From: Hyalangium ruber
GTDB lineage: Bacteria > Myxococcota > Myxococcia > Myxococcales > Myxococcaceae
DNA length: 64,000 bases
NCBI RefSeq assembly: GCF_034259325.1
Contig: NZ_JAXIVS010000001.1
Coordinates: 248,001-312,000, forward strand
Reading direction: 5' to 3'
Position numbers and translations under genes: made by a program. Positions 1 through 64,000 of this stretch are shown in pieces; the first letter of the stretch is position 1, and the number at the start of each line of letters is the position of its first letter. Below the pieces are notes generated by a model that ran no database searches, was not told the DNA's origin, and saw nothing but the letters and a program-made list of their open reading frames with translations.

Positions 1-1022
1 TCGAGCCGAGCCACGAGCATCTGGAGCATGGGGCGCTCCGCATCCGAGAGGCGCCCTGTCGCGTCACACCTGCCCAGGAGATCCTCGGCCGCTGAGCGGC
101 CCGCCGAGGCCATGGGCGACAGGGGCTCCAGGGCCCGGGTGAGGGCAATGAGGGAGCGCAAGGTCGATGCGTCATCGCGCACCTCCGGGAGGAAGCGGAC
201 CTGTGGCTCGGGACGGGCGCACGCCTCCCGGGTGAGCCGCTCCAGCCAACGCGCCGTGGCCTCGATCTTGGGATAGTCGAGCTTGTCCGGCGTGTCCTCC
301 GGCGTGTGGTAGTGGCGCCAGCGCCCGTTGGTCAGGAAGAGGAACGGCACGCGACGGCGCCAGAAGCCCCAGTAGTCCGAGAGCGGCGGGATGGTCTCGG
401 CATCCATCCGTCGGATGACGGCCCCCGGTTCGGCGCGGACCAATCGATCCACCAGCGCGCCCGTGCCCTCGCTCCGCTCCGCCCCGAGCGCGAACACCGA
501 CTGGCGGACCTCGGCGGGAGCCGCATCGGGCCCCACGGCGTGACCGACCAGATCCATGCAGACCATCAGATCGATGGTGTCCAGGGGCACGGTGGGGTGG
601 CGGACGAAGTGCTCCGAGCCCATCGCCTCGGTGAGGAAGTACGGGGGCTCCTCTCCATCGAACGCGGCGAAGAGGATGCCTCGCCCCTTGGGTGGATTGC
701 GCCGCAGGGCCCGGGCGACATCCAGGAGGATCGCCACCGCCGCCGCGTTGTCATCCGCGCCGTGGTAGGTGTGATGGCCCTCCTGCCCCAGGTGGTCATA
801 GTGGGCCGCTAGGAGCACCCAGCGGTCCTGCTCTCCTCGAAGCGAGGCGAGCACGTTCGCCCCCTCGCACCCGGGAACAGGCTGCTCCACGGGCTCGAGG
901 CCGGCCTCTCGGAACGCCTCCACCACGAGGGAGCGGGCCGCGAGGCTCCCGCGGGTTCCAGGGGCTCGTCCCGCACACCGATCCGAGCAGAGGCTCTCGA
1001 TGAAGCTTCGGAGGGTCTTCAT
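1..1022 (-). CDS. M28-family zinc aminopeptidase, C-terminus cut by window edge
   Basis: The reading frame opens at an ATG at 1022 and runs off the left edge, so about 340 residues of the N-terminal part are visible. The di-zinc M28 pattern is present: AHYDHLG near residue 73, GADDNAA near 88, FDGEE near 121, MDLVG near 156 and a late HYHTPED with the last metal-binding His. Family members release N-terminal amino acids from peptides. No clear signal peptide or lipobox is seen at the start, so a cytoplasmic role is possible, although many relatives are secreted. I see no good Shine-Dalgarno sequence before 1022. The function call is confident; the substrate is unknown. Confidence 0.85.
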   Translation of the reverse strand, partial: MKTLRSFIESLCSDRCAGRAPGTRGSLAARSLVVEAFREAGLEPVEQPVPGCEGANVLASLRGEQDRWVLLAAHYDHLGQEGHHTYHGADDNAAAVAILLDVARALRRNPPKGRGILFAAFDGEEPPYFLTEAMGSEHFVRHPTVPLDTIDLMVCMDLVGHAVGPDAAPAEVRQSVFALGAERSEGTGALVDRLVRAEPGAVIRRMDAETIPPLSDYWGFWRRRVPFLFLTNGRWRHYHTPEDTPDKLDYPKIEATARWLERLTREACARPEPQVRFLPEVRDDASTLRSLIALTRALEPLSPMASAGRSAAEDLLGRCDATGRLSDAERPMLQMLVARL

Positions 1023-1297
1023 GGAGAGCACTCTATCTCACACTTCTTCGTGGCTGATCAGCGCCCTGCCCGCTTGGGCCTCCCAGCGCTCGCGCCTCTC
1101 CTCCTGCGTGAGGCGGAAGCTCTCCTCGTGGAACGCGACTCCTCTGGGAGCGCCTCCACCTCCTGCCGAGCCCCCAGGGACTGGGGGAGCGCGGGCACCA
1201 CATTGAAAGAAGAACGCCCCCAGGTCATGGAGACCTGGAGACTGACTCGAAATGCCAGGGGGGATTTTGAATCCGGCACGGGGGGGTGAACCTCTCC

Positions 1298-2563
1298 TCA
1301 GCTCGCGGCGCCTTCGACGTAGTGGCGCTTGTGGTCTCGAATCTCCGCCAGTCGGAACTCTCCCGGCGCGGGGGCCAGCACTTCCGGCCCATCGCCCGGC
1401 AGCTTCATGAGGCGCTCGTACTCCTCCACGGAGACGCGCTCGCGCCGCGCCATCACCGCCTCCACGTCCGTGCGCGCCATGCGCTGGGCCGCCTGCGCTC
1501 CCACCACGCCGGAGAAGAACTCCGAGGCGCAGCCACTGCCGTAGGACAGCAGGCCCAGCCGCTGCCCGGCCAGCGTCCCGCTCTCGGCGTGCAGCAGGCC
1601 CGCCAGCGCCAGGTACAGCGAGGCGGTGTACACGTTGCCCACGCGCGCGTTGAGGCTCAGCGAGGAGGCCACCTGTGCCTCGTAGCTGGCGCTCGACTTG
1701 GCCAGCTCCTCTCGCGCCTCGGCCGTCGTGTTGGCCGCGTTGGGCGCGTCCTCCAAGTCGCACAGCCGCAGCTGGGTGTGCGCCTTGCGCGCCATCTTGC
1801 AGAAGGGCACGTGGTAGAGGATTCGCGCCAGCTGCTCGCCCGGAGTCGTGGAGCCCCAGCGCACCACCTCGTGCGCCAGCGCCCGCTCACGCCAGCCTCG
1901 GTATGCTCCCGAGAGCGCCTCCAGGTAGCACTGGATGGAGTAGTGCCCGTCTACCACCGCCTCGCGCCGGCCCAGCGGACGCCAGAAGTCGTACACGTCC
2001 ATGCTGCACGAGCCGTTCAGCCCCACGTCTAGCGCCAGCAGGTCCGGCTGCTCGCTCACCAGCAGCGCCACCGCGCCCGCGCCCTGCGTGGGCTCGCCCG
2101 CCGTATTCAACCCATAGCGGGCAATGTCCGAGCACACCACCACCGCGCTGCGCCCGGCCGCCGCACCCGAGGCAATCCACTCCGCCGCCGCCATGAGCCC
2201 CGCCGTGCCGCCGTAGCAGGCGTGCTGGGTGTCATACACGCGCATGGTGCGCGGCAGCTTCAGCAGGCCCTGGACGTGCGAGGCCACCGGCTTGGAGTGG
2301 TCCACACCCGTCTCGGTGCCCACCACCAGCATGCCGATGCGCGAGGCGTCCACCTGGTGCGTGCGCAGCAGCCGGGAGACCGCCGAGGCCGCCAGTGCCA
2401 CCGTGTCCTCGCCCGGGTCGTACACCGCCATCTCTCGCGCTCCGAGGCCCGAGGTGTACTTGGCCGGGTCCACTCCGCGCGCGCGCGCGAGCTCCGCAAG
2501 GTCCACGTAGCGACGGGGGACGGCGATGGCCAACGCTTCGATTCCAACCTGTTGTCTCTTCAT
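1298..2563 (-). CDS. mvaS: Hydroxymethylglutaryl-CoA synthase of the alternative isovaleryl-CoA operon
   Basis: A 421-residue HMG-CoA synthase that condenses acetyl-CoA with acetoacetyl-CoA. The catalytic Cys is residue 116 in HACYGGTAG, the general-base Glu is residue 84 in GTETGVD, and a late VPFCKMARKAH segment supplies the active-site His. It is the last gene of the aibR-aibA-aibB-aibC-mvaS operon, two bases after aibC. In Myxococcus xanthus the HMG-CoA is dehydrated (by LiuC, not in this window) to 3-methylglutaconyl-CoA, decarboxylated by AibA/AibB and reduced by AibC to isovaleryl-CoA, the starter for iso-branched fatty acids. The operon context argues against a polyketide beta-branching HMGS. 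Confidence 0.93.
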   Translation of the reverse strand: MKRQQVGIEALAIAVPRRYVDLAELARARGVDPAKYTSGLGAREMAVYDPGEDTVALAASAVSRLLRTHQVDASRIGMLVVGTETGVDHSKPVASHVQGLLKLPRTMRVYDTQHACYGGTAGLMAAAEWIASGAAAGRSAVVVCSDIARYGLNTAGEPTQGAGAVALLVSEQPDLLALDVGLNGSCSMDVYDFWRPLGRREAVVDGHYSIQCYLEALSGAYRGWRERALAHEVVRWGSTTPGEQLARILYHVPFCKMARKAHTQLRLCDLEDAPNAANTTAEAREELAKSSASYEAQVASSLSLNARVGNVYTASLYLALAGLLHAESGTLAGQRLGLLSYGSGCASEFFSGVVGAQAAQRMARTDVEAVMARRERVSVEEYERLMKLPGDGPEVLAPAPGEFRLAEIRDHKRHYVEGAAS

Positions 2564-2565
2564 GA

Positions 2566-3603
2566 CTATGCCTCGGGGGGAATGAGGACGAGGCGGCCCG
2601 CCACCTCGCGGTTCTCCAGGCGGAAGTGCGACCGGCCCGCTTCGGCCAGCGCCATCGCCTCGGACACGAACGGGCGAATCTTCCCCGAGGCCGTCAACCG
2701 CAGCGCCTCGTCCAGCTCGCCGAGCGTCGTCGCGTAGGCACCGAGGATCTCCAGCTCCTTGACGATGACCAGGCCCGGGTTGAGGTTCACCACGCCCGAC
2801 TCCAGGTTGCCCACCACCACCACGCGTCCACCCGGCGCCATCGACTTGAGCGACTGCTCGAAGGTCGCGCTGCCGACGATCTCCACGGCCACGTTGACGC
2901 CCTCGCCCGCTGTGCGGCGACGCACCTCGGCGGCGAAGTCCAGCCCTCGCGAGACGATGACCTCCGCGGCCCCCGCCTCATGCAGGGCCTGCACCTTGGC
3001 CTCGCTGGAGGTCACGGCGATGACGCGCGCCCCATCCTCCTTGGCCAGCTGGACCGCCGACAGCCCCACGCCTCCGCTGGCGCCGGTGATGAGCACCGTC
3101 TCTCCGGGCTTCACCTGACCGCGCGTCCGCACGGTGTGGACCGCCGTGCCCGTGGTGCAGCAGGCCGTGGCCGCCACCTCCCAGGCCATGTTGTCCGGGA
3201 CGCGCCCCAGTCCCGCCACCGGCGCCACCATGAACTGCGCGTAGCCACCGGGCAGCTCTTCGCCGAAGAAGCGGTTGTCCTTGCGGCACAGGCTGTTGCG
3301 CCCGCTGCGACACAGCGCGCACTCCCCGCACGAGAGCCGCTGCAGCGTGGCCACCCGGTCTCCGATCTTCCACCCCGGAGTGTCCGGGCCCACCTCCACC
3401 ACCTCGCCAGCCGCCTCGTGGCCGAGGATGGCGGGCACATGCGTGCGAGGCAGGTTGCCCCGGCGGTTGATCACGTCGTGGTAGCAGACTCCGCAGGCCC
3501 GCACGTGAACGAGCACCTCGCCACGGCCGGGGCGAGGCATGGGGACGCTCTCCATCCGCAGGTTGCTCGCGGCGCCAAACTCCCGAAGAACGACAGCCTT
3601 CAT
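2566..3603 (-). CDS. aibC: AibC, zinc-containing MDR-family reductase (3,3-dimethylacrylyl-CoA to isovaleryl-CoA)
   Basis: A 345-residue medium-chain dehydrogenase/reductase. Catalytic-zinc ligands lie around ACGVCYHD (Cys 40) and GHE (His 62); the structural-zinc set is Cys 92, 95, 98 and 106. A Rossmann motif (TGASGGVGLSAV) follows near residue 170. The ATG at 3603 is chosen because AGGAG precedes it and it follows the aibB stop; an upstream in-frame ATG at 3702 would overlap aibB. In M. xanthus AibC reduces 3,3-dimethylacrylyl-CoA as the last step of the alternative isovaleryl-CoA route. Without the operon it could only be called an alcohol dehydrogenase. Confidence 0.88.
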   Translation of the reverse strand: MKAVVLREFGAASNLRMESVPMPRPGRGEVLVHVRACGVCYHDVINRRGNLPRTHVPAILGHEAAGEVVEVGPDTPGWKIGDRVATLQRLSCGECALCRSGRNSLCRKDNRFFGEELPGGYAQFMVAPVAGLGRVPDNMAWEVAATACCTTGTAVHTVRTRGQVKPGETVLITGASGGVGLSAVQLAKEDGARVIAVTSSEAKVQALHEAGAAEVIVSRGLDFAAEVRRRTAGEGVNVAVEIVGSATFEQSLKSMAPGGRVVVVGNLESGVVNLNPGLVIVKELEILGAYATTLGELDEALRLTASGKIRPFVSEAMALAEAGRSHFRLENREVAGRLVLIPPEA

Positions 3604-3631
3604 TCCAGGTGACTCCTGATGGGCTACGACG

Positions 3632-4372
3632 TCAGGCCCCCACGAGTTGATCGCGGAGGCAGTGAGAATCGATGGCTCGGATCGCCGCCAGCGTGCGCTC
3701 ATCCGGCAGCGGGGTGATGGGCAACTGCTCCTCCACCGAGAAGGAGAAGCCGGTGCGCTCGGAGACCTGCTCCACCGTGGTCCAGGGGTGCAGGGACTTC
3801 AGCCAGGCGCCCTCCACTCCGAGCTCGAAGACGCCCAGATCCGAGATGAGGCGTACCGTCCGGCGTGGATCCTGAGTGGTCGCCACCTGCACCTGGGGCA
3901 CCAGGTTGCGGCGCGACTGACGGGGCACCACCAGCACCGGCCGGCGGACCCACTGCCGCAACGTGGCCGCTCCCGCCACTCCAGGGAACTTGGTGCGGGG
4001 CTGCTCCAGGCTGCCCGAGGCCGTCATGTTCGTCCGCCCTCGGCCATCCACCTCCGCCGCTCCGAAGAAGACGGTGTCCACCCGCCCGCGCCGCGCGTGG
4101 TCGAATAGATCCGGGATGGTGATCTCCGCCGTGCGCCCGTTCAGGTAGCCGAGATCCTCCGAAGAGGGCAGCAGCGTGGGCAGTTCCGGATCCAGCGAGC
4201 CCACGCACGCGAGGTACGTGAGCCCGGGCGCGTGCGTGGCCCGCGCCACGGCGATGGCGAGGATGGCCAGCGGCGAGGCCACTCCCGTGGCCACCACGGC
4301 GCCGTCGTCGATCTCCCGCGCCAGCAGCGCGACCACCGTCTCCGCCGGCGTGGCCTGGACCGAGGCGCTCAT
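3632..4372 (-). CDS. aibB: AibB, class I CoA-transferase-like subunit of 3-methylglutaconyl-CoA decarboxylase
   Basis: A 246-residue protein of the CoA-transferase beta-subunit family. With AibA it forms the M. xanthus enzyme that decarboxylates 3-methylglutaconyl-CoA to 3,3-dimethylacrylyl-CoA rather than transferring CoA. At the point where true transferases carry the catalytic Glu, the sequence reads LACVGSLD with Cys at residue 56; as I recall, a Cys at this position is reported for M. xanthus AibB, which supports a decarboxylase. Its ATG overlaps the aibA stop (ATGA), so translation is coupled and equal stoichiometry is expected. Confidence 0.9.
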   Translation of the reverse strand: MSASVQATPAETVVALLAREIDDGAVVATGVASPLAILAIAVARATHAPGLTYLACVGSLDPELPTLLPSSEDLGYLNGRTAEITIPDLFDHARRGRVDTVFFGAAEVDGRGRTNMTASGSLEQPRTKFPGVAGAATLRQWVRRPVLVVPRQSRRNLVPQVQVATTQDPRRTVRLISDLGVFELGVEGAWLKSLHPWTTVEQVSERTGFSFSVEEQLPITPLPDERTLAAIRAIDSHCLRDQLVGA

Positions 4373-5169
4373 GCCGCCCTCCGGGCTTCCAGCAGGCCGT
4401 GCAGGAACTCCGCCTCGCGGCCGGCCTCCGCCAGCGACAGGTAGCGCGCCAGCATCGCGTCATCGTGCGGGTACAGCCCCACGCAGCCGGTGGGCAGCGC
4501 CCCACCCGGCGCCAACGAGACGCTCTCCACCTGGAAGCCCGGCACCGTGACGCGCGGGAGTTGCGCCACGCGCTCCTCGGCGGTGGCGATGACTCGACGG
4601 GCCGCGCCCACCACGAGCAGGTCCGTCGTCGGGTCCTCGATATAGAGGTTGCCGCGCTCGTCCGCGGCGCGCGCGTGTACCAGCGCTACGTCCGGGTAGA
4701 AGGCGGGCTCGACGGGGACGCTCCTGCCGGTGAACGGGTCCACCACGCTGAGCGGAGGCTCGGCCTGGGCCAGCTCGGACACGTCCGTGTCCGGCGCGGG
4801 CAGGAACGGGAGCCCCATGGCTGCGGCGCGCAACCGCTGGACGATGCGGTAGCCGTCATGCTCGCGCCAGGACAGGCGCCCCTGCTCGATGGCCCGCTTG
4901 AGGCAGGGCATGGGCCGCACCCGGCCCTCCAGGTTCAGCGCGCCAAAGGGCAGCTCCACCCGCGACAGACATCCGCCCGCCACCAGGAACTCGGCGGGCA
5001 GCGGGTTCGGCAGGGAGATGAGCCGCAAGTCCTTCCGGCCCTGGGCGATGAGCTCCAGCACCAGCGCCATGGGCGCCCGGCCCAGCATGAAGCCACCGGT
5101 GGCCAGCCACGCGCCGTCCGGGATGGAGGCCACGGCCTCCCCCAGCGGGCGCCAGCGCCTCGGCATCAT
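4369..5169 (-). CDS. aibA: AibA, class I CoA-transferase-like alpha subunit of 3-methylglutaconyl-CoA decarboxylase
   Basis: A 266-residue CoA-transferase alpha-subunit homologue. The N-terminal part has the Gly-rich CoA-binding region (GAWLATGGFMLGRAPMAL, residues about 18-35), and DVALVHARAADERGN lies near residue 165. It starts at an ATG that overlaps the aibR stop codon (ATGA) and ends inside the aibB start, so aibR, aibA and aibB are translationally coupled. It partners AibB in isovaleryl-CoA synthesis when leucine-derived supply is low. Identity rests on the five-gene order and the AibB active site; alone it would read as a glutaconate CoA-transferase subunit. Confidence 0.9.
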   Translation of the reverse strand: MMPRRWRPLGEAVASIPDGAWLATGGFMLGRAPMALVLELIAQGRKDLRLISLPNPLPAEFLVAGGCLSRVELPFGALNLEGRVRPMPCLKRAIEQGRLSWREHDGYRIVQRLRAAAMGLPFLPAPDTDVSELAQAEPPLSVVDPFTGRSVPVEPAFYPDVALVHARAADERGNLYIEDPTTDLLVVGAARRVIATAEERVAQLPRVTVPGFQVESVSLAPGGALPTGCVGLYPHDDAMLARYLSLAEAGREAEFLHGLLEARRAA

Positions 5170-5831
5170 GACTTCTCACCCACCGCCGACGGAGGCACCA
5201 GCGAGAGCACCGGCGCCTCGGAGGACGTGCTCACGGCTCCCGGAGACGCCAGCCCCGAGAAGAACAGGTCCACCATGCCGTCGGCGATCTGCGTATCAGT
5301 CAGTCGCCCATCCGGCTTGAACCACTTGTAGACCCACAGCACCATGCCCAGGAACGAGAAGGCCACGATGGTCGGATCGATGGGCCGCAGCTGCCCCAGG
5401 CGCACGGCCTCGGCGAAGGTGGCCTCGATGAAGCGCACGTAGGCCTTCTTGCGCCGGTCGATGTACTCGCGCGCCTCACCCGTGAGCGTGGCGTGCTCGT
5501 GGAGGATGATGACGACCTCCTTGCTCGTGCCGTGCGTCACCAGGGCGATGTTGTGCCGCATGCAGGCGCGCAGCCGCTCGACGGGGTCCGCGATGTCCCG
5601 CACCCGGGCGAGGACCTGCTGCTCGAACAGGTCCATCCCGTAGTTCATGATGGCGAAGAGCAGCTGCTCCTTGTTCTGGATGTGGTGGTAGAGCCCCGCC
5701 TTCGTCAGCCGACACGCCGCGGCGATCTCCTGCATGGAGGTGCCCTCGTAGCCGCGCTCGCAAATCAGCCGGGCCGCCGTCTCCAGGATGGCCTGGTACC
5801 GCTCGTCATCCGGCTTCCGCCCCACAGTCAT
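5166..5831 (-). CDS. aibR: AibR, TetR-family regulator of the aib operon
   Basis: A 221-residue TetR-type repressor. The helix-turn-helix lies near residues 28-60 (TSMQEIAAACRLTKAGLYHHI); the ligand-binding half is all-helical. The start at 5831 is chosen because AAGGAG precedes it by about six bases; an in-frame ATG at 5870 lacks a ribosome site. In M. xanthus AibR represses the operon and responds to isovaleryl-CoA, the end product. It is the first gene here, so it should control its own transcription, and a perfect 16-base palindrome sits 45 bases upstream. Confidence 0.92.
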   Translation of the reverse strand: MTVGRKPDDERYQAILETAARLICERGYEGTSMQEIAAACRLTKAGLYHHIQNKEQLLFAIMNYGMDLFEQQVLARVRDIADPVERLRACMRHNIALVTHGTSKEVVIILHEHATLTGEAREYIDRRKKAYVRFIEATFAEAVRLGQLRPIDPTIVAFSFLGMVLWVYKWFKPDGRLTDTQIADGMVDLFFSGLASPGAVSTSSEAPVLSLVPPSAVGEKS

Positions 5832-5875
5832 GAACCGCTCCTTGTGATGCAGGCCTGGCCACTGGGCCATTGACC

Positions 5876-5891
5876 TACCGACCGGTCGGTA
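5876..5891. promoter_or_regulatory. Candidate AibR operator: perfect 16-bp palindrome
   Basis: TACCGACCGGTCGGTA reads identically on both strands and lies 45 bases before the aibR start. This is a typical TetR-family operator. On the minus strand a TTGACC hexamer at 5915-5910 is followed 17 bases later by TTACCG at 5892-5887, a weak -10 that overlaps the palindrome, so repressor binding would block the promoter. The binding assignment is inference from position and symmetry. Confidence 0.8.
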
Positions 5892-5897
5892 ACACGA

Positions 5898-5916
5898 GTT
5901 GACGCAAAGGGTCAAC
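5898..5916. promoter_or_regulatory. Second inverted repeat beside the aib operator
   Basis: GTTGAC at 5898-5903 and its complement GTCAAC at 5911-5916 flank a seven-base centre. On the minus strand the right arm contains the candidate -35 hexamer of the aib promoter. It could be a secondary binding site or simply the promoter element. Confidence 0.4.
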
Positions 5917-6043
5917 GGTTCCCATTCGCCACGACGAACGGATGCCACGTGTAGTTTTCCCGGATTATCAAAATTCAATTCTTGATTAACGAGACAAAGC
6001 CCCTCTAGGCTCCTCCCTGCATTCGCATTGGGAGGGACACGAC

Positions 6044-6889
6044 ATGAAGGGATGGATTGTTGCCGCGGCCGGGATGCTGTTCCTGCTGGGAGCAAGGGCC
6101 GAGGCCCAGTGCGCCACCACGTGCGCCACCGTCGCGCCGAAGCACCCCGTCATCCTGGTGCATGGCCGAAATGACACGGCGGCGCGCTGGGACACGCTCG
6201 TGTCGAACTGGACGGCGCGGGGCTACACCGAGGGCGTCAACCTCTTCCGCTTCGACATGACGCGCGACTGCGGCGCCAATACCTTCTGTTCCACGCTGCC
6301 GGGGTACTCGGCCTCGTTCGTCAACGAGAGCTACGCGCGGTGTCTGGCGAACTTCATCGATACGAAGGTGCCCTGTCCTGGAGGCGTCTGTCCGGCAGTG
6401 GATCTGGTGACGCACTCGCAGGGCGGCGTGGTGGCGCGCTACTACGCGCGATTCCTGGCCAACCGGTCCGTGGATGACCTGGTGGTGATGAGCGCTCCGA
6501 ACAACGGCATCACCAACTGCACCCTGGTGAGCAACTGCCCCGGGGTGAACCCCGAGGACTGCCCCAACAGCGCACTGATGAAGAAGCTCAACGGGGTGCT
6601 GCCCTATGGAGACGGATCCAACGACGAGACACCTGGGGCCACCGCGACGGGACCGGTGCATTACGCGGCCGTGGTGAGCGACGGAGATACCGTGGTGCCG
6701 CCCTGGTGTGGCAGCTACTTCCTGAGCAACCCGGATGCCGTCAGCGGCGCCAACCTCGACTGCCGCCGCCCCAACTACACCGTGGATCCGAACGCGACCT
6801 CCTGCATGCTCTCCAAGGTGCAACACCTCGTCGTTCCCACCCACGCGAGCGCGATTGCCTTCGCCTACTGCGAGGTGAACAAGGACTGA
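6044..6889 (+). CDS. Exported lipase-like alpha/beta hydrolase
   Basis: A 281-residue secreted hydrolase. Residues 1-21 form a signal peptide ending ARAEA|Q. The oxyanion region HPVILVHGRND is at residues 34-44, and the nucleophile Ser 125 sits in THSQGG, the usual GxSxG elbow with Thr in the first position. Later SDGDTVVPPW and VPTHAS probably supply the Asp and His. About eleven cysteines point to several disulfides, as in secreted triacylglycerol lipases of the EstA/LipA type. GGGAGGG precedes the ATG. An AT-rich segment upstream contains TTGATT (5982) and TAGGCT (6006) 18 bases apart, a tentative promoter. Convergent with the helicase downstream. Confidence 0.85.
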   Translation: MKGWIVAAAGMLFLLGARAEAQCATTCATVAPKHPVILVHGRNDTAARWDTLVSNWTARGYTEGVNLFRFDMTRDCGANTFCSTLPGYSASFVNESYARCLANFIDTKVPCPGGVCPAVDLVTHSQGGVVARYYARFLANRSVDDLVVMSAPNNGITNCTLVSNCPGVNPEDCPNSALMKKLNGVLPYGDGSNDETPGATATGPVHYAAVVSDGDTVVPPWCGSYFLSNPDAVSGANLDCRRPNYTVDPNATSCMLSKVQHLVVPTHASAIAFAYCEVNKD

Positions 6890-6989
6890 AGCACTGGTTC
6901 AGGGACAAGAGAGCGGGTCCGTGACTCGGCGAGGGCTGCTGGCGGGCTTGCCCGTGTGAGCGTCGTAGCCAGACGCCCCTGGGTGGCCT

Positions 6990-9782
6990 TCATCGTCGCT
7001 TCGGGCGCCGAGTCCCCCTGCCAGCCCCCGGCCGTCCACCCCGCCCCGAGGCACTGCCATGCCCCTTGCCACCGCCGCCCGCGCCGCGCCGCCCGCCGCC
7101 GCCGGGGCTTCCTCCTGGCCTGCCTCCGGACGCTCCTGCCCCATGACGTCCCGGCCGACGCGGCGCTGGACTCACCGGGCGTGAGTCGTGCTGCGCGTAC
7201 CGCACCGCCGGGCGCCCGCTCTCGCTTCGACGGCGGTCATCCCGCGCCGCCTCGAGTTCTTCGGGCATCCATGGCATGTCGAGCAGTTCCTGCAGCTCGA
7301 GCAGCGTGTCAGCGCGCAGGGCTCCACGCCGGCCGCGGCCCACCATGAAGCGCACGGGCCGATCGAACACCGGAAGCTCCTCCTCCACGAGCGTGCGCGC
7401 GAGCTTCTCGGGAAGATGGAGCCGCACCACACCTACCGCCTTCTCACCCGGCTCCTGTTCCACCTCGTAGCCCAGCTCCACCTCCTGCTCGCGAATGCTC
7501 ACCACTCCCGGCAACGCCAGGAGCGCCTCGCGCGTCTCGGGAGGCACCAGCGTCTCCAGGTCGAGATCCAGCGGGCGAGCATGGAACTCGTCCATGCTGC
7601 TCACCCCCTCGAGCCGCGCCTCATAGCGGGCCGTCAGCTCCGGAACTCCGAGCTTCGCCGTGCGCCCTCCTGAGCGCCGCCACAGCTCGCGCACCTCGTC
7701 GATGGCCGGCTGATTGCGGCGCACCGCCGCGTGCTGTGCGTCCCCACGCGCCAGGGCCTCGGCGAGCATGCGGCGCGCGCGGTCGGCCAGCTCCGACTCC
7801 CACGCTCGAAGCACCTCGAGCTCGCGCTCCAGCTCGAAGCCTGAGTGCTCCACGCTCCAGTCGAGCACGAGCGACGCGTGCCACGTGTCGTAGGAGAGCT
7901 CCGGCTCGCGGCGCCGCGCGTACTTCCGCAGCATGTCGAGCGGGATCTGTGTGCCCTCGATGGCGGCGTTCGTGTTGCCGTAGCGATCGGCGAAATAGCG
8001 AAGCGAGCCCGCCACCGCGCCAAAGCTCCCGCACACGCTCGTCTTCGAGACGCGCGCCTGGTCGCCCCAGGAGGTCTGCTCGTCGATGACGAGATCGAAC
8101 GGCATGAAGCGCGCAAGCAGGTCCGCGAAGCGGCGATGCACCCGGTCCCCCGCGAATGGCATGCGCGACGGCAGGCTGACGCCCACGCTCCGGTAGACGC
8201 TCGCCATCGCCAGGGCCGCGTCCTCGACGGCCTTCACCAGCACGCCACGCTGCTCGGCCCAGCGCGCCATCTTCTCCGGCTGGAACAGGTGACGAGGGAG
8301 CCCGTACACCTCGCCGATGTAGCCCGCCTCCCGGTAGGCGTCGGCGTAGAGGTTGTAGGCCGTGAGGTGATCGCTGCCGGGGACCAGCACGCCCTCCAGG
8401 TCGCGCTCCTCGCGCGTCATGCGGTGGAGCGACTCGATGGCGCTGCACACGGAGAGGAAGGGCAGCAGCGCGTCCTCGCCGTTGACGATCAACTCCGCCC
8501 ACGCACGCTCCACGGGGAGCGCCTCGACCGCGCGCCCGTACTGCGAGAGCTTGCCTTGCGCGTCGACGATGTTGCGGTCCTGCAGTCGCTGGAGCACGCG
8601 GCGGTAGGCAATGCGGTCGAGCGGCACCGGAAGGTCCAACGCATCGGCCCGCACGCCAAGAGCGGCAGCGGTCAGCGCCACGCGCTCCGAGTCGCCCGCG
8701 AGCTGGAACTCGGGCTCCGTCGGGCGGAGCGAGAAGAAGTCGATGACGCGGTCGCTCAGGATGAAGACGCGCCCACCCTCCACGCGGCCATGCACGCGCC
8801 CCGCCATCTGGAGGAGCTCATTGCTTCCCAGGTGGACACGCGTGAGCACATTGCGTCCGCGCTCGACGAGGTTGGCGAAGCGCGTGTCATCGATGACGAC
8901 CGTGTCGAGCCCCTGCACGTTGAGCGCGCTCTGCCCCGCAGCGGTCATGGCGAGGAGGAAGGGCTTGGGCTCCGTTCCTTCGAGGAACGGCCGGATGGCG
9001 CGAATCGGCTCCCCGCCGTGGTAGTAGGCCGCGTTGATACCCGACCAGTGGTTGCGCACGTGCGAGGCCACCTGCTCGACCGCCGCCCGCGTGGGCAGGA
9101 AGATCCCCACCCCGCGCTGGTCCTCCTCCACGGCGCGCAGGAACGCCTCATCGAGGAACGCGAGCGGCGCCCTGCGCTCGACCACGACGGTGGCCACCTT
9201 CTTCGGGTCGAACGCCTGGACCTCGAGCACATCGGCGCTGTTCAGGTAGCGCGCGTAGAGCGTCGGGTCGACCGTGGCCGAGAGCCAGATGAAGCGGCAG
9301 CCCACGCGCTTGCCGAGCGCCAGGCACAGCTCCAGCTCCGCCGAAGTCTGGTGGATCTCATCGATGATGAGCGTGTCGTGCGGGAGGATGTCGCCGTTCT
9401 GGAACCAGCGCCGCGCGATGCCGGTCGTCACGATGATGACGTTCCAGGTAGGGGTCTCCGGCGTCGCTTCACGCTCGCGGTTCACCACACCGACTCGGAG
9501 CGGGGTGCCGACAATCTCCTCCGCGATGAGTCGGATGGCGAGCGTCTTCCCGGTCCCAGTGCCAGCCACGATGCCAAAGCCCTTCCCCGCACGCGCCAGC
9601 TCGCGCAGCCGGGGCCCGTGGTGCTTCTCGAGGTAGGTTTCGAGACGAAGCCCGATGGCGAGCTCGATGGTCTCGCATGCGGCACGCGTAGGGGCGATGA
9701 CGATGACACGCCCTGTCGCCGGCTCGGCGGAGACGAAGGCGTCGTGGTCGGGAGGGAGAAAACGATCGGTCGGAGTGCGCAC
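6990..9782 (-). CDS. DEIH-box superfamily 2 helicase with Gly/Arg-rich C-terminal tail
   Basis: A 930-residue helicase. Walker A is GTGTGKT (74-80), the DEAH-type motif is DEIH (141-144), SAT is at 168-170 and the arginine-finger motif VI is QMAGRVHGR (325-333). The core resembles HrpA/HrpB-type DEAH RNA helicases, but the roughly 520 residues between the core and the tail match no named family that I recognise. The last 60-70 residues are almost only Gly, Arg, Ser and Pro (RRPG, GGRPGGSPGGGGRR, GRGGRPGAGRG), a low-complexity tail of the kind that binds RNA. It is monocistronic and divergent from the membrane protein at 9946. Its role in RNA processing is inferred. Confidence 0.82.
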   Translation of the reverse strand: MRTPTDRFLPPDHDAFVSAEPATGRVIVIAPTRAACETIELAIGLRLETYLEKHHGPRLRELARAGKGFGIVAGTGTGKTLAIRLIAEEIVGTPLRVGVVNREREATPETPTWNVIIVTTGIARRWFQNGDILPHDTLIIDEIHQTSAELELCLALGKRVGCRFIWLSATVDPTLYARYLNSADVLEVQAFDPKKVATVVVERRAPLAFLDEAFLRAVEEDQRGVGIFLPTRAAVEQVASHVRNHWSGINAAYYHGGEPIRAIRPFLEGTEPKPFLLAMTAAGQSALNVQGLDTVVIDDTRFANLVERGRNVLTRVHLGSNELLQMAGRVHGRVEGGRVFILSDRVIDFFSLRPTEPEFQLAGDSERVALTAAALGVRADALDLPVPLDRIAYRRVLQRLQDRNIVDAQGKLSQYGRAVEALPVERAWAELIVNGEDALLPFLSVCSAIESLHRMTREERDLEGVLVPGSDHLTAYNLYADAYREAGYIGEVYGLPRHLFQPEKMARWAEQRGVLVKAVEDAALAMASVYRSVGVSLPSRMPFAGDRVHRRFADLLARFMPFDLVIDEQTSWGDQARVSKTSVCGSFGAVAGSLRYFADRYGNTNAAIEGTQIPLDMLRKYARRREPELSYDTWHASLVLDWSVEHSGFELERELEVLRAWESELADRARRMLAEALARGDAQHAAVRRNQPAIDEVRELWRRSGGRTAKLGVPELTARYEARLEGVSSMDEFHARPLDLDLETLVPPETREALLALPGVVSIREQEVELGYEVEQEPGEKAVGVVRLHLPEKLARTLVEEELPVFDRPVRFMVGRGRRGALRADTLLELQELLDMPWMPEELEAARDDRRRSESGRPAVRYAQHDSRPVSPAPRRPGRHGAGASGGRPGGSPGGGGRRGAGGGGKGHGSASGRGGRPGAGRGTRRPKRR

Positions 9783-9945
9783 GTCAGGTCATCCACGCAT
9801 GAGAGCGGCCTGCACGGAAGCGCAAGCGCGACCTCCCTCCGACGAGGAGCCCCCAGACGTCACCTCCTCGACCCTCCCGTCCGTCGCCGAGCAGCTTCAC
9901 CCACCACTCCCATGCTCGCCTGCCTGCTCCGGAGGGAGAAGCCTT

Positions 9946-10647
9946 ATGCCGCGCTTGCCCCGCGTGCCCATCTTCCTGGGGAGTCCTGTCCTACCGGAGA
10001 GCCCAAGCATGCGCTTGTCCCTGGCTTCCCCTACCCCGCGCCTCCCGCCGCCTTCGGCACCGCGAGGACCGCCCCCATCTCCGGACCTGCGCAGGCTCAA
10101 CTCCCAGCGACTGAGCGAAGACGCCCGGGTGCTGAAGCTCCTCGGCGCGGTATGCACACTGGGAGCCACGGTGGGAGGACTGGGTGCAACGGCCGCCGCG
10201 CGCATGCGCACACGCGCCTTCTTCCAGGCCGCTGCCAGCGTACACGTGTTCGTCCTCGGCACGGCGCTGTTGGGTGGAAGGGCCGTCAAGGCACAGGAGC
10301 TGCCGAGGCTCGGACTGAGGACGACGCTGCGCCGCAGCAGCCTGCTCCAGCGCCTGCTCTGGGTGGGCCTGGGGCTCGACGTGGCCACGGCCGCACTCGG
10401 GGCCATGCTGCTCCTCCAGCGGCGAGGCCACACCGCATGGCGTGAAGGCGCAGGCGCCTCGCTCCTGCTACACGGCGGAGCGCTGCTCATCTTCGACGCG
10501 GGCCTGTTCTGGAGGAATGCCCAGCACCACCGCAGGGTCGCGGAGCTGGGCCGCACCTCTTCGGGCCAGGTGGTGGTGACGAAGAATGTCCCCCCCGAGC
10601 CTTCCTACTCCACGTCCTTCATAGCGGCCTGGGCGGAAGGAAGATGA
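9946..10647 (+). CDS. Small integral membrane protein, function unknown
   Basis: A 233-residue protein with a Pro-rich N-terminal 55 residues followed by four predicted membrane helices (about 65-88, 98-122, 140-163 and 178-198). GGAGGGAG at 9931-9938 gives a well-spaced ribosome site for the ATG at 9946, which decides the start over in-frame ATGs further up. The pattern LGLDVATAALGAML in the third helix recalls small DUF6992-like membrane proteins, but I am not certain. The last 29 bases overlap the 3' end of the convergent DUF2071 gene. No function can be assigned. Confidence 0.65.
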   Translation: MPRLPRVPIFLGSPVLPESPSMRLSLASPTPRLPPPSAPRGPPPSPDLRRLNSQRLSEDARVLKLLGAVCTLGATVGGLGATAAARMRTRAFFQAAASVHVFVLGTALLGGRAVKAQELPRLGLRTTLRRSSLLQRLLWVGLGLDVATAALGAMLLLQRRGHTAWREGAGASLLLHGGALLIFDAGLFWRNAQHHRRVAELGRTSSGQVVVTKNVPPEPSYSTSFIAAWAEGR

Positions 10648-11374
10648 TGAACTCCGTGCTGCGCTGTACCAGCACGGAGTGCGGCACGCTCTCGGAGGTC
10701 GTCAGTCCCAGGCTCTCGAAGACCTGGAACCGGGCCTTGCGGACATTGGCGCGCTGAAGCTGGAGGCGTGCATGCCAGATGGAGTACGTGCCGAGCCTGC
10801 CGTCCCTGCGGAAGTAGAAGCCCTGCAGCGGATGGGTCAGGACGACGGCGCACTCCTCCTCGTCCCGGAAGCCATCCAGGCACCCCATGGGCGTCTCCGT
10901 GCCTGAGAGTTCCAGCTCCGCCCCACCCCACTCCCCTTCGGTCGCGAGGCGGTACTGCTCACAGCGCTCGCCAGTCCAGGCTGCCTCGAAGCGCATGCGC
11001 GCCGGGTGCCACGGGAGCTTCCAGACGAAGCGAGGGATCCACACCCACGGCGAGTCCAGCGAGGTCCCAAAGAACCACACCGCCCGCTCTCCACGATGGC
11101 GGACGTAGGCGCGGTAGTTGGTCTGCCCCATGTCAAAGCGGAAGAAGGGAGCCCACCCGAACCGGAAGTTCTTGTCTCGAAAGGGCACCGCGGACACGAA
11201 GGCGACGCGACGCCCATCGGCCAGCGTGAACGTCTCGGGCTCGAAGTCCGGCGGCAGGTGGCGCGCGAGCGCCTCGGGCTCCACGGCATAGGTGACGATG
11301 GCGAAGTCGAGCAGGTCCGTCGTCACATCGAGCGGGCCACTCCTGGGGCGCGGCAGAAAAGGGGATGTCGACAT
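10619..11374 (-). CDS. DUF2071 / YqjF-like protein
   Basis: A 251-residue cytoplasmic protein that matches the DUF2071 pattern: an early LARHLPPDFEPETF segment, conserved aromatic-rich middle (NYRAYVRHRGERAVWFFGTSLDS) and a C-terminal HSVLVQRSTEFIIF. The family has an acetoacetate-decarboxylase-like fold, but no general activity is established. It overlaps the 3' end of the membrane-protein gene by 29 bases on the opposite strand and stands alone otherwise. Confidence 0.78.
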   Translation of the reverse strand: MSTSPFLPRPRSGPLDVTTDLLDFAIVTYAVEPEALARHLPPDFEPETFTLADGRRVAFVSAVPFRDKNFRFGWAPFFRFDMGQTNYRAYVRHRGERAVWFFGTSLDSPWVWIPRFVWKLPWHPARMRFEAAWTGERCEQYRLATEGEWGGAELELSGTETPMGCLDGFRDEEECAVVLTHPLQGFYFRRDGRLGTYSIWHARLQLQRANVRKARFQVFESLGLTTSESVPHSVLVQRSTEFIIFLPPRPL

Positions 11375-11511
11375 CCGTGCTTCTCCTCAGCGCCTGCCCG
11401 GACGCTCCAAGGTCATCCAGCCTCCCTGGCACATGGCGGACATAAGCGAGCCATGGCAGGGGAGGCACTCTTCCCTGCCGAAACAGTGGTCTCCTGGCGC
11501 GAACGCCTTAT

Positions 11512-12540
11512 ATGGCAGGAATGGTTCCCTTCTCCGTTCTCGACCTCTCGCCCATCGTCGACGGCAGCGACGCTTCCCAGGCTCTCCGTAACACGCTGGA
11601 CCTCGCCCGGCATGCGGAGCGGTGGGGCTATCGCCGCTACTGGCTGGCCGAGCACCACAACATGCCCGGCGTGGCCAGCGCGGCGACCTCGGTCGTCATC
11701 GGGTATGTGGCTGGCGGCACCTCGACGATCCGCGTGGGCGCGGGCGGGATCATGTTGCCCAACCATGCGCCGCTGGTGATCGCCGAGCAATTCGGCACCC
11801 TGGAGGCGCTCTATCGCGGGCGCATCGATCTGGGCCTGGGGCGCGCTCCGGGCACGGATCAGCTCACCGCCGGGGCGCTGAGGCGCACCCTGGCCGGCGA
11901 CGCCGACTCCTTCCCACAGGATGTCCTCGAGCTGATGGGCTACTTTCGCCCCGCCGAGCCCGGCCAGCGGGTCCAGGCCGTACCCGGAGCCGGATTGAAC
12001 GTGCCCGTCTGGATCCTGGGCTCCAGCCTCTTCGGCGCGCAGCTCGCGGCGGCGCTGGGCCTGCCCTACGCCTTTGCCTCCCACTTCGCGCCAGCTCAGA
12101 TGATGCAGGCAATCGAACTCTACCGCAGCCGGTTCCGGCCCTCGGAGCAGCTGGCGCACCCTCATCTCATGTTGGGCATCAATGTCTTCGCCGCCGATAC
12201 GGATGAGGAAGCCCGTCGGCTGATGAGCTCTCTGCAGCAGGCGTTCGTCAACCTTCGCCGTGGCCGGCCGGGTCCCCTCCAGCCGCCAGTCGATGGTTAC
12301 GAGAGCCAGCTGACCGCACTGGACCGAGCAGGTCTCGACCAGGCGCTGTCCTGTTCGGTCATCGGCTCACCCGAGACCGTCCGGTGTGGGCTGCAGGACT
12401 TCCTCGCCCGCACCGGCGCCGACGAACTCATGGTCACGTCACAGATCTTCGACCATGCCGCGCGCCTGCGCTCCTATGAGATCACGGCGCAGGCGCGTGA
12501 AGCCCTCGCCCAAGTCGAGCAGAGCGCTTCGGCGAAGTAG
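11512..12540 (+). CDS. LLM-class flavin-dependent oxidoreductase (luciferase-like monooxygenase)
   Basis: A 342-residue TIM-barrel flavin enzyme. The N-terminus has the family pattern [17 protein letters not shown] and [14 protein letters not shown], followed by [40 protein letters not shown], which binds reduced FMN or F420. This subgroup (often annotated MsnO8/YhbW-like) has unknown substrates. The ATG at 11512 and one at 11521 are both possible; neither has a strong ribosome site. It is convergent with the TPR-barrel gene five bases downstream, leaving no room for a separate terminator. Confidence 0.85.
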
Positions 12541-12545
12541 CCCAC

Positions 12546-14348
12546 TCACCACGTGGCACCCAGCTCCAGCATGGGCAGGTGCTTGTGGTAGTTCCCGTTC
12601 GTGTAGTCATAACGGTGGCACGAATACTCCGGCGCCGTGCATGCATTGGCGGGATCGGCGAGCCGCGTGTCCACGTTGGACTCATTCACCAGGAGGTCGT
12701 ACCGCACGGTGAGCTGGAGATGCTCCGTCAACCGGGCGCTCACGGCGGGACCAAGCACGAAGCGCACATCCTTGCGCCGACGGCGTCCCCACTCCTCCAC
12801 GCTCCCATCCGCCGCCTGGTTTCGTAGGGAGCTCTCGCTCAGGTAGTTGCGCCACTCCACGCCTGCGGAGAGGCTTGCTTCCCACCGCTCTCCCAGCTCC
12901 CAGCGCGCTGACGCCCCTGCCGCGTGTCCCGTCCAGGCGAAGGGGATGACGTACTCTTGCGACGTGCCCGACGTGTCCCCGGACGAGGCCTGCTGCACCA
13001 ACGTGCCGATGCGGTCTTCACGGTAGCGGTACCACGCTGTCATCCCCAGGGAACGCAGTCGGACCGACTGGGACAGCGTCGCATCCAGACGCCCGCCGGT
13101 GAGGTAGCTGAACTCGCTGACAAGTCCGACCTTGCGCGCGATGGACACATCGAGCCGCGTACTCGTCACGTCGCTCTCGTCCAGCACGAACCACGCTGAG
13201 GCCCCCGCCGAGGCCTGCAGCCCGCGAAAGGCCGACGTGCCCGTGAAGAACAGGTCTCCCCCGGACGAAACGCCCAGCCGGAAGCGACGAGTGACGTCCA
13301 GTTCCACGGCCGCGTCCGCGCGGTGCAGTTGCAGCGAGTAATCTCGTACCGAGGCCAGTGCATACGCTCGCTGCGATCCACCGTACGAGAGCTCAGCGAA
13401 AACCGAGTCCGAGAGCCGGAAGCGAGCAACGAGCCCGAGCCCAACCTCCGCGAAGGCACTTCCCGTCTCCGTCCCCGTCAAAACGTCGCGCTGAGCCACG
13501 CCGATCTGCAGCACGTTGCTGTCGAACCCACCTCCCGTGGCGACAGACGCCGCCGGTCCCCGACCATTCGCACGCAATCCGAAGGAGAGTCGGTCCAGGT
13601 AGTCGCGAGCGATCTCCTGGTCTCGCGGCTCCAGTGGCAGCGCGAGCGCGGACGTGACGTCCTCTCGCGCCGCGGCTCGATCATCCATCCGGTAGGCCGA
13701 GGCCCCAGCCATGAGCCATGCACGCCCCGAGGACGGCTCCAGCTTCGCGGCCCGGAGGAACTGCGCACGCGCCTCCTCGAAGCGGCCCGCGTCGAAGGAC
13801 ACGAGGCCCTGGCGGTATGCCTCGTCTCCCTCGCTCTCGCTGCGTCCCTGCGCGCCCGCGATCCCGGAGAGCAGATCCTCCACCAACGCCAGCTCTCGTT
13901 CGGATGCACCCGCCTTCGCTCGCGCTGCCCACTGCGCTGCACGCTCGGGTGCGCCCGCATCCAGCGCGGCGAACCCGGCGTTCACCCAAGCCACCTGTGC
14001 GAGGGCTTCATCCGCCGTGGCCTCGAGGAAGGCTTGTTCTGCCTCATCGAAGCGCGCCAACGCATAGAGGCATGCCCCTCGGTTGAAGCTCCACTGGGCG
14101 CGCTCGGGTGCATCCTCGGCCCGCCCGGCGGCGTCGAACGCCTCCAGCGCATCAGCCGGTCGCCCGGCACGAAAGCGCGCCAGGCCCACCAAATAGAGCG
14201 CGGCGCCAAGACGCGGAGGCTGTGCGGCTTGCAGCGCGAGTTGCTCCGCGCCCTCGTAGTTCCCTTGGGCGAACGCCTGCTGAGCCTCTGCGAGCGGATC
14301 CCCCACGGCCAGCATCGCCGCGAGCGCAAGCGCTGGGACCACCATCAT
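12546..14348 (-). CDS. Tetratricopeptide-repeat protein with a predicted outer-membrane beta-barrel
   Basis: A 600-residue protein with a short hydrophobic N-terminus (probable signal, residues 1-22), TPR-like helical repeats from about 20 to 260 (AQQAFAQGNYEGAEQLALQAA and similar), then about 330 residues of alternating polar/hydrophobic strands typical of a barrel. It ends in Trp, the classic C-terminal aromatic of BAM-inserted proteins. It is the last gene of an ECF sigma operon, and its ATG overlaps the preceding stop. By analogy with TPR-barrel proteins such as Slam or BcsC-like exporters it may move or anchor a substrate, but no partner is identified. Confidence 0.72.
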   Translation of the reverse strand: MMVVPALALAAMLAVGDPLAEAQQAFAQGNYEGAEQLALQAAQPPRLGAALYLVGLARFRAGRPADALEAFDAAGRAEDAPERAQWSFNRGACLYALARFDEAEQAFLEATADEALAQVAWVNAGFAALDAGAPERAAQWAARAKAGASERELALVEDLLSGIAGAQGRSESEGDEAYRQGLVSFDAGRFEEARAQFLRAAKLEPSSGRAWLMAGASAYRMDDRAAAREDVTSALALPLEPRDQEIARDYLDRLSFGLRANGRGPAASVATGGGFDSNVLQIGVAQRDVLTGTETGSAFAEVGLGLVARFRLSDSVFAELSYGGSQRAYALASVRDYSLQLHRADAAVELDVTRRFRLGVSSGGDLFFTGTSAFRGLQASAGASAWFVLDESDVTSTRLDVSIARKVGLVSEFSYLTGGRLDATLSQSVRLRSLGMTAWYRYREDRIGTLVQQASSGDTSGTSQEYVIPFAWTGHAAGASARWELGERWEASLSAGVEWRNYLSESSLRNQAADGSVEEWGRRRRKDVRFVLGPAVSARLTEHLQLTVRYDLLVNESNVDTRLADPANACTAPEYSCHRYDYTNGNYHKHLPMLELGATW

Positions 14349-14797
14349 CGCGGCGGTGGCGGCGGCGGCTGAGAAGAAGGAGGAGGCTGAGTGCCATCGG
14401 TCCGGGGAGAGGGAGGCGGACCACGCCCACCCTCACCCGGACGTGGAGGGCCTGAGCGGCCTGGTCCCTGAGGTGGCTTCTGGGAATCCGGACCCTGCGG
14501 AGGCCGGACGGCGCCGTCCCGAGGAGGCGGCGCCGGGCGCTCCGTGCGCATCCGGCCCAGGATCGTATCGACCTTCTCGCCCGGAGCAATGACATCCACG
14601 GTATGCGAGCTGCGCACGTGGGCACGCGGCTGCGTGTTCGTCGCCTCGGGTGGAGCGGGGGGTGGAGCCTCCGGCGCGCGTACCGCCCCGGTCTCGGCCT
14701 TCGGCGGTGCCGCCGGCGCCTGCGCCCGAGCGCTCCCGGCCACGAGCAGCACGAGCACCGCGAGGACCGCTGAGAGTTGTGCCTTGCAGCGATTCAT
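14345..14797 (-). CDS. Exported proline-rich protein, function unknown
   Basis: A 150-residue protein with a clean signal peptide (residues 1-25, ending SARAQA). The mature part is Pro/Arg/Gly-rich and probably disordered, with a small structured-looking core around HVRSSHTVDVIAPGEKVDTILGRM (residues 60-83) that recalls periplasmic linker proteins. It sits between the anti-sigma factor and the TPR-barrel gene with 4-base overlaps on both sides, so all four genes are coupled. It ends in a polyproline run followed by Arg. Confidence 0.65.
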   Translation of the reverse strand: MNRCKAQLSAVLAVLVLLVAGSARAQAPAAPPKAETGAVRAPEAPPPAPPEATNTQPRAHVRSSHTVDVIAPGEKVDTILGRMRTERPAPPPRDGAVRPPQGPDSQKPPQGPGRSGPPRPGEGGRGPPPSPRTDGTQPPPSSQPPPPPPR

Positions 14798-15393
14798 CCG
14801 TCCGTCACCTCGAGCACCACATCGTGCTCTATCCGCTGATCGCCCGCGCGCGCCATGGCCGTGACGAGGTAACGGCCCGCCTTGCGCCCACGAACCGCGA
14901 TGGGGATGACGTTACTGCCCTCGCTCAGCGGCTGGGTCCATGTGAAGGAGCGCTGCGGCAGCTCCTCACCGTCCGCCCAGAACGCCAGGCCCTCGGGCAG
15001 GCTCACCTGGAAGTCCGCCTGCTCCACCGCCACGTCGGCGGTGAAGTCCAACTTGATGATCGCCACCTTGCTGGCCGGCACGACAGTGCCCGGAGCCTCG
15101 AGCGGGCGCGAAGCCTGAACAGCCTTCGATGGCGGAACGGGAGGCTGTTGCGTGGCGCTCATCACGAGGAACGCGGCCACCCCGGCCGCCACGCCCAGCG
15201 ACGGCCAGAGCACGGGAGCGCTCCGGCGCAGGAACCACCGCACCCGATCCCACCCTGGAGCAGGCTCCGGCGGGCCGGCCGCGACCAGCCGCCGGTGGAG
15301 CGCGGCCTGGAAGCCGAGCTCGGGCGGGTCATCCCGCAGCGCTCCCAGCTGCTCTCGCAGCGCGCGCTCTTCGGTGTCGCCAGGGTCACTCAT
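14794..15393 (-). CDS. Membrane-anchored anti-sigma factor
   Basis: A 199-residue single-pass protein. Residues 1-68 are cytoplasmic and acidic/helical, a membrane helix spans about 70-90 (PVLWPSLGVAAGVAAFLVM), and the periplasmic part forms a small beta-rich domain. It lies directly after the ECF sigma gene with an ATGA overlap, the standard arrangement for a sigma/anti-sigma pair. The usual zinc-binding HxxxCxxC motif is absent, so it belongs to the non-zinc group. The signal that releases the sigma factor is unknown. Confidence 0.8.
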   Translation of the reverse strand: MSDPGDTEERALREQLGALRDDPPELGFQAALHRRLVAAGPPEPAPGWDRVRWFLRRSAPVLWPSLGVAAGVAAFLVMSATQQPPVPPSKAVQASRPLEAPGTVVPASKVAIIKLDFTADVAVEQADFQVSLPEGLAFWADGEELPQRSFTWTQPLSEGSNVIPIAVRGRKAGRYLVTAMARAGDQRIEHDVVLEVTDG

Positions 15394-16031
15394 TTCTCGC
15401 TCCCGCGAACATGGGACGAAACAGCGCTATCGGATGTTCCCTCCGCGCCTCCCCGGCTCGGAGAGTCGGGCATGCGCTCGCCCGCCAGGAGAGTCCGCAG
15501 CAACGTCCGCCCCCGGGAAAGGCGCGATTTCACGGTGCCCACGGGCACCCCTTCGATGGCTGCCACCTCGTCATACGTGTGCCCTTCGACGTCGAAGAGC
15601 ACCACCGCCGTGCGGAACTCCGTCGGCAGCTCGCGCAGGGCATACCACATGCGTTGACGCACCTCGGCGCGGGCAAGCCCCTCGTCGGCGGGCTCCGCGC
15701 TGGAGGGGACCCGGGAGTGGTCCACGGGGAGCGGCTCCTCCAAGGAGCGCTCGCGGCCCACGCGACTGCGGGCCGCGTCGATGAACACGTTGCGGACCAG
15801 GGCGTAGAGCCACGTCTTGAAGGCGGACTGAAAGCGGAACGAGCGCAGGCTCTTGTAGACCTTCACCAGCGCCTCCTGGGCAAGGTCATCCGCGTCCGCA
15901 TCCGATCGCGCGAACGCGCGCGCGAAGCGCCGCACCTGAGAGAGGTGGGAAGACACCAGGATCTCGAAGGCCCGGACGCTGCCGTCCTGGGCCTCGGTGA
16001 TCAATGCGCGCAGCTCGTCGTTCTCCACCAA
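15390..16031 (-). CDS. ECF-type RNA polymerase sigma factor
   Basis: A 213-residue sigma factor. Region 2 lies at about residues 15-90 with the DADADDLAQEALVKVYKSL segment that contacts core polymerase and the -10 element; region 4 lies at about 125-185 with GHTYDEVAAIEGVPVGTVKSRL, which reads the -35. It heads the operon sigma / anti-sigma / Pro-rich / TPR-barrel. The divergent lipoprotein gene has a consensus-like ECF promoter and is the best target candidate in the window. Confidence 0.92.
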   Translation of the reverse strand: MVENDELRALITEAQDGSVRAFEILVSSHLSQVRRFARAFARSDADADDLAQEALVKVYKSLRSFRFQSAFKTWLYALVRNVFIDAARSRVGRERSLEEPLPVDHSRVPSSAEPADEGLARAEVRQRMWYALRELPTEFRTAVVLFDVEGHTYDEVAAIEGVPVGTVKSRLSRGRTLLRTLLAGERMPDSPSRGGAEGTSDSAVSSHVRGSEK

Positions 16032-16088
16032 GGCGCCCAGTTTAGCTGCCGGAACCCGCCCTTTCGCAAGAACGCGGCGACGGAGTCG

Positions 16089-16114
16089 GGAACACGAAAT
16101 TCACCCTTCTCGTC
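16089..16114 (+). promoter_or_regulatory. Candidate ECF sigma promoter of the Gly-rich lipoprotein gene
   Basis: GGAAC at 16089-16093 is followed after 17 bases by CGTC at 16111-16114, the classic ECF -35/-10 pair. It points to the divergent lipoprotein gene, whose ATG is 54 bases after the -10. It lies between that gene and the ECF sigma gene, which makes regulation by that sigma factor likely but unproven. Confidence 0.6.
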
Positions 16115-16167
16115 CCACGGGGCGAAGTCGGAAGCGGGCCGGAACCGAAACACAAGGGAGCACCACG

Positions 16168-17199
16168 ATGCACAAGAACAAGGGCAGTCAATGGCTCGGA
16201 GCGTTCGCACTCGTCGCCGGGGCGCTGACGAGCGGTTGCAGCTCGGGGACCACGGAGGAGAACGCCACGGAGATGGTGTCTCAAACGGTGGAAACCGCCT
16301 CGGACTCGAGTGATGCGGTGGAGGTCTCGAGCCTGATGCGCGGGATGAACGCGCTGCGTTCGGAGGCGGTAGAGGGCTTCCACTGTGACGCCAGCCCGGA
16401 CATCACGTACATCGAGGTCTGTGGCCAGAACCTCCCGGCCACCGTCCACCTCGAATGGACGGACTGCGCGGCGCCCGAGCGGCGAGGAGGTGGCGGGCAC
16501 GGCGGAGGCGCGCCTGTCGGCGGCACCATCGGCGGCGCGGTCTCGCTGGGGGGCGGGGGTGGGCGCGGGGGCGGCGGCCAGCCTCCTCCGGAAGGCACCA
16601 GCGGTGATGCGCCCCCGGCCGGTGGCAAGGGTGGCGCCTGCGGGCCGAGCTTCGGCCCCTCCAGCGGGAAGGTGGACATCACCTATACGTACGGGGCCGC
16701 CGAGGACTGCTCTGGCTCCGTGAAGCAGGACCAGTCGGTGACCTTCCAGATCTCTCGCACGGGAGAGGAGGGTGACGTCTCGACGGTGCAGGGCACCACG
16801 ACCTCGAGCGCGCAGCTCGTCGCGGGCGCTCCGCCGCAGCAGAAGTCGACCCAGGCGGACGTGACCCGGACGCGCACCGACGCGTCGGGCACGGTGGTGA
16901 GCTCGGTGCATCTGACCGGCTCCATGAACGTCGAGTTCTCCAGCGACACACCGCCCGTGCGGACCGTCAACGGCTCGTACACCGAGACGTTCCTCGACGG
17001 CACGCAGGGCACCGTGACGCTCGAGAACATCGTGCGGGCACCGAGGAACGTGTGCCAGTGGCCGACGTCCGGGACGCTGACGCGCGCCTCCGCCGATGGA
17101 CAGAGCCACACGCTCGTCTTCGGTCCGGACTGCGGCACGGCGACGCTCGATGGCGCCGCGGTGACGTTGCCCGAGCACGGCCGGAAGGGAGGCCGCTGA
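16168..17199 (+). CDS. Gly-rich lipoprotein divergent from the ECF sigma operon
   Basis: A 343-residue lipoprotein. The signal peptide ends in the lipobox LTSGC (Cys about residue 23). A low-complexity Gly/Pro stretch (about residues 108-158) separates two beta-rich parts. The second part contains repeated Ser/Thr-rich strands (VDITYTYGAAEDC, VTFQISRTGEEGDVSTVQG, VHLTGSMNVEF), and paired cysteines suggest disulfides. AAGGGAG at 16154-16160 fixes the ATG at 16168. It probably faces the outer membrane or cell surface. I recognise no family. The shared promoter region ties it to the sigma operon. Confidence 0.75.
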   Translation: MHKNKGSQWLGAFALVAGALTSGCSSGTTEENATEMVSQTVETASDSSDAVEVSSLMRGMNALRSEAVEGFHCDASPDITYIEVCGQNLPATVHLEWTDCAAPERRGGGGHGGGAPVGGTIGGAVSLGGGGGRGGGGQPPPEGTSGDAPPAGGKGGACGPSFGPSSGKVDITYTYGAAEDCSGSVKQDQSVTFQISRTGEEGDVSTVQGTTTSSAQLVAGAPPQQKSTQADVTRTRTDASGTVVSSVHLTGSMNVEFSSDTPPVRTVNGSYTETFLDGTQGTVTLENIVRAPRNVCQWPTSGTLTRASADGQSHTLVFGPDCGTATLDGAAVTLPEHGRKGGR

Positions 17200-17227
17200 A
17201 GCTCGCGTGAGCACTTACGGCCCGGCG

Positions 17228-17269
17228 GCTCTGCCGTCCTGCTCTCCCCCGGCCCAACCGCGGCAGAGC
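17228..17269. terminator. Hairpin between convergent genes
   Basis: GCTCTGCCG at 17228-17236 pairs with CGGCAGAGC at 17261-17269 around a 24-base loop, in the 83-base gap between the convergent lipoprotein and cysteine-synthase-like genes. There is no T-run, so it is at best a Rho-assisted or RNA-stabilising hairpin. Confidence 0.4.
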
Positions 17270-17282
17270 TGTCCGGGCCACC

Positions 17283-18257
17283 TCACGCCGCCGGGCGCCC
17301 CGGCTCCTGGCTCTGGATGAGCTCGGTGGAGAAGTAGCGCTCCATGCGGTCCGGGAACACGGTCACCACCTGGGCGTGCGGACCGAGCCTCCGCGCCGCC
17401 TCGACCGCGGCCGCGTAGTTCAGTCCGCTGGAGGGACCCACCGGAAAGCCTCGCTTGATGAGGGCGCGCGCGGTGCAGACGGCCACCTCGTCCTGGATGT
17501 TGAGCACCTGCAGCCCTTCGAGCTGATCCTCGCGATAGAGCTTGCTCATGCCCTCCACCACGCCGGGCACCCGAGCGCTGAAGCTGCAGCACTCGAGATC
17601 GCAGCCCGTCAGGCCCTTGATGGGGCGCGCCACCACGGGCGTCACCGGACAGCCCGCCTCGCGGAAGGCCTGGTAGAGCCCCACGATGGTGCCGCCGGTG
17701 CCCACGCCGCTCACCACCGCATGCACCAGACCGCCGGGCACCTGGCTGAGGATCTCCTGGCCCGTCCACACCCGGTGGGCCTCGGCATTGTCCGTGTTCT
17801 CGAACTGGAGCGTGGCGAAGGCCCCGCGCTTCTTGGCCTCGGCGGCCGCGCGGGCCATCGCGCCGGCCATGCCCTCCGCGCGTGGGGTGAGCAACACGTC
17901 CGCACCGTAGGCACGGATGGTGAGCACACGCTCATGGGTGACACCCTCGGGCATGACAGCGGTGAAGCGCACGCCCATCTGCGCACTGGCGAGCGCGAGC
18001 GCGATGGAGGTGGAGCCGCTGGAGGCCTCGATGACCTCGCCGCCGGGGCACAGCTGGCCCAGCCGCCACGCCTTCTCCAGCATGTAGCGGGCGATGCGGT
18101 CCTTGGTGGAGCCGCTCGGGTTGAGGAACTCGAGCTTGCACCAGATGGTGGGACCGTCCGTCTCCAGGCGCACGGGCACCAGCGGCGTAGGGCCGATCTG
18201 CTGGAGGAAGCGCCCATCAGCGGGCAGGGGACGGCAGGACGAGCGGGGCGTGAGCAT
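17283..18257 (-). CDS. PLP-dependent cysteine synthase family enzyme
   Basis: A 324-residue fold-type II PLP enzyme. Lys 52 in PSGSTKDR is the Schiff-base lysine, SSGSTS (79-84) is the substrate loop and GVGTGGTI binds the PLP phosphate. GGAGG precedes the ATG at 18257; a longer in-frame start at 18350 lacks one. Relatives make cysteine from O-acetylserine or O-phosphoserine plus sulfide; others are cystathionine beta-synthases or SbnA-type 2,3-diaminopropionate enzymes. ARPIKGLTGCDLECCSF contains a Cys pair not typical of CysK. No siderophore or cys genes are nearby, so the substrate stays open. Confidence 0.82.
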   Translation of the reverse strand: MLTPRSSCRPLPADGRFLQQIGPTPLVPVRLETDGPTIWCKLEFLNPSGSTKDRIARYMLEKAWRLGQLCPGGEVIEASSGSTSIALALASAQMGVRFTAVMPEGVTHERVLTIRAYGADVLLTPRAEGMAGAMARAAAEAKKRGAFATLQFENTDNAEAHRVWTGQEILSQVPGGLVHAVVSGVGTGGTIVGLYQAFREAGCPVTPVVARPIKGLTGCDLECCSFSARVPGVVEGMSKLYREDQLEGLQVLNIQDEVAVCTARALIKRGFPVGPSSGLNYAAAVEAARRLGPHAQVVTVFPDRMERYFSTELIQSQEPGRPAA

Positions 18258-18363
18258 GGAGAACCTCCGACGACGCCTCATATCCGAAAAAGCGGCGCGG
18301 GGGGCGGGGGGCGGTCCATAGCGCCAGCCCCCCTGCCCCCTCTCCTCCATGACGCGGCGTTCC

Positions 18364-19905
18364 TCAGCGCGCCAGGCGAAGGAGGAAGGCGTCCGCTCTG
18401 CCGCGAGGCGTCACGACCCCACCGGTACCGAAGTCCATGACGCCGTTGAAGTGCCCCGTCACCAGGACCTGCGCATCGACGGGGCTGATGGCCACGGTCG
18501 CTGGCAGCACCCCACCAAGGGCCGGAACCACCTCCTCGAAGTTACGCGCCCCAAGGAAGTGGCCATTGGTGCGCCAGAACCGGGCGACGAAGAAGGTCTG
18601 TTTCGGCACGAAGTAATCCGGGTCCACGAGGCGAGAGCGCGGCACGCCCAGCAGGGAGGCGTCGTTCTGGACCAACACCACCGCCTCCTCGCCGGAGGTT
18701 CGCACGAAGACCCGATCCCCGGCGCTGACGATCGGACTGAGCTGACGCGCCCAGCGCTCCTCCCCGTTCTCGCTGTAGTAGCCCATCACGTACTGGCCCC
18801 GAGGCAGGTTCTGGCCCTGGAACGTCGGGCTCCCTGTCGCCGTGAGGAGCACCCGGTGGCGGAAGGCGCTGACACTCTTGGGGGCCACGTCCGGAGCACC
18901 CAACACGAGGCGTGACCAGCGGTGCTCCCCCGAGCCATTCAGCGCCACGAGGTAGCCCGCACCGAGGGACTCCCCGCCCGGGGACACGGGCGAGGAGAAC
19001 TTCAACGGACCGAAGTTCATCGTGCCCCGGAAGCTGCCGCAGACGTAGACGTTGCCCACGTCATCCACGGAGAGATCGCTGGCATGCACCATGTCATCCC
19101 AGGAGGTGTGGTGGATGAGGAGACTCCACAGGAGGTCACCATCCGAGCCGCGATACTTGAGGACCATCGCCCAGGAACCCTCGTAGCCGCCACTCGGGGT
19201 GAAGACGTCCAGGCGCGCGAGCGCCACGAAGTCCCCGTCGGGAGTGGCCTCGAAGTCCTCGAAGTAGAGCTCCGTGTTGGGCGGAGGCTGCACGGGAAGG
19301 GTCCAGCGCACCTGCCCCGTCGCGCCCTCGAGCTTGGCGAGGAAGGCCCCGGGCGGCAGCGTTCTCCCCGCCACGGTGGCGCCCAGGTACGCGCTCCCCC
19401 CGACGAACACCTCTCCGGGTGCATCCGTCGTCAGGGCCCTCACCCGGACATGGTTCTCGTCATGGGGGACGCTCAAGAAGGGAGGCACGAAGCTCTGAGC
19501 CCATGCCACGCTGCCATCGGGCCGGTACTTCACGACTCCCGCGTGCAGGTCATACGTGGCCCCGTTCCACGGAAGGGGTGTCCCCGAGGCATCCGCCTGC
19601 CCGGTGTACATGAAGCTCATCACCGCATTGCCCGTGGCGTCGGTGGTCACCGTCCCCAACTCGTCGTAGCCACTGGCGCCCTGGGTGCGCACCCAGAGGG
19701 GTGTCACCCCCTGGGTGCCCGTGGAGGAAAGTGCCAGTCCATCCGAAGCCGCCAGGTGGTGGCTCCCTCTTGTCTGCTCAGGAGACTCCCCCTCCCCACA
19801 CGCCACGAGCGCCAGTGCGAGCAGGGCCCACCCATATCGCCCACTCCCGCTCACCGACCGCCCCGCCCTGCCCCCACCCGGCTCCGCCCACGAACACATC
19901 CGCAT
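18364..19905 (-). CDS. Surface lipoprotein with beta-propeller-like SBBP repeats
   Basis: A 513-residue lipoprotein with a basic/hydrophobic leader and the lipobox LALVAC (Cys about residue 36). The rest consists of repeats of the type GNVYVCGSFRGTMNFGPLKFSS, ...FLAKLEGATGQVRW and VTGHFNGVMDFGTGGV, which form seven-bladed beta-propeller-like folds abundant in myxobacteria. The exact role is unknown. A shorter start at a later Met is possible because the first 25 residues are long for a lipoprotein signal. The neighbours are unrelated. Confidence 0.75.
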   Translation of the reverse strand: MRMCSWAEPGGGRAGRSVSGSGRYGWALLALALVACGEGESPEQTRGSHHLAASDGLALSSTGTQGVTPLWVRTQGASGYDELGTVTTDATGNAVMSFMYTGQADASGTPLPWNGATYDLHAGVVKYRPDGSVAWAQSFVPPFLSVPHDENHVRVRALTTDAPGEVFVGGSAYLGATVAGRTLPPGAFLAKLEGATGQVRWTLPVQPPPNTELYFEDFEATPDGDFVALARLDVFTPSGGYEGSWAMVLKYRGSDGDLLWSLLIHHTSWDDMVHASDLSVDDVGNVYVCGSFRGTMNFGPLKFSSPVSPGGESLGAGYLVALNGSGEHRWSRLVLGAPDVAPKSVSAFRHRVLLTATGSPTFQGQNLPRGQYVMGYYSENGEERWARQLSPIVSAGDRVFVRTSGEEAVVLVQNDASLLGVPRSRLVDPDYFVPKQTFFVARFWRTNGHFLGARNFEEVVPALGGVLPATVAISPVDAQVLVTGHFNGVMDFGTGGVVTPRGRADAFLLRLAR

Positions 19906-20001
19906 GCTGAATCTCCCCCTCGCGTGCTTCCTGAAGTGAAGTGCGCGGGGGCGGAGAAATGGACGAAGAAAATCGAGTGCCCAGAGTCGGGGCGGCTGGC
20001 G

Positions 20002-20739
20002 TCACGAGGCGGCGGGGCCCTGGAATCCCTTCGCGCGGAACGTCAGCACCAGCGTGTCGCGGTGTCCAAAATCGGCCAGCGGCTGGATCGGCGTGCTCTC
20101 GTGGATGACGCGCTCGTCGTCCAGCAGCAACGCGGACCACGGCTCGGTCAGCGTGAAGCGAATGCCGTGCGGACCCTCGGCCTCGAACACGCGCGTCTCG
20201 CCGCCCTTGATGCCCTCGCGCCCGACGAGCAGAACGGCGACGAAATCCACGCCGTCGCGGTGCGCCCCCTCGGGCGTCGGCCGGCCGATGCCATCCGTCG
20301 TGTCGATGCGGAACTGGTGCGCCTCGACGAACCATGGCTGCGGCCCCTTCAGCGCGGAGCAGCACTCCCCGAGCCCGCTCAGCAGCCTCGACCAGACGGG
20401 CTGCGCGACGATGTCCGGGGTCATCGGCTCGAACCAGCGCTCCAGCCCGCCGTGCAGCGCGTTGTACTCGACAGGCTGCCAGTGCGGGCGAGGAGGCACC
20501 GAACGGACCCCCTCCCCCTCGACGACGAAGCAGGAGTGCCTGCGCGAGCGATAGTGTCCGCCGTCGCGCAGATAGGCATCGGGCGGCAGTGCCTCCCAGG
20601 TCGAACGCAGGGCGTCGAGCGCGGCAGGCGCGATGCCCACCAGTTCACACAACCCCTCGCGGCTGAGGACGGCGTAGCCACGGTCGCGCAGCACGGCGGA
20701 GACCTGGGAAAACGGAGTAACAGGAGGCGCGAGGCTCAT
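20002..20739 (-). CDS. 2-oxoglutarate/Fe(II) dioxygenase family protein
   Basis: A 245-residue protein of the 2OG-Fe dioxygenase (PF10014-like) group. The iron facial triad is visible as H160-x-D162 (GAHRDGVDF) and H213 (VIHESTPI); an Arg after the distal His (HRDTL) fits 2-oxoglutarate binding. Members hydroxylate free amino acids such as isoleucine. The ATG at 20739 is chosen because the fold begins there, but no Shine-Dalgarno is obvious and an upstream in-frame ATG at 20886 would run past the divergent sigma gene start. It is divergent from that gene with a 96-base gap. Confidence 0.8.
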   Translation of the reverse strand: MSLAPPVTPFSQVSAVLRDRGYAVLSREGLCELVGIAPAALDALRSTWEALPPDAYLRDGGHYRSRRHSCFVVEGEGVRSVPPRPHWQPVEYNALHGGLERWFEPMTPDIVAQPVWSRLLSGLGECCSALKGPQPWFVEAHQFRIDTTDGIGRPTPEGAHRDGVDFVAVLLVGREGIKGGETRVFEAEGPHGIRFTLTEPWSALLLDDERVIHESTPIQPLADFGHRDTLVLTFRAKGFQGPAAS

Positions 20740-20835
20740 GGACTTGGCGGGAGGTTGAAGTTCGCGTCGTTGTACCGCAGGCGGTGAACAAAATTGTCCA
20801 CACCGTTCCCAGGCGGCACATAAATTTCGGGGGCG

Positions 20836-21786
20836 ATGGCCACCGCCTACAACCTCGAAGAGCACCGCGCCGCGCTGACCGGCCACTGCTACCGCATGCT
20901 GGGCTCGGCCGCCGAAGCCGACGACGCCGTCCAGGAGACGATGGTGCGCGCGTGGCGCAACCTGGACCGCTTCGAGGAGCGCGCGTCGCTGCGCACCTGG
21001 CTGTACCGGATCGCCACCCGCGTGTGCCTCGACGCGCTGACCGATGAGTCACGCCGCGCGCGCCCGATGGAGCTGGGTCCTGTTGGCTCGGTCGACGACA
21101 CGCTCACCACCCTGCCGGGATCTCGCTGGATCGAGCCCATCCCCGACGCCCACGCCCTGCCCTCGGACGCCGATCCGTCCGAGCTCGTGGTGCTTCGCCA
21201 GAGCGTCCGCCTCGCGTTCGTGGCAGCGCTCCAGCACCTTCCCCCACGGCAGCGCGCGGTGCTGCTCCTGACCGAGGTCCTCGGCTGGTCCGCCGCCGAG
21301 GTCGCGGACAGCCTCGACACCTCGGTGGCCGCGGTCAACAGCGCTCTCCAGCGTGCTCGGGCGACACTCGCCGCCCACGATCTCACCCAGGGCCGCGCGC
21401 CGCTGTCCGACGCGCAGTCCACGCTGCTCGACCGCTACGTCCACGCCTTCGAGCGGTACGACGTGGATGCGCTCACCCAATTGCTCCACCAGGACGCGAC
21501 GCTCTCGATGCCGCCCTACGCTCTGTGGCTTCGCGGTCATGAACCGATCCGCGACTGGTTGCTGGGACGGGGTTCTGGCTGTCGAGGGTCTCGGCTGATA
21601 CCGACTTCCGCCTGCGGCTCTCCCGCGTTCGGGCAGTACCGGCCCAGTGGGCCCGGGGGCCGCCATCAGCCGTGGGCGCTGATTGTGCTCGAGCTCTCGG
21701 GTGACCGTATCGCGGGGATGAACTCCTTCCTGGACACCGAGGCGTTATTCCCGCGTTTCGGTCTTCCCCTGGAACTCGCCTCCTAG
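20836..21786 (+). CDS. SigG-type ECF sigma factor with SnoaL-like C-terminal domain
   Basis: A 316-residue sigma-70-family protein. Region 2 (about residues 8-75, [21 protein letters not shown]) and region 4 (about 130-180, [27 protein letters not shown]) are followed by a SnoaL/NTF2-like domain (about 190-310) that replaces an anti-sigma factor as the regulatory part. This is the SigG/SigJ-like class. The ATG follows GGGGGCG. The VOC protein gene follows 90 bases later on the same strand, a common pairing for such sigma factors, so it may be a target. Confidence 0.88.
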
Positions 21787-21876
21787 AAGCGAGGCCCGGT
21801 CACTTTTTCTCGAAGAGACCGATGAGTTTTCCCGCGCGGTGGGGTCTATACGCCCAAACCCCTTCTGGAGGCTCAA

Positions 21877-22293
21877 ATGGCTGCCAACCGTTCCCGCAAG
21901 CTCTTCGTCAACCTGCCGGTCAAGGACCTGAAGCGGTCGATCGAGTTCTTCACCAAGCTCGGCTTCTCGTTCAACCCGCAGTTCACCGACAACAATGCGA
22001 CCTGCATGATCGTCAGCGAGGAGGCGTTCGTGATGCTCCTCGTCGAGTCGTACTTCAAGACCTTCACCAAGAAGCAGATCAGCGACACCCGCACGGGCTC
22101 CGAGGGCATCTTCGCGCTCTCGGCCGAGAGCCGGGCCGAGGTCGATGAGCTGGTCAAGACCGCGATCGCCGCGGGAGGCACGCACGCGTCCGAGCCGGTG
22201 GACCACGGCTTCATGTACGGCTGGAGCTTCTACGATCTCGACGGTCACCACTGGGAAGTGGCGTGGATGGACCCGGCGCAGATCCAGAAGTGA
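21877..22293 (+). CDS. VOC-superfamily (glyoxalase/bleomycin-resistance-like) protein
   Basis: A 138-residue protein with two beta-alpha-beta-beta-beta modules. The start LFVNLPVKDLKRSIEFFTKLGFSFN and the end WSFYDLDGHHWEVAWMDP are the standard VOC motifs; His in GHHWEV and Glu are possible metal ligands. Such proteins often act as lyases or dioxygenases of unknown substrate. It follows the SigG-type sigma factor on the same strand and is succeeded by a strong hairpin. Confidence 0.85.
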   Translation: MAANRSRKLFVNLPVKDLKRSIEFFTKLGFSFNPQFTDNNATCMIVSEEAFVMLLVESYFKTFTKKQISDTRTGSEGIFALSAESRAEVDELVKTAIAAGGTHASEPVDHGFMYGWSFYDLDGHHWEVAWMDPAQIQK

Positions 22294-22322
22294 AAGAGCA
22301 CCCCGCGTAGCCCAGAACCGAA

Positions 22323-22355
22323 AGCGCCCCCGAGTCACTTCACTCAGGGGGCGCT
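22323..22355. terminator. Bidirectional hairpin terminator overlapping a stop codon
   Basis: AGCGCCCCC (22323-22331) pairs with GGGGGCGCT (22347-22355), and inside it GAGT pairs with ACTC. It lies just after the VOC gene and includes the stop codon of the convergent lipoprotein (22344). The T-run is short in both directions (three bases on the minus strand). Confidence 0.6.
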
Positions 22356-23003
22356 GATCGTGTGCCTGCACAGCAGCGTGTTGTCCGTCTCGAGATCCGA
22401 GCTCCAAATCAGCTTGGCCGACGCGTCCCAGGAGATCTTCGTGTACCCGTCCTTGGGACTGACCGTGGACGCCGAGTACTCGGTGGCACGCGCCCAGGAG
22501 CTGTCGTCGTAGTCCGTGCCTTTCCAGCCTGACGGCTCCGCCGTGATCTGGGAGAGGCATGTCTGCCCTGGATTCGTGTCCTTCTCACAAGACTTGTTGG
22601 TGGGTGCCTTGTGGATGACGGAGCACTTCCAGGCCGAGCTGGAGACACCGACGATCTCGCCGGTCGAGGTGTCGGTGATCTGGGCGATGAAGCCTCCATC
22701 TCCCATCTGCTGGTTGGCCGCTCCGATGTACTCCAGCCCCGTGTCGTTCTGCTTGTAGTCCTTGAGAACGAAGTTCAGGTGGAGCGGGTACGCGGCATCG
22801 AAGCTGAAGGTCTCGGCGTTGAACGAGCGCTCGGTGGTGATCGACACGGAGTCCTCCACGATGAGTTGCTCGCCCAGGTACATGGCGAACCAGTTGTCGG
22901 CCCAGGCCTCCAGCTTGAACTGTCCGCTCCCGCCCGTCGTGTTCTCCGAGTCCGAGCAACCGAAGAGCAGACAGGTCAGCATCAAGCACTTCATCGTCTT
23001 CAA
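22344..23003 (-). CDS. Small lipoprotein with a C-terminal jelly-roll-like domain, function unknown
   Basis: A 219-residue protein if translation starts at the TTG at 23003, which has GGGAG six bases before it; an ATG at 22994 would give 216 residues. A very short signal ends in the lipobox LLFGC. The C-terminal half has four Cys and a segment KGTDYDDSSWARATEYS followed by ISWDASAKLIWSSDLETDNTLLCR, a pattern seen in galactose-binding-like domains. It is flanked by terminator hairpins and has no operon partner. No function can be given. Confidence 0.68.
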   Translation of the reverse strand: MKTMKCLMLTCLLFGCSDSENTTGGSGQFKLEAWADNWFAMYLGEQLIVEDSVSITTERSFNAETFSFDAAYPLHLNFVLKDYKQNDTGLEYIGAANQQMGDGGFIAQITDTSTGEIVGVSSSAWKCSVIHKAPTNKSCEKDTNPGQTCLSQITAEPSGWKGTDYDDSSWARATEYSASTVSPKDGYTKISWDASAKLIWSSDLETDNTLLCRHTISAP

Positions 23004-23106
23004 GGTGATCTCCCGTGGGCTGCGCGGCAGGCTGCCCAACGGGTGAATGGTAGTCTCACCGAGAGTGAAGCAAAGAATGCCTCGCCAGCAGGCGCAGCCC
23101 TGGAAC

Positions 23107-23140
23107 GAAAAAAGCCCCCGAGTCACTTGGACTCGGAGGC
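23107..23140 (-). terminator. Rho-independent terminator after tRNA-Leu
   Basis: On the minus strand GCCTCCGAGTC (23140-23130) and GACTCGGGGGC (23124-23114) form an 11-base stem with a five-base loop and one mismatch, followed by seven U residues (A-run 23107-23113). It begins 11 bases after the tRNA 3' end and would end a secG-tRNA transcript. Confidence 0.9.
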
Positions 23141-23150
23141 TTCTTCGGAG

Positions 23151-23232
23151 TGCCCAGGGCGGGATTCGAACCCGCACACCTTTCGGCGCCACCCCCTCAA
23201 GATGGTGTGTCTACCAGTTCCACCACCTGGGC
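23151..23232 (-). tRNA. tRNA-Leu (anticodon GAG)
   Basis: The 82-base cloverleaf reads from 23232 down to 23151. The acceptor stem GCCCAGG pairs with CCTGGGC with discriminator A. The anticodon stem CCATC/GGTGG encloses the loop TTGAGGG with anticodon GAG at 23198-23196. A long variable arm is typical of leucine tRNAs, and the T-arm reads CGGGTTCGAATCCCG. CCA is not encoded. The gene follows secG by 79 bases, the same neighbourhood as E. coli secG-leuU. Confidence 0.95.
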
Positions 23233-23311
23233 AAGCTGCGCGGCTCATGTATCCGAACCGCGCTGTGTCACGCAACGGTTTTCAACCGTCGCGCTTCGCT
23301 CTTTCTTCCGA

Positions 23312-23767
23312 CTACTGCGGAGCCGGCGTCGGCGCCGGGGTCGTCGGGGCAGCGCCCGTCGGGTTCGCACCCTCGCCCGCCGGAGCGGCCGGAGCCGCCG
23401 GGGTGTCCCGAGGCTGCTCCATGCTCGCAGGAGCGGCAGGCGTACCAGCAGGCGCCGCCGCACCACCCGGCTGCCCCGCCGTCGCCGGAGCCGTGGCCCC
23501 CGGAGCCGGCGCCGCCACCGAGCCCGCCGCCACCGAGGTCTTCAGACCCACGAAGGACAGGCCCAGCGACGTCAGGAAGAACAGCGCCGCACAGATGCCG
23601 GTCAGCTTGCTCAGGAACGTCACCGCGCCGCGGCCGCCGAACGCGCTCGTGGCGGCACCACCCCCCAGGGCGGCGCCCATGCCCGCGTCCTTACCGGGCT
23701 GCAGCAGGATGACGAAGATCATGAACACGCAGAGGATGACGTGCACGATCGTGACAAAGGTCAGCAT
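23312..23767 (-). CDS. secG: Preprotein translocase subunit SecG
   Basis: A 151-residue protein of the SecYEG channel. Two membrane helices (about residues 2-22 and 50-73) flank the conserved loop VILLQPGKDAGMGAALGGGAATSAFGGRGAVTFLSKLT, which is diagnostic of SecG. A Pro/Ala-rich tail of about 75 residues extends beyond the usual length of 75-110 residues. It lies downstream of gap-pgk-tpiA and upstream of tRNA-Leu. A hairpin in the tpiA-secG gap may partly separate the transcripts. Confidence 0.95.
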   Translation of the reverse strand: MLTFVTIVHVILCVFMIFVILLQPGKDAGMGAALGGGAATSAFGGRGAVTFLSKLTGICAALFFLTSLGLSFVGLKTSVAAGSVAAPAPGATAPATAGQPGGAAAPAGTPAAPASMEQPRDTPAAPAAPAGEGANPTGAAPTTPAPTPAPQ

Positions 23768-23821
23768 GGCTTCTCTTTCAAACGCTCAGTGGAAAGGACG
23801 CGCACCCTACACAACCTGACA

Positions 23822-23852
23822 GCGGGGTGACAACTCCTTCGCGACACCCCGC
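23822..23852 (-). terminator. Hairpin between tpiA and secG
   Basis: GCGGGGTG (23822-23829) pairs with CACCCCGC (23845-23852) around a 15-base loop in the 96-base tpiA-secG gap. It lacks a U-run in the minus direction, so it may be an attenuator or an RNA-stability element and not a full terminator. Confidence 0.35.
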
Positions 23853-23863
23853 CCTTCTCTACT

Positions 23864-24634
23864 TCAGGCCCCCGCCTTCGCGATCGCCGCGAAGTCGCCC
23901 GCCTTCAAGCTCGCCCCGCCGACGAGCGCCCCGTCCACGTCCGCCTGGCCCAGCAATTCCGCGGCGTTGTCCGCCTTCACGCTGCCGCCGTACTGGATGC
24001 GCACCTGCCCGGCCGTCCCTCCGTCGTACAACCGGGAGAGCTGCGAACGGATGGCCGCGTGGACCTCCTGCGCCTGCGCGCTCGTGGCCGTACGCCCCGT
24101 GCCGATCGCCCACACCGGCTCATACGCGAGCACGAACTTCGCCACGTCCCCAGCCCCGAACCCCGCCAGCGCCCCCTTCACCTGGCGCTCCACCACCTCC
24201 AGCGTCCGTCCCGACTCACGCTCGGCCAGCGTCTCGCCCACGCAGATGATCGGCAGCATGCCCGCCTTCAGCACCGCCTGGGAGCGCTTGTTCACCGTCT
24301 CGTCCGTCTCCCCGAAGAACTGCCGGCGCTCGGAGTGCCCAACGATGACGTAGGCACACCCCAGCTCCTTCAGCATCGGCGCGGACACCTCGCCCGTGAA
24401 CGCCCCCGAGGCCTCCCAGTGGCAGTTCTGCGCCGCCAGCTTCAGGTTCGAGTCCTCGATGGCCTTGGCCACCGGGTGCAGCGCCACGAACGGCGGAGCG
24501 ATGACGATCTCCACCTTGTCGCGCAGCATCGACACCATGCCCCGCAGCTCCCGCACCAGCGCGAGCGCCTCCGGGACGGTCTTGTTCATCTTCCAGTTGC
24601 CAGCGACGATCTTCCGGCGCGCCTCGGCGGCCAT
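23864..24634 (-). CDS. tpiA: Triosephosphate isomerase
   Basis: A 256-residue TIM barrel that interconverts dihydroxyacetone phosphate and glyceraldehyde 3-phosphate. Catalytic residues are visible: Asn 13 and Lys 15 in GNWKMNKT, His in GHSERR and Glu in [11 protein letters not shown]; the phosphate loop is [14 protein letters not shown] precedes the ATG. It is the third gene of gap-pgk-tpiA, 27 bases after pgk, so the three are probably one transcript. Confidence 0.98.
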
Positions 24635-24661
24635 ACTGCCTCCCAGTCCGTGTGTGCGGAG

Positions 24662-25849
24662 CTACTTCGTCTCCAGCGCCTTGATGCCCGGCAGCGTGAT
24701 TCCCTCGAGGAACTCCAGCGAGGCGCCGCCGCCCGTGGACACGTGGCTCATCTTGTCCCCGTAGCCCATCTGCTGCACCGCCGCCGCGCTGTCGCCGCCG
24801 CCGATCACCGTCACCGCCGCGCGGTTGTTCGCCATCGCATCCGCAACCACGCGCGTGCCTTCCGCGAACTTCTCCACCTCGAACAGCCCCATGGGACCGT
24901 TCCACACCACCGTCTTCGCGTTGCGGATGTGCTGGGTGAACTGCGCCCGCGTCTTCGGCCCGATGTCCAGGCCCATCGCGTCGCCCGGAATCGCCCGGTC
25001 CGGCGTCTCGCGCTTGTCGCTCTTGTCCGACGGCTCGGTGCCCACCACGTGGTCCACCGGCAGGACGATCGACGTCTTCAGCCGCTGCGCCGCATCCAGG
25101 ATCTTCGTGGCCAGGGACAGCTTGTCCTCCTCCACCCGGCTCTTGCCCACCTCGATGCCCTGCGCCTTCAGGAAGGTGTACGCCATGGCGCCGCCGATCA
25201 GCAGCGCGTCCACCTTGGGCAGCAGGTTCTCGATCACCTTGATCTTGTCGCTCACCTTGGCGCCGCCCAGGATCGCGATGAAGGGCTTCTCCGGGTTCTT
25301 CACCACACGGCCCAGGTACTCGATCTCCTTCTTCATCAGCAGGCCCGCCGCCTTCTCCTTCACGAAGGGCACCATGCCCGCCGTGGAGGCGTGGGCGCGG
25401 TGCGCCGTGCCGAACGCGTCATTGACGTACACGTCCGCCAACGCCGCCAGCTCGCGCGCGAAGGCCTCGTCGTTGGCCTCCTCCTCCTTGTGGAAGCGCA
25501 GGTTCTCCAGCACCAGCACCTGCCCGTCCTTCAGCTCCTTCACCTGCTTCTTCACCCCGTCACCCACGCAGTCATCCGCCAGGATGACCTCGTGCTTGGG
25601 GCCCAGCAGGTCCGCCAGCCGCGAGGCGGCCGGCTCCAGCGACAGCTTCGGGTCGGGCCCCTTGGGGCGCCCGAGGTGGGAGGCCAGGATGACCTTGCCA
25701 CCCATCTCCAGCGCGCGGCGGATGGTCGGCAGCGCCTCTCGGATGCGGGTGTCGTCCGTGACGCGCTTTCCCTCCAGCGGGACGTTGAAGTCCACGCGGA
25801 TGAAGACGCGCTTGCCGGTCATCTGCAGGTCATCGATGTAGCGGATCAT
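24662..25849 (-). CDS. pgk: Phosphoglycerate kinase
   Basis: A 395-residue two-domain kinase, the usual length, producing ATP from 1,3-bisphosphoglycerate. The N-terminal domain has RVDFNVPLEGKRVTDDTRI and ASHLGRPKG; the C-terminal nucleotide domain has the GGAKVSDKI and GGGDSAAA loops. GGGAG lies six bases before the ATG. It lies between gap (42 bases upstream) and tpiA (27 bases downstream). Confidence 0.98.
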   Translation of the reverse strand: MIRYIDDLQMTGKRVFIRVDFNVPLEGKRVTDDTRIREALPTIRRALEMGGKVILASHLGRPKGPDPKLSLEPAASRLADLLGPKHEVILADDCVGDGVKKQVKELKDGQVLVLENLRFHKEEEANDEAFARELAALADVYVNDAFGTAHRAHASTAGMVPFVKEKAAGLLMKKEIEYLGRVVKNPEKPFIAILGGAKVSDKIKVIENLLPKVDALLIGGAMAYTFLKAQGIEVGKSRVEEDKLSLATKILDAAQRLKTSIVLPVDHVVGTEPSDKSDKRETPDRAIPGDAMGLDIGPKTRAQFTQHIRNAKTVVWNGPMGLFEVEKFAEGTRVVADAMANNRAAVTVIGGGDSAAAVQQMGYGDKMSHVSTGGGASLEFLEGITLPGIKALETK

Positions 25850-25891
25850 CTCGGTCTCCCTCTCGGTACGCCCTGTCGGTGTGGCCCGCGA

Positions 25892-26905
25892 CTAGAAGCC
25901 CTTGGACGCCAGGAACTTGCTGGTGTCCACCATGCGGTTGGAGAAGCCCCACTCGTTGTCGTACCAGGCCATCACCTTCACCAGGTTGTCACCCATGACG
26001 TAGGCGTTGGTGGCGTCGAAGATCGCCGAGTGCGGGTTGCCGTTGTAGTCCACCGACACCGTCTGCTCGTCGCTGAACTGCATGATGCCCTTGAGCGAGC
26101 CCTCGGAGGCCTTGCGGAACGCGTCGATCACCGCCTCCTGCGTGGTCGTCTTGCTCGTCACCACCGTCAGGTCCACCAGAGACACGTTCGGGGTCGGCAC
26201 GCGGATGGACACGCCGTGCATCTTGCCCTTGAGCGACGGCAGCACCTCGCCGATCGCCTTCGCCGCACCGGTGCTGGTGGGGATCATCGACAGGGCGGCG
26301 GCGCGGGCGCGGCGCATGTCCTCGTGCGACAGGTCCAGCACGCGCTGGTCGTTGGTGTAGCTGTGCACCGTCGTCATCAGGCCCTTCTCGATGCCGAAGG
26401 TGTCCAGCAGCGTCTTGGCCACCGGCGCCAGACAGTTGGTGGTGCAGGAGGCGTTGGACAGGATGTGGTGCTTCTTCGGGTCGTACTGGTCGTGGTTGAT
26501 GCCGTAGGCGATCGTCAGGTCCGGGCCCTTGGCCGGCGCGGAGACGATGACCTTCTTGGCGCCCGCGGCCAGGTGCTTCTCCGCACCCTCGCGCGCCGTG
26601 AAGCGGCCCGTGCACTCCAGCACGATGTCCGCCGTCATGGACTTCCAGGGCAGCACCGAGGGGTCCTTCTCCGCGGTGACCGCGATGGTGTGCCCGTCGA
26701 TGATGATGGCCTTGTCCTGCGCCTTCACCTCGCCCGGCCACGTGCGGTGTACCGAGTCGTACTTGAACAGGTGGGCCAGCGCCGTGGGCTTGTCGAGATC
26801 GTTGATGGCGACGACCTCGAGGTCCTTCTCCTTGCGGCTGAGAATCGCGCGAAGGACACAACGTCCGATGCGGCCGAAGCCGTTGATGGCGATCTTCGTG
26901 GCCAT
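25892..26905 (-). CDS. gap: Glyceraldehyde-3-phosphate dehydrogenase (type I)
   Basis: A 337-residue NAD-dependent enzyme. The dinucleotide motif GFGRIG is at residues 9-14, and Asp near 36 (INDLDK) indicates NAD rather than NADP. The catalytic Cys 154 lies in SNASCTTNCLAP, and His in TVHSYTNDQ activates it. AAGGAG lies upstream. It heads the glycolytic cluster gap-pgk-tpiA. A 6-base hairpin (GTGGGC/GCCCAC, 26926-26942) lies in the leader. Confidence 0.98.
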   Translation of the reverse strand: MATKIAINGFGRIGRCVLRAILSRKEKDLEVVAINDLDKPTALAHLFKYDSVHRTWPGEVKAQDKAIIIDGHTIAVTAEKDPSVLPWKSMTADIVLECTGRFTAREGAEKHLAAGAKKVIVSAPAKGPDLTIAYGINHDQYDPKKHHILSNASCTTNCLAPVAKTLLDTFGIEKGLMTTVHSYTNDQRVLDLSHEDMRRARAAALSMIPTSTGAAKAIGEVLPSLKGKMHGVSIRVPTPNVSLVDLTVVTSKTTTQEAVIDAFRKASEGSLKGIMQFSDEQTVSVDYNGNPHSAIFDATNAYVMGDNLVKVMAWYDNEWGFSNRMVDTSKFLASKGF

Positions 26906-26988
26906 GGTCTGTCAGTCTCCTTGAGGTGGGCGTCGTGCCCACGTAGCGGGTAAAGGGCGGCCGACCGTAGGCACGCGCCGCACCCGAG

Positions 26989-29823
26989 TCAACGCTTGGA
27001 AAGCGGTGCGCGCCCGCGAGGCCGCCGGAGCTGAACAGTAACGAGCAGCACCAGCCACGTCACGGCCGTTGAACCGGCGCCCGCTCCACATCCGCAGCCC
27101 GACTCTCCCTGCTCGTAGAACTGAGGTAGTTGCTCCACCACATAAGTCACGGGAGGCGGCGGAGGCGGCGGGGGGTCCGGCGGCCGCAGGTCATTGCCCG
27201 TGGCGGCGGTCCACTGGTTGGCGGGCCCCGGATCCGGCGGCGGAGGCTCGTCCCCCGGAGCGCTGGGAGCCGCGGCGAGCAGGCCCGCGCGCGCCAGGAA
27301 GGTGCCCAGCACGTACTCGCGCCGCAGCGGGCTGACGACTCCCTCCAGGGGCACGGTCAGGAAGAGCACCTGGCCTCCCGGAGCCGAGGAGACTCCGGCG
27401 GACAGCTCCGTACCGGTGTAGCGCAGCACGGAGGTGGCCCCGGCCGCCGGGGCGAGGACATCCGGCGAGCCCACCGCGAGCCCTCCTCTTGTCCCATCCT
27501 CCAGCACCAGCCCCGTGGCGGCCTCGAGCCAGTCGCCTGGCTGGCCCTCCACGAGGAGCGAGGACGTGCCGTTGCCCACCGCCGCGCGGAGGATGTTGGC
27601 GAGGAACGCTTGATCGTCCGTGTCTCCAGCCGCGAGCCGAGAGGCCACGTTGCTGCCAGAGAAGAGCAGGTGCCCTCCCCCGGTGACGAAGGTGGTCAGC
27701 GCGACCTGCTCCGCGCGGGTCGGCCCCGCTCCGCCCACACCTCCGCGGCCAGTGAACCAATCGATCAGCCCATAGCCCGTGAAGCTCGCCAGCCCGGCGG
27801 CGATCGCCTCGCTCGTCGCGCTGTCGAAGGCCACCTCGTGACGGGCCACCGCGGCCCCATGACGGCGCACCGAGGAGCCGTCGTTCATGGCCTCCAGCAG
27901 AACGCGATGCGGAGTGCCGAGATCGAAGCGCGCCAGGTCCTCTCGGAGGTTCATGGTCGCGTCCAGCCGGTCGAAGGCGTTGACGATGAGCACCTGCGGC
28001 GCCGTGCCCACCCGCGCCCCCACCGTGTCCGAGGGGAAGGACTCGCCGCCCGCGTTGAGCGCCGCCACGCGGAAGTAGCGCGTGGTGCCCGTGGCCAGCG
28101 GGAAGTTGAGCGACGTGTCGGCCGTCTCGGTGCCCTCGTCCCAGCTCAGCCCATCCTCGCTCTGGTAGACGCGATAGGAGGTGGCCGCGTGGCCTCCCAG
28201 GTCAATGGCGTCCGTCGCGGGCGCCGCCCAGCGCACCTCCACTCCGCCCGCCACGTTGCGCGCGGCGACGGCGGAGGGTGGCTCCGGAGGCAGATGCACC
28301 TCCTGGCCATCCCGCGTGGCGAAGTACTTCACCAGGCCCTGGAGGATGGCGCGCGCCGCCACGTACCGGAAGTTGGGCTCCCGCAGGCGCACCGCGTCCA
28401 CCTCCGCGTCGTGGTAGGCGATCTCCAGCAGGATCGAGGGCATCTCCGGGTTGTGGGCCGGGTTCACCTCACCGAAGTTGGCTGAGCGCAGAGACGCTGT
28501 CCTCCAGTTCGGGTCCACCGTGGCCCTGAGGTCTCGATTCAGCTCCGCGAGCAGCGCGCGGCCCATCACGTCACTGCCGGGAACCCCCGTGAACTCGAGC
28601 CGGCCGTTCACCGGGTTGGGACCGTAGACATAGCCCTCCGTGCCGAGGACGTTCGCGCCCGAGGCGTTGGTGTGCCAGGCCACGTACACGGCGTCCTCGC
28701 CCTGCTCGTGGTCCCACGCCGCGAAGCGCGAGCGCCCAGTGACGTCGTCGTTTCGCTCGTTACCGATCGCGTTCACTCCCGAGGGGGCGAACACCGAGGC
28801 CGGCGCCCCGTTGAACTGCGTGTGATACCGCGCGCACTCCTCGTAGCGCGGCCGGGTCGAGGACCCCATCGTCGCGTCGCCGATGAAGCCAGTGCCACCA
28901 CCGATACGCACCGCGTCCAGGGAGACGGTGCCCTGCTCCGTGGAGTCGTTGAGCGCCACCACCGCCCCCTTCTCCGGGCTCTCGCCGGCCTTGAAGTAGA
29001 AGCGCCCCAGCAGCACCCACGTGCTCCCGTGGCGGCGCTGGTTGACGCGGAAGTGGCTCTCGCCGCCCGCGTGCTTCACCACGAAGTGCGCGTTCGACAC
29101 CCGCGAGGCCGCCGCGGAGTAGGCGATGTAGACGTGGTAGTTGCCGTCGGCGGGGACGCGCGGGACCCAGGTGGCCGAAGCGGTGGCGGTGGCCTCGGCG
29201 GTCATCAGCCGGCTGCCTCCCAGATCGAAGGGCCGCACGTTGTTGCCCATGGTCGTGGGCGGCGGGCCCCAACCCGGCACCGTGGCCGTGCTGAAGAGCG
29301 CCGCGGGCCCGACCTCCGCGTAGTTCGGATCACCGTTGTTGACGATGACCATCCGCGCGTTGAGGTCCGGCTCACGCAGCGGCACCACCATGGCCCCCGC
29401 GCTCATCAACATGGGCATCAGGTACTGGTTGAGCGTCTCCGCGGAGATCAGATCCTCGACGACATCGAACGTGTTGGGCCGCTGCGTCGCCCAGCGCCTC
29501 AGCGTGGGGCTGCGGTAGAAGCCGTGCCCCGGGCTCAGGTAGACGGTCTTCCCGGACAGCGCCCCGACGCGAATGCGCGTCTGCGGCAGGCCCGACTGGG
29601 CCGAGAGCGTCGCCCCATCTCGCAGCTCCCGACGGACGAGCGGCGGTTCGGCGGCGCTCCAGGGAGTCACCTCATAAGGCTTGGGGCCTGGCGCCGGGAC
29701 GTACACCGCGCCGGGAGGCTCCAGCCCACAGTCCAGGGGCTCCTCGAAGGGGCCGTCCGCCCATGCGAGCGACGGCAGGACCAGGATCGACACGAGGCCA
29801 GCGAGCAGTAGGGAGCGTGCCAT
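26989..29823 (-). CDS. Exported N-acetylmuramoyl-L-alanine amidase with inserted golvesin-like domain and MYXO-CTERM-like tail
   Basis: A 944-residue modular cell-wall enzyme. Residues 1-22 form a signal peptide. An amidase_3 domain starts at KTVYLSPGHGFYRS (first zinc His) and resumes after about 125 residues at VYVAWHTNASG (second His) and SILLEIAYHD (catalytic Glu). Between these parts lies a golvesin/Xly-type sugar-binding domain (VPADGNYHVYIAYSAAAS to SLDAVRIGGG). A fibronectin type III domain, a ThuA/GATase-like region, a polyproline spacer and a tail with CGCG, a hydrophobic helix and an Arg-rich end follow; that tail resembles the MYXO-CTERM sorting signal. The ATG at 29823 fits the signal peptide but has no strong ribosome site. 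Confidence 0.82.
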   Translation of the reverse strand: MARSLLLAGLVSILVLPSLAWADGPFEEPLDCGLEPPGAVYVPAPGPKPYEVTPWSAAEPPLVRRELRDGATLSAQSGLPQTRIRVGALSGKTVYLSPGHGFYRSPTLRRWATQRPNTFDVVEDLISAETLNQYLMPMLMSAGAMVVPLREPDLNARMVIVNNGDPNYAEVGPAALFSTATVPGWGPPPTTMGNNVRPFDLGGSRLMTAEATATASATWVPRVPADGNYHVYIAYSAAASRVSNAHFVVKHAGGESHFRVNQRRHGSTWVLLGRFYFKAGESPEKGAVVALNDSTEQGTVSLDAVRIGGGTGFIGDATMGSSTRPRYEECARYHTQFNGAPASVFAPSGVNAIGNERNDDVTGRSRFAAWDHEQGEDAVYVAWHTNASGANVLGTEGYVYGPNPVNGRLEFTGVPGSDVMGRALLAELNRDLRATVDPNWRTASLRSANFGEVNPAHNPEMPSILLEIAYHDAEVDAVRLREPNFRYVAARAILQGLVKYFATRDGQEVHLPPEPPSAVAARNVAGGVEVRWAAPATDAIDLGGHAATSYRVYQSEDGLSWDEGTETADTSLNFPLATGTTRYFRVAALNAGGESFPSDTVGARVGTAPQVLIVNAFDRLDATMNLREDLARFDLGTPHRVLLEAMNDGSSVRRHGAAVARHEVAFDSATSEAIAAGLASFTGYGLIDWFTGRGGVGGAGPTRAEQVALTTFVTGGGHLLFSGSNVASRLAAGDTDDQAFLANILRAAVGNGTSSLLVEGQPGDWLEAATGLVLEDGTRGGLAVGSPDVLAPAAGATSVLRYTGTELSAGVSSAPGGQVLFLTVPLEGVVSPLRREYVLGTFLARAGLLAAAPSAPGDEPPPPDPGPANQWTAATGNDLRPPDPPPPPPPPVTYVVEQLPQFYEQGESGCGCGAGAGSTAVTWLVLLVTVQLRRPRGRAPLSKR

Positions 29824-29920
29824 AGAGGGAGCGGACCATAGGCCCCCGCCCCCCCTCATGCGAGCACGACGCGAACGCCGCAATTCGCCTCGCGGGTGCT
29901 AGCCTGCCCTCCTCCTTCGA

Positions 29921-30601
29921 ATGAACGACCCTGCCCTACCTCCGCCCCGCTTCCCCTCCCGTGGCGGTTCCGGTCTGCTCGCATCGTTCCGCTATGCGTG
30001 GACCGGCCTCATCCACACCGTCGTCCACCAGCGCAACATGCGCGTCCACCTCGTCTCCGCCGTGCTCGTGGGGCTGGTGGGAAGCGGCATCTGGCTGGGG
30101 CTGGCCGAGAAGGTGACGCTCATCTTCTGCGTGATGCTCATCTTCTTCGCGGAGATCCTCAACAGCGCGCTCGAGCACCTGGTGGACCTCGCCATCCAGC
30201 AGTTCGACGAGAAGGCGCGGCTGGCCAAGGACGCCGCCGCCGCCGGAGTCATGGTGCTGGCGCTGGGCACCGTCGTCATCTTCGCCGCCCTGCTCGTCCA
30301 CAACTGGGAGACGGTGCTCAACAGCGGCCCGCAGATTGCCCGGCAGGTGGTGCTGGGAGTGCCCTTCACCGCGTGCATCACCCTGCTGGTGCTGCCCCGC
30401 GCTCGCCCCGCGTGGGTGGATGGGCTCGCCTTCGTGGGCGGCGTCGTGCTGATGGTGCTTCTGGCGATGCGCACCGCCAGCTCGGTGTTCACCGCGCTCA
30501 CCGCGGGCCTGCTCGTGGTGGCTGGCGCGGCGGCACGGGAGCGGCGGCGGATGCTCGGGCAAAAAAAAACCGGCGCCTCGCCGGTTTCCCATCGCGCCTA
30601 G
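29921..30601 (+). CDS. Diacylglycerol/undecaprenol kinase family protein with C-terminal extension
   Basis: A 226-residue membrane protein. The N-terminal 130 residues match the DagK family: Glu 78, Asn 81 and Glu 85 in FFAEILNSALEHLVDL and KARLAKDAAAAGV (Asp 104), which bind ATP/Mg and lipid. Family members have about 120-130 residues; this one has about 95 more with two or three extra membrane helices. It likely phosphorylates diacylglycerol or undecaprenol. It is divergent from the amidase gene, and its last codons overlap an A-tract and hairpin that act as a terminator on the other strand. Confidence 0.85.
   Translation: MNDPALPPPRFPSRGGSGLLASFRYAWTGLIHTVVHQRNMRVHLVSAVLVGLVGSGIWLGLAEKVTLIFCVMLIFFAEILNSALEHLVDLAIQQFDEKARLAKDAAAAGVMVLALGTVVIFAALLVHNWETVLNSGPQIARQVVLGVPFTACITLLVLPRARPAWVDGLAFVGGVVLMVLLAMRTASSVFTALTAGLLVVAGAAARERRRMLGQKKTGASPVSHRA
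30561..30587 (-). terminator. Rho-independent terminator embedded in the opposite-strand kinase gene
   Basis: AAACCGGCG (30567-30575) and CGCCGGTTT (30579-30587) form a nine-base stem with a three-base loop. On the minus strand it is followed by six more U (A-run 30561-30566). It lies 83 bases after the stop of the 67-residue gene and inside the final codons of the plus-strand lipid kinase, where the A-run encodes two Lys. Confidence 0.85.
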
Positions 30602-30669
30602 AGGGCGAGAGCCCCGAAACCAGTCCGGAGCCCGTCCGCCCGCTAGGGTTGTAGCGCCACTCTAAAGGG

Positions 30670-30873
30670 CTAGACCCGGGGCTGCCAGCCGGCCGCCTGC
30701 TCGGGTGTCACCTGGGTAACTTCTCCCTTGTCTCCCGCCTTCATGTCGTCCGCCACCAGGTCGAGCAGCTCCGTGGCGATACCGATGACCTGCTGCGGCG
30801 TGTAGCCGCTCGCGCGCAGCTGCGTGTAGAAAGTGCGCGCCAGGATTCGGGGACCCTTTTGGTCGGTGCTCAA
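30670..30873 (-). CDS. Conserved small protein, 67 residues, function unknown
   Basis: A short, well-formed gene read from a TTG at 30873 with GGAG eight bases before it; an in-frame ATG at 30975 would add a basic 34-residue stretch without a ribosome site. The product begins STDQKGPRILARTFYTQLRA, followed by TPQQVIGIATELLDLVADDM, and is mostly helical, soluble and mildly acidic at its end. A strong terminator 83 bases downstream supports a real transcript. It resembles small uncharacterised proteins I associate with myxobacteria, but I know of no function. Confidence 0.6.
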   Translation of the reverse strand: MSTDQKGPRILARTFYTQLRASGYTPQQVIGIATELLDLVADDMKAGDKGEVTQVTPEQAAGWQPRV

Positions 30874-31190
30874 GGAAGTATCTCCAGCAAGAGAGAGGTG
30901 GGGTGACTGCGCTCCGTTGAGCGCTACAGGATTCAACCCCCATGCCAACCGCTGGCGTTGAGACGGATTCCTCATGATCTGCGGCGGGTTATGAGATACC
31001 GGAGGCTCCGCCGGGCAGCGGACGACTGCGAAGCAGCCTTCGCACTCCGCTCCGGCCCCCAGGGAACGCGGCCCGAGGGTGCATAACGGGGTACACACCC
31101 TAGCCCTGGGGAGCCCCGTGTTTTCAGGGACTTGCAATCCACCTCGTGGACAAGACAGATAGCCGCCCCCAACGCAGGAGACGAGCACAC
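30874..31190. other. 317-base intergenic region, no gene seen
   Basis: It separates the small gene (minus) from the FAD dehydrogenase gene (plus) and should hold both promoters. A minus-strand stretch at 30931-30948 resembles a sigma-54 element but lacks the -12 GC. Near the plus gene only the ribosome site AGGAG is clear. I see no RNA gene or repeat. Confidence 0.5.
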
Positions 31191-32786
31191 ATGGCGTACC
31201 GGGTGAACAACATCGGGCTGTGGCTGGACGAGCCGGAGGAGCTGCTCGGCCAGCGAGCAGCCGAGAAGCTGGGGGTGACCCGGTCCGACCTGGCATCGGT
31301 GCGCGTGGTGCGCTCGGTGCTGGACGCGCGCAAGAAGGGCAGCCCCCGCTACATCTATACGCTGGAAGTCACGCTGGCCCCGGGCCGCACCGCCGTGCGC
31401 CTGCCGCCAGACGTGAGCGAGGCGCCACCGCCGCCCGAGCCGCTGCCGCGCGTGAAGGAGCCGGAGCGCTGGCCGCTCATCATCGGCACCGGCCCCGCGG
31501 GCCTGTTCTGCGCCCTGGGGCTGCTGGAGCGCGGGGTGCGCAGCATCCTCCTGGAGCGAGGCCGCGAGGTGGTGACGCGCCGCAAGGATGTGGCGAAGCT
31601 GATGCGCGACGGCTCGCTGCACCCGGAGAGCAACATGAACTTCGGCGAGGGCGGCGCCGGGGCCTATACGGACGGCAAGCTGTCCACGCGCATCAACCAC
31701 CCCATGGTGCGCAAGGTCATCGAGACGTTCGCGCAGTACGGCGCGCCGGACCACATCCTCGTGGATGGCAAGCCGCACATCGGCTCGGACCTGCTGCCGG
31801 GCGCGGTGGCGCGCATCCGGGACATGCTCATCGCCGGCGGCTGCCAGGTGCATTTCGAGCAGCGGGTGGAGGATCTGCTCTACCGCGATGGCCACGTGGC
31901 GGGCGTCCGGATGGCGGATGGGCGCACCCTGGAGAGCGATCGGGTGGTGCTGGCGCCGGGCAACTCGGCCCGTGAGCTGTACGAGCGCTTCGCCACCGAC
32001 GGGCGCGTGAGCGTCGAGGCCAAGCCCTTCGCCATCGGCTTCCGCGCCGAGCACCCGCAGGGACTCATCAACAGCATCCAGTACGGCAACGCGGCGAAGA
32101 ACCCGAAGCTGCCCCCGGCCGACTACAAGCTGGCGGAGAACCTCGAGGTGGATGGCGAGGTGCGCGGCATCTACTCGTTCTGCATGTGCCCTGGCGGCAT
32201 CGTCGTGCCCACGCCCACCGAAGAGGGCCTGCAATGCACCAACGGCATGAGCAACTCGCGCCGCAACGCGAAGTACGCCAACGCCGGCATCGTCGTCACC
32301 GTGTCCGTGCAGGACTTCGAGAAGGAGGGCTTCCGGGGGCCGCTGGCGGGCCTGGAGTTCCAGCGCCACTGGGAGAAGAAGGCGTATGAGCTGGGCGGAG
32401 GCCGCTTCTTCGCCCCGGCGCAGACCATCCCCGACTACCTCGCCGGCCGCGTGAAGAAGGAGCCGGGCGGCACCAGCTACCGGCCCGGCCTCGTTCACGC
32501 GGACCTCAACCGCCTCTTCCCCGAGCGGCTCACGCAGTCCATCAAGCAGGCCCTGCGCGGCTTCGACCGCAAGATGCGCGGCTTCATCAGCGAGGAGGGC
32601 AAGCTCATCGGCATCGAGAGCCGCACCAGCTCTCCGCTGCGTATTACTCGGGGCGAGGACCTCCAGTCCGTGTCGCTCCGGGGGCTGTACCCCGGCGGCG
32701 AGGGGTGTGGCTACGCGGGCGGGATCGTCTCCTCGGCTATTGATGGCCTCCGCATCGCTGAACAGATTGCGGGGGAGCTGGCCTGA
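31191..32786 (+). CDS. FAD-dependent dehydrogenase of the COG2509 type
   Basis: A 531-residue flavoprotein. An N-terminal 90-residue alpha/beta domain (MAYRVNNIGLWLDEPEELL) precedes the Rossmann motif IIGTGPAGLFCALGLLERG near residue 97. FGEGGAGAYTDGKLSTR, CMCPGGIVVPTPTEEG and PGGEGCGYAGGIVSSAIDG are typical of this family, whose substrate is unknown. The Met at 31191 is chosen because GCAGGAG lies upstream and the N-terminal domain begins there. The GYF-like protein gene follows 41 bases later and may be co-transcribed. Confidence 0.87.
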   Translation: MAYRVNNIGLWLDEPEELLGQRAAEKLGVTRSDLASVRVVRSVLDARKKGSPRYIYTLEVTLAPGRTAVRLPPDVSEAPPPPEPLPRVKEPERWPLIIGTGPAGLFCALGLLERGVRSILLERGREVVTRRKDVAKLMRDGSLHPESNMNFGEGGAGAYTDGKLSTRINHPMVRKVIETFAQYGAPDHILVDGKPHIGSDLLPGAVARIRDMLIAGGCQVHFEQRVEDLLYRDGHVAGVRMADGRTLESDRVVLAPGNSARELYERFATDGRVSVEAKPFAIGFRAEHPQGLINSIQYGNAAKNPKLPPADYKLAENLEVDGEVRGIYSFCMCPGGIVVPTPTEEGLQCTNGMSNSRRNAKYANAGIVVTVSVQDFEKEGFRGPLAGLEFQRHWEKKAYELGGGRFFAPAQTIPDYLAGRVKKEPGGTSYRPGLVHADLNRLFPERLTQSIKQALRGFDRKMRGFISEEGKLIGIESRTSSPLRITRGEDLQSVSLRGLYPGGEGCGYAGGIVSSAIDGLRIAEQIAGELA

Positions 32787-32827
32787 GCTGGCTCGCCAGG
32801 ATGCTCTCCTGGCGATGGGAGGAGCCC

Positions 32828-33187
32828 ATGCGTTACCGCGTACGCACCCCGGAAGGTGAGCTGGAATACCCGAGCCTCCGGGATGTGGAGCAGGCCTATA
32901 TGCAGGGGCTCGTCGCTCCCCAGGACGAGGTGCTCGAGGAGGGCGCCACGCTCTGGCGCAAGGCGGAGAGCCTGCCTTCGCTGGTCCGGGCCCGCCGCGC
33001 CTCAACTGCGGCGGGCGGACGTGCCCAGACGTTGACCGTGCTGGCGGCGGTGGCGCTGGGAGGCATCGCCCTCTACCTGCTCTCCACGGGGGCGAACCTG
33101 CTGTGGGTGTTCGCGCTCGCCATCCTCGTCATCTCCATCCTCTCGCGAGTGGTGATCAAGGCGTTTCGGCGCCCCCCTCCTCGCTGA
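32828..33187 (+). CDS. GYF_2-like (DUF4339) domain protein with two membrane helices
   Basis: A 119-residue protein. The N-terminal half (residues 1-55, YRVRTPEGELEYPSLRDVEQAYMQGLVAPQDEVLEEGATLWRKAE) has the GYF_2 signature in which a small domain binds proline-rich peptides. Two membrane helices at about 74-92 and 96-112 anchor it, followed by an Arg/Pro tail. GGGAGGAG immediately upstream decides the ATG at 32828 over one at 32801. Function unknown. Confidence 0.72.
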   Translation: MRYRVRTPEGELEYPSLRDVEQAYMQGLVAPQDEVLEEGATLWRKAESLPSLVRARRASTAAGGRAQTLTVLAAVALGGIALYLLSTGANLLWVFALAILVISILSRVVIKAFRRPPPR

Positions 33188-33315
33188 GCTCTCTCCCCTG
33201 CTCTCCAGCGCGGCGGCCCAGCGCCTGCCGACAGAGGCCGTGGGGGGCCCCATGTTCTCCCCTGGCGGGCCCGTTGGCCCGGGGACCGCGGCAACGCGGA
33301 GAAGGGAGGACACCC

Positions 33316-34458
33316 TTGTTCAACACCTACCTGTCCCGAGAGGCGGCGCAGAAGCTCCGTCACGGTGCCTTCTGGCTGCGCCGGGAGGACATTCTCTCCA
33401 TGGACGGCACCCCCAACGCGGGCGAGCCCGTCCAACTCCGCGATGAGGATGGGCAGGTGCTCGGACTGGGAGACGTGGACCTCGAGTCCTCCTCCTATGC
33501 CATCCGCCGCCTGGGTCTGCCCGAAGAGGCCGCCGAAGGCCTCATCCCCCGCCACGTCCGCCATGCCCTCGAGCGGAGGGCCCACCTCGTCGACGATCCG
33601 CGCTTCTGTCGACTGGTGAACGATGACGGGGACGGGCTGCCCGGCCTCATCGTGGACCGGTACGACACGCACTTCGTCATCCAGACCCTCACCCGGGCCA
33701 TGGACGCGCGCATCGAAGAGCTCACCCGCGCCATCGTGGAGGTGGCCGGCGCCGGCTCGGTGCTCCTGCGCAACGACTCGCACCGCCGTCGGCAGATGGG
33801 GCTCGCCCCGCAGCGCCCCCACGTGCTGTACGGCACCCCGCCCCGCTGGTGCCGCGTGCTGGAGCTGGGCGCGCGCTTCACCGTGGACCTCACCTACGGG
33901 CTCAACACCGGCTACCACTATGACCACCGCGAGCTGCGCCGCTTCATCGCGCGCCTGGCCCGCGACGCCCGGGTGCTGGACCCGTGCTGCAACGTGGGAG
34001 GCCTCTTCATCCACGCGGGCCTCCATGGAGCGCGGCAGTTGCTGGCCTTCGACGGAGACGCGGACGCCGCGGACCTGGCGCGCGAGAACGCCGAGGCCAA
34101 CGGGCTGCTCGGCCGGGTCCGGGTAGAGACAGGCTCCACCCTGGCCGTCCTCAAGGGCCAGACGGACACCTTCGACCTGGTGCTGCTCGACACCCGCGAG
34201 GCGGACTCCTCCGAGGGCTTCATCGAGTTCGTTCGCCTGGGGTTGCGGCGCACCCGCCATGGCGGCCGGCTGCTGCTGACCGGCTACCACCCGCCCCTGG
34301 CCCTGGGTGCCTTCGAGGAGCTGGTGGCCGAGGCCTGCGAGCGCGAGCAACGCGTGGCCTTCCGGCTGGCCCGGCTGGGCCTGCCTCCGGACCACCCCTC
34401 CCCCGTGAACACCCCCGGGGCCGACTACCTGGACGCGGTCGCACTTGAAGTGAATTGA
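33316..34458 (+). CDS. Class I SAM-dependent rRNA methyltransferase, RlmI-like
   Basis: A 380-residue methyltransferase if translation starts at the TTG at 33316, which has GGGAGGA five bases before it. Residues 1-80 form a PUA-like RNA-binding part. The SAM domain follows: VLDPCCNVGGLFIHA is motif I and LLAFDGDADAADLARENAEANG is motif II. RlmI makes 5-methylcytosine in 23S rRNA, and its motif IV is normally DPPxF; here the position reads LLLDTREADSSEG, so the target atom may differ. It precedes the YhaM-like gene by 52 bases. Confidence 0.78.
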   Translation: MFNTYLSREAAQKLRHGAFWLRREDILSMDGTPNAGEPVQLRDEDGQVLGLGDVDLESSSYAIRRLGLPEEAAEGLIPRHVRHALERRAHLVDDPRFCRLVNDDGDGLPGLIVDRYDTHFVIQTLTRAMDARIEELTRAIVEVAGAGSVLLRNDSHRRRQMGLAPQRPHVLYGTPPRWCRVLELGARFTVDLTYGLNTGYHYDHRELRRFIARLARDARVLDPCCNVGGLFIHAGLHGARQLLAFDGDADAADLARENAEANGLLGRVRVETGSTLAVLKGQTDTFDLVLLDTREADSSEGFIEFVRLGLRRTRHGGRLLLTGYHPPLALGAFEELVAEACEREQRVAFRLARLGLPPDHPSPVNTPGADYLDAVALEVN

Positions 34459-34510
34459 CCTCATCCAAACGTTCCCCCGACGGCTGGGGGTGGTAGTGTC
34501 GACCGCTACG

Positions 34511-36055
34511 ATGACGACCGACAACCCGTCCGAGACTCCATCGCCCGCCGCCGAGGGCGGCTCCGTCGAGACCGTGCGCAAGGTGTACGTCAAGGACCTG
34601 CGCGAAAAGGACCGCGTCCAGACCGTCTTCCGCGTCACCCAGAAGAACAAGGTGAGCGCGCGCAGCGGCAAGGTGTTCCTGGCGCTCGTGCTCGCGGACA
34701 AGACCGGCGAGGTGGATGCGCGCATCTTCGACAAGGTGGATGCGCTCGAGCCTGCCTTCGTTCCCGGGGACCACGTCCTGGTCCAGGGCCATGTCATCAA
34801 CTTCCACGGCAAGACGCAGGTCGTGGTCGAGGCCCTCGAGCGCCTGGACCCGGGCCCGCTGGACCTCACGGAATTCGAGCCGCCTCCGGCTCCGCCCCCG
34901 GCGGCCGCCGAGTCCCCCGCGGCGCAGGACAGCGCCCAGGAGCAGCCGCAGCAGGCCCAGCCCCAGGAGAAGCGCGAGGAGGCTGGCTCCCAGCGCCCCG
35001 CTCGCGAGGAGGGCGGCCCCACCTCCGGCGCCCGCGCCGTGGGACAGATCCGCGAGATCATCACCGAGCGCGTCAATGATGCGCACGTGAAGCAGCTGCT
35101 GCTGGCGTTCCTGGATGACCCGCAGATCGCCGCGGGCCTGCCGCACGCTCCGGCCGCCAAGGGCATCCACCACGCCTACCGTGGCGGGCTGGCCGAGCAC
35201 CTGCTGTCGGTCATCCGGCTGACGCTGCGCGTGGCGGACCACTACCCCATGGCGGACCGGGACCTGCTGCTGGCGGGCGCCCTGCTCCATGACGTGATGA
35301 AGGTGGCGGAGATCTCCCCGGAGAAGGGCTTCGAGTACACCGACGAGGGCAAGCTCGTTGGCCACCTGGTGATGACCGCGCAGAAGATCCGCGAGAAGAC
35401 CCTGGCCATCCCCGGCTTCCCGCCGCTGCTCGAGCAGCACCTCACCCACCTCGTGCTCGCGCACCACGGCAAGCTGGAGTACGGCTCGCCCCGGCTGCCC
35501 GTGACGATCGAGGCGTTCATCGTCCACGCCCTGGACTCGCTCGACTCGCGCATCGCCTCGTGGCTGGAGGCCATGTCGCGCGACCCGAACGAGAAGTGGA
35601 CCGAGACCCTCAAGCTCTACGAGCGCCAGCTCTGGAAGGGTCCCTCTCCCACCTCCCGAGGCAAGTCCCCCGTCGAGGGCCGCCGCCGCTCGCGCGAGGA
35701 GCGCAAGAAGGGCAAGGGCCAGCACGGAGGCGCCCCGCAGGCCCAGGCCTCGGGTGGTGAGGCTCCCGCCGGCGCGCCGCGCAAGGAGCGCCCGCCCAAG
35801 GAGAACCGTCCGCCCAAGGAAGGCCGCCCGCCCAAGGAGGCACGCCCGCCGCGTGAGGACCGTCCGCCCCGCGAGGACCGTCCGCCGCGTGAGGACCGTC
35901 CGCCCCGTGAGGAGCGCCCACCCCGCCCGCCGCGTGACCCCAACTCCCTGCCCCAGGAGCTGACCTTCAAGCCCTTCAGCGCGCTGACCACGCTGGCGCC
36001 GTCCGGCTCCACGTCGAAGCCCGAGGGCGAAGGTGAGGGCTCCTCGGAAAGCTGA
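34511..36055 (+). CDS. YhaM-like OB-fold/HD-domain nuclease with hexapeptide-repeat tail
   Basis: A 514-residue protein. An OB-fold (about residues 20-105, KVYVKDLREKDRVQTVFRV) and a Pro/Gln-rich linker precede an HD domain (about 170-365) with GIHHAYRGGLAEHLLS, LLHDVMKVAEIS, YTDEGKLVGHLV and HHGKLEYGSPRLPVTIEA, the hallmark of YhaM/Cbf1 3'-5' exoribonucleases. The C-terminus is a charged low-complexity tail with eight RPPxxx units. The ATG at 34511 is preferred; GTG codons at 34490 and 34496 are possible. It is one base from the next gene and probably co-transcribed with it. Confidence 0.85.
   Translation: MTTDNPSETPSPAAEGGSVETVRKVYVKDLREKDRVQTVFRVTQKNKVSARSGKVFLALVLADKTGEVDARIFDKVDALEPAFVPGDHVLVQGHVINFHGKTQVVVEALERLDPGPLDLTEFEPPPAPPPAAAESPAAQDSAQEQPQQAQPQEKREEAGSQRPAREEGGPTSGARAVGQIREIITERVNDAHVKQLLLAFLDDPQIAAGLPHAPAAKGIHHAYRGGLAEHLLSVIRLTLRVADHYPMADRDLLLAGALLHDVMKVAEISPEKGFEYTDEGKLVGHLVMTAQKIREKTLAIPGFPPLLEQHLTHLVLAHHGKLEYGSPRLPVTIEAFIVHALDSLDSRIASWLEAMSRDPNEKWTETLKLYERQLWKGPSPTSRGKSPVEGRRRSREERKKGKGQHGGAPQAQASGGEAPAGAPRKERPPKENRPPKEGRPPKEARPPREDRPPREDRPPREDRPPREERPPRPPRDPNSLPQELTFKPFSALTTLAPSGSTSKPEGEGEGSSES
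35789..35932 (+). repeat. Eight 18-bp tandem repeats encoding RPPKE/RPPRE hexapeptides
   Basis: Eight in-frame 18-base units encode RPPKEN, RPPKEG, RPPKEA, three RPPRED, RPPREE and RPPRPP in the tail of the YhaM-like protein. The third base varies between copies (ccg/ccc, cgc/cgt), which shows the array is older than a recent slippage event. Confidence 0.95.
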
Positions 36056-36056
36056 C

Positions 36057-38009
36057 ATGGCCAAGCGTCTCGGAGAGCGACTGGTCGAAGCCGGCCTCGT
36101 CACCACCGAGGCCGTGGAGAAGGCCCTCGACCACCAGAAGATCACCGGCCACAAGCTGGGCGACTGTCTGGTGGACCTGGGCCTGCTCCAGGAGGCGGCG
36201 CTGCTGCGCTTCCTGGCGGCGGAGTTCCAGACGCGCTTCGTGACCGCCGACAAGCTGGCCAAGGCGAAGCTGCCCTCCGACGTGCTGGACAAGCTGCCGG
36301 TGCGCATGGCCGAGGCGCAGAACGTGCTGCCGCTGGCGTACGACTCGGACCGCAAGCTGCTGTCCATCGTCGCCGCCGAGCCGCAGAACAAGTCGCTGCT
36401 GGACGAGATCGCCCTCGTCACGGGCGTCTCGGAGGTCTACGCGTACATCGGCCTGCGCAGCGCCATCGCGGCGGCCATCCGCAAGCACTACTACGGCGAC
36501 CCCACCGCCTTCGCTACGCTGGAGTCGGGAGGCATCCAGGCCCCTCGCGCGGACGCGTCCGCCCAGCCCAACTCCGACACCTCGGGCAGCGGCAGGGGCA
36601 GCGCCCCCAGCCTCCAGCTCCGCATCGAGACGGATCCGCGCCTGAGGACCCACCGCTCGGGCACCCAGGCGCGCCTGCCCACGCAGATGCGCGAGGCGCT
36701 GAGCGGCTCGCGCTCGGGCGTGGCCGAGAGCGACTTCATCGAGACGATCAACATCCTGGTGGGCCTGCTGGAGCAGGAGCGTCCCCACCACCGTGGCCAC
36801 TCCGCACAATTGGCGCGGCAGGCCACCATCGTCGGCCGGCGCATGGGCATGGCGCCTCGGGAGCTGGCCTCGCTGGCCATGGCCGCCTACCTGCACGATC
36901 TGGGCAAGCCCGCCGAGCGCCACTACACCCTGGCCAGCAACGCCGCCAACGCCGACTGGAAGTCCGAAGCCAAGCGCCTGGCCCGCGCGCCCACCCGTCT
37001 CTTCGAGGCCGTGCATCTGCCGGTGGCGGTGAACACCATCCTCGCCCAGCTCTACGAGGCCTATGACGGCTCGGGCACACCCCAGGGCACCAAGGGCGAG
37101 GAGATCAGCCTCGGCGCCCGCATCCTCTCCACGGTGGACAGCTTCCTCGACCTGACGAAGAACCCCTCCAACGCTCACGGGAAGGCCTTGTCCAAGGCCC
37201 AGGCGCTGGACCACCTGCGGAAGAACGCGGGGGCGCTCTATGACCCGGTGGTGGCGGACATCGTCGGGCAGGTGCAGAGCGGCGAGCTGCTGCGCCACCG
37301 CATCGTCCAGGACGGGCGCCAGGTGCTCATCGCCGAGTCGGACGAGGCCACGCGCACGGACATGCTGGAGTCGGTGCTACGCCTGGGCTTGGTGGTCCAC
37401 GCCTTCTCCACGCTGGAGGGAGCGCTCGACGCACTGGCGCAGCAGGACTGCGACGTGCTGGTGCTGAGCCTGCGCTTCGGGATCGCCGATGTGACGGCCT
37501 TGCTCCAGTACGCGCGCACGTCGCCGGAGAGCTCGGGGCTGCCCATCCTCGTCCTCGGGGAGCCGGACAATTCCTCCCGGGACCGGCTGCTCATGGCGGG
37601 CGCCTCGGCGGTGACGGCTCCTTCCGACACCGACAAGGCCGCCGCGATGGTGAAGCAGCTCTACGAGGACCGCATCCTCCACAACGGCCCGGCGCGCGTG
37701 GTGCGTGGCAGCTACGACGAGCTGCCCCTGACGGAGCTGCTCAAGACGCTGGCCGCGGGGCGTAAGTCCGGGCGGCTCCACCTGCGCCACCACTCGCTCG
37801 AGGGCTACCTGCACCTGGAGCATGGCAAGGTCGTCTACGCCTCCTACGCAGGGCAGACCGGCGAGTCCGCGATGCAGGCGCTGCTCCAGATGAAGCAGGC
37901 GGACTTCCAGTACGATCCCGACTCGCTGCTGCTGGAACTCCCCCACCTCGACAAGGACCTGGATCAGGTGGTGAAGGAGCTGGGCGTTCGCCGCTCGGCC
38001 ACCGCGTAG
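36057..38009 (+). CDS. MshEN / degenerate HD-GYP / receiver / PATAN (DUF4388) fusion protein
   Basis: A 650-residue signalling protein. Residues 1-140 are a type II secretion ATPase-like MshEN domain (RLGERLVEAGLVTTEAVEKALDHQ), a known c-di-GMP receptor fold. Residues about 230-390 form an HD-GYP-type domain with HHRGHSAQLA and YLHDLGKP, but GYP reads DGSGTPQG and the HHE motif is missing, so catalysis is doubtful. Residues about 415-530 are a receiver-like domain (VLIAESDEATRTDMLESVL) without the usual acidic pair, and about 545-650 a PATAN domain (LTELLKTLAAGRKSGRLHL). It starts one base after the YhaM-like gene. Confidence 0.82.
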   Translation: MAKRLGERLVEAGLVTTEAVEKALDHQKITGHKLGDCLVDLGLLQEAALLRFLAAEFQTRFVTADKLAKAKLPSDVLDKLPVRMAEAQNVLPLAYDSDRKLLSIVAAEPQNKSLLDEIALVTGVSEVYAYIGLRSAIAAAIRKHYYGDPTAFATLESGGIQAPRADASAQPNSDTSGSGRGSAPSLQLRIETDPRLRTHRSGTQARLPTQMREALSGSRSGVAESDFIETINILVGLLEQERPHHRGHSAQLARQATIVGRRMGMAPRELASLAMAAYLHDLGKPAERHYTLASNAANADWKSEAKRLARAPTRLFEAVHLPVAVNTILAQLYEAYDGSGTPQGTKGEEISLGARILSTVDSFLDLTKNPSNAHGKALSKAQALDHLRKNAGALYDPVVADIVGQVQSGELLRHRIVQDGRQVLIAESDEATRTDMLESVLRLGLVVHAFSTLEGALDALAQQDCDVLVLSLRFGIADVTALLQYARTSPESSGLPILVLGEPDNSSRDRLLMAGASAVTAPSDTDKAAAMVKQLYEDRILHNGPARVVRGSYDELPLTELLKTLAAGRKSGRLHLRHHSLEGYLHLEHGKVVYASYAGQTGESAMQALLQMKQADFQYDPDSLLLELPHLDKDLDQVVKELGVRRSATA

Positions 38010-38010
38010 C

Positions 38011-38787
38011 TCACGCCACGCGCAGCCCGAACAGGCCCGAGGCCGTGGCCGTTGTCACCGCCGCCAGCTCTTCCAGAGACACGCCCTTGAGCTCGGCCAC
38101 CTTGCGCGCCGTCTCCACCACGTGCGCGGGCTCGTTCTTGCGGCCCCGGTGCGGCACTGGCGCCAGGAAGGGGCTGTCCGTCTCCACCATCAGCCGGTCC
38201 AGCGGCGTGAAGCGCACGGCGTCCTGGAGCGCCTCCGTCTTCTTGTAGGTGACGACGCCCGACAGGGAGATGTGGAAGCCCAGGTCCAGGTAGCGCCGCG
38301 CGGCGGTGGTGTCTCCCGTGAAGCAGTGGATGACGCCACGGCGCAGACCCACCTCTTTCAGGATGGCCTCGCAGTCCTCATGCGCGTCGCGCACATGCAC
38401 CACCAGCGGCTTGTCCAGCGTGCGCGCCAGGAGGCACTGGCGCCGGAACACCTCGGCCTGCACATCGCGGGGAGAGCGGTCGTAGTAGTAGTCCAGACCC
38501 GCCTCACCCACCGCGCGCACCTCGGGCCGGGCGCAGGTGCGCTCCAGGGTGGCGAAGTCTTCCTCGGTGGCGCGCGCGGCCTCGTGCGGGTGGATGCCCA
38601 GCGTGGGCGACAGGAAGTCCGGGTGCGCCGCGGCCACCTCCAGCGCGTTGCCCCAGTCCCCGGGGCCCTGGAACTGCCCCACCACCACGGCGTGGACCAG
38701 GCCGGCGGCGCGGGCGCGATCCAGCACTGCGCCGAGCTGCGCGTAGTCGGCGGACTCGAGGTGACAGTGGGCGTCGATGAGCTTCAT
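38011..38787 (-). CDS. tatD: TatD-family metal-dependent hydrolase
   Basis: A 258-residue TIM-barrel DNase/hydrolase. Metal ligands are visible in DAHCHLE (residues 5-11), EAGLDYYYD, HVRDAHEDC and the final VETDSPFLAP. AGGAG lies six bases before the ATG at 38787, which overlaps the stop of the HEAT gene (ATGA). The order metG-HEAT-tatD keeps the metG/tatD neighbourhood seen in Bacillus (metS-yabD) with a HEAT gene inserted. Its 3' end is convergent with the MshEN fusion gene, one base apart. Confidence 0.92.
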   Translation of the reverse strand: MKLIDAHCHLESADYAQLGAVLDRARAAGLVHAVVVGQFQGPGDWGNALEVAAAHPDFLSPTLGIHPHEAARATEEDFATLERTCARPEVRAVGEAGLDYYYDRSPRDVQAEVFRRQCLLARTLDKPLVVHVRDAHEDCEAILKEVGLRRGVIHCFTGDTTAARRYLDLGFHISLSGVVTYKKTEALQDAVRFTPLDRLMVETDSPFLAPVPHRGRKNEPAHVVETARKVAELKGVSLEELAAVTTATASGLFGLRVA

Positions 38788-39755
38788 GGCGTCTCCTGCA
38801 ACAGTTCGGTGAGCTCGGACCGCGCCTCGGGCGAAGAGAAGGAGGGAATGGCGGCTCGCACGCGCGCCTGCCCCTCGGGCGATCCCAATCGCCACACCCC
38901 CTCGGCCGCATCCAACCGGAAGTCCTCGGGGGCGCGGGTGTCCTCCAGCAGGGCCAGCAGCCACGGCAGCGCCTCGGCGGCTCCCAGCCTCCCAAGCCCC
39001 CGCGCGGCGGCACCCCGGCAGGGGTCCTTCGGGTCTTCCACGATGGTGCGCAGCCGCTCCAATGCGCCCGGCACCTTCACCTCGCCACACAGCTCCAGGG
39101 CGAGCGCCCGATCCGTGCTCCAGCGCTTCTGGGTGCGCTTCAGGAGCCACTCCACCCCTTCCGAGTCTCCCAGCCGCGCCAGCACCCCCGCGGCCTGGGT
39201 GCGCTCGAAGCCCGGCAGCAGCCAGCGGCGGAACAGGCGTTTGATGGAGGGCAGCGCGCGGGGATCCTCCAACTCCGCCAGCGCTCCCAGGGCCCGGAAG
39301 CGCAGGCGGTCGTTGTCCAGCGCCTCCACGAGGATCTCCATCCCCGAGCTGTGCTTCAGCGCGGCCATGCCCCGCGCCGCCTCGAAGCGTATCTCCGGGA
39401 TGGGGTCCTCCAGCATGCGCGCGAGGGCGCCACGCAGCTCGGGCCGCGCGAGATCGGCGATGCGTCCGGTGGCCTCCAGGCGCACGCCGAGATCGGCGTC
39501 CGACAACCGGGCGGTGAGCGTGTCGGGCAGCTCCTCGGGAGACAGCACCAGCGTGGCCAGCCCGAGGCCCGAGCGGCGCACCTCGCCCTGCGCGTCAGCG
39601 AGCAGCCGCACGAGCACCTCGGCGAACTCGGGCGCGCGCGACGGGTCCTCGGACGCGATCTGATAGAGCAGATCCGCGGCCTCGGCGCGGGCCTGGGGAC
39701 GCTGCTCCCGCTCCAGCGCGAGCAACGCCCGCTCTCGCTCGGCCCGCCAGTCCAT
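38784..39755 (-). CDS. HEAT-repeat protein between metG and tatD
   Basis: A 323-residue all-helical protein of PBS-lyase/HEAT repeats (LGVRLEATGRIADLARPELRGALARMLEDPIPEIRFEAARGMAALK and about six similar units). HEAT arrays are protein-binding scaffolds; no catalytic motif is present. The ATG at 39755 has a Shine-Dalgarno-like GAGGTG; a GTG at 39764 that overlaps the metG stop is an alternative. Both ends overlap or abut the neighbours, so metG, this gene and tatD are coupled. Confidence 0.85.
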   Translation of the reverse strand: MDWRAERERALLALEREQRPQARAEAADLLYQIASEDPSRAPEFAEVLVRLLADAQGEVRRSGLGLATLVLSPEELPDTLTARLSDADLGVRLEATGRIADLARPELRGALARMLEDPIPEIRFEAARGMAALKHSSGMEILVEALDNDRLRFRALGALAELEDPRALPSIKRLFRRWLLPGFERTQAAGVLARLGDSEGVEWLLKRTQKRWSTDRALALELCGEVKVPGALERLRTIVEDPKDPCRGAAARGLGRLGAAEALPWLLALLEDTRAPEDFRLDAAEGVWRLGSPEGQARVRAAIPSFSSPEARSELTELLQETP

Positions 39756-39760
39756 GGCGC

Positions 39761-41863
39761 TCACTTCACCTCGGAGCCGGGCGGCATGTCCCCCGGATCC
39801 AGCAGCGACAGGTCCTTACCCCCGGGGCCCGCGGTCAGGAGCATCCCTCGCGACTCGATGCCCTTGAGCTTGCGCGGCTTGAGGTTCATCACCACCACCA
39901 CCCGGCGGCCCGACACCTGCTCCGGCGTGTACGCCTGGGCGATGCCCGACACGATGGTGCGCGGCGCCTCCTCGCCCACGTCCACCGTGAGCTTCAGCAG
40001 CTTGTCCGCGTTGGCCACCTTCTCGGCGGCGACGATCTTCCCCACCTTGAGCACCACCTTGGCGAAGTCGTCGTACTCGATGTCCCCAGGCGTTGCCGCC
40101 GGTGCTCCCGCTCCGGCCCCAGGCGAGGCCTGCGGGGTGGGCTGCTCGGCCGGCTTCTTCTCGGCCTTCTTCTCCGCCTTCTTGGGAGCCTCCTTCACGG
40201 GCTCCGTGGGGGACGGCGGGATGAGGGCATTCACCTGCGTCTCCTCGAGCCGTGGGAGCAGCGGCTCCGGGGTGCCGATGGGGCGGCTGCGATCCAGCAG
40301 CGGGTAGCGCGCACGCTCCAGCGCCTGGAAGGTGAGCGGCTCCGCGCCGAGCTGCGCGAAGAGCTTCTCCGTCAACCGAGGCGTCACCGGCGCCAGCAGC
40401 GCGCCCAGCAGGTAGACGACGTCCGCCACGTCCGAGAGGTCCGCGCGCGCGCCCTCCACATCCGTCTTCTGCTTGGCCCACGGCGCCTGCGTCTGGAGGA
40501 AGGCGTTGGCCGTCTGGGCGATCTCGACGATCGCCTTGATGGCGTTGCGGTACTCCAGCTTCTCGAAGGCCTCGCGCACCTCGGGGACGCGGGCCAGCGC
40601 GGCCTCCACCAGCGCCTTGCCCTGCCCGTCCTTGCCCGGCGCCAGCCGCTTCTCCAGCGATCCGGAGAGGATGGTGAGCGCGCGGTTGGCCAGGTTGCAC
40701 ACGTTGTTGACCAGCTCGCCGTTCACCCGCAGACGGAAGTCCTTGAGGTTCAGGTCGAAGTCCTCGGGACCCGGGCCCAGGTTCGCCGCGTAGAAGAAGC
40801 GCAGGTAGCTCGGATCCAGGTTGTCCAGGTACGTGCGCGCGGCCACCAGGGTGCCCCGGCTCTTGGACATCTTCTCGCCGTTCACCGTGAGGTGTCCGTG
40901 GATCTTCAGCTCGGTGGGCACGTGCAGGTTCGCCACGTTGAGCACCGCGGGCCAGAACAGCGCGTGGAAGTAGACGATGTCCTTGCCGATGAAGTGGACG
41001 ATGCGGGTCTTGGCGTCCGGGGCCCAGTAGTCGAGCGCGCTCTGGGCCTTGCCCGTCTCCTTCGCCCACTTCTCCGTGGTGGCGATGTACCCGATGGGCG
41101 CATCCAGCCAGACGTAGAAGTACTTGTCCGTCTCACCCGGGATGGCGAAGCCGAAGTAGGGCCCATCACGGCTGATGTCCCAGTCGGCCAGCCCCTTCTC
41201 GAAGAAGCTCTGGAGCTGATTGGCCAGCCCCGCGTGGATGAAGCCCGGCCGCTTGAGCACCTGCTGCAGGAAGTCCGCGTGGCGCGACAGCTTGAAGAAC
41301 AGGTGCGCCGAGTGCTTGCGCACCGGGGGCGTGCCGCACAGCGAGCACTTGGGATCGATCAGGTCCGTGGGGCTGTAGGCCTTGCCGCACTTCTCGCACG
41401 CGTCCCCGTACTGGTCGGCCGCCTTGCAGTTGGGGCAGGTGCCCCTGATGAAGCGGTCCGGCAGGAAGCGCTTGTCCTTCTCGCAGTAGGTCTGCTCGAT
41501 GTCACGGCGCTCGATGTCGCCCTTCTCCTTCAGCCGCCCGTAGATGAGCTCGGAGTAGTGCCGGTTCTCGGGCGAGTGCGTGGAGTGAAACCAGTCGACG
41601 GAGATATCCAGGTCCTGGAAGTCCTTCTTGTGCTGCTCGTAGAAGCGGGCCACGAACTCCTCGGGCTTCAGGCCCTGCTTCGCGGCGTTCAGCTCGATGG
41701 GCGTGCCGTGCGTGTCGTCCGCGCAGAAGTAGACGACGTCCTTGCCGCACGACTTGAGGAAGCGGACGTAGACGTCGGTCTGGATGTACTCGACGGCGTG
41801 GCCGATGTGGATGGGGCCGTTCGCGTACGGAAGCGCGCTGGTGACGAGGATCTTCTCCGCCAT
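39761..41863 (-). CDS. metG: Methionyl-tRNA synthetase
   Basis: A 700-residue class I aminoacyl-tRNA synthetase. HIGH is at residues 19-22 (PIHIGHAVEY) and KMSKS lies in GEKMSKSRGT. Zinc knuckles (CPNC, CEKC, CSLC) lie in the connective-peptide region near residues 140-180. A Lys/Pro/Ala-rich linker leads to a C-terminal EMAP-II/Trbp111-like OB domain (about 595-700, IEYDDFAKVVLKVGKIVAAE), the dimerising tRNA-binding form. AGGAG precedes the ATG. It heads the metG-HEAT-tatD operon and is divergent from the NRDE gene. Confidence 0.97.
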   Translation of the reverse strand: MAEKILVTSALPYANGPIHIGHAVEYIQTDVYVRFLKSCGKDVVYFCADDTHGTPIELNAAKQGLKPEEFVARFYEQHKKDFQDLDISVDWFHSTHSPENRHYSELIYGRLKEKGDIERRDIEQTYCEKDKRFLPDRFIRGTCPNCKAADQYGDACEKCGKAYSPTDLIDPKCSLCGTPPVRKHSAHLFFKLSRHADFLQQVLKRPGFIHAGLANQLQSFFEKGLADWDISRDGPYFGFAIPGETDKYFYVWLDAPIGYIATTEKWAKETGKAQSALDYWAPDAKTRIVHFIGKDIVYFHALFWPAVLNVANLHVPTELKIHGHLTVNGEKMSKSRGTLVAARTYLDNLDPSYLRFFYAANLGPGPEDFDLNLKDFRLRVNGELVNNVCNLANRALTILSGSLEKRLAPGKDGQGKALVEAALARVPEVREAFEKLEYRNAIKAIVEIAQTANAFLQTQAPWAKQKTDVEGARADLSDVADVVYLLGALLAPVTPRLTEKLFAQLGAEPLTFQALERARYPLLDRSRPIGTPEPLLPRLEETQVNALIPPSPTEPVKEAPKKAEKKAEKKPAEQPTPQASPGAGAGAPAATPGDIEYDDFAKVVLKVGKIVAAEKVANADKLLKLTVDVGEEAPRTIVSGIAQAYTPEQVSGRRVVVVMNLKPRKLKGIESRGMLLTAGPGGKDLSLLDPGDMPPGSEVK

Positions 41864-41972
41864 GGACTCTCCTGAAGGGCGGCGGACTGTAGCCGCTCGA
41901 ATGCCCGCGGTCATCGGTGCTGGTGAGGGGTCGCTGCGCGCCACCGCCCCCGGGTGTTATGGACTCGATACG

Positions 41973-42770
41973 ATGTGTACCCTTCTGATCCTCCGCCACG
42001 TCCACCCCGAGTGGCCGCTCATCCTCGCCTCCAACCGCGATGAGCTGTACGCGCGCCCCACCACCGGCCCCCAGGTCCTCGCTGGCTCGCCGCGCATCCT
42101 CGTCCCGGGCCTGGACGGAGTGCGTGGCGGTAGCTGGATGGGTGTAACCGAAGGGGGACTCTTTGTCGGGCTGACGAACCAGCGCGGCTCGCAGGCCCAG
42201 GGCCTGGCGCCCCGCTCACGGGGCGAGGTGGTGCTCTCGGCCCTGGGTACCGGGAATATCGACGCCATCGAGCGTTACCTGGACACGTTGGAGCCCGCTG
42301 GTTTCAACGCCTTCAACCTGCTCTATGGCGATGCGCACACCCTGCGCGTGGCCTACGCCCGCCCCTCCATCCCCCGGGTGGTTCGGGAGGACGTCCCCGC
42401 CGGCATCCATGTGCTGCCCAATGACGTGCTCGACAGCCCGGAGCTACCCAAGGTGGAGCGAGCCCGAATGCTCGCGGCCGAGTACACCCGGAGGCCCTGG
42501 CCCGAGCTGGCCCGTGCGCTCCAGGGGGTCATGGCCGACCATGTCCTCCCTCCCGAGGAGCAGAGCCCCGAGCCCCCGCCCGAGGCCGCCTTCTCCCGGG
42601 AGCAGGCCCGCCAGTACCAGGCCCTGTGCATCCACACCCCCGCCTATGGGACGCGCTCTTCCGCCCTGTTGGCGCTTGCCCCAGGCCGAGTGGGGCACTT
42701 CCTGGTGTCAGATAAGCCCCCCTGCCAGCAGGATTTTCGTGACTTCGGGGGTCTTCTCTCCCCACAGTGA
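41973..42770 (+). CDS. NRDE (TANGO2-like) family protein
   Basis: A 265-residue protein of the transport and Golgi organisation 2 family, an N-terminal-nucleophile hydrolase fold. Met-Cys at the start exposes Cys 2 as a nucleophile after Met removal, and the signature NRDE is at residues 21-24 (LASNRDELYARP). GGSWMGVTEGGLFVGLTNQRG and PNDVLDSPELPKVE are also conserved. Activity is undefined; animal TANGO2 is linked to heme and lipid metabolism. It is divergent from metG and upstream of a 215-base gap. Confidence 0.88.
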   Translation: MCTLLILRHVHPEWPLILASNRDELYARPTTGPQVLAGSPRILVPGLDGVRGGSWMGVTEGGLFVGLTNQRGSQAQGLAPRSRGEVVLSALGTGNIDAIERYLDTLEPAGFNAFNLLYGDAHTLRVAYARPSIPRVVREDVPAGIHVLPNDVLDSPELPKVERARMLAAEYTRRPWPELARALQGVMADHVLPPEEQSPEPPPEAAFSREQARQYQALCIHTPAYGTRSSALLALAPGRVGHFLVSDKPPCQQDFRDFGGLLSPQ

Positions 42771-42783
42771 GGAGACCTGTTCC

Positions 42784-42795
42784 CCTCACGTGAGG
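42784..42795. promoter_or_regulatory. 12-bp perfect palindrome CCTCACGTGAGG
   Basis: It lies 14 bases after the NRDE gene and 190 bases before the receiver gene. The symmetry and the CACGTG core suggest a protein-binding site, but no regulator can be named. No promoter is clear in the rest of this 215-base gap. Confidence 0.35.
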
Positions 42796-42985
42796 AGGGT
42801 CATCCGTGACACACGAGTCGATTTTTGGCAGGAATGCTCGGTTACAGTCCGCCGAGAGAAAAGCCGCAATCCCCTTAGAGGCTGAAAAGACTCACGAGTC
42901 CCGGTTGACCCACGATTTTCCCTGGTTTTCCTAGGGAGGCGTGTTGGCGTGTGGATTGCTAGAAGAAACGGTGGGTCCCTCTCTC

Positions 42986-43372
42986 ATGGCGAAGATCCTC
43001 ATCGTCGATGACGAAGTGCAGGTGGCCAGCGCGCTTCGGCGGCTGTTCCGGCGCGAGGGGTTTGCCGTAGAGGTGGCGCTCAACGGGGACGAGGCCCTCC
43101 AGAAGCTGACGACGTTCGACGCGGACCTGGTCATCTCCGACTTCCGGATGAAGGGGATGAACGGCGCCGAGCTGTTGGAGAAGGTGCTGCGCGTCTCGCC
43201 GCGGGCCGTCAGGATTCTGCTGTCCGGTCACGCGGATCTGTGGAGCAGCGCCCCCACCTCCGCCGCCCAGGCCGTCTCCCACTTCATCAGCAAGCCGTGG
43301 GACGACGACCACCTGGTGGCCCGTGTGCGCACGCTGCTGGGTGAGCAGGAGCCCTCCGCCTCGAATCCCTGA
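42986..43372 (+). CDS. Single-domain response regulator (receiver only)
   Basis: A 128-residue CheY-like protein. The acidic pocket is Asp 8/Asp 9, the phospho-Asp is residue 52 (LVISDFRMKGMNG) and the Lys lies in FISKPW. There is no output domain, so it acts by protein contact. The tail GEQEPSASNP is disordered. The SGHADLWSSAPTSAAQAVSHFISKPW end resembles receivers of the RpfG/HD-GYP group. No cognate kinase is adjacent; the HEAT/DUF4272-like gene starts 43 bases downstream. Confidence 0.9.
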   Translation: MAKILIVDDEVQVASALRRLFRREGFAVEVALNGDEALQKLTTFDADLVISDFRMKGMNGAELLEKVLRVSPRAVRILLSGHADLWSSAPTSAAQAVSHFISKPWDDDHLVARVRTLLGEQEPSASNP

Positions 43373-43414
43373 GGTGGAATCTCCCGGCCAGAGCCCGGGT
43401 AGAGTGCCCCGCCT

Positions 43415-45544
43415 ATGACAGATGCCCTCAAGGAGCTGGCCCGGCAGCTCTCCTCCGAGGATCCGTACGAGCGCGAATCCGCCGTGCTGGAGCTGGTGGA
43501 GCTCGCGGACCCGAAGGCGGCCTCTCTGCTCGTGCGCGCCCTGGGGGACTCGGCGGAGCCCGTGCGCCGGTGGAGCGCCCATGGGCTGGCGAAGCTGGGC
43601 CGCGCGGAGGATGTGCCGGCCCTGCGCCGCACGATGGAGAAGGATCCGGCGCCTTCCGTGCGGATCCAGGCCGCGCTCGGCCTGGCACGCCTGGGTGAGC
43701 GGCCCGCGATCGATCGTCTGATCCAGTTCCTGAAGGAGCCCCCGCTGGATGCTCGGCACGATGCCGCCGAGGCCCTGCTCTCCCTTCAGGAGACAGCGCC
43801 CCTGCGTCCCCTGCTGCGCCCGATGCTCGACACGGAAGACGAGAGCAGCCGGGCCTGGGCCGCGGGGCTGCTGTATGCGCTGGGGGATGCCGACGCGTTC
43901 CTGCTGTGGCGCGGCACGCTGGGCTCGCCCGAGAGCCGCCGTGACGCGGTGGGCGTCGCTCCTTTCATGCGGGAGCCGGGCGCCATTCGCGAGCTGCTGC
44001 GGCTCCTGGCGGAGCTGCCCCAGGAGGAACTCGACGCCACCGAGGGAGATGAGCCCTCGCTGGCCGAGCACCTGGCCAACGCGTTGCGCCTGTCCGGCAT
44101 GGAGCTGCTGCTGGGCGCCGAGGCCACGGAGGGACTCTGGTCGGACCTGCTCGCCCTGCTGGGCCGCCACCAGCACCTCGTCCCGGAGCTCGTCGACGAT
44201 CTGGTGCAGTTCCTCGCCCAGCGCCCGCCCGCGGACCTGGGGAAGGATGTGGCACAGCTCCTGTCCGAGCAGGAGCCCGGTGAGCGAGGCGCCATCTTCC
44301 TGGCGATCGCCACCCTGCTGCCCGAGATCTCCATCCCCACGCTGGTGGCGCTCGAGGAGTCGGTCCGCGAGGAAGTGCTGGAGACGGTGCGCGAGGCGTT
44401 GGAGAACACCCGCGGTGAGGACGAGACGCTCACGGCGCTGGGGGAGACCCTGAGCGAGAGCCCCTTCGGCGAGCGCTTCGAGGGTCTGGCCGAAGCGAGC
44501 ATGACTCAGGAGCAGGAGATCCCGGAGGAGGAAGAAGAGTCCGGAGCCTCCGTGACGCGCGAGATGCCCGCGGTGAAGGTCCCCTCCCCGGCCACCGTCA
44601 CGCGGGAGATGCATGCCGTCGAGGAGCCGCCCGCGAGCCCGACGATGGAGTTCGAGCTGCCCGAGGAGTTCTCCGAGGAAGAAGAGGAGGACGAGGCGTG
44701 GCCGGCCACCGCGCCTCCCGAGGCCGATGTCGTGGCCCAGCGCATCCTGGCCGTGGGAGCGATGCTGCGGCGCCTGGTGCTGGAAGAGCGCCTCGCTCGG
44801 GGCAAGGATCCGTCCGCGAAGGAAGAGATCCAACGGCTCCAGCGATGGGTGGACGAAGAGGAGCTGTTCTCGCCGCTGGGGGCCACGGGCCTGGAGTTGT
44901 TCGAGGCGGAGCCCGGCGCCTGGTCCGAGGAGGATCGGCAGACCGTGGCCTGGATCTCGGAGGAGCTGCAGTTGCTGCTCTGGGCCCTGAAGCAGGGAAA
45001 GCTGCCGCCCTCGGAGGCCCGCGTGGAGGCCGCTCCGCTGCTGGAGAAGCTGCCCCTGCTGAAGGAGCCACAGCCCTTCCTGGATGCCGCCGAGCGGCGT
45101 TCTCTCGAAGAGGTGGAGGCCCAGCGCGATCGCTGGGAGGTGATGCTGGACTGCGCCCGCTATGAGTCGTTCGCCCGGGGCATCCAGGCCGAGCCGTCGC
45201 TCGCCGAAGGGGATCCCGAATTGGAGCGAGTGCTCGACTCGGCCGAGAACGAGGGCTTCGATCGGAGCGCGGTGGAAGCCAAGCACGGCCCGGTCCGGGC
45301 CGCCGTGGAGGGGCTGCGCTTCTGGGGCCGCTTCCTCGTCACCGAGCTCCAGAAGGAAGGGCTGCTGGCTGGAAAGCCCGGTGAGGGGCTCATGTTCCAG
45401 GGCAAGCGCCTGGCGGAAATGGATGAGGGGACGCTGGCCCTGCTGCTCGGGCTCTCCCATGGGCGCCATGCGGCCCTGGGATGGCTCCTCGAAGGCGAAG
45501 GCGATGAGGGCGCGCCGCCCGAGGACGAGGACGAGCCCGGGTAG
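43415..45544 (+). CDS. HEAT-repeat protein with acidic linker and DUF4272-like C-terminal domain
   Basis: A 709-residue soluble protein. Residues 1-330 are HEAT repeats (YERESAVLELVELADPKAASLLVRAL and similar). An acidic low-complexity region follows (about 365-430, with EEEEESG and SEEEEEDE). The C-terminal 250 residues include LRRLVLEERLARG, AWSEEDRQTVAWISEELQLLLWALKQGKLPPSE and read like DUF4272, a domain of unknown function. Two short near-repeats, SVTREMPAV and TVTREMHAV, occur in the linker. It follows the lone receiver gene by 43 bases and may be co-transcribed; a hairpin ends it. Confidence 0.78.
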   Translation: MTDALKELARQLSSEDPYERESAVLELVELADPKAASLLVRALGDSAEPVRRWSAHGLAKLGRAEDVPALRRTMEKDPAPSVRIQAALGLARLGERPAIDRLIQFLKEPPLDARHDAAEALLSLQETAPLRPLLRPMLDTEDESSRAWAAGLLYALGDADAFLLWRGTLGSPESRRDAVGVAPFMREPGAIRELLRLLAELPQEELDATEGDEPSLAEHLANALRLSGMELLLGAEATEGLWSDLLALLGRHQHLVPELVDDLVQFLAQRPPADLGKDVAQLLSEQEPGERGAIFLAIATLLPEISIPTLVALEESVREEVLETVREALENTRGEDETLTALGETLSESPFGERFEGLAEASMTQEQEIPEEEEESGASVTREMPAVKVPSPATVTREMHAVEEPPASPTMEFELPEEFSEEEEEDEAWPATAPPEADVVAQRILAVGAMLRRLVLEERLARGKDPSAKEEIQRLQRWVDEEELFSPLGATGLELFEAEPGAWSEEDRQTVAWISEELQLLLWALKQGKLPPSEARVEAAPLLEKLPLLKEPQPFLDAAERRSLEEVEAQRDRWEVMLDCARYESFARGIQAEPSLAEGDPELERVLDSAENEGFDRSAVEAKHGPVRAAVEGLRFWGRFLVTELQKEGLLAGKPGEGLMFQGKRLAEMDEGTLALLLGLSHGRHAALGWLLEGEGDEGAPPEDEDEPG

Positions 45545-45554
45545 GCCCGCCGCT

Positions 45555-45577
45555 CGCCCGGCACCTCATGCCGGGCG
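45555..45577. terminator. Hairpin shared by two convergent genes
   Basis: CGCCCGGCA (45555-45563) pairs with TGCCGGGCG (45569-45577) around a five-base loop between the HEAT/DUF4272-like gene and holA, and covers the holA stop. No T-run follows, so termination may need Rho. Confidence 0.55.
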
Positions 45578-46885
45578 GGCGCAGACGGTCCACAGCAGGC
45601 GCTCGATGACGAGCTTTCCGCTGGCGGAGGACTTGAGCTCCAGGTCCGCCTCCGCGCAGGACACCAGCGCCCGCAGCAACTCCCGCCGCTCGTAGCGCGC
45701 CGCGGCCTGCATGCTCAGGAACGCCGCGTAGGGGTGCGGCACGCGCCCCTTGGCCGCCTTCGTCTCCTGCTCGATCTTCGGGAAGATGCGCGACTTGAAG
45801 TCATCGAAGCCGCGCGGCGGTGAGCCCTTCGCGTAGTGGTTCAGCCGCTCGTGGTTCTCCAGCAACCCGCGCACGATGGAGGCCACCGCTCCCAACAGTT
45901 GCAGCGCGGCGGTCCCCTGCCCCATCGCGTCCTCGGCGTAGCCCAGCGCGCCCTTCAGGTCCCGCTTCTGGAGCGCCTCGGACAGCTCGAAGAACTCCTC
46001 CTCGCGCGCGTGGTGGACCAGCAGCGCCACGTCCGCCACGGGGATGGTGGACCCTTCCGCGTAGATGGCCAGCTTCTCCAGCTCCGACTGCAGCAGGCGG
46101 ATGTTGCCGCCGATGCGCTCCTTGAGCTGCTCCAGCGCTCCGGGGCCCAGCTTCTTCTTGAAGGGCGCCAGGAACTCCTGGGCGATCTCCGACAAGTCCA
46201 GGTCCTTGTGGCGCGCGGCCACCTTGCGCTCGACGAGCCAGCCAGAGTCCTTGGCGAACTTGAGCAGCGGGCTCTTGGCGTCCACGTCCGTGGCGGCCAG
46301 CACCAGCGCGTGCCCCTTCGGCAGGCCCTTCTGGAGCAGCTCCAGCAGCGCCGAGGCATCTCCCTCGGGCGCGCTCACGCGCTCCTCGCGGCAGAACGCG
46401 GCCGCCTCCTTGAGGAAGGCGAGGTCCATCTCGGCCAGATCCACATCCAGCTCTTCCTTCCACGCCTCCGCCGAGGGCGCGCCCGGAGCCGTCGGATCGA
46501 GCTGATCCACGCCCCATCCCGCCCGCGCCGCCAGCGCCAGCAGCCGACGCGCGCCTTCCTTGCGCTTGCCCGCCTTCCACGCCTCGCGCGCCTTGCCCAG
46601 CGCGTCGCCACGCCCCTTCTTGGGCGCGAGGAACTCGGGGTCTCGCACCAGCACCACCTTGCGCCCCGGGAAGAGCGGCATCGTCGCCAGCTCTTGAGCC
46701 ACCTCGCGCGGCGAGCCCGCGTCCAGCACCGCGAAGTTCAGCCCCATGGAGGCATCCGGCACCAGCGCCTTCACCAGCTCGTCGGCGCCCTTGCGGACCA
46801 GGTACTCCTCGCCCCACAGCAGGTACAGCGGCGCCACCTTGCCCGCCTTCACCTCCACCAGCACGTCGTCCATCTCCGCGCTCAC
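45566..46885 (-). CDS. holA: DNA polymerase III subunit delta
   Basis: A 439-residue clamp-loader subunit that opens the beta clamp. The N-terminus (VKAGKVAPLYLLWGEEYLVRKGADELVKAL) and the C-terminal lid/collar (GNIRLLQSELEKLAIYAEGSTIPVADVALLVHHAREEEFFELSEALQKRD) match HolA. E. coli delta has 343 residues; the extra length is mostly an insertion at about residues 90-180 rich in charged residues (KAREAWKAGKRKEGARRLL). A GTG at 46885 with GGGAGG four bases upstream overlaps the holB stop; an ATG at 46873 is less well placed. Coupled to holB. Confidence 0.93.
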   Translation of the reverse strand: MSAEMDDVLVEVKAGKVAPLYLLWGEEYLVRKGADELVKALVPDASMGLNFAVLDAGSPREVAQELATMPLFPGRKVVLVRDPEFLAPKKGRGDALGKAREAWKAGKRKEGARRLLALAARAGWGVDQLDPTAPGAPSAEAWKEELDVDLAEMDLAFLKEAAAFCREERVSAPEGDASALLELLQKGLPKGHALVLAATDVDAKSPLLKFAKDSGWLVERKVAARHKDLDLSEIAQEFLAPFKKKLGPGALEQLKERIGGNIRLLQSELEKLAIYAEGSTIPVADVALLVHHAREEEFFELSEALQKRDLKGALGYAEDAMGQGTAALQLLGAVASIVRGLLENHERLNHYAKGSPPRGFDDFKSRIFPKIEQETKAAKGRVPHPYAAFLSMQAAARYERRELLRALVSCAEADLELKSSASGKLVIERLLWTVCARPA

Positions 46886-47916
46886 CGGACCTCCCGCATG
46901 AACATCTCCAGCAGCATCCGCTCGAGCTGGAGCCGCGGCGAGCCGTTGCGCTGCCCGATGGCTCCCTGCGCGCGTTCGATCAGAGAGTGGCGGCGGTGCA
47001 GCTCCGCCTCGTGCGTGCGCACCGACGCCTCGTGCGCCAACGCCGCCAGATCCATGTTCGCCAGCCCCTCCGCGCCCACCTTTGCCCGGGCCACGTCTCG
47101 CAGCCAGAGCGACAGGAGCGCGAGCGCCTGCTCGGCCTCCTCGCGCGAGCTGCCGTACTCCTCCGCGAAGCGCAGCACCGCCAGCGCGTCATCCGGCTTG
47201 AGCGCCTCGTAGCGGGTGATGACCTCCTTGCGCCGAGCGAGCCCCTCCAGATCCAGGCGCAGCGCGCGCCCCAGGCTGCCTCCCGCCATCACCGCGGCCA
47301 GGGCGGCCGTCGGCGGATCCAGCTTGCGCTCCTGCTGCACGCGCTGGGCGACGAGGTCCACCGGCAGCGGGCCGAAATGCACCTTGCTGCAGCGGCTGCG
47401 GATGGTGGGCAGCAGCCGGTCCATCGCCGAGGCGATGAGGATCATCGTGGTGTCCGAGGGGGGCTCCTCCAACGTCTTGAGGAAGGCGTTCTGCGCCGAC
47501 TCGTTCATCCGCTGGGCGGAGACGATGAGGGCCACCTTGCGCCGCGACTCCAGGCCGTGCAGGGCGAGGCGCTCCTGCAGGCCGCGGATCTGCTCCACGC
47601 GGATGTCCCGGCTGGGCGTCCCCGTGAAGTCCGAGCGCCCCGCGAGTCCCCGCGACACCCGCTCCTCGTCCGGCATCAGCCACGTCACGTCCGGGTGCAG
47701 CCCCTTGGCGATGCGCACGCAGCTGGCGCAGGTGCCGCACCCCACGTTGGGTTGCTCCGGACAGGTGAGCGCCTGGGCAAGCCCCACCGCGGCCAGCTCC
47801 TTGCCCACGCCCTCTGGCCCAGCAAACAAGTAAGCGTGGTGGACCACGCCCCCGCGCAGTGCCGCTTGGAGTGAATCAATCGCGCGCGGCTGTCCAATCA
47901 CCGAGGCCAGCGTCAT
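46882..47916 (-). CDS. holB: DNA polymerase III subunit delta'
   Basis: A 344-residue AAA+ clamp-loader subunit. The P-loop-like GPEGVGKE (residues 33-40) has Glu where an ATPase needs Ser/Thr, as expected for non-hydrolysing delta'. The four zinc Cys are 52, 60, 63 and 66. NAFLKTLEEPPSDTTMILIA and SRCSKVHFGPL are the usual delta'/DnaX motifs. The ATG at 47916 is preferred to an in-frame ATG at 47970 because homology starts at MTLASVIGQ. It shares its start bases with the divergent MscS-family frame. Confidence 0.95.
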   Translation of the reverse strand: MTLASVIGQPRAIDSLQAALRGGVVHHAYLFAGPEGVGKELAAVGLAQALTCPEQPNVGCGTCASCVRIAKGLHPDVTWLMPDEERVSRGLAGRSDFTGTPSRDIRVEQIRGLQERLALHGLESRRKVALIVSAQRMNESAQNAFLKTLEEPPSDTTMILIASAMDRLLPTIRSRCSKVHFGPLPVDLVAQRVQQERKLDPPTAALAAVMAGGSLGRALRLDLEGLARRKEVITRYEALKPDDALAVLRFAEEYGSSREEAEQALALLSLWLRDVARAKVGAEGLANMDLAALAHEASVRTHEAELHRRHSLIERAQGAIGQRNGSPRLQLERMLLEMFMREVR

Positions 47917-49477
47917 GGTGCGTGTATGTCCGCTTGGGCCCCGGGCGTCAACCGCCTGCTTGACCCTCACGGATCGGCTCAGTCAGAGTTTCCGCGTCTT
48001 GCTTCCCTTCCTGCAGAGCAATGTGTCCCTGGTCATCGGGGCGGTGCTGGTCGTCCTCCTGTTCGCGGCCCGTGCGGCCAGCGCGGACAAGGACTTCCGG
48101 CGGGACCTGCGGGGCGCGTTCCGCTTCCTCACCGCGTTCCTGATCTTCCGCCTCGCGGCGTGGGCGGTTCCGGAGAACGCGCCGAGCTCGGTACACAAGT
48201 TCATCCAGGTCGCCTGGATGCTCGCCTTCACCTTCGGTGTCATCCGCGCCGGAGTGTCACTGGCGCTGAAGATCGTCCGGCTGCGCTCGCCGGATGCGGT
48301 GCCGAAGATCCTTAGGGACGTCATCGACTTCTCGCTGTACGGGCTGGCGGCCCTGCCCATCCTCCAGACGCAGCTCAACCTGGACCTGGGGGGACTGCTG
48401 GCCACCTCCGCAGTGCTGTCGGTGGTCATCGGTCTGGCGCTCCAGGAGACGCTGGGCAACCTGTTTGCGGGCCTGTCGCTGCAGTTGGAGCGGCCTTATC
48501 AGGTAGGCGACTTCATCCGCATCGGCGAGTACACGGGGCGCGTGGTGCAGATCGGCTGGCGCGCCACGCGCATCATCACCTTCCGCCGCGAGAGCGTGAC
48601 GCTGCCCAACAGCAAGGTGGCCAAGGAGGTGGTGAAGAACTTCTCCTATGGCTACGAACCGGTGGCGATCGACATCGAGCTGAAGCTCTCGTACGAGGCG
48701 CCGCCCAACCGGGTGAAGGCGGCGGTGCTGGAGGTGCTGCGAGAGGTGCCCAACGTCGTCCCCGAGCCGAGGCCGATGTGCCGCACGTGGGCGTACGAGG
48801 AGTCTTCGGTGCGTTACCAGATCCGCTACTGGGTGGCGAGCTTCGCCCACGCGGACAACGCCATGGAGGAGATCTACTCGCGGCTGTGGTACCGGCTGCG
48901 GCGCGAGGGGCTGGAGCCTCCCTTCCCGCGGCGCGTGGTGCATATGCGCGAGGAGGCGGCCCGGTCCGAGTTCGCCTCGGACACGGTGCTGGAGTTGCTG
49001 CGCGCGGTGGACCTCTTCGCGCTGTTCGGCGAGGCGGAACTGGACCAACTCCGGCACACGCTGGTGGCGCGGCGCTTCGGCAGGAACGAGCGCATCATCC
49101 AGGAGGGCGAGCAGGGTCACACCTTCTACCTGGTGGCCTCGGGCGAGGTGTCGGTGCGCACGGGCAAGGGGCAGGAGGTGACGCGGCTGACGCGGGGCTG
49201 CTACTTCGGCGAGATGTCGCTGCTGACGGGCGAGCCGCGCGCGGCGACGGTGGTGGCGCTGGAGGACTCGGTGTTGTTGGAGCTGGACCGGTCGGCGTTC
49301 GGGAACATGTTCTCGAGCAACCCGGGACTGGCGCGACAGCTCTCGGCGCTGCTGGCCCAGCGGCGCACCCAGCTGCGCGCGGTGGCGGAGGCGGGTGGCG
49401 GAGGCGCGGATGCCGCGCCCGAGGAGGGACGCATCCTCGGCCGGCTGAGGCAGATCTTCGGCCTCTCGCACGACTGA
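47915..49477 (+). CDS. MscS-family channel with C-terminal cyclic nucleotide-binding domain
   Basis: A protein of up to 520 residues. Several membrane helices lie at about 36-52, 65-85 and 95-120, then the pore helix region GGLLATSAVLSVVIGLALQETLGNLFAGL (about 158-187) and the MscS beta domain (VGDFIRIGEYTGRVVQIGWRATRI). A cNMP domain occupies about 365-480; its phosphate-binding cassette FGEMSLLTGEPRAATV has the Glu and Arg needed to hold cAMP/cGMP. This is the bCNG arrangement. The start is uncertain: the first ATG overlaps holB's start, and a TTG at 47960 is an alternative. Confidence 0.85.
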   Translation: MVRVCPLGPRASTACLTLTDRLSQSFRVLLPFLQSNVSLVIGAVLVVLLFAARAASADKDFRRDLRGAFRFLTAFLIFRLAAWAVPENAPSSVHKFIQVAWMLAFTFGVIRAGVSLALKIVRLRSPDAVPKILRDVIDFSLYGLAALPILQTQLNLDLGGLLATSAVLSVVIGLALQETLGNLFAGLSLQLERPYQVGDFIRIGEYTGRVVQIGWRATRIITFRRESVTLPNSKVAKEVVKNFSYGYEPVAIDIELKLSYEAPPNRVKAAVLEVLREVPNVVPEPRPMCRTWAYEESSVRYQIRYWVASFAHADNAMEEIYSRLWYRLRREGLEPPFPRRVVHMREEAARSEFASDTVLELLRAVDLFALFGEAELDQLRHTLVARRFGRNERIIQEGEQGHTFYLVASGEVSVRTGKGQEVTRLTRGCYFGEMSLLTGEPRAATVVALEDSVLLELDRSAFGNMFSSNPGLARQLSALLAQRRTQLRAVAEAGGGGADAAPEEGRILGRLRQIFGLSHD

Positions 49478-49552
49478 GGCGTATGCACCCGCTCCTCGTG
49501 CTCCTCTGAGGTCAGCGCCCCCTTGTCCGCACCTGAGGTCAGGGGTTGACGC

Positions 49553-50572
49553 TTACTTCCCCTGGGCTGCTTTGCCTGCGGGAGCCTTCGTGGGAGTGCT
49601 CTTCACGGCGGGCGTCAGCAGATCCACTCGTCCCTCGGGATAGATCGCCGTGAGTCGATCACCGCGAATCTCCAGGGCCGCGAGGTGTCTGCCGTAACCT
49701 GTGCTCAGCCCCGTGTCGATGAACACCGTCCGCCCGCCGAACCGGATCCGGATTCGGCCATCCTCCGTGGTGGTGTGTCCCATCACCATCCGCTTCGCGC
49801 CGAAGCGCTTCAACACTTCATCGAGGCGCTCGCCCCACTGCGCCTCCGACTCCAGCGCATAGCCCCGGAACCACAGCGGGCCCAGAGGATGGGTACCACC
49901 GCCCGGCGGTTGGCCCTGGAAGAGATCCTGCCGCACCCAGCGGTTGAGCTCCGCGAGCGTCTTCGCTGGCACCTCCGGCTGGAGCCCTCCGTGCATGAAG
50001 AGGGTGCCGTCGATGCGCAGCACCGCCGGACGCGCGCGCAGCCACCGGCCGTAGCGGCCCTCGGAGCTGAAGGCCACGCGGTGGCCAGCGAGCCCTCGGG
50101 GCGTTCCGGGCGCGTCCGGCGTGGGGCTCTGGTCCGCGTACGAGGCAAGCTCCTCGGGCGTCACATAGCGCCGGTCCCCGAGCATGTTCATCACCTCGTG
50201 GTTGCCAAGGAGCACGTGGACGCGGCCTCCAGCGGCGGCGGCCTCGCGCTCCAAGCGCATCAGGAGTTCGTAGGCGTCTCGGGTCTTGGCGCCACGATCG
50301 GCGATGTCTCCGGTCTGCACCAGGTGCGCCTTGCCGCCGGTCCACTTTCCCTTCGCGTCGATGACCCCGGCCATCCGCAGCACTTCCGCCAGCGCGTCCA
50401 CGTCGCCGTGTACATCCCCCACCGCGACCACGCGCTCCACGCCCTCGAAGGTGTCTGGCACCGCATCCTCCAGACGCGGCTGAGCCTCGGGAGTGGCGGC
50501 CCAGAGCCACGGTGTCAGCAGAAGCACCCCGACGACACGCAGGGCAGGACAGGACGGAAGAGAGGAGCGCAT
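49553..50572 (-). CDS. Exported PPP-type metallophosphatase, Shewanella-like
   Basis: A 339-residue calcineurin-like phosphoesterase with a signal peptide (residues 1-26). Metal motifs are VGDVHGD (51-57), TGDIADRG, LGNHEV and the late GHTTTEDGRI, all intact. The order and spacing match bacterial Shewanella-like protein phosphatases rather than generic phosphodiesterases. GGAGGAG precedes the ATG at 50572. The substrate is unknown; export implies a periplasmic or external phosphomonoester or phosphoprotein. The trypsin-like gene lies upstream on the same strand with a 47-base gap. Confidence 0.85.
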   Translation of the reverse strand: MRSSLPSCPALRVVGVLLLTPWLWAATPEAQPRLEDAVPDTFEGVERVVAVGDVHGDVDALAEVLRMAGVIDAKGKWTGGKAHLVQTGDIADRGAKTRDAYELLMRLEREAAAAGGRVHVLLGNHEVMNMLGDRRYVTPEELASYADQSPTPDAPGTPRGLAGHRVAFSSEGRYGRWLRARPAVLRIDGTLFMHGGLQPEVPAKTLAELNRWVRQDLFQGQPPGGGTHPLGPLWFRGYALESEAQWGERLDEVLKRFGAKRMVMGHTTTEDGRIRIRFGGRTVFIDTGLSTGYGRHLAALEIRGDRLTAIYPEGRVDLLTPAVKSTPTKAPAGKAAQGK

Positions 50573-50619
50573 GGTCTCCTCCCTACACCGGGTTCCCCTG
50601 GCCGTGAATCCGTTCTGTT

Positions 50620-51285
50620 TCACCTGACGCGGGCGGGCTCCTTCCGAGCCATCTCCGTGGACTGGGCTTCCTCCGCGAGCTGCCGCACCACGGGCGCGAA
50701 CGCGGCGGTCGGAGCCGCGATGCTGCAGGCGGCTCCTCCGTGAACCAGCCCCACCACACGCATGTCGAGGTCCACCACCGGCGAGCCGGAGTCCCCCTTC
50801 ACCCCGCGCAGGGTGGTGAAGAGGGCCTGCGGCACTCCGGGCAACGAGGGACACCGACCCAACCGCTCCAGCCAGACCTCCTGCGGTTCACTCGCCAGGT
50901 CGCTCCGACTCGCGAACAGGAGCCCCTCTCCGGGCCTTGGCAGCTCCGGCGCGATCTCCAGGGCCGGCACACGCGCCACCGTGTCGAGCCGGTAGACCGC
51001 GATGTCCTGTCCTTCATCCACGAGCATCTGGGTGCCCGTCAGCCGCTCTCCATCGGACAGCTCGATCGGGATGTTCACCTGCCCCGCATCCACACAGTGC
51101 GCCGCCGTCATGACGTGGAGGCCGTCCTCGACGACCACGCCCATGCAGTGGCCGGGGACCAGCGTCACCGTGGCCTCCCGCAGCACCTGCGCGTCCGGCG
51201 ACTCCTGCGCGGCGCCGCAACCCACTCCCACAGCTCCAATGAGGATGCCTGCGTACAAGTACAAGGAGAGCCGCTTCGCTCGCAT
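50620..51285 (-). CDS. Trypsin-like serine protease lipoprotein
   Basis: A 221-residue S1-type protease. The lipobox is VGVGC (Cys 23). The catalytic triad is visible: His 63 in TAAHCVD, Asp 94 in GQDIAVYRL and Ser 166 in GDSGSPVV. No obvious activation prodomain is present. GAGGAGGGG precedes the ATG at 51285, which lies after an in-frame ATG at 51387 that would break the lipobox signal. It is upstream of the phosphatase on the same strand, so the two may be one transcript. Divergent from the GST. Confidence 0.85.
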   Translation of the reverse strand: MRAKRLSLYLYAGILIGAVGVGCGAAQESPDAQVLREATVTLVPGHCMGVVVEDGLHVMTAAHCVDAGQVNIPIELSDGERLTGTQMLVDEGQDIAVYRLDTVARVPALEIAPELPRPGEGLLFASRSDLASEPQEVWLERLGRCPSLPGVPQALFTTLRGVKGDSGSPVVDLDMRVVGLVHGGAACSIAAPTAAFAPVVRQLAEEAQSTEMARKEPARVR

Positions 51286-51454
51286 CGTTCCCCTCCTCAT
51301 GTCCGCCGACGGAGCGGGGACCGGGAATGTCCACTGGAGAAAGGATGCGCACACACGCGGCCGGCGCCCGGAGCAGGGCCGCCCCACGAGCAGGCACTCG
51401 ACCGGTACTCAGGGCTTCAGCATTCCAGGGCTCGCTTCGTAGGATGCGGACCTC

Positions 51455-52246
51455 ATGCCCAGCCCTGAACGGACCCTCTACCAGTTCCCCATCTCCCACT
51501 ACTGCGAGAAGGCACGCTGGCTCCTGGACGCCAAGGGTCTGGCCTACACCCTCACCAACCTCATGCCCGGCGCGCACCGCCGCGTGACGAAGCGCCTGGC
51601 CCAAGGCAGCCAGGGCAGCGTGCCCGTACTCGTGGACAATGGCACCGCGCTGGGCGACTCCACCGAGATCGCCCTCTACCTGGAGCGCACCTACCCTTCC
51701 CCCGCCCTGCTACCTCCCCCGGGCCCGGAGCGCGACCGCGTCCTCGAGTTGGAGGACTACTTCGACCACGTCGCGGGCGTCCACGTGCGCCGCTGGGCCT
51801 ATGGCCACATCATCGGCGGCGGTGCCCCGCTCGGGGACATGATGTTCGGGCCCTACCCCGCCCCCCAGCGCTGGCTGGGCCGCATGATGGTTCCGCTCAT
51901 CAAGGTCGTCCTCCGGCGCCAGTACCGCATCCACCCTCCCAAGGTGGAGGAGTCGCGGCTCAAGCTGCTCGAAGGGTTGGACCGTCTGGAGCGTGAGATT
52001 GGCGGAGACCCCTCGCGCTACCTCGTCGGCTCCTCTCTGACCATCGCCGACATCACCGCCGCCGCGCTCTACTCCCCGCTGGTGGCTCCGGACAACTCCC
52101 CCTACCCGCCCCGCCCGGACGCGGAGACTCCCAAGGCCATGGTCGAGATGCGCAAGGCCTTGCGAGACCGGCCCGCCGGCCAGTGGGTGCTGCGCCGCTA
52201 CGAGCAGGATCGCCTCCGCCCCGCCTCCCTCCAGAGCGCGGCGTAA
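51455..52246 (+). CDS. Glutathione S-transferase family protein
   Basis: A 263-residue GST fold. The thioredoxin-like N-terminal domain (residues 1-85) has YQFPISHYCEKARWLLDAKGL and the cis-Pro QGSVPVLVD, followed by GDSTEIALYLER (the gamma-glutamyl-binding DS). The helical C-terminal domain contains SLTIADITAAALYSPL, the N-capping box. Cys in HYCEKAR could be a catalytic residue as in Omega or Beta classes. The substrate is unknown. It ends with a 249-base gap before the kinase. Confidence 0.86.
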   Translation: MPSPERTLYQFPISHYCEKARWLLDAKGLAYTLTNLMPGAHRRVTKRLAQGSQGSVPVLVDNGTALGDSTEIALYLERTYPSPALLPPPGPERDRVLELEDYFDHVAGVHVRRWAYGHIIGGGAPLGDMMFGPYPAPQRWLGRMMVPLIKVVLRRQYRIHPPKVEESRLKLLEGLDRLEREIGGDPSRYLVGSSLTIADITAAALYSPLVAPDNSPYPPRPDAETPKAMVEMRKALRDRPAGQWVLRRYEQDRLRPASLQSAA

Positions 52247-52350
52247 GCCTCGGTAAGGAGACACCTTACCCCTTCTCACCTCCGCGCCTGCTGGAAAGCC
52301 CGAATCTGGTCCCCACCCCTCGTCCCCTCTGCCAGGATGGGTGTTGGAGA

Positions 52351-52386
52351 CCACACAGTGTGTGGAGGGGGGCTGCACGTGCCCCC
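52351..52386. promoter_or_regulatory. Palindrome plus hairpin upstream of the signalling module
   Basis: CCACACA-G-TGTGTGG (52351-52365) is a 15-base perfect dyad; GGGGGC-(7)-GCCCCC (52368-52386) follows at once. They lie 110-145 bases before the histidine kinase gene and may be an operator and the end of the GST transcript. The rest of this 249-base gap shows only short GC-rich inverted repeats. Confidence 0.4.
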
Positions 52387-52495
52387 GTCAACAAGGTAGA
52401 CCAACAAGCATCCCGGACGGGGGGTTATCCGGGTTCCCCCAGAATCAGCCCCACCGGGCGCTCGGACCCGGGATGCACCTCCGAGCGGAGTACCC

Positions 52496-54352
52496 ATGCG
52501 CCGAGGCCCATACGCCTGGTTCCTCCAACGACTGGATTTCTTCCTGCGGGAGGACCAGCGCCGTGCGCCTCCGGACGATGTCAGCCGCTACCGCGTCATC
52601 CTCGCCACCGCGAGCCTGCTCACGGGGCTGAGCACCTTCTACCTGCTCGGCGCGCTGAAGCTCGCGGACCCCTTCCAGACGGTGCTCGCCACCAGCTGCA
52701 TCGTGGGCTACGTGTGTACGCTGCTGTTCGTGCGCACCAGCACCGCGCCCTGGCCTCCGGGCCTGCTGTTGTGCTCCATCATGGCGGGCTCCTATGTCTC
52801 CGCGGGCCTCCGCCTGGGGGGGCCGAACACGGGGGCGCACATTGCCAGCACCCTCATTCCCCTGCTGGCCTTCTTCCTCATGGGGGCCCGGGGCAGCTTC
52901 TTCTTCGCCGCGCTGATGGCCCTGTACGCGACCCTCATCCACCCCCTCTACCTCGCCGGGTTCGATGTCTCGAGCCCGCTGTTCAGCGGGACCTTGGAGT
53001 TGGCGGGCAACCTCTTCGCCGCCCTCTGCATCCTGGGGGTGTGGGGGCTGGTCTATGTCCACAGTCGGGCCCGGGATGATGCGCAGGCGGCGCTCGAGCG
53101 GACCCTGCGCGGGCTGGGCGAGAGCGAGCGCAAGCTGTCCAGCCTCGTGGAGTGTACGGACGACGTCGTCTGCTCCCTGGACTCACAGGGCCGCCTGCTC
53201 ACCGCCAACGCGGCGATGAAGAAGTGGTTCTCGCGGCTCTTCGGGCAGGAGCCCCTGCTGGGCGAGCCCATCGACACCCCCCTCTTCCTCCAGCAGCACC
53301 CCGACTGGCCGCTCAGCCTCACCCGAGTCCTGCGTGGCGAGTCCGTGCGCGCCGAGGTGACCTACTCGCTGGCGGAGTACACCCTGGCGCTGGACTTCTC
53401 CCTCACGCCCATCCCCGGAGAGGATGGCCGGCCCGCGGGGGTGACGATCTTCGGGCGCGACATCAGCGCACGCCTCGATGCCGAGACCCGCCTGGGCGAG
53501 CTGCATCGCAGCCTGATGGAGGCCTCGCGCAAGGCGGGCATGGCGGAGATCGCCACCGGCGTGCTCCACAACGTGGGCAACACGCTCAACAGCGTCAACG
53601 TCTCGGCGACCCTCATCGCGGAGCGCCTGCGCGGCTCGCGCGTCACGGGCCTGGCGCGGGCCGCGGAGATGCTTCAAGCGCACACGCAGGAGCTGGGCAC
53701 CTTCCTCACCCAGGACGAGAAAGGCCGCCTGCTGCCAGAGTATTTCTTGTCCGCCTCCCGGCAGCTGGTGCAAGAACAACAGGTGATGCTCACCGAGGTC
53801 CAGTCGCTCACCAAGAACGTCGAGCACATCAAGTCCGTGGTGGGAATGCAGCAGGAGCACGCGAAGTTCTCCGGCCTGATGGAGCACGTGACGCTGCCCG
53901 AGCTCATCGATGACGCGCTGCGGCTGCACGCCACCTCCTTCGATCGGCTGGGCATCCACGTCCGCCGCGACTACGCGGAGGTGCCCGCGGTCCTGGTGGA
54001 TCGACACCGCCTGCTGCAGATCCTCGTCAACCTGCTGAGCAACGCGCGGCACGCGCTGCTGGAGAGCGAGCGCACCGACAAGCAGCTCACCCTGCGCGTC
54101 CTCCCCGTGCCCCAGGAGCGGCTGCGCATCGAGGTGGCCGACAACGGGGTCGGCATCTCCTCGGAGAACCTCGCCCGGCTCTTCACCCAGGGCTTCACCA
54201 CCAAGAAGAGCGGACATGGCTTCGGGCTGCACGCCAGTGCCCTGGCGGCGGCCGAGATGAAGGGCAGCCTCACCTGCGCGAGCGCCGGTCGCGATCAGGG
54301 AGCCACCTTCGCCATCGAACTCCCCCTCACCGGCGAGCCTGTTCGTACATGA
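52496..54352 (+). CDS. Membrane-bound sensor histidine kinase with PAS domain
   Basis: A 618-residue kinase. Six membrane helices lie in residues 34-190. A PAS domain follows at about 215-340 (SSLVECTDDVVCSLDSQGRLLTAN), then a DHp domain with His 358 in GVLHNVGNTLNSV, an H-box of the LHNVGN subtype. The ATPase domain has the N-box QILVNLLSNARHAL, G1 VADNGVGIS and G2 GHGFGLHASA, all intact. Its stop overlaps the ATG of the next gene (ATGA), so the two form a coupled module. The signal is unknown. Confidence 0.9.
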   Translation: MRRGPYAWFLQRLDFFLREDQRRAPPDDVSRYRVILATASLLTGLSTFYLLGALKLADPFQTVLATSCIVGYVCTLLFVRTSTAPWPPGLLLCSIMAGSYVSAGLRLGGPNTGAHIASTLIPLLAFFLMGARGSFFFAALMALYATLIHPLYLAGFDVSSPLFSGTLELAGNLFAALCILGVWGLVYVHSRARDDAQAALERTLRGLGESERKLSSLVECTDDVVCSLDSQGRLLTANAAMKKWFSRLFGQEPLLGEPIDTPLFLQQHPDWPLSLTRVLRGESVRAEVTYSLAEYTLALDFSLTPIPGEDGRPAGVTIFGRDISARLDAETRLGELHRSLMEASRKAGMAEIATGVLHNVGNTLNSVNVSATLIAERLRGSRVTGLARAAEMLQAHTQELGTFLTQDEKGRLLPEYFLSASRQLVQEQQVMLTEVQSLTKNVEHIKSVVGMQQEHAKFSGLMEHVTLPELIDDALRLHATSFDRLGIHVRRDYAEVPAVLVDRHRLLQILVNLLSNARHALLESERTDKQLTLRVLPVPQERLRIEVADNGVGISSENLARLFTQGFTTKKSGHGFGLHASALAAAEMKGSLTCASAGRDQGATFAIELPLTGEPVRT

Positions 54353-55551
54353 GTTCCCCCGATCCCACGCCCCGCCGCCTCCTGGTCATCGACGACAACC
54401 CGGCCATCCACGAGGACTTCCAGAAGATCCTCGCCCCCGCCGAGGGCAGCACCACGCTGGACGCGCTGGAGTCGGCCCTCTTCGGAGCACCCCAGGCTCG
54501 TACCGGGCCGTACCTGTTCCAGGTGGACACCGCCTCCCAGGGCGAGGAGGGCATCCAGCGCGTGCGCACCGCGCGCCGAGAGGGACAGCCCTACGCCGTG
54601 GCCTTCGTGGACATCCGCATGCCTCCCGGCATCGACGGGGTGGAGACCACCGAGCAGCTGTGGAAGGAGGATGAGGACCTCCAGGTGGTGCTCTGCTCCG
54701 CCTACGCGGACTACTCGTGGGAGGAGGTGGCGCAGCGGCTGGGAATCAGCCAGCGGCTGCTCATCCTCCGCAAGCCCTTCGACAACATCGAGGTGCGCCA
54801 GATGGCGCACGCGCTCGCGGAGAAGTGGGAGCTGGCGCGCCAGGGCCGCGCCCACCAGCAGCGGCTGGAGGCGCTGGGGCGGCTGGCGGCGGGCATGGCC
54901 AACGAGGCCAGCAGCCCGCTGGGCTTCGTCAGCACCAACCTGAACCACCTGCGCCTGGCGCTGGAGAAGAAGGTCGCGGGCCAGCCGCTGGAGGAGCCCG
55001 AGGAGCTGCTCGAGGCGTGCCGGGACGCGCTCATGGGCACCGAGCGCCTCAAGCGCATCGTCCAGGACGTGAAGGTCCTCGCCCGCGTGGAGCCCCAGCC
55101 CACCGCCCCCGTGGACGTGCGCAAGGTGATGGAGCAGTCCCTCTCCGAGGCGGGAGAGGCGCTGGGCGCCCGCGTCCGGTTGGTGAAGGAGCTCCAGGCC
55201 GTGCCGCTCGTCCACGCCAGTGAGCAGGGGTTGGGCCAGGTCTTCCTCCACCTGATCATCAACGCCGCTCAGGCGATGCCCGAGGCCCACCCCGAGCCGT
55301 GGATTCGCGTCGCCACGCACCCTCAGGAGCGGGGCGTCCTCATCGAGGTGCAGGACAACGGCAGCGGCATCGACCCGGAGCACCTCAGCCGCATCTTCGA
55401 GCCCTTCTTCACCACCAAGCCGATGGGGGTGGGCTCGGGCCTGGGCCTGTCCATCTGCCGTGGCATCGTCACCGGGTTCGGCGGGCAGATCTCCGTGGAC
55501 AGCGCGCCGGGCCGGGGCACCACCTTCCGCATCCAGCTCCCGCCCGCCTGA
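54349..55551 (+). CDS. Receiver-histidine kinase hybrid with Asn in place of the phosphoacceptor His
   Basis: A 400-residue protein. The receiver (residues 9-155) has Asp 15/16, phospho-Asp 88 in FVDIRMPPGIDG and Lys 142. The DHp-like part reads LAAGMANEASSPLGFV, where kinases have AHE; residue 185 is Asn (AAC, 54901-54903). The ATPase domain is complete: N-box HLIINAAQAM, G1 VQDNGSGID, FEPFFTTKPMGVGSGLGLS. It may therefore act as a phosphatase, a scaffold or a phosphorylated partner of the preceding kinase instead of an autokinase. It overlaps the previous gene by four bases. Confidence 0.88.
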   Translation: MSSPDPTPRRLLVIDDNPAIHEDFQKILAPAEGSTTLDALESALFGAPQARTGPYLFQVDTASQGEEGIQRVRTARREGQPYAVAFVDIRMPPGIDGVETTEQLWKEDEDLQVVLCSAYADYSWEEVAQRLGISQRLLILRKPFDNIEVRQMAHALAEKWELARQGRAHQQRLEALGRLAAGMANEASSPLGFVSTNLNHLRLALEKKVAGQPLEEPEELLEACRDALMGTERLKRIVQDVKVLARVEPQPTAPVDVRKVMEQSLSEAGEALGARVRLVKELQAVPLVHASEQGLGQVFLHLIINAAQAMPEAHPEPWIRVATHPQERGVLIEVQDNGSGIDPEHLSRIFEPFFTTKPMGVGSGLGLSICRGIVTGFGGQISVDSAPGRGTTFRIQLPPA

Positions 55552-55562
55552 GCGCGGGCGCC

Positions 55563-56114
55563 TCAGGTGATGTGGAAGCGGTAGTGAACCTCGTTGTTGC
55601 CCTTGGAGAAGCCCTTGAGCACCTCGTACTGGAGGTTCCTCGCCCCCAGGTACGTCAGCCCTCCGTGGGCGAAGCCCATCACCGACAGCTCGAAGTAGAG
55701 GTGGGGCCGGGGCACGCTGATGATGCGCAGCTCCGTGTAGCTGCTCTCCGGCTTCACCTGCAGCTCGCCCTCGGTGAAGTAGCCCTTCCAGATGCCGGGG
55801 GTGAAGAGCAGGAAGCGGCGGAAGTCATTCGGGCTGAACATCGTCTTGAGCTGGCCCTGGCCCAGCGCGTACTCGGCTGACTTCACCCCGAACTGCCACC
55901 AGGCCTTCACGTCCCCGTTGTAGAAGCGCTGCACCAGCGCATCGTTGAGGCGCAGGAAGGCGTCCACCGGCAGGCGCGTCACCGGCATCACCGGCTGAGC
56001 GAAGCGGGGCTCCCGGCGCGCGAACTCCTCCAGGAAGCTCCGCCATGTCGCCTCCCCGTGCGACTGCACCATCATCTGCTGCCGCGCCAGGAAAGCGACA
56101 CCTTTGACTTCCAT
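55563..56114 (-). CDS. DUF2378-like (TIGR02265) myxobacterial protein
   Basis: A 183-residue soluble protein. The start EVKGVAFLARQQMMVQSHGEATWRSFLEEF, the PVTRLPVDAFLRLNDALVQRFYNGD segment and the end YFELSVMGFAHGGLTYLGARN recall the paralogous DUF2378 family of Myxococcales, which has a heme-NO-binding-like fold and no known function. The ATG at 56114 fits the start of the domain; an in-frame ATG at 56396 would run through the neighbouring gene. It is convergent with the signalling module and divergent from the DUF2891 gene. Confidence 0.68.
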   Translation of the reverse strand: MEVKGVAFLARQQMMVQSHGEATWRSFLEEFARREPRFAQPVMPVTRLPVDAFLRLNDALVQRFYNGDVKAWWQFGVKSAEYALGQGQLKTMFSPNDFRRFLLFTPGIWKGYFTEGELQVKPESSYTELRIISVPRPHLYFELSVMGFAHGGLTYLGARNLQYEVLKGFSKGNNEVHYRFHIT

Positions 56115-56202
56115 ACCGGGGCCTCCACAGCCCGGAGCCACGCCTTTCGGAGCCGCTCCTGTTTTGCTGGAAATTCCAAACCTACCCTGTTTCCCTTCGA
56201 GC

Positions 56203-57303
56203 ATGACACTCCTGCTCGTGCTGAGCTTCTCGGCCATGGTCACCACCGCCAGTCCTCCCCCGCCGTCGGACTTCACCGCCGAGGCCGCCACGCGCTTCGC
56301 GGAGCTGGCGCTCGGCTGTGTCCACAAGGAGTACCCGAACAAGATCGCCCACGTGCTGAGCAGCGACGCGGACGCGCGGCCTCCGCGCGAGCTCACTCCG
56401 GCCTTCTATGGCTGCTACGACTGGCACTCGGCCGTGCATGGGCACTGGCTGCTGGCGCGGCTGGCGCGCACCTTCCCGGAGGCCCCCTTCACCCCTCGCG
56501 CCCGCGCGGCGCTGGCCCGGAGCCTCACGCCCGCGAACATCGAGGTCGAGGTGCGCTACATCAACGGCCCGGGCCGGGTGTCCTTCGAGCGTCCGTACGG
56601 GCTGGCGTGGCTGCTCCAGCTCGCGGCGGAGCTGCGCGAGTGGGACGATCCCCAGGCCCGCGAGTGGGCCGCCGCGCTCAAGCCGCTCGAGGCGGCGTCG
56701 GCCGGGCGAATCCAGCAGTGGCTGCCCAAGCTCACCCGCCCCATCCGCGTGGGGGAGCATGATCAGACGGCCTTCGCCTTCGGCCTCATCCTCGACTGGG
56801 CGCGGCTGAGCGGCGAGCGCGAGATGGAGCAACTGCTCACGCAGCGGGTGGAGGCGTATTACGGCAAGGATCGCCGCTGCCCGCTGGCGTATGAGCCGGG
56901 CGGACAGGACTTCCTCTCGCCGTGCATCGCCGAGGCGGACCTGATGCGGCGCGTGCTGCCGCCGGCGCGCTTCGCCACCTGGCTGCGCGACTTCATGCCG
57001 GAGCTGCCCGCGAATGGCTCCGGCGCCTGGCTGGAGCCGGCGGTGGTGTCGGATCCGAGCGACCCCAAGCTGGCGCACCTGGACGGGCTGAACCTCAGTC
57101 GCGCGTGGATGCTGGAGGGCATCGCCTCGGGCCTGCCGCCCGCCGACAAGCGGCTGGGCGCGCTGCGGGCCGCGGCGCAGCGCCACCGGGAGGCAGGGCT
57201 GAAGGCCGTCACCGGCGCGCACTATGAAGGAGGCCACTGGCTGGGCAGCTTCGCCGTGTACCTCACCACGGGCCGGGGCCTGCCTCCACCGCGCAAGCCC
57301 TGA
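56203..57303 (+). CDS. DUF2891 family protein, probably exported
   Basis: A 366-residue protein with a short hydrophobic N-terminus (TLLLVLSFSAMVTTAS) that could be a signal peptide. The diagnostic motif AFYGCYDWHSAVHGHWLL is at about residues 66-83, and the protein is rich in Trp/His pairs, all-alpha and reminiscent of an alpha/alpha toroid. Family function is unknown; a glycoside-hydrolase-like role is possible. The ATG at 56203 is chosen to start the signal peptide. Confidence 0.82.
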   Translation: MTLLLVLSFSAMVTTASPPPPSDFTAEAATRFAELALGCVHKEYPNKIAHVLSSDADARPPRELTPAFYGCYDWHSAVHGHWLLARLARTFPEAPFTPRARAALARSLTPANIEVEVRYINGPGRVSFERPYGLAWLLQLAAELREWDDPQAREWAAALKPLEAASAGRIQQWLPKLTRPIRVGEHDQTAFAFGLILDWARLSGEREMEQLLTQRVEAYYGKDRRCPLAYEPGGQDFLSPCIAEADLMRRVLPPARFATWLRDFMPELPANGSGAWLEPAVVSDPSDPKLAHLDGLNLSRAWMLEGIASGLPPADKRLGALRAAAQRHREAGLKAVTGAHYEGGHWLGSFAVYLTTGRGLPPPRKP

Positions 57304-57306
57304 GGC

Positions 57307-58437
57307 TCACCGGGTGAAGCGGGCCAGGGAGAAGCGCGAGAGCTCCCATGGCACCTTCCGCTCCGTCGCCATCCAGGCGGCGATGCGGCCCAGCAGCACG
57401 GTGAACTTGAAGCCGTGCCCGCTCAGGCCGCCAACGAGCGTCACCCGCGGCTCGCCGGGCAGGTGGTCCACCACGAAGTCCTTGTCCGGCGTCACCGTGT
57501 AGAGGCAGACCTTCTCCAGGCTCACCCGGGAGGACAGCTCCGGCAGGTGCTCGGCGCAGTAGCTGCGCAGGGGCTCGCGGTCCGACTCGTGGATCTCCCG
57601 ATCCACGCGGTCTGGATCCGTCGGCGTGCCGAAGTGGTGCCACGCCAGCTTCACCCCCGGCGCCTGCCCATCGTGCGGGAAGCCGTAGAAGTCCGTGGCG
57701 AAGTCGATCCACACCGGGAAGCGCTCCGCGCCATACCCGGCGACGGGTACCTGCTCCTGGGGCTCGAAGTGGCAGTACACCTGCCGCGTCACCGTGAACG
57801 GCAGCGAGACGAAGCGCGACAACAGGCGCGCGGTCCACGGCCCCGCCGCGATGACCACCCGGTCGACCTCGAGGGACTCGCCTCCCGCCAGCGCGAGCCG
57901 GATGCCTCCCGCGTGGGGCTCGAGGCCCTCGACCGAGACACCCGTGCGCAGCCGGGCTCCGTGCGCCGTCGCCAGCCGGAGGTTGGCGCGCACGCACGCG
58001 GAGGCTCGGAGGAAGCCCGCCTCCCGCTCGAACACCCCCGACTCTCCCGCCAGCAGCCGGAGCCGGGGGAACCGCCGCGCACAGGCGGCCGGGTTCAGTT
58101 CCTCGAACGGCACGCCGTTGTCGCTCAGCGCGCGCCGGATGGCCACCAACTCCGGGTGCTCCGCTGGACCGAAGAACAGCCCGCCGGTCCGTGCGAACAG
58201 CGACTCACCGGCCTCCCGCTCCAGCTCATCCCAGAGCGGATACGCCTCGCCCATCAACGCCGTGTAGAAGCCATCCGTGTACGTCTTCCGGATGATGCGC
58301 GAGGTGCCGTACGAGCTGCCCCGGTCATGGTCGGGCGAGAACTGCTCCACCACCGTGACGTCGTGCCCCTCTCGCGCCAGGAACCGCGCCGTCGCGCTGC
58401 CCACTCCGCCGGCTCCCAGCACCGCGATGCGTGCCAT
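57307..58437 (-). CDS. Sarcosine oxidase / N-methyltryptophan oxidase-like flavoprotein
   Basis: A 376-residue DAO-family oxidase. The FAD motif AVLGAGGVGSATARFL is at residues 5-20. The covalent-flavin Cys of monomeric sarcosine oxidase is matched by EKVCLYTVTPDKDF near residue 315, and VTLVGGLSGHGFKFTVLLGR is the conserved C-terminal block. It likely oxidises a secondary or N-methylated amino acid to aldehyde plus peroxide. The leader (58441-58543) is packed with inverted repeats that include the ribosome site GGTGG. Same strand as the subtilase upstream. Confidence 0.88.
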   Translation of the reverse strand: MARIAVLGAGGVGSATARFLAREGHDVTVVEQFSPDHDRGSSYGTSRIIRKTYTDGFYTALMGEAYPLWDELEREAGESLFARTGGLFFGPAEHPELVAIRRALSDNGVPFEELNPAACARRFPRLRLLAGESGVFEREAGFLRASACVRANLRLATAHGARLRTGVSVEGLEPHAGGIRLALAGGESLEVDRVVIAAGPWTARLLSRFVSLPFTVTRQVYCHFEPQEQVPVAGYGAERFPVWIDFATDFYGFPHDGQAPGVKLAWHHFGTPTDPDRVDREIHESDREPLRSYCAEHLPELSSRVSLEKVCLYTVTPDKDFVVDHLPGEPRVTLVGGLSGHGFKFTVLLGRIAAWMATERKVPWELSRFSLARFTR

Positions 58438-58440
58438 GCT

Positions 58441-58543
58441 CCACCTCGGTGGGGAGCCGACTGTCGCTCCCCTCGTGCCCCGCGAATCGTGGCATGGATG
58501 CGACTCGCGGGGAACGAGGTGAGGGTGCGAGGCCCCTCACCTC
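58441..58543 (-). promoter_or_regulatory. Structured leader: four abutting inverted repeats before the amino-acid oxidase gene
   Basis: Reading in the minus direction: GAGGTGAGGG/CCCTCACCTC (58543-58516), an 18-base stem with 2 mismatches (58518-58472), GGGGAGC/GCTCCCC (58472-58451) and CCACC/GGTGG (58452-58441). Neighbouring stems share 1-3 bases. The last stem covers the Shine-Dalgarno of the oxidase gene. The first may end the subtilase transcript; the rest could form a regulated leader. No U-run follows any stem. Confidence 0.55.
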
Positions 58544-58552
58544 ACTTGGGGA

Positions 58553-60389
<1,837 letters not shown>

Positions 60390-60391
<2 letters not shown>

Positions 60392-60421
60392 GCACGGTCC
60401 TTTCGGAAAATTGCCGTGCGT
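60390..60421 (-). promoter_or_regulatory. Hairpin covering the protease start codon
   Basis: ACGCACGG (60390-60397) is fully complementary to CCGTGCGT (60414-60421), with the ribosome site AAAGGA in the 16-base loop and two bases of the GTG start inside the stem. It could limit translation of the protease. Confidence 0.45.
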
Positions 60422-60450
60422 CCATACAGGATTTACTGGTTAAGCATCTA

Positions 60451-60466
60451 TACGGGGAATCCCGTA
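60451..60466. promoter_or_regulatory. Dyad TACGGG-GAAT-CCCGTA
   Basis: A perfect 6-base inverted repeat with a 4-base centre in the 82-base gap between the amine oxidase and the protease. It may be an operator for the protease or a short terminator of the amine oxidase transcript. Confidence 0.35.
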
Positions 60467-60473
60467 AAGAACC

Positions 60474-62093
60474 TTACAGCTCGCCGGACTTCACCTTGGC
60501 GAGAATCGCCGCCGCGGCGTCCTTGCCGGACAGGGCGGCTCCTTCCATGAAGCCCTGCCACCAGTAGAAGGAGTTGGTGTGCTCGCCGGCGAAGAAGAGG
60601 TTGCCCACCGCCTTGCCCTCGTTGCCGCAGATGGAGGTGAACTGCCCCGGCCGGTAACAGGTGTAGCTGCCCAGCGTGTTGGGGTTGGACGGCCAGTGCT
60701 CCAGGTGCGCGAGGATCTTCCCGCTGGAGTCGCGCATCACCTTCGTGGAGGCGCCCGGGTACACCTTGTTGAGGTCCGCCACGAAGCGCTCGGCCTCTCG
60801 CGCCACGTTGCGCGGATCCAACGCCGCCGCGCGGGCCGCGCTGGAGTAGTCAGTGAGCACCGCGCTCTGGGACGTGGCCTTCGTAGGGTTCGTCTCCCAC
60901 GTCGCCTGGTGGTTGGGCAGGTTCGAGTAGGAGGCGCCGTTGCTGCCCTGCTCCGCCCAGAAGGGCCCTCGGAAGCCCACCATCATCTTCGCGTTGTTGC
61001 CGTAGCCCAGCTGCTGGATGGCCAGCGTCTTCCAGGCCGGCAGCGCCAGCGACACGTCCAGCGACACGTTGCGCAGCACGGTGAAGGGAACGGCGAGCAC
61101 CACCGCGTCGTACGTGGCGGTGAGCGAGGTGGCGCCGCGCTTCAAGGACAGCTCGATGGAGCCCGCCGCCGTCCTGCGCACCGCCTCGAGCCGCTCGCCG
61201 TAGCGCACCTGTCCCGGCAGCCGCGCGGCGAGCTCCCGGGGAATCTGCTGGTTGCCTCCCACCAGGTGGTAGCGCTCGTCGCTCACTCCGAACGGCTCGA
61301 AGCGCGAGCGCCGGTTGGCGCGGATGAAGAAGAGGAAGTTGAGGCTGCTCTGCTCGTGGATCGCCAGCCCGTACTCCGCCTCATAGGCGGCGCTGATGGC
61401 CGCCTTCAGCACTGGCCCCGCGCCCCGCGTCTCCAGGTACGTACGCAGATCCATCTGATCGAGGGCCCGGTCCGCCGCCGTGTGGAGGTCCGCCGATGGC
61501 TCCCCCGAAAGCTGCTGCAAGTCCGGGCGCATCGCCGCCACGAAGGCGCGGTACTCGTCGACGATGACCGACTCCGGGTAGCGCACGCCGCCGAAGTAGT
61601 AGAACACCTCGCCGGCGGGCCTGGTGACGTCCTCCTTGGGGAGGCTGAACTCCTGCGCGTAGCCGAGCATCGTCTTGTGCCCGGTGTCGATGAACTCTCC
61701 GCCGCGCTCCACCACCTGACCGGGGAAGCTCACCGGCCCCGGGAACGCCCCACCCATCGAGAAGATGCGCCCGCCCGGGCGATCGTTTGTCTCGTGGAGC
61801 GTCGCGGTGATGCCCGCGCGCTTCAGGTCATACGCGCACGCCAGACCCGCCAGGCCCGCGCCGATGATGCCCACGTTCAGCGGTCCCGTCCGCTTGTTGG
61901 ACTGCGCGGCCCAGGCCTCGGAGCCCATCCCCGAGGCCAGCCCCGCCCCCAACACCGTGGCCCCCTTGAGCAGCGAGCGCCGGGACACGCGCATCGCCTC
62001 GGCCGCCTCGCGGCTGGGGATGCCCTCCCGCTCCGAGGCCAGAGCAACGCGGGTGGTCTGCCGGAACAGCTCGAAGAGCGGGGTACGGGCCAT
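60474..62093 (-). CDS. Tat-exported flavin monoamine oxidase
   Basis: A 539-residue amine oxidase. SRRSLLKG (residues 37-44) plus a hydrophobic stretch ending AWA is a Tat signal, so the folded flavoprotein is exported. VGIIGAGLAGLACAYDL (74-90) binds FAD, GGRIFS and the final NLFFAGEHTNSFYWWQGFMEGA complete the MAO pattern. AGGAGG precedes the ATG. The nearby 4-aminobutyrate aminotransferase and aldehyde dehydrogenase suggest a polyamine substrate such as putrescine, but an L-amino acid oxidase is also possible. Confidence 0.85.
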   Translation of the reverse strand: MARTPLFELFRQTTRVALASEREGIPSREAAEAMRVSRRSLLKGATVLGAGLASGMGSEAWAAQSNKRTGPLNVGIIGAGLAGLACAYDLKRAGITATLHETNDRPGGRIFSMGGAFPGPVSFPGQVVERGGEFIDTGHKTMLGYAQEFSLPKEDVTRPAGEVFYYFGGVRYPESVIVDEYRAFVAAMRPDLQQLSGEPSADLHTAADRALDQMDLRTYLETRGAGPVLKAAISAAYEAEYGLAIHEQSSLNFLFFIRANRRSRFEPFGVSDERYHLVGGNQQIPRELAARLPGQVRYGERLEAVRRTAAGSIELSLKRGATSLTATYDAVVLAVPFTVLRNVSLDVSLALPAWKTLAIQQLGYGNNAKMMVGFRGPFWAEQGSNGASYSNLPNHQATWETNPTKATSQSAVLTDYSSAARAAALDPRNVAREAERFVADLNKVYPGASTKVMRDSSGKILAHLEHWPSNPNTLGSYTCYRPGQFTSICGNEGKAVGNLFFAGEHTNSFYWWQGFMEGAALSGKDAAAAILAKVKSGEL

Positions 62094-62214
62094 GGTCCAT
62101 CCTCCTGGGGGGTAGAGGCGCTACGAGGCGACATTCTGATTTTTGCCGAAATTGAGAAATTCCAGCAAGACCAGATAATCGTCCGAAAGTTGACGCCCCA
62201 GGGGATGGCGTTTC

Positions 62215-63483
62215 CTACCCGGTCAGCGCGCTCTCCAGGAGCGACAGCCCTTCGGCGAAGACAGGCTCGGGGATGGTGAGCGGGAAGAGGAAGCGGAGGA
62301 CGTTGGCGTAGACGCCGCAGGTGAGCAGCATCAGCCCGCGCTCGAGAGCCCGAGCCTGCACCGCGCGGGTGAAGTCCGGGTCCGGGGTGTGGCCACCGGG
62401 CGCGCAGAACTCCACCGCCAGCATCGCGCCCAGCCCGCGCACCTCTGCCATTTGGGGCACTCGGGTCTTGAGCGCTTCCAGTCGGCCGCGCATCCGCTCA
62501 CCGAGCTGATTGGCCCGCTGCACCAGGCCCTCTTCTTCGATCACGTCCAACACCGCGTGAGCCGCCGCGATGGACATCGGGTTGCCCGCGTAGGTGCCCC
62601 CGAGCCCGCCCGGGGCCGGCGCGTCCATCACCTCCGCCCGGCCCGTGACGGCCGACAGCGGGAAGCCTCCCGCCAGCGACTTCGCCGTCGTCATGAGGTC
62701 CGGCGCCACTTCGTGGTGGTCCATGGCGAACCACTTCCCCGTGCGCGCGAAGCCCGTCTGGATCTCGTCGGCGATGAGCAGGATTCCGTGCTCGTCACAC
62801 AGGCGCCGCAGCGCCCGCATCAGCTCGGGCGGAGCCACGTAGAAGCCACCCTCCCCCTGCACCGGCTCGATGAGGATGGCGGCCACCCGCTTCGGCTCGA
62901 TGTCCGCCTTGAAGAGGAGCTGCAGCGCCTTGAGCGTGTCCTCCACGCTCACCCCGTGCAGCGCCGTGGGGAAAGGCACGTGGTAGACCTCGGGCGGGAA
63001 CGGCCCGAAGCCCGTCTTGTACGGCACCACCTTTCCCGTGAGCGCCATGCCCATCATCGTGCGCCCGTGGAAGGCGCCGCTGAAGGCGATGACGCCGCTG
63101 CGCCCCGTGGCCGCGCGGGCGATCTTCACCGCGTTCTCGATGGCCTCCGCGCCCGTGGAGAAGAACGTCGTCTTCTTCGGGAACGCGCCCGGGGTGAGCC
63201 GATTGAGGCGCTCGGCCAGCGCCACGTAGCCCTCGTAGGGCACCACCTGGTAGGCGCTGTGGGTGAAGGCATCCAGCTGCGCCTTCACCGCCGCGACGAC
63301 CTTCGGGTGGCGGTGCCCCGTGTTGAGCACCGCGATGCCACCCGCGAAGTCGATGAAGCGGCGGCCCTCGACGTCCCACAGCTCCGCGTTCTCCGCGCGA
63401 GAGACGAAGAAGGGCGCCATCACCCCGACGCCTCGGGGAGTGGCGGCATCCTTGCGGCGCAGCAGGCTGGCGTTGTCTTTCAT
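62215..63483 (-). CDS. gabT: 4-aminobutyrate aminotransferase
   Basis: A 422-residue class III PLP aminotransferase that moves the amino group of GABA to 2-oxoglutarate. GTGAEAIENAVKIAR-like loop (STGAEAIENAVK), GAFHGRTMMGMALTGK, ADEIQTGFARTGKWFAMDH and TTAKSLAGGFP with the PLP Lys are GabT hallmarks; EPVQGEGGFYVAP closes the active site. It lies 27 bases after the aldehyde dehydrogenase gene on the same strand, so both are probably one operon. Confidence 0.92.
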   Translation of the reverse strand: MKDNASLLRRKDAATPRGVGVMAPFFVSRAENAELWDVEGRRFIDFAGGIAVLNTGHRHPKVVAAVKAQLDAFTHSAYQVVPYEGYVALAERLNRLTPGAFPKKTTFFSTGAEAIENAVKIARAATGRSGVIAFSGAFHGRTMMGMALTGKVVPYKTGFGPFPPEVYHVPFPTALHGVSVEDTLKALQLLFKADIEPKRVAAILIEPVQGEGGFYVAPPELMRALRRLCDEHGILLIADEIQTGFARTGKWFAMDHHEVAPDLMTTAKSLAGGFPLSAVTGRAEVMDAPAPGGLGGTYAGNPMSIAAAHAVLDVIEEEGLVQRANQLGERMRGRLEALKTRVPQMAEVRGLGAMLAVEFCAPGGHTPDPDFTRAVQARALERGLMLLTCGVYANVLRFLFPLTIPEPVFAEGLSLLESALTG

Positions 63484-63510
63484 GGAGCGCTCCTTATCGG
63501 CGGCACGGGC

Positions 63511-64000
63511 TCAGTACTTCACCATCACGTGGCGCACCGTCGTGTAGTCCTCCAGTGCGTACATCGACAGGTCCTTGCCGTAGCCCGAGCGCTTCATGCC
63601 TCCGTGCGGCATCTCGCTCACCAGCATGAAGTGCGAGTTGATCCACGTGCAGCCGTACTGCAGCTCCGCCGCCACCCGCATCGCCTTGCCGATGTCCTTC
63701 GACCATACCGAGCTGGCCAGGCCGTACTCCGAGTCGTTCGCCCAGGAGATCGCCTCCTCCGGATCCTCGAAGCGCGTCACCGACACCACCGGACCGAACA
63801 CCTCGCGGCGGACGATCTCATCGTCCTGCCTCGCGCCCGCCACCACCGTGGGCGCGTAGAAGAAGCCCCCACCGCTGCCTGGCTTGCCTCCCGTGGTGAT
63901 CTCGATGTGCTTCTGCTGCGAGGCCCGCTCCACGAAGCCCGCCACCCGCTGGCGCTGCCGCTCGGAGATGAGCGGCCCCATCTCCACGCCCTGCCCGTCC
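63511..64000 (-). CDS. Aldehyde dehydrogenase, probably aminobutyraldehyde type; N-terminus beyond window
   Basis: Only the last 163 residues are visible because the gene runs off the right edge. The segment has [59 protein letters not shown] and the C-terminal [33 protein letters not shown]. The final [25 protein letters not shown] pattern fits gamma-aminobutyraldehyde dehydrogenases (PatD type), which oxidise 4-aminobutanal to GABA with NAD. The catalytic Cys and Glu lie outside the window. The gabT gene follows it. Confidence 0.85.

Follow-up and report, generated by a model that had tools for sequence, protein, structure and literature searches.

We consider it rather likely that RRHK, a receiver-kinase hybrid protein of Hyalangium ruber in which Asn185 stands at the position of the phosphoacceptor His, belongs to the Rec-HK class as a clade-specific pseudo-histidine kinase, and that it is read by the adjacent sensor kinase HK1 via the receiver residue Asp88 and acts allosterically, in a DivL-like manner. 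Within a small set of bacteria of the fruiting-body type, an amino acid required for autophosphorylation has been consistently lost from a gene that remains under selection, and RRHK has probably been turned into a switch or a docking component and no longer serves as a phosphate-passing enzyme. Both genes lie in the window, i.e., the whole stretch of 64,000 nucleotides analyzed here, which derives from a large genome of myxobacterial type (10.77 Mb in 43 contigs) (Table 1). A check of open reading frames (ORFs) and motifs confirmed every sequence statement of the initial annotation, namely, the AAC codon of Asn185, the intact Asp88 and ATPase motifs, the upstream LHNVGN kinase, and the four-base overlap between the two genes. 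This ATGA overlap suggests translational coupling of HK1 and RRHK; a scan for promoters and terminators yielded nothing useful.

Table 1. Features of the HK1-RRHK locus, in window coordinates
Feature	Coordinates	Strand	Basis
HK1, predicted membrane-bound PAS sensor kinase, 618 aa	52496..54352	+	ORF; Pfam PAS_4 and HATPase_c
HK1 stop/RRHK start overlap, ATGA, 4 bp	54349..54352	+	Sequence
RRHK, candidate receiver-DHp-CA pseudo-histidine kinase, 400 aa	54349..55551	+	ORF, Pfam, motifs, model
RRHK receiver domain, residues 1-155	54349..54813	+	Pfam Response_reg (PF00072), E 3e-11; D15, D16, D88, S117, and K142 intact
RRHK Asp88 phosphoacceptor, GAC, in FVDIRMP	54610-54612	+	Sequence
RRHK shortened receiver-to-DHp linker, 38 aa of predicted alphaS helix missing	54814..54852	+	Trp160-H/N spacing; AlphaFold break
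RRHK DHp hairpin, about residues 165-250, H-box MANEASSPL	54841..55098	+	Alignment; model helices 168-209 and 217-246
RRHK Asn185, AAC, at phosphoacceptor-His position, in AGMANEASSPL	54901-54903	+	Sequence, alignment
RRHK Ser189, AGC, at +4 (phosphatase) position	54913..54915	+	Sequence, alignment
RRHK CA (ATP-binding) domain, catalytic motifs intact	55111..55548	+	HATPase_c, E 4e-27; invariant motif residues

The CA motifs of RRHK are intact (N305, D336-N-G-x-G, F350/F353, and G364/G366), and the single oddity of the ATP site in the window protein is H301 at the first N-box position, which is Asn in the three other orthologues that share Asn185. The +1 Glu next to Asn185 is retained. In CrdS of Myxococcus, this Glu is needed for kinase activity (PMC3510030), and one would not expect RRHK to keep it if it had no autokinase chemistry left. 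At +4, all four Asn-bearing RRHKs have Ser, a His-bearing sister clade has Gly, and all 24 RRHKs outside this locus group have Asn. Two further His residues were considered as replacement acceptors and rejected: H168 is not conserved, and H200, which is conserved in the Asn clade, is also present in several His-bearing paralogues (HLRS, HVRG, and HVHR) and is therefore no compensating gain.

HK1 has the composition of a histidine kinase, with an LHNVGN H-box containing H358 and intact N-, G1-, F-, and G2-boxes, and these boxes are conserved across the 28 aligned HK1 sequences. H358 is presumably the phosphoacceptor. HK1 matches no Pfam HisKA family, and a literature text search for the motif LHNVGN returned no match. 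Residues 1 to 200 of HK1 (window 52496-53095) are hydrophobic by inspection and very fast evolving, with 42-49% identity and a dN/dS of about 0.5-0.8 between the window protein and its orthologues, compared with 73-76% identity for the DHp and CA core; a similarly fast N-terminal region is seen in other genera. This suggests that the N-terminal region is a rapidly changing sensor.

Orthologues were sought in 96 genomes of the family, and a wider pattern scan covered 195 genomes of the phylum. The syntenic locus is present in seven genomes of one other genus (g15), where the DAO-like gene at 57307-58437 is a common neighbor and, in some genomes, so are the genes at 55563 and 56104 or the metallophosphatase gene at 49553. 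Three of these genomes (G087, G088, and G089) have HK1 together with an Asn-bearing RRHK (GMANEISSPLGFVSTNLNHLRLALEK), the H-box of which reads GMANEISSPL, while the other four (G014, G029, G085, and G086) have an RRHK with His (GLAHEVSGPLGFV) and no HK1 at the locus. Because three other species share the HK1-RRHK pair, its place, and the Asn, Asn185 is not a sequencing error, and a lone mutation was rejected on the same ground. The initial annotation had held that His in all orthologues at this position would speak against its reading; the Asn is instead fixed in all four HK1-linked orthologues of this clade, though it is not universal at the locus, where the sister clade has His and no HK1.

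His is kept in all 28 other RRHKs examined, and HEINNPL or HEVNNPL is kept in the HK1-RRHK pairs of three further genera (g8, g12, and g4) and in several paralogous pairs. The pair also occurs in Pseudomonas borbori (L046), the one locus examined by hand within L046-L125. A second HK1-RRHK pair (L045:2879-6003; G000:C3, about 340.9-344.0 kb), with HEINNPL in its RRHK, exists in the genome of the window and offers a natural internal control within one genome. Other arrangements include HK1-RRHK-HK1 triads in two g8 genomes (L041:2706-7808 and L042:1990-7093), in which RRHK lies between two LHNVGN kinases, and loci with the LHNVGN kinase placed after RRHK (L036, L043, L044, L210, and L211).

The strict pattern G-x-A-N-E-x3-P-L occurs at six places in the 96 family genomes, four of which are RRHK genes, whereas its His version has 1,206 matches. 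The other two places (L231 and L236), considered as further Asn DHp domains, are antisense to a lipase-like gene. Across the 195 phylum genomes, the strict Asn pattern was found at two more places only (L257 and L258), which were rejected as they have no kinase motifs. The pattern is strict and would not pick up Asn kinases whose flanking residues differ. In a published survey, 0.9% of HisKA domains (722 of 76,471) are without the His (PMC12632262), so that pseudo-histidine kinases are known but uncommon. By these sequence comparisons, the Asn RRHK is specific to one clade.

In an RRHK tree built without the H-box columns, the four Asn proteins are joined with moderate support (89/85), the His-bearing sister clade lies next to them, and all eight are grouped at 100/97. 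That the Asn is confined to four species of a single clade with this moderate support counts against the pseudo-kinase reading. With rpoB and rpoC, the window falls together with the six g15 species that were sampled, with the order of the window, G087/G089, and the His group not resolved; G088 was left out of this comparison, as no rpoB match was found.

The whole genomes of the four sister-clade species contain no full-length HK1 relative, and HK1 matches there are to the kinase core only, at 46% identity or less; a relocated HK1 was rejected accordingly. The Asn genomes have several full-length HK1 copies each. The sister-clade species retain their RRHK genes though the full-length HK1 family is missing. 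No HK1 remnant was found at the sister locus with the window HK1 as query; with the G087 HK1 as query, a low-complexity extension gave many weak matches, which were disregarded. In the sister clade, the place taken in the window by the genes for HK1, a GST, and a protease is occupied by an unrelated ORF (L194:3501-4478 and L195, about 3300-4281) that has a Cys-rich end (KCGDGVCQFTESCGRGD) and, on the opposite strand, a repeated PLADR tract.

In the simplest history, the ancestor would have had both HK1 and the His. The +3/+4 residues would have changed first, from Asn-Asn to Ser-Ser or Ser-Gly, because both daughter clades are altered there. In one branch, CAC would then have become AAC with HK1 kept; in the other, the His would have been kept and HK1 lost. 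HisKA (PF00512) scores track this order: 40-42 bits in a g8 pair member and a paralogous RRHK, 19.2 bits in the His sister and 17.6 bits in the G087 RRHK (curated cutoff, 26.9), and no match at an E value of 0.01 in the window RRHK. It looks as though each of the two lineages lost one phosphorylation site, reciprocally, but this is a correlation with one event on each side. A less likely history is that Asn was ancestral to all seven species and that the His of the sister clade is a reversion; the RRHK tree makes such a reversion less likely, and LAHE is common to the sister clade and the outgroups, whereas the Asn clade has MANE.

Among G087 to G089, dN/dS is 0.11-0.13 for the DHp domain and 0.23-0.26 for the whole RRHK gene, and comparisons with the window gave 0.39-0.40 overall (clade range, 0.23-0.40). 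Tajima relative-rate tests on the whole gene showed no excess of the Asn proteins over the His sister, nor any between the window protein and the other Asn proteins (P values of 0.19-0.90); accelerated evolution of the Asn proteins was thus discarded. The catalytic motifs of the receiver and CA domains are invariant, except for H301 in the window. Taken together, the low dN/dS, the equal rates, and the invariant motifs indicate that the RRHK gene, its DHp domain, and its ATP site are all maintained. The CA domain is less conserved than the DHp domain in the Asn clade, but this is also the case in His-bearing pairs, and no CA-specific relaxation is therefore claimed. The combination of kinase and pseudo-kinase put forward in the initial annotation is well supported by the Asn in all four HK1-linked orthologues of the clade, by synteny, and by the lack of rate acceleration; its suggestion of an allosteric partner remains and is favored, while that of a phosphatase loses ground (see below).

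For the pseudo-histidine kinase, the following mechanism is proposed. HK1 would autophosphorylate and then phosphorylate Asp88 of RRHK. RRHK, presumably derived from an active Rec-controlled kinase, would be unable to autophosphorylate at the Asn185 site or to pass phosphate on from there. The Asp~P state and bound ATP would set the conformation of the retained RRHK DHp/CA dimer, which would bind and regulate another two-component protein (a response regulator or a kinase, possibly HK1), as DivL does. RRHK would thereby convert Asp88 phosphorylation into a protein-interaction or allosteric output, with no relay. A precedent for kinase-to-Rec-HK transfer is the phosphorylation of the NmpS receiver by NmpU in Myxococcus (PMC6211767), and the Caulobacter pseudokinase DivL, which reads DivK~P and controls CckA, is a precedent for the conversion of a kinase core into a sensor (PMC4211667). 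On the question of why pseudo-histidine kinases persist, DivL is the principal case that has been worked out. If RRHK is indeed an Asp~P-reading switch, it would show how a Rec-HK that once served as a relay enzyme comes to act as an allosteric output.

It is unlikely, in our estimation, that the RRHK CA domain instead phosphorylates a partner His in trans (that of HK1 or another kinase) within a heterodimer, with RRHK supplying catalysis and the partner the phosphoacceptor. All four proteins have intact CA motifs, and their CA domain shows no faster evolution than that of the His proteins; this would be difficult to account for if ATP chemistry served no purpose. The preserved ATP site and the +1 Glu, which CrdS requires for kinase activity, point the same way; the stop/start overlap of HK1 and RRHK favors co-assembly, and pseudokinase-paralogue heterodimers are known for ChrS/HrrS (PMC9491836). 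However, the DHp types differ (AN-E-x-x-S-P in RRHK and LHNVGN in HK1), with little similarity outside the CA domain, so that mixed four-helix dimers are not expected, and HK1 has an intact CA domain of its own. We are similarly skeptical of a broader proposal, in which a two-kinase module was reciprocally simplified in sister lineages (one keeping the sensor kinase and disarming the Rec-HK by His-to-Asn change, the other keeping the Rec-HK and discarding the full-length sensor-kinase family) and the disarmed RRHK still uses its ATPase domain, either phosphorylating a partner His in trans or serving as an ATP- and Asp~P-gated switch on the partner.

A role as a dedicated response-regulator phosphatase, kinase-dead and phosphatase-on, is quite improbable. 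The conserved RRHK DHp domain would suit it, and the CrdS H371A variant shows that HisKA phosphatases can do without the His (PMC3510030). However, CrdS and other HisKA kinases need Asn or Thr at +4 to act as phosphatases, and of the CrdS variants N375A, N375Q, and N375D are dead and N375T is partially active (PMC3510030); Ser is not among the substitutions in the available part of that report. Since the +4 residue is Ser in all four Asn proteins (and Gly in the His sister), in place of the Asn or Thr of HisKA phosphatases, this role is disfavored. It is very doubtful that RRHK serves HK1 solely as a sink for phosphate or the end of a relay via Asp88, with the DHp and CA domains as inert relics: a fully intact, well-conserved receiver and the phosphosink role proposed for NmpT in the Nmp system would fit, but purifying selection and intact motifs extend to the DHp and CA domains in all four species. 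Hardly credible, and largely refuted for the clade as a whole, is a decaying gene or an artefact, for although the window copy alone has lost the linker residues and has the N-box H301, and its DHp domain is below Pfam HisKA detection, the same Asn is present in three independent assemblies, the frames are open, dN/dS is well below 1, and relative rates are equal.

The spacing from Trp160 to the H/N position is 25 aa in the window RRHK versus 63 in its orthologues and 49-52 in paralogues; the three Asn orthologues retain the linker length, and the 38-aa loss is found in the window copy alone. The missing residues belong to the predicted signaling helix (alphaS), and at 25 rather than 63 aa the window protein lacks the alphaS coiled-coil linker of Rec-HKs. 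In an AlphaFold model (mean pLDDT, 74; pTM, 0.51), the receiver, DHp hairpin, and CA domain are retained, with a low-confidence break at residues 166-178. The best full-length Foldseek match is the Rec-HK LvrB, and DivL was also matched. When the LvrB receiver is phosphorylated, its signaling helix adopts a coiled coil and releases the CA domains (PMC13269768). The linker loss suggests that receiver-to-DHp coupling is altered further in the window species, and it could reflect weakening function. The initial annotation mentioned neither this loss nor the +4 change.

Among known systems, LvrB of Leptospira and NmpS of Myxococcus xanthus share with RRHK an N-terminal receiver with a phosphorylatable Asp, followed by DHp and CA domains, and their receivers are phosphorylated by an upstream kinase, LvrA and NmpU, respectively (PMC13269768, PMC6211767). 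Unlike RRHK, with its Asn and +4 Ser, both carry a functional phosphoacceptor His and transfer phosphate to a response regulator, LvrC and NmpR, respectively, and most of the alphaS linker, on which LvrB activation hinges, is missing from the window RRHK. Because Asn replaces His in all four clade members, RRHK is a derived pseudo-form and not an active Rec-HK. DivL likewise combines conserved loss of the phosphoacceptor with a retained DHp/CA fold and a proposed sensor or allosteric role (PMC4211667), but it has Tyr (or Ala) at this position, several PAS domains, and no N-terminal receiver, and it acts on CckA/DivK; the likeness, matched by fold, is at the level of the general kinase core. 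The RcsD core and ChrS-Ala245fs are also kinase-like proteins with an incomplete catalytic set in two-component networks, though other parts are lost and the architecture differs. In the pairs of g8, g12, g4, and P. borbori, an LHNVGN kinase adjoins a receiver-DHp-CA protein as in the window, but these RRHKs (HEINNP) keep both the His and the +4 Asn. The sister-clade RRHKs occupy the same locus, show 64% identity over the aligned length, and have the same receiver and CA domains, yet differ from the window RRHK in having His, +4 Gly, the full 63-residue linker, and no HK1. Active, disarmed, and partner-less forms all exist at one chromosomal place in close relatives, and these three states make ancestral-like and derived proteins directly comparable.
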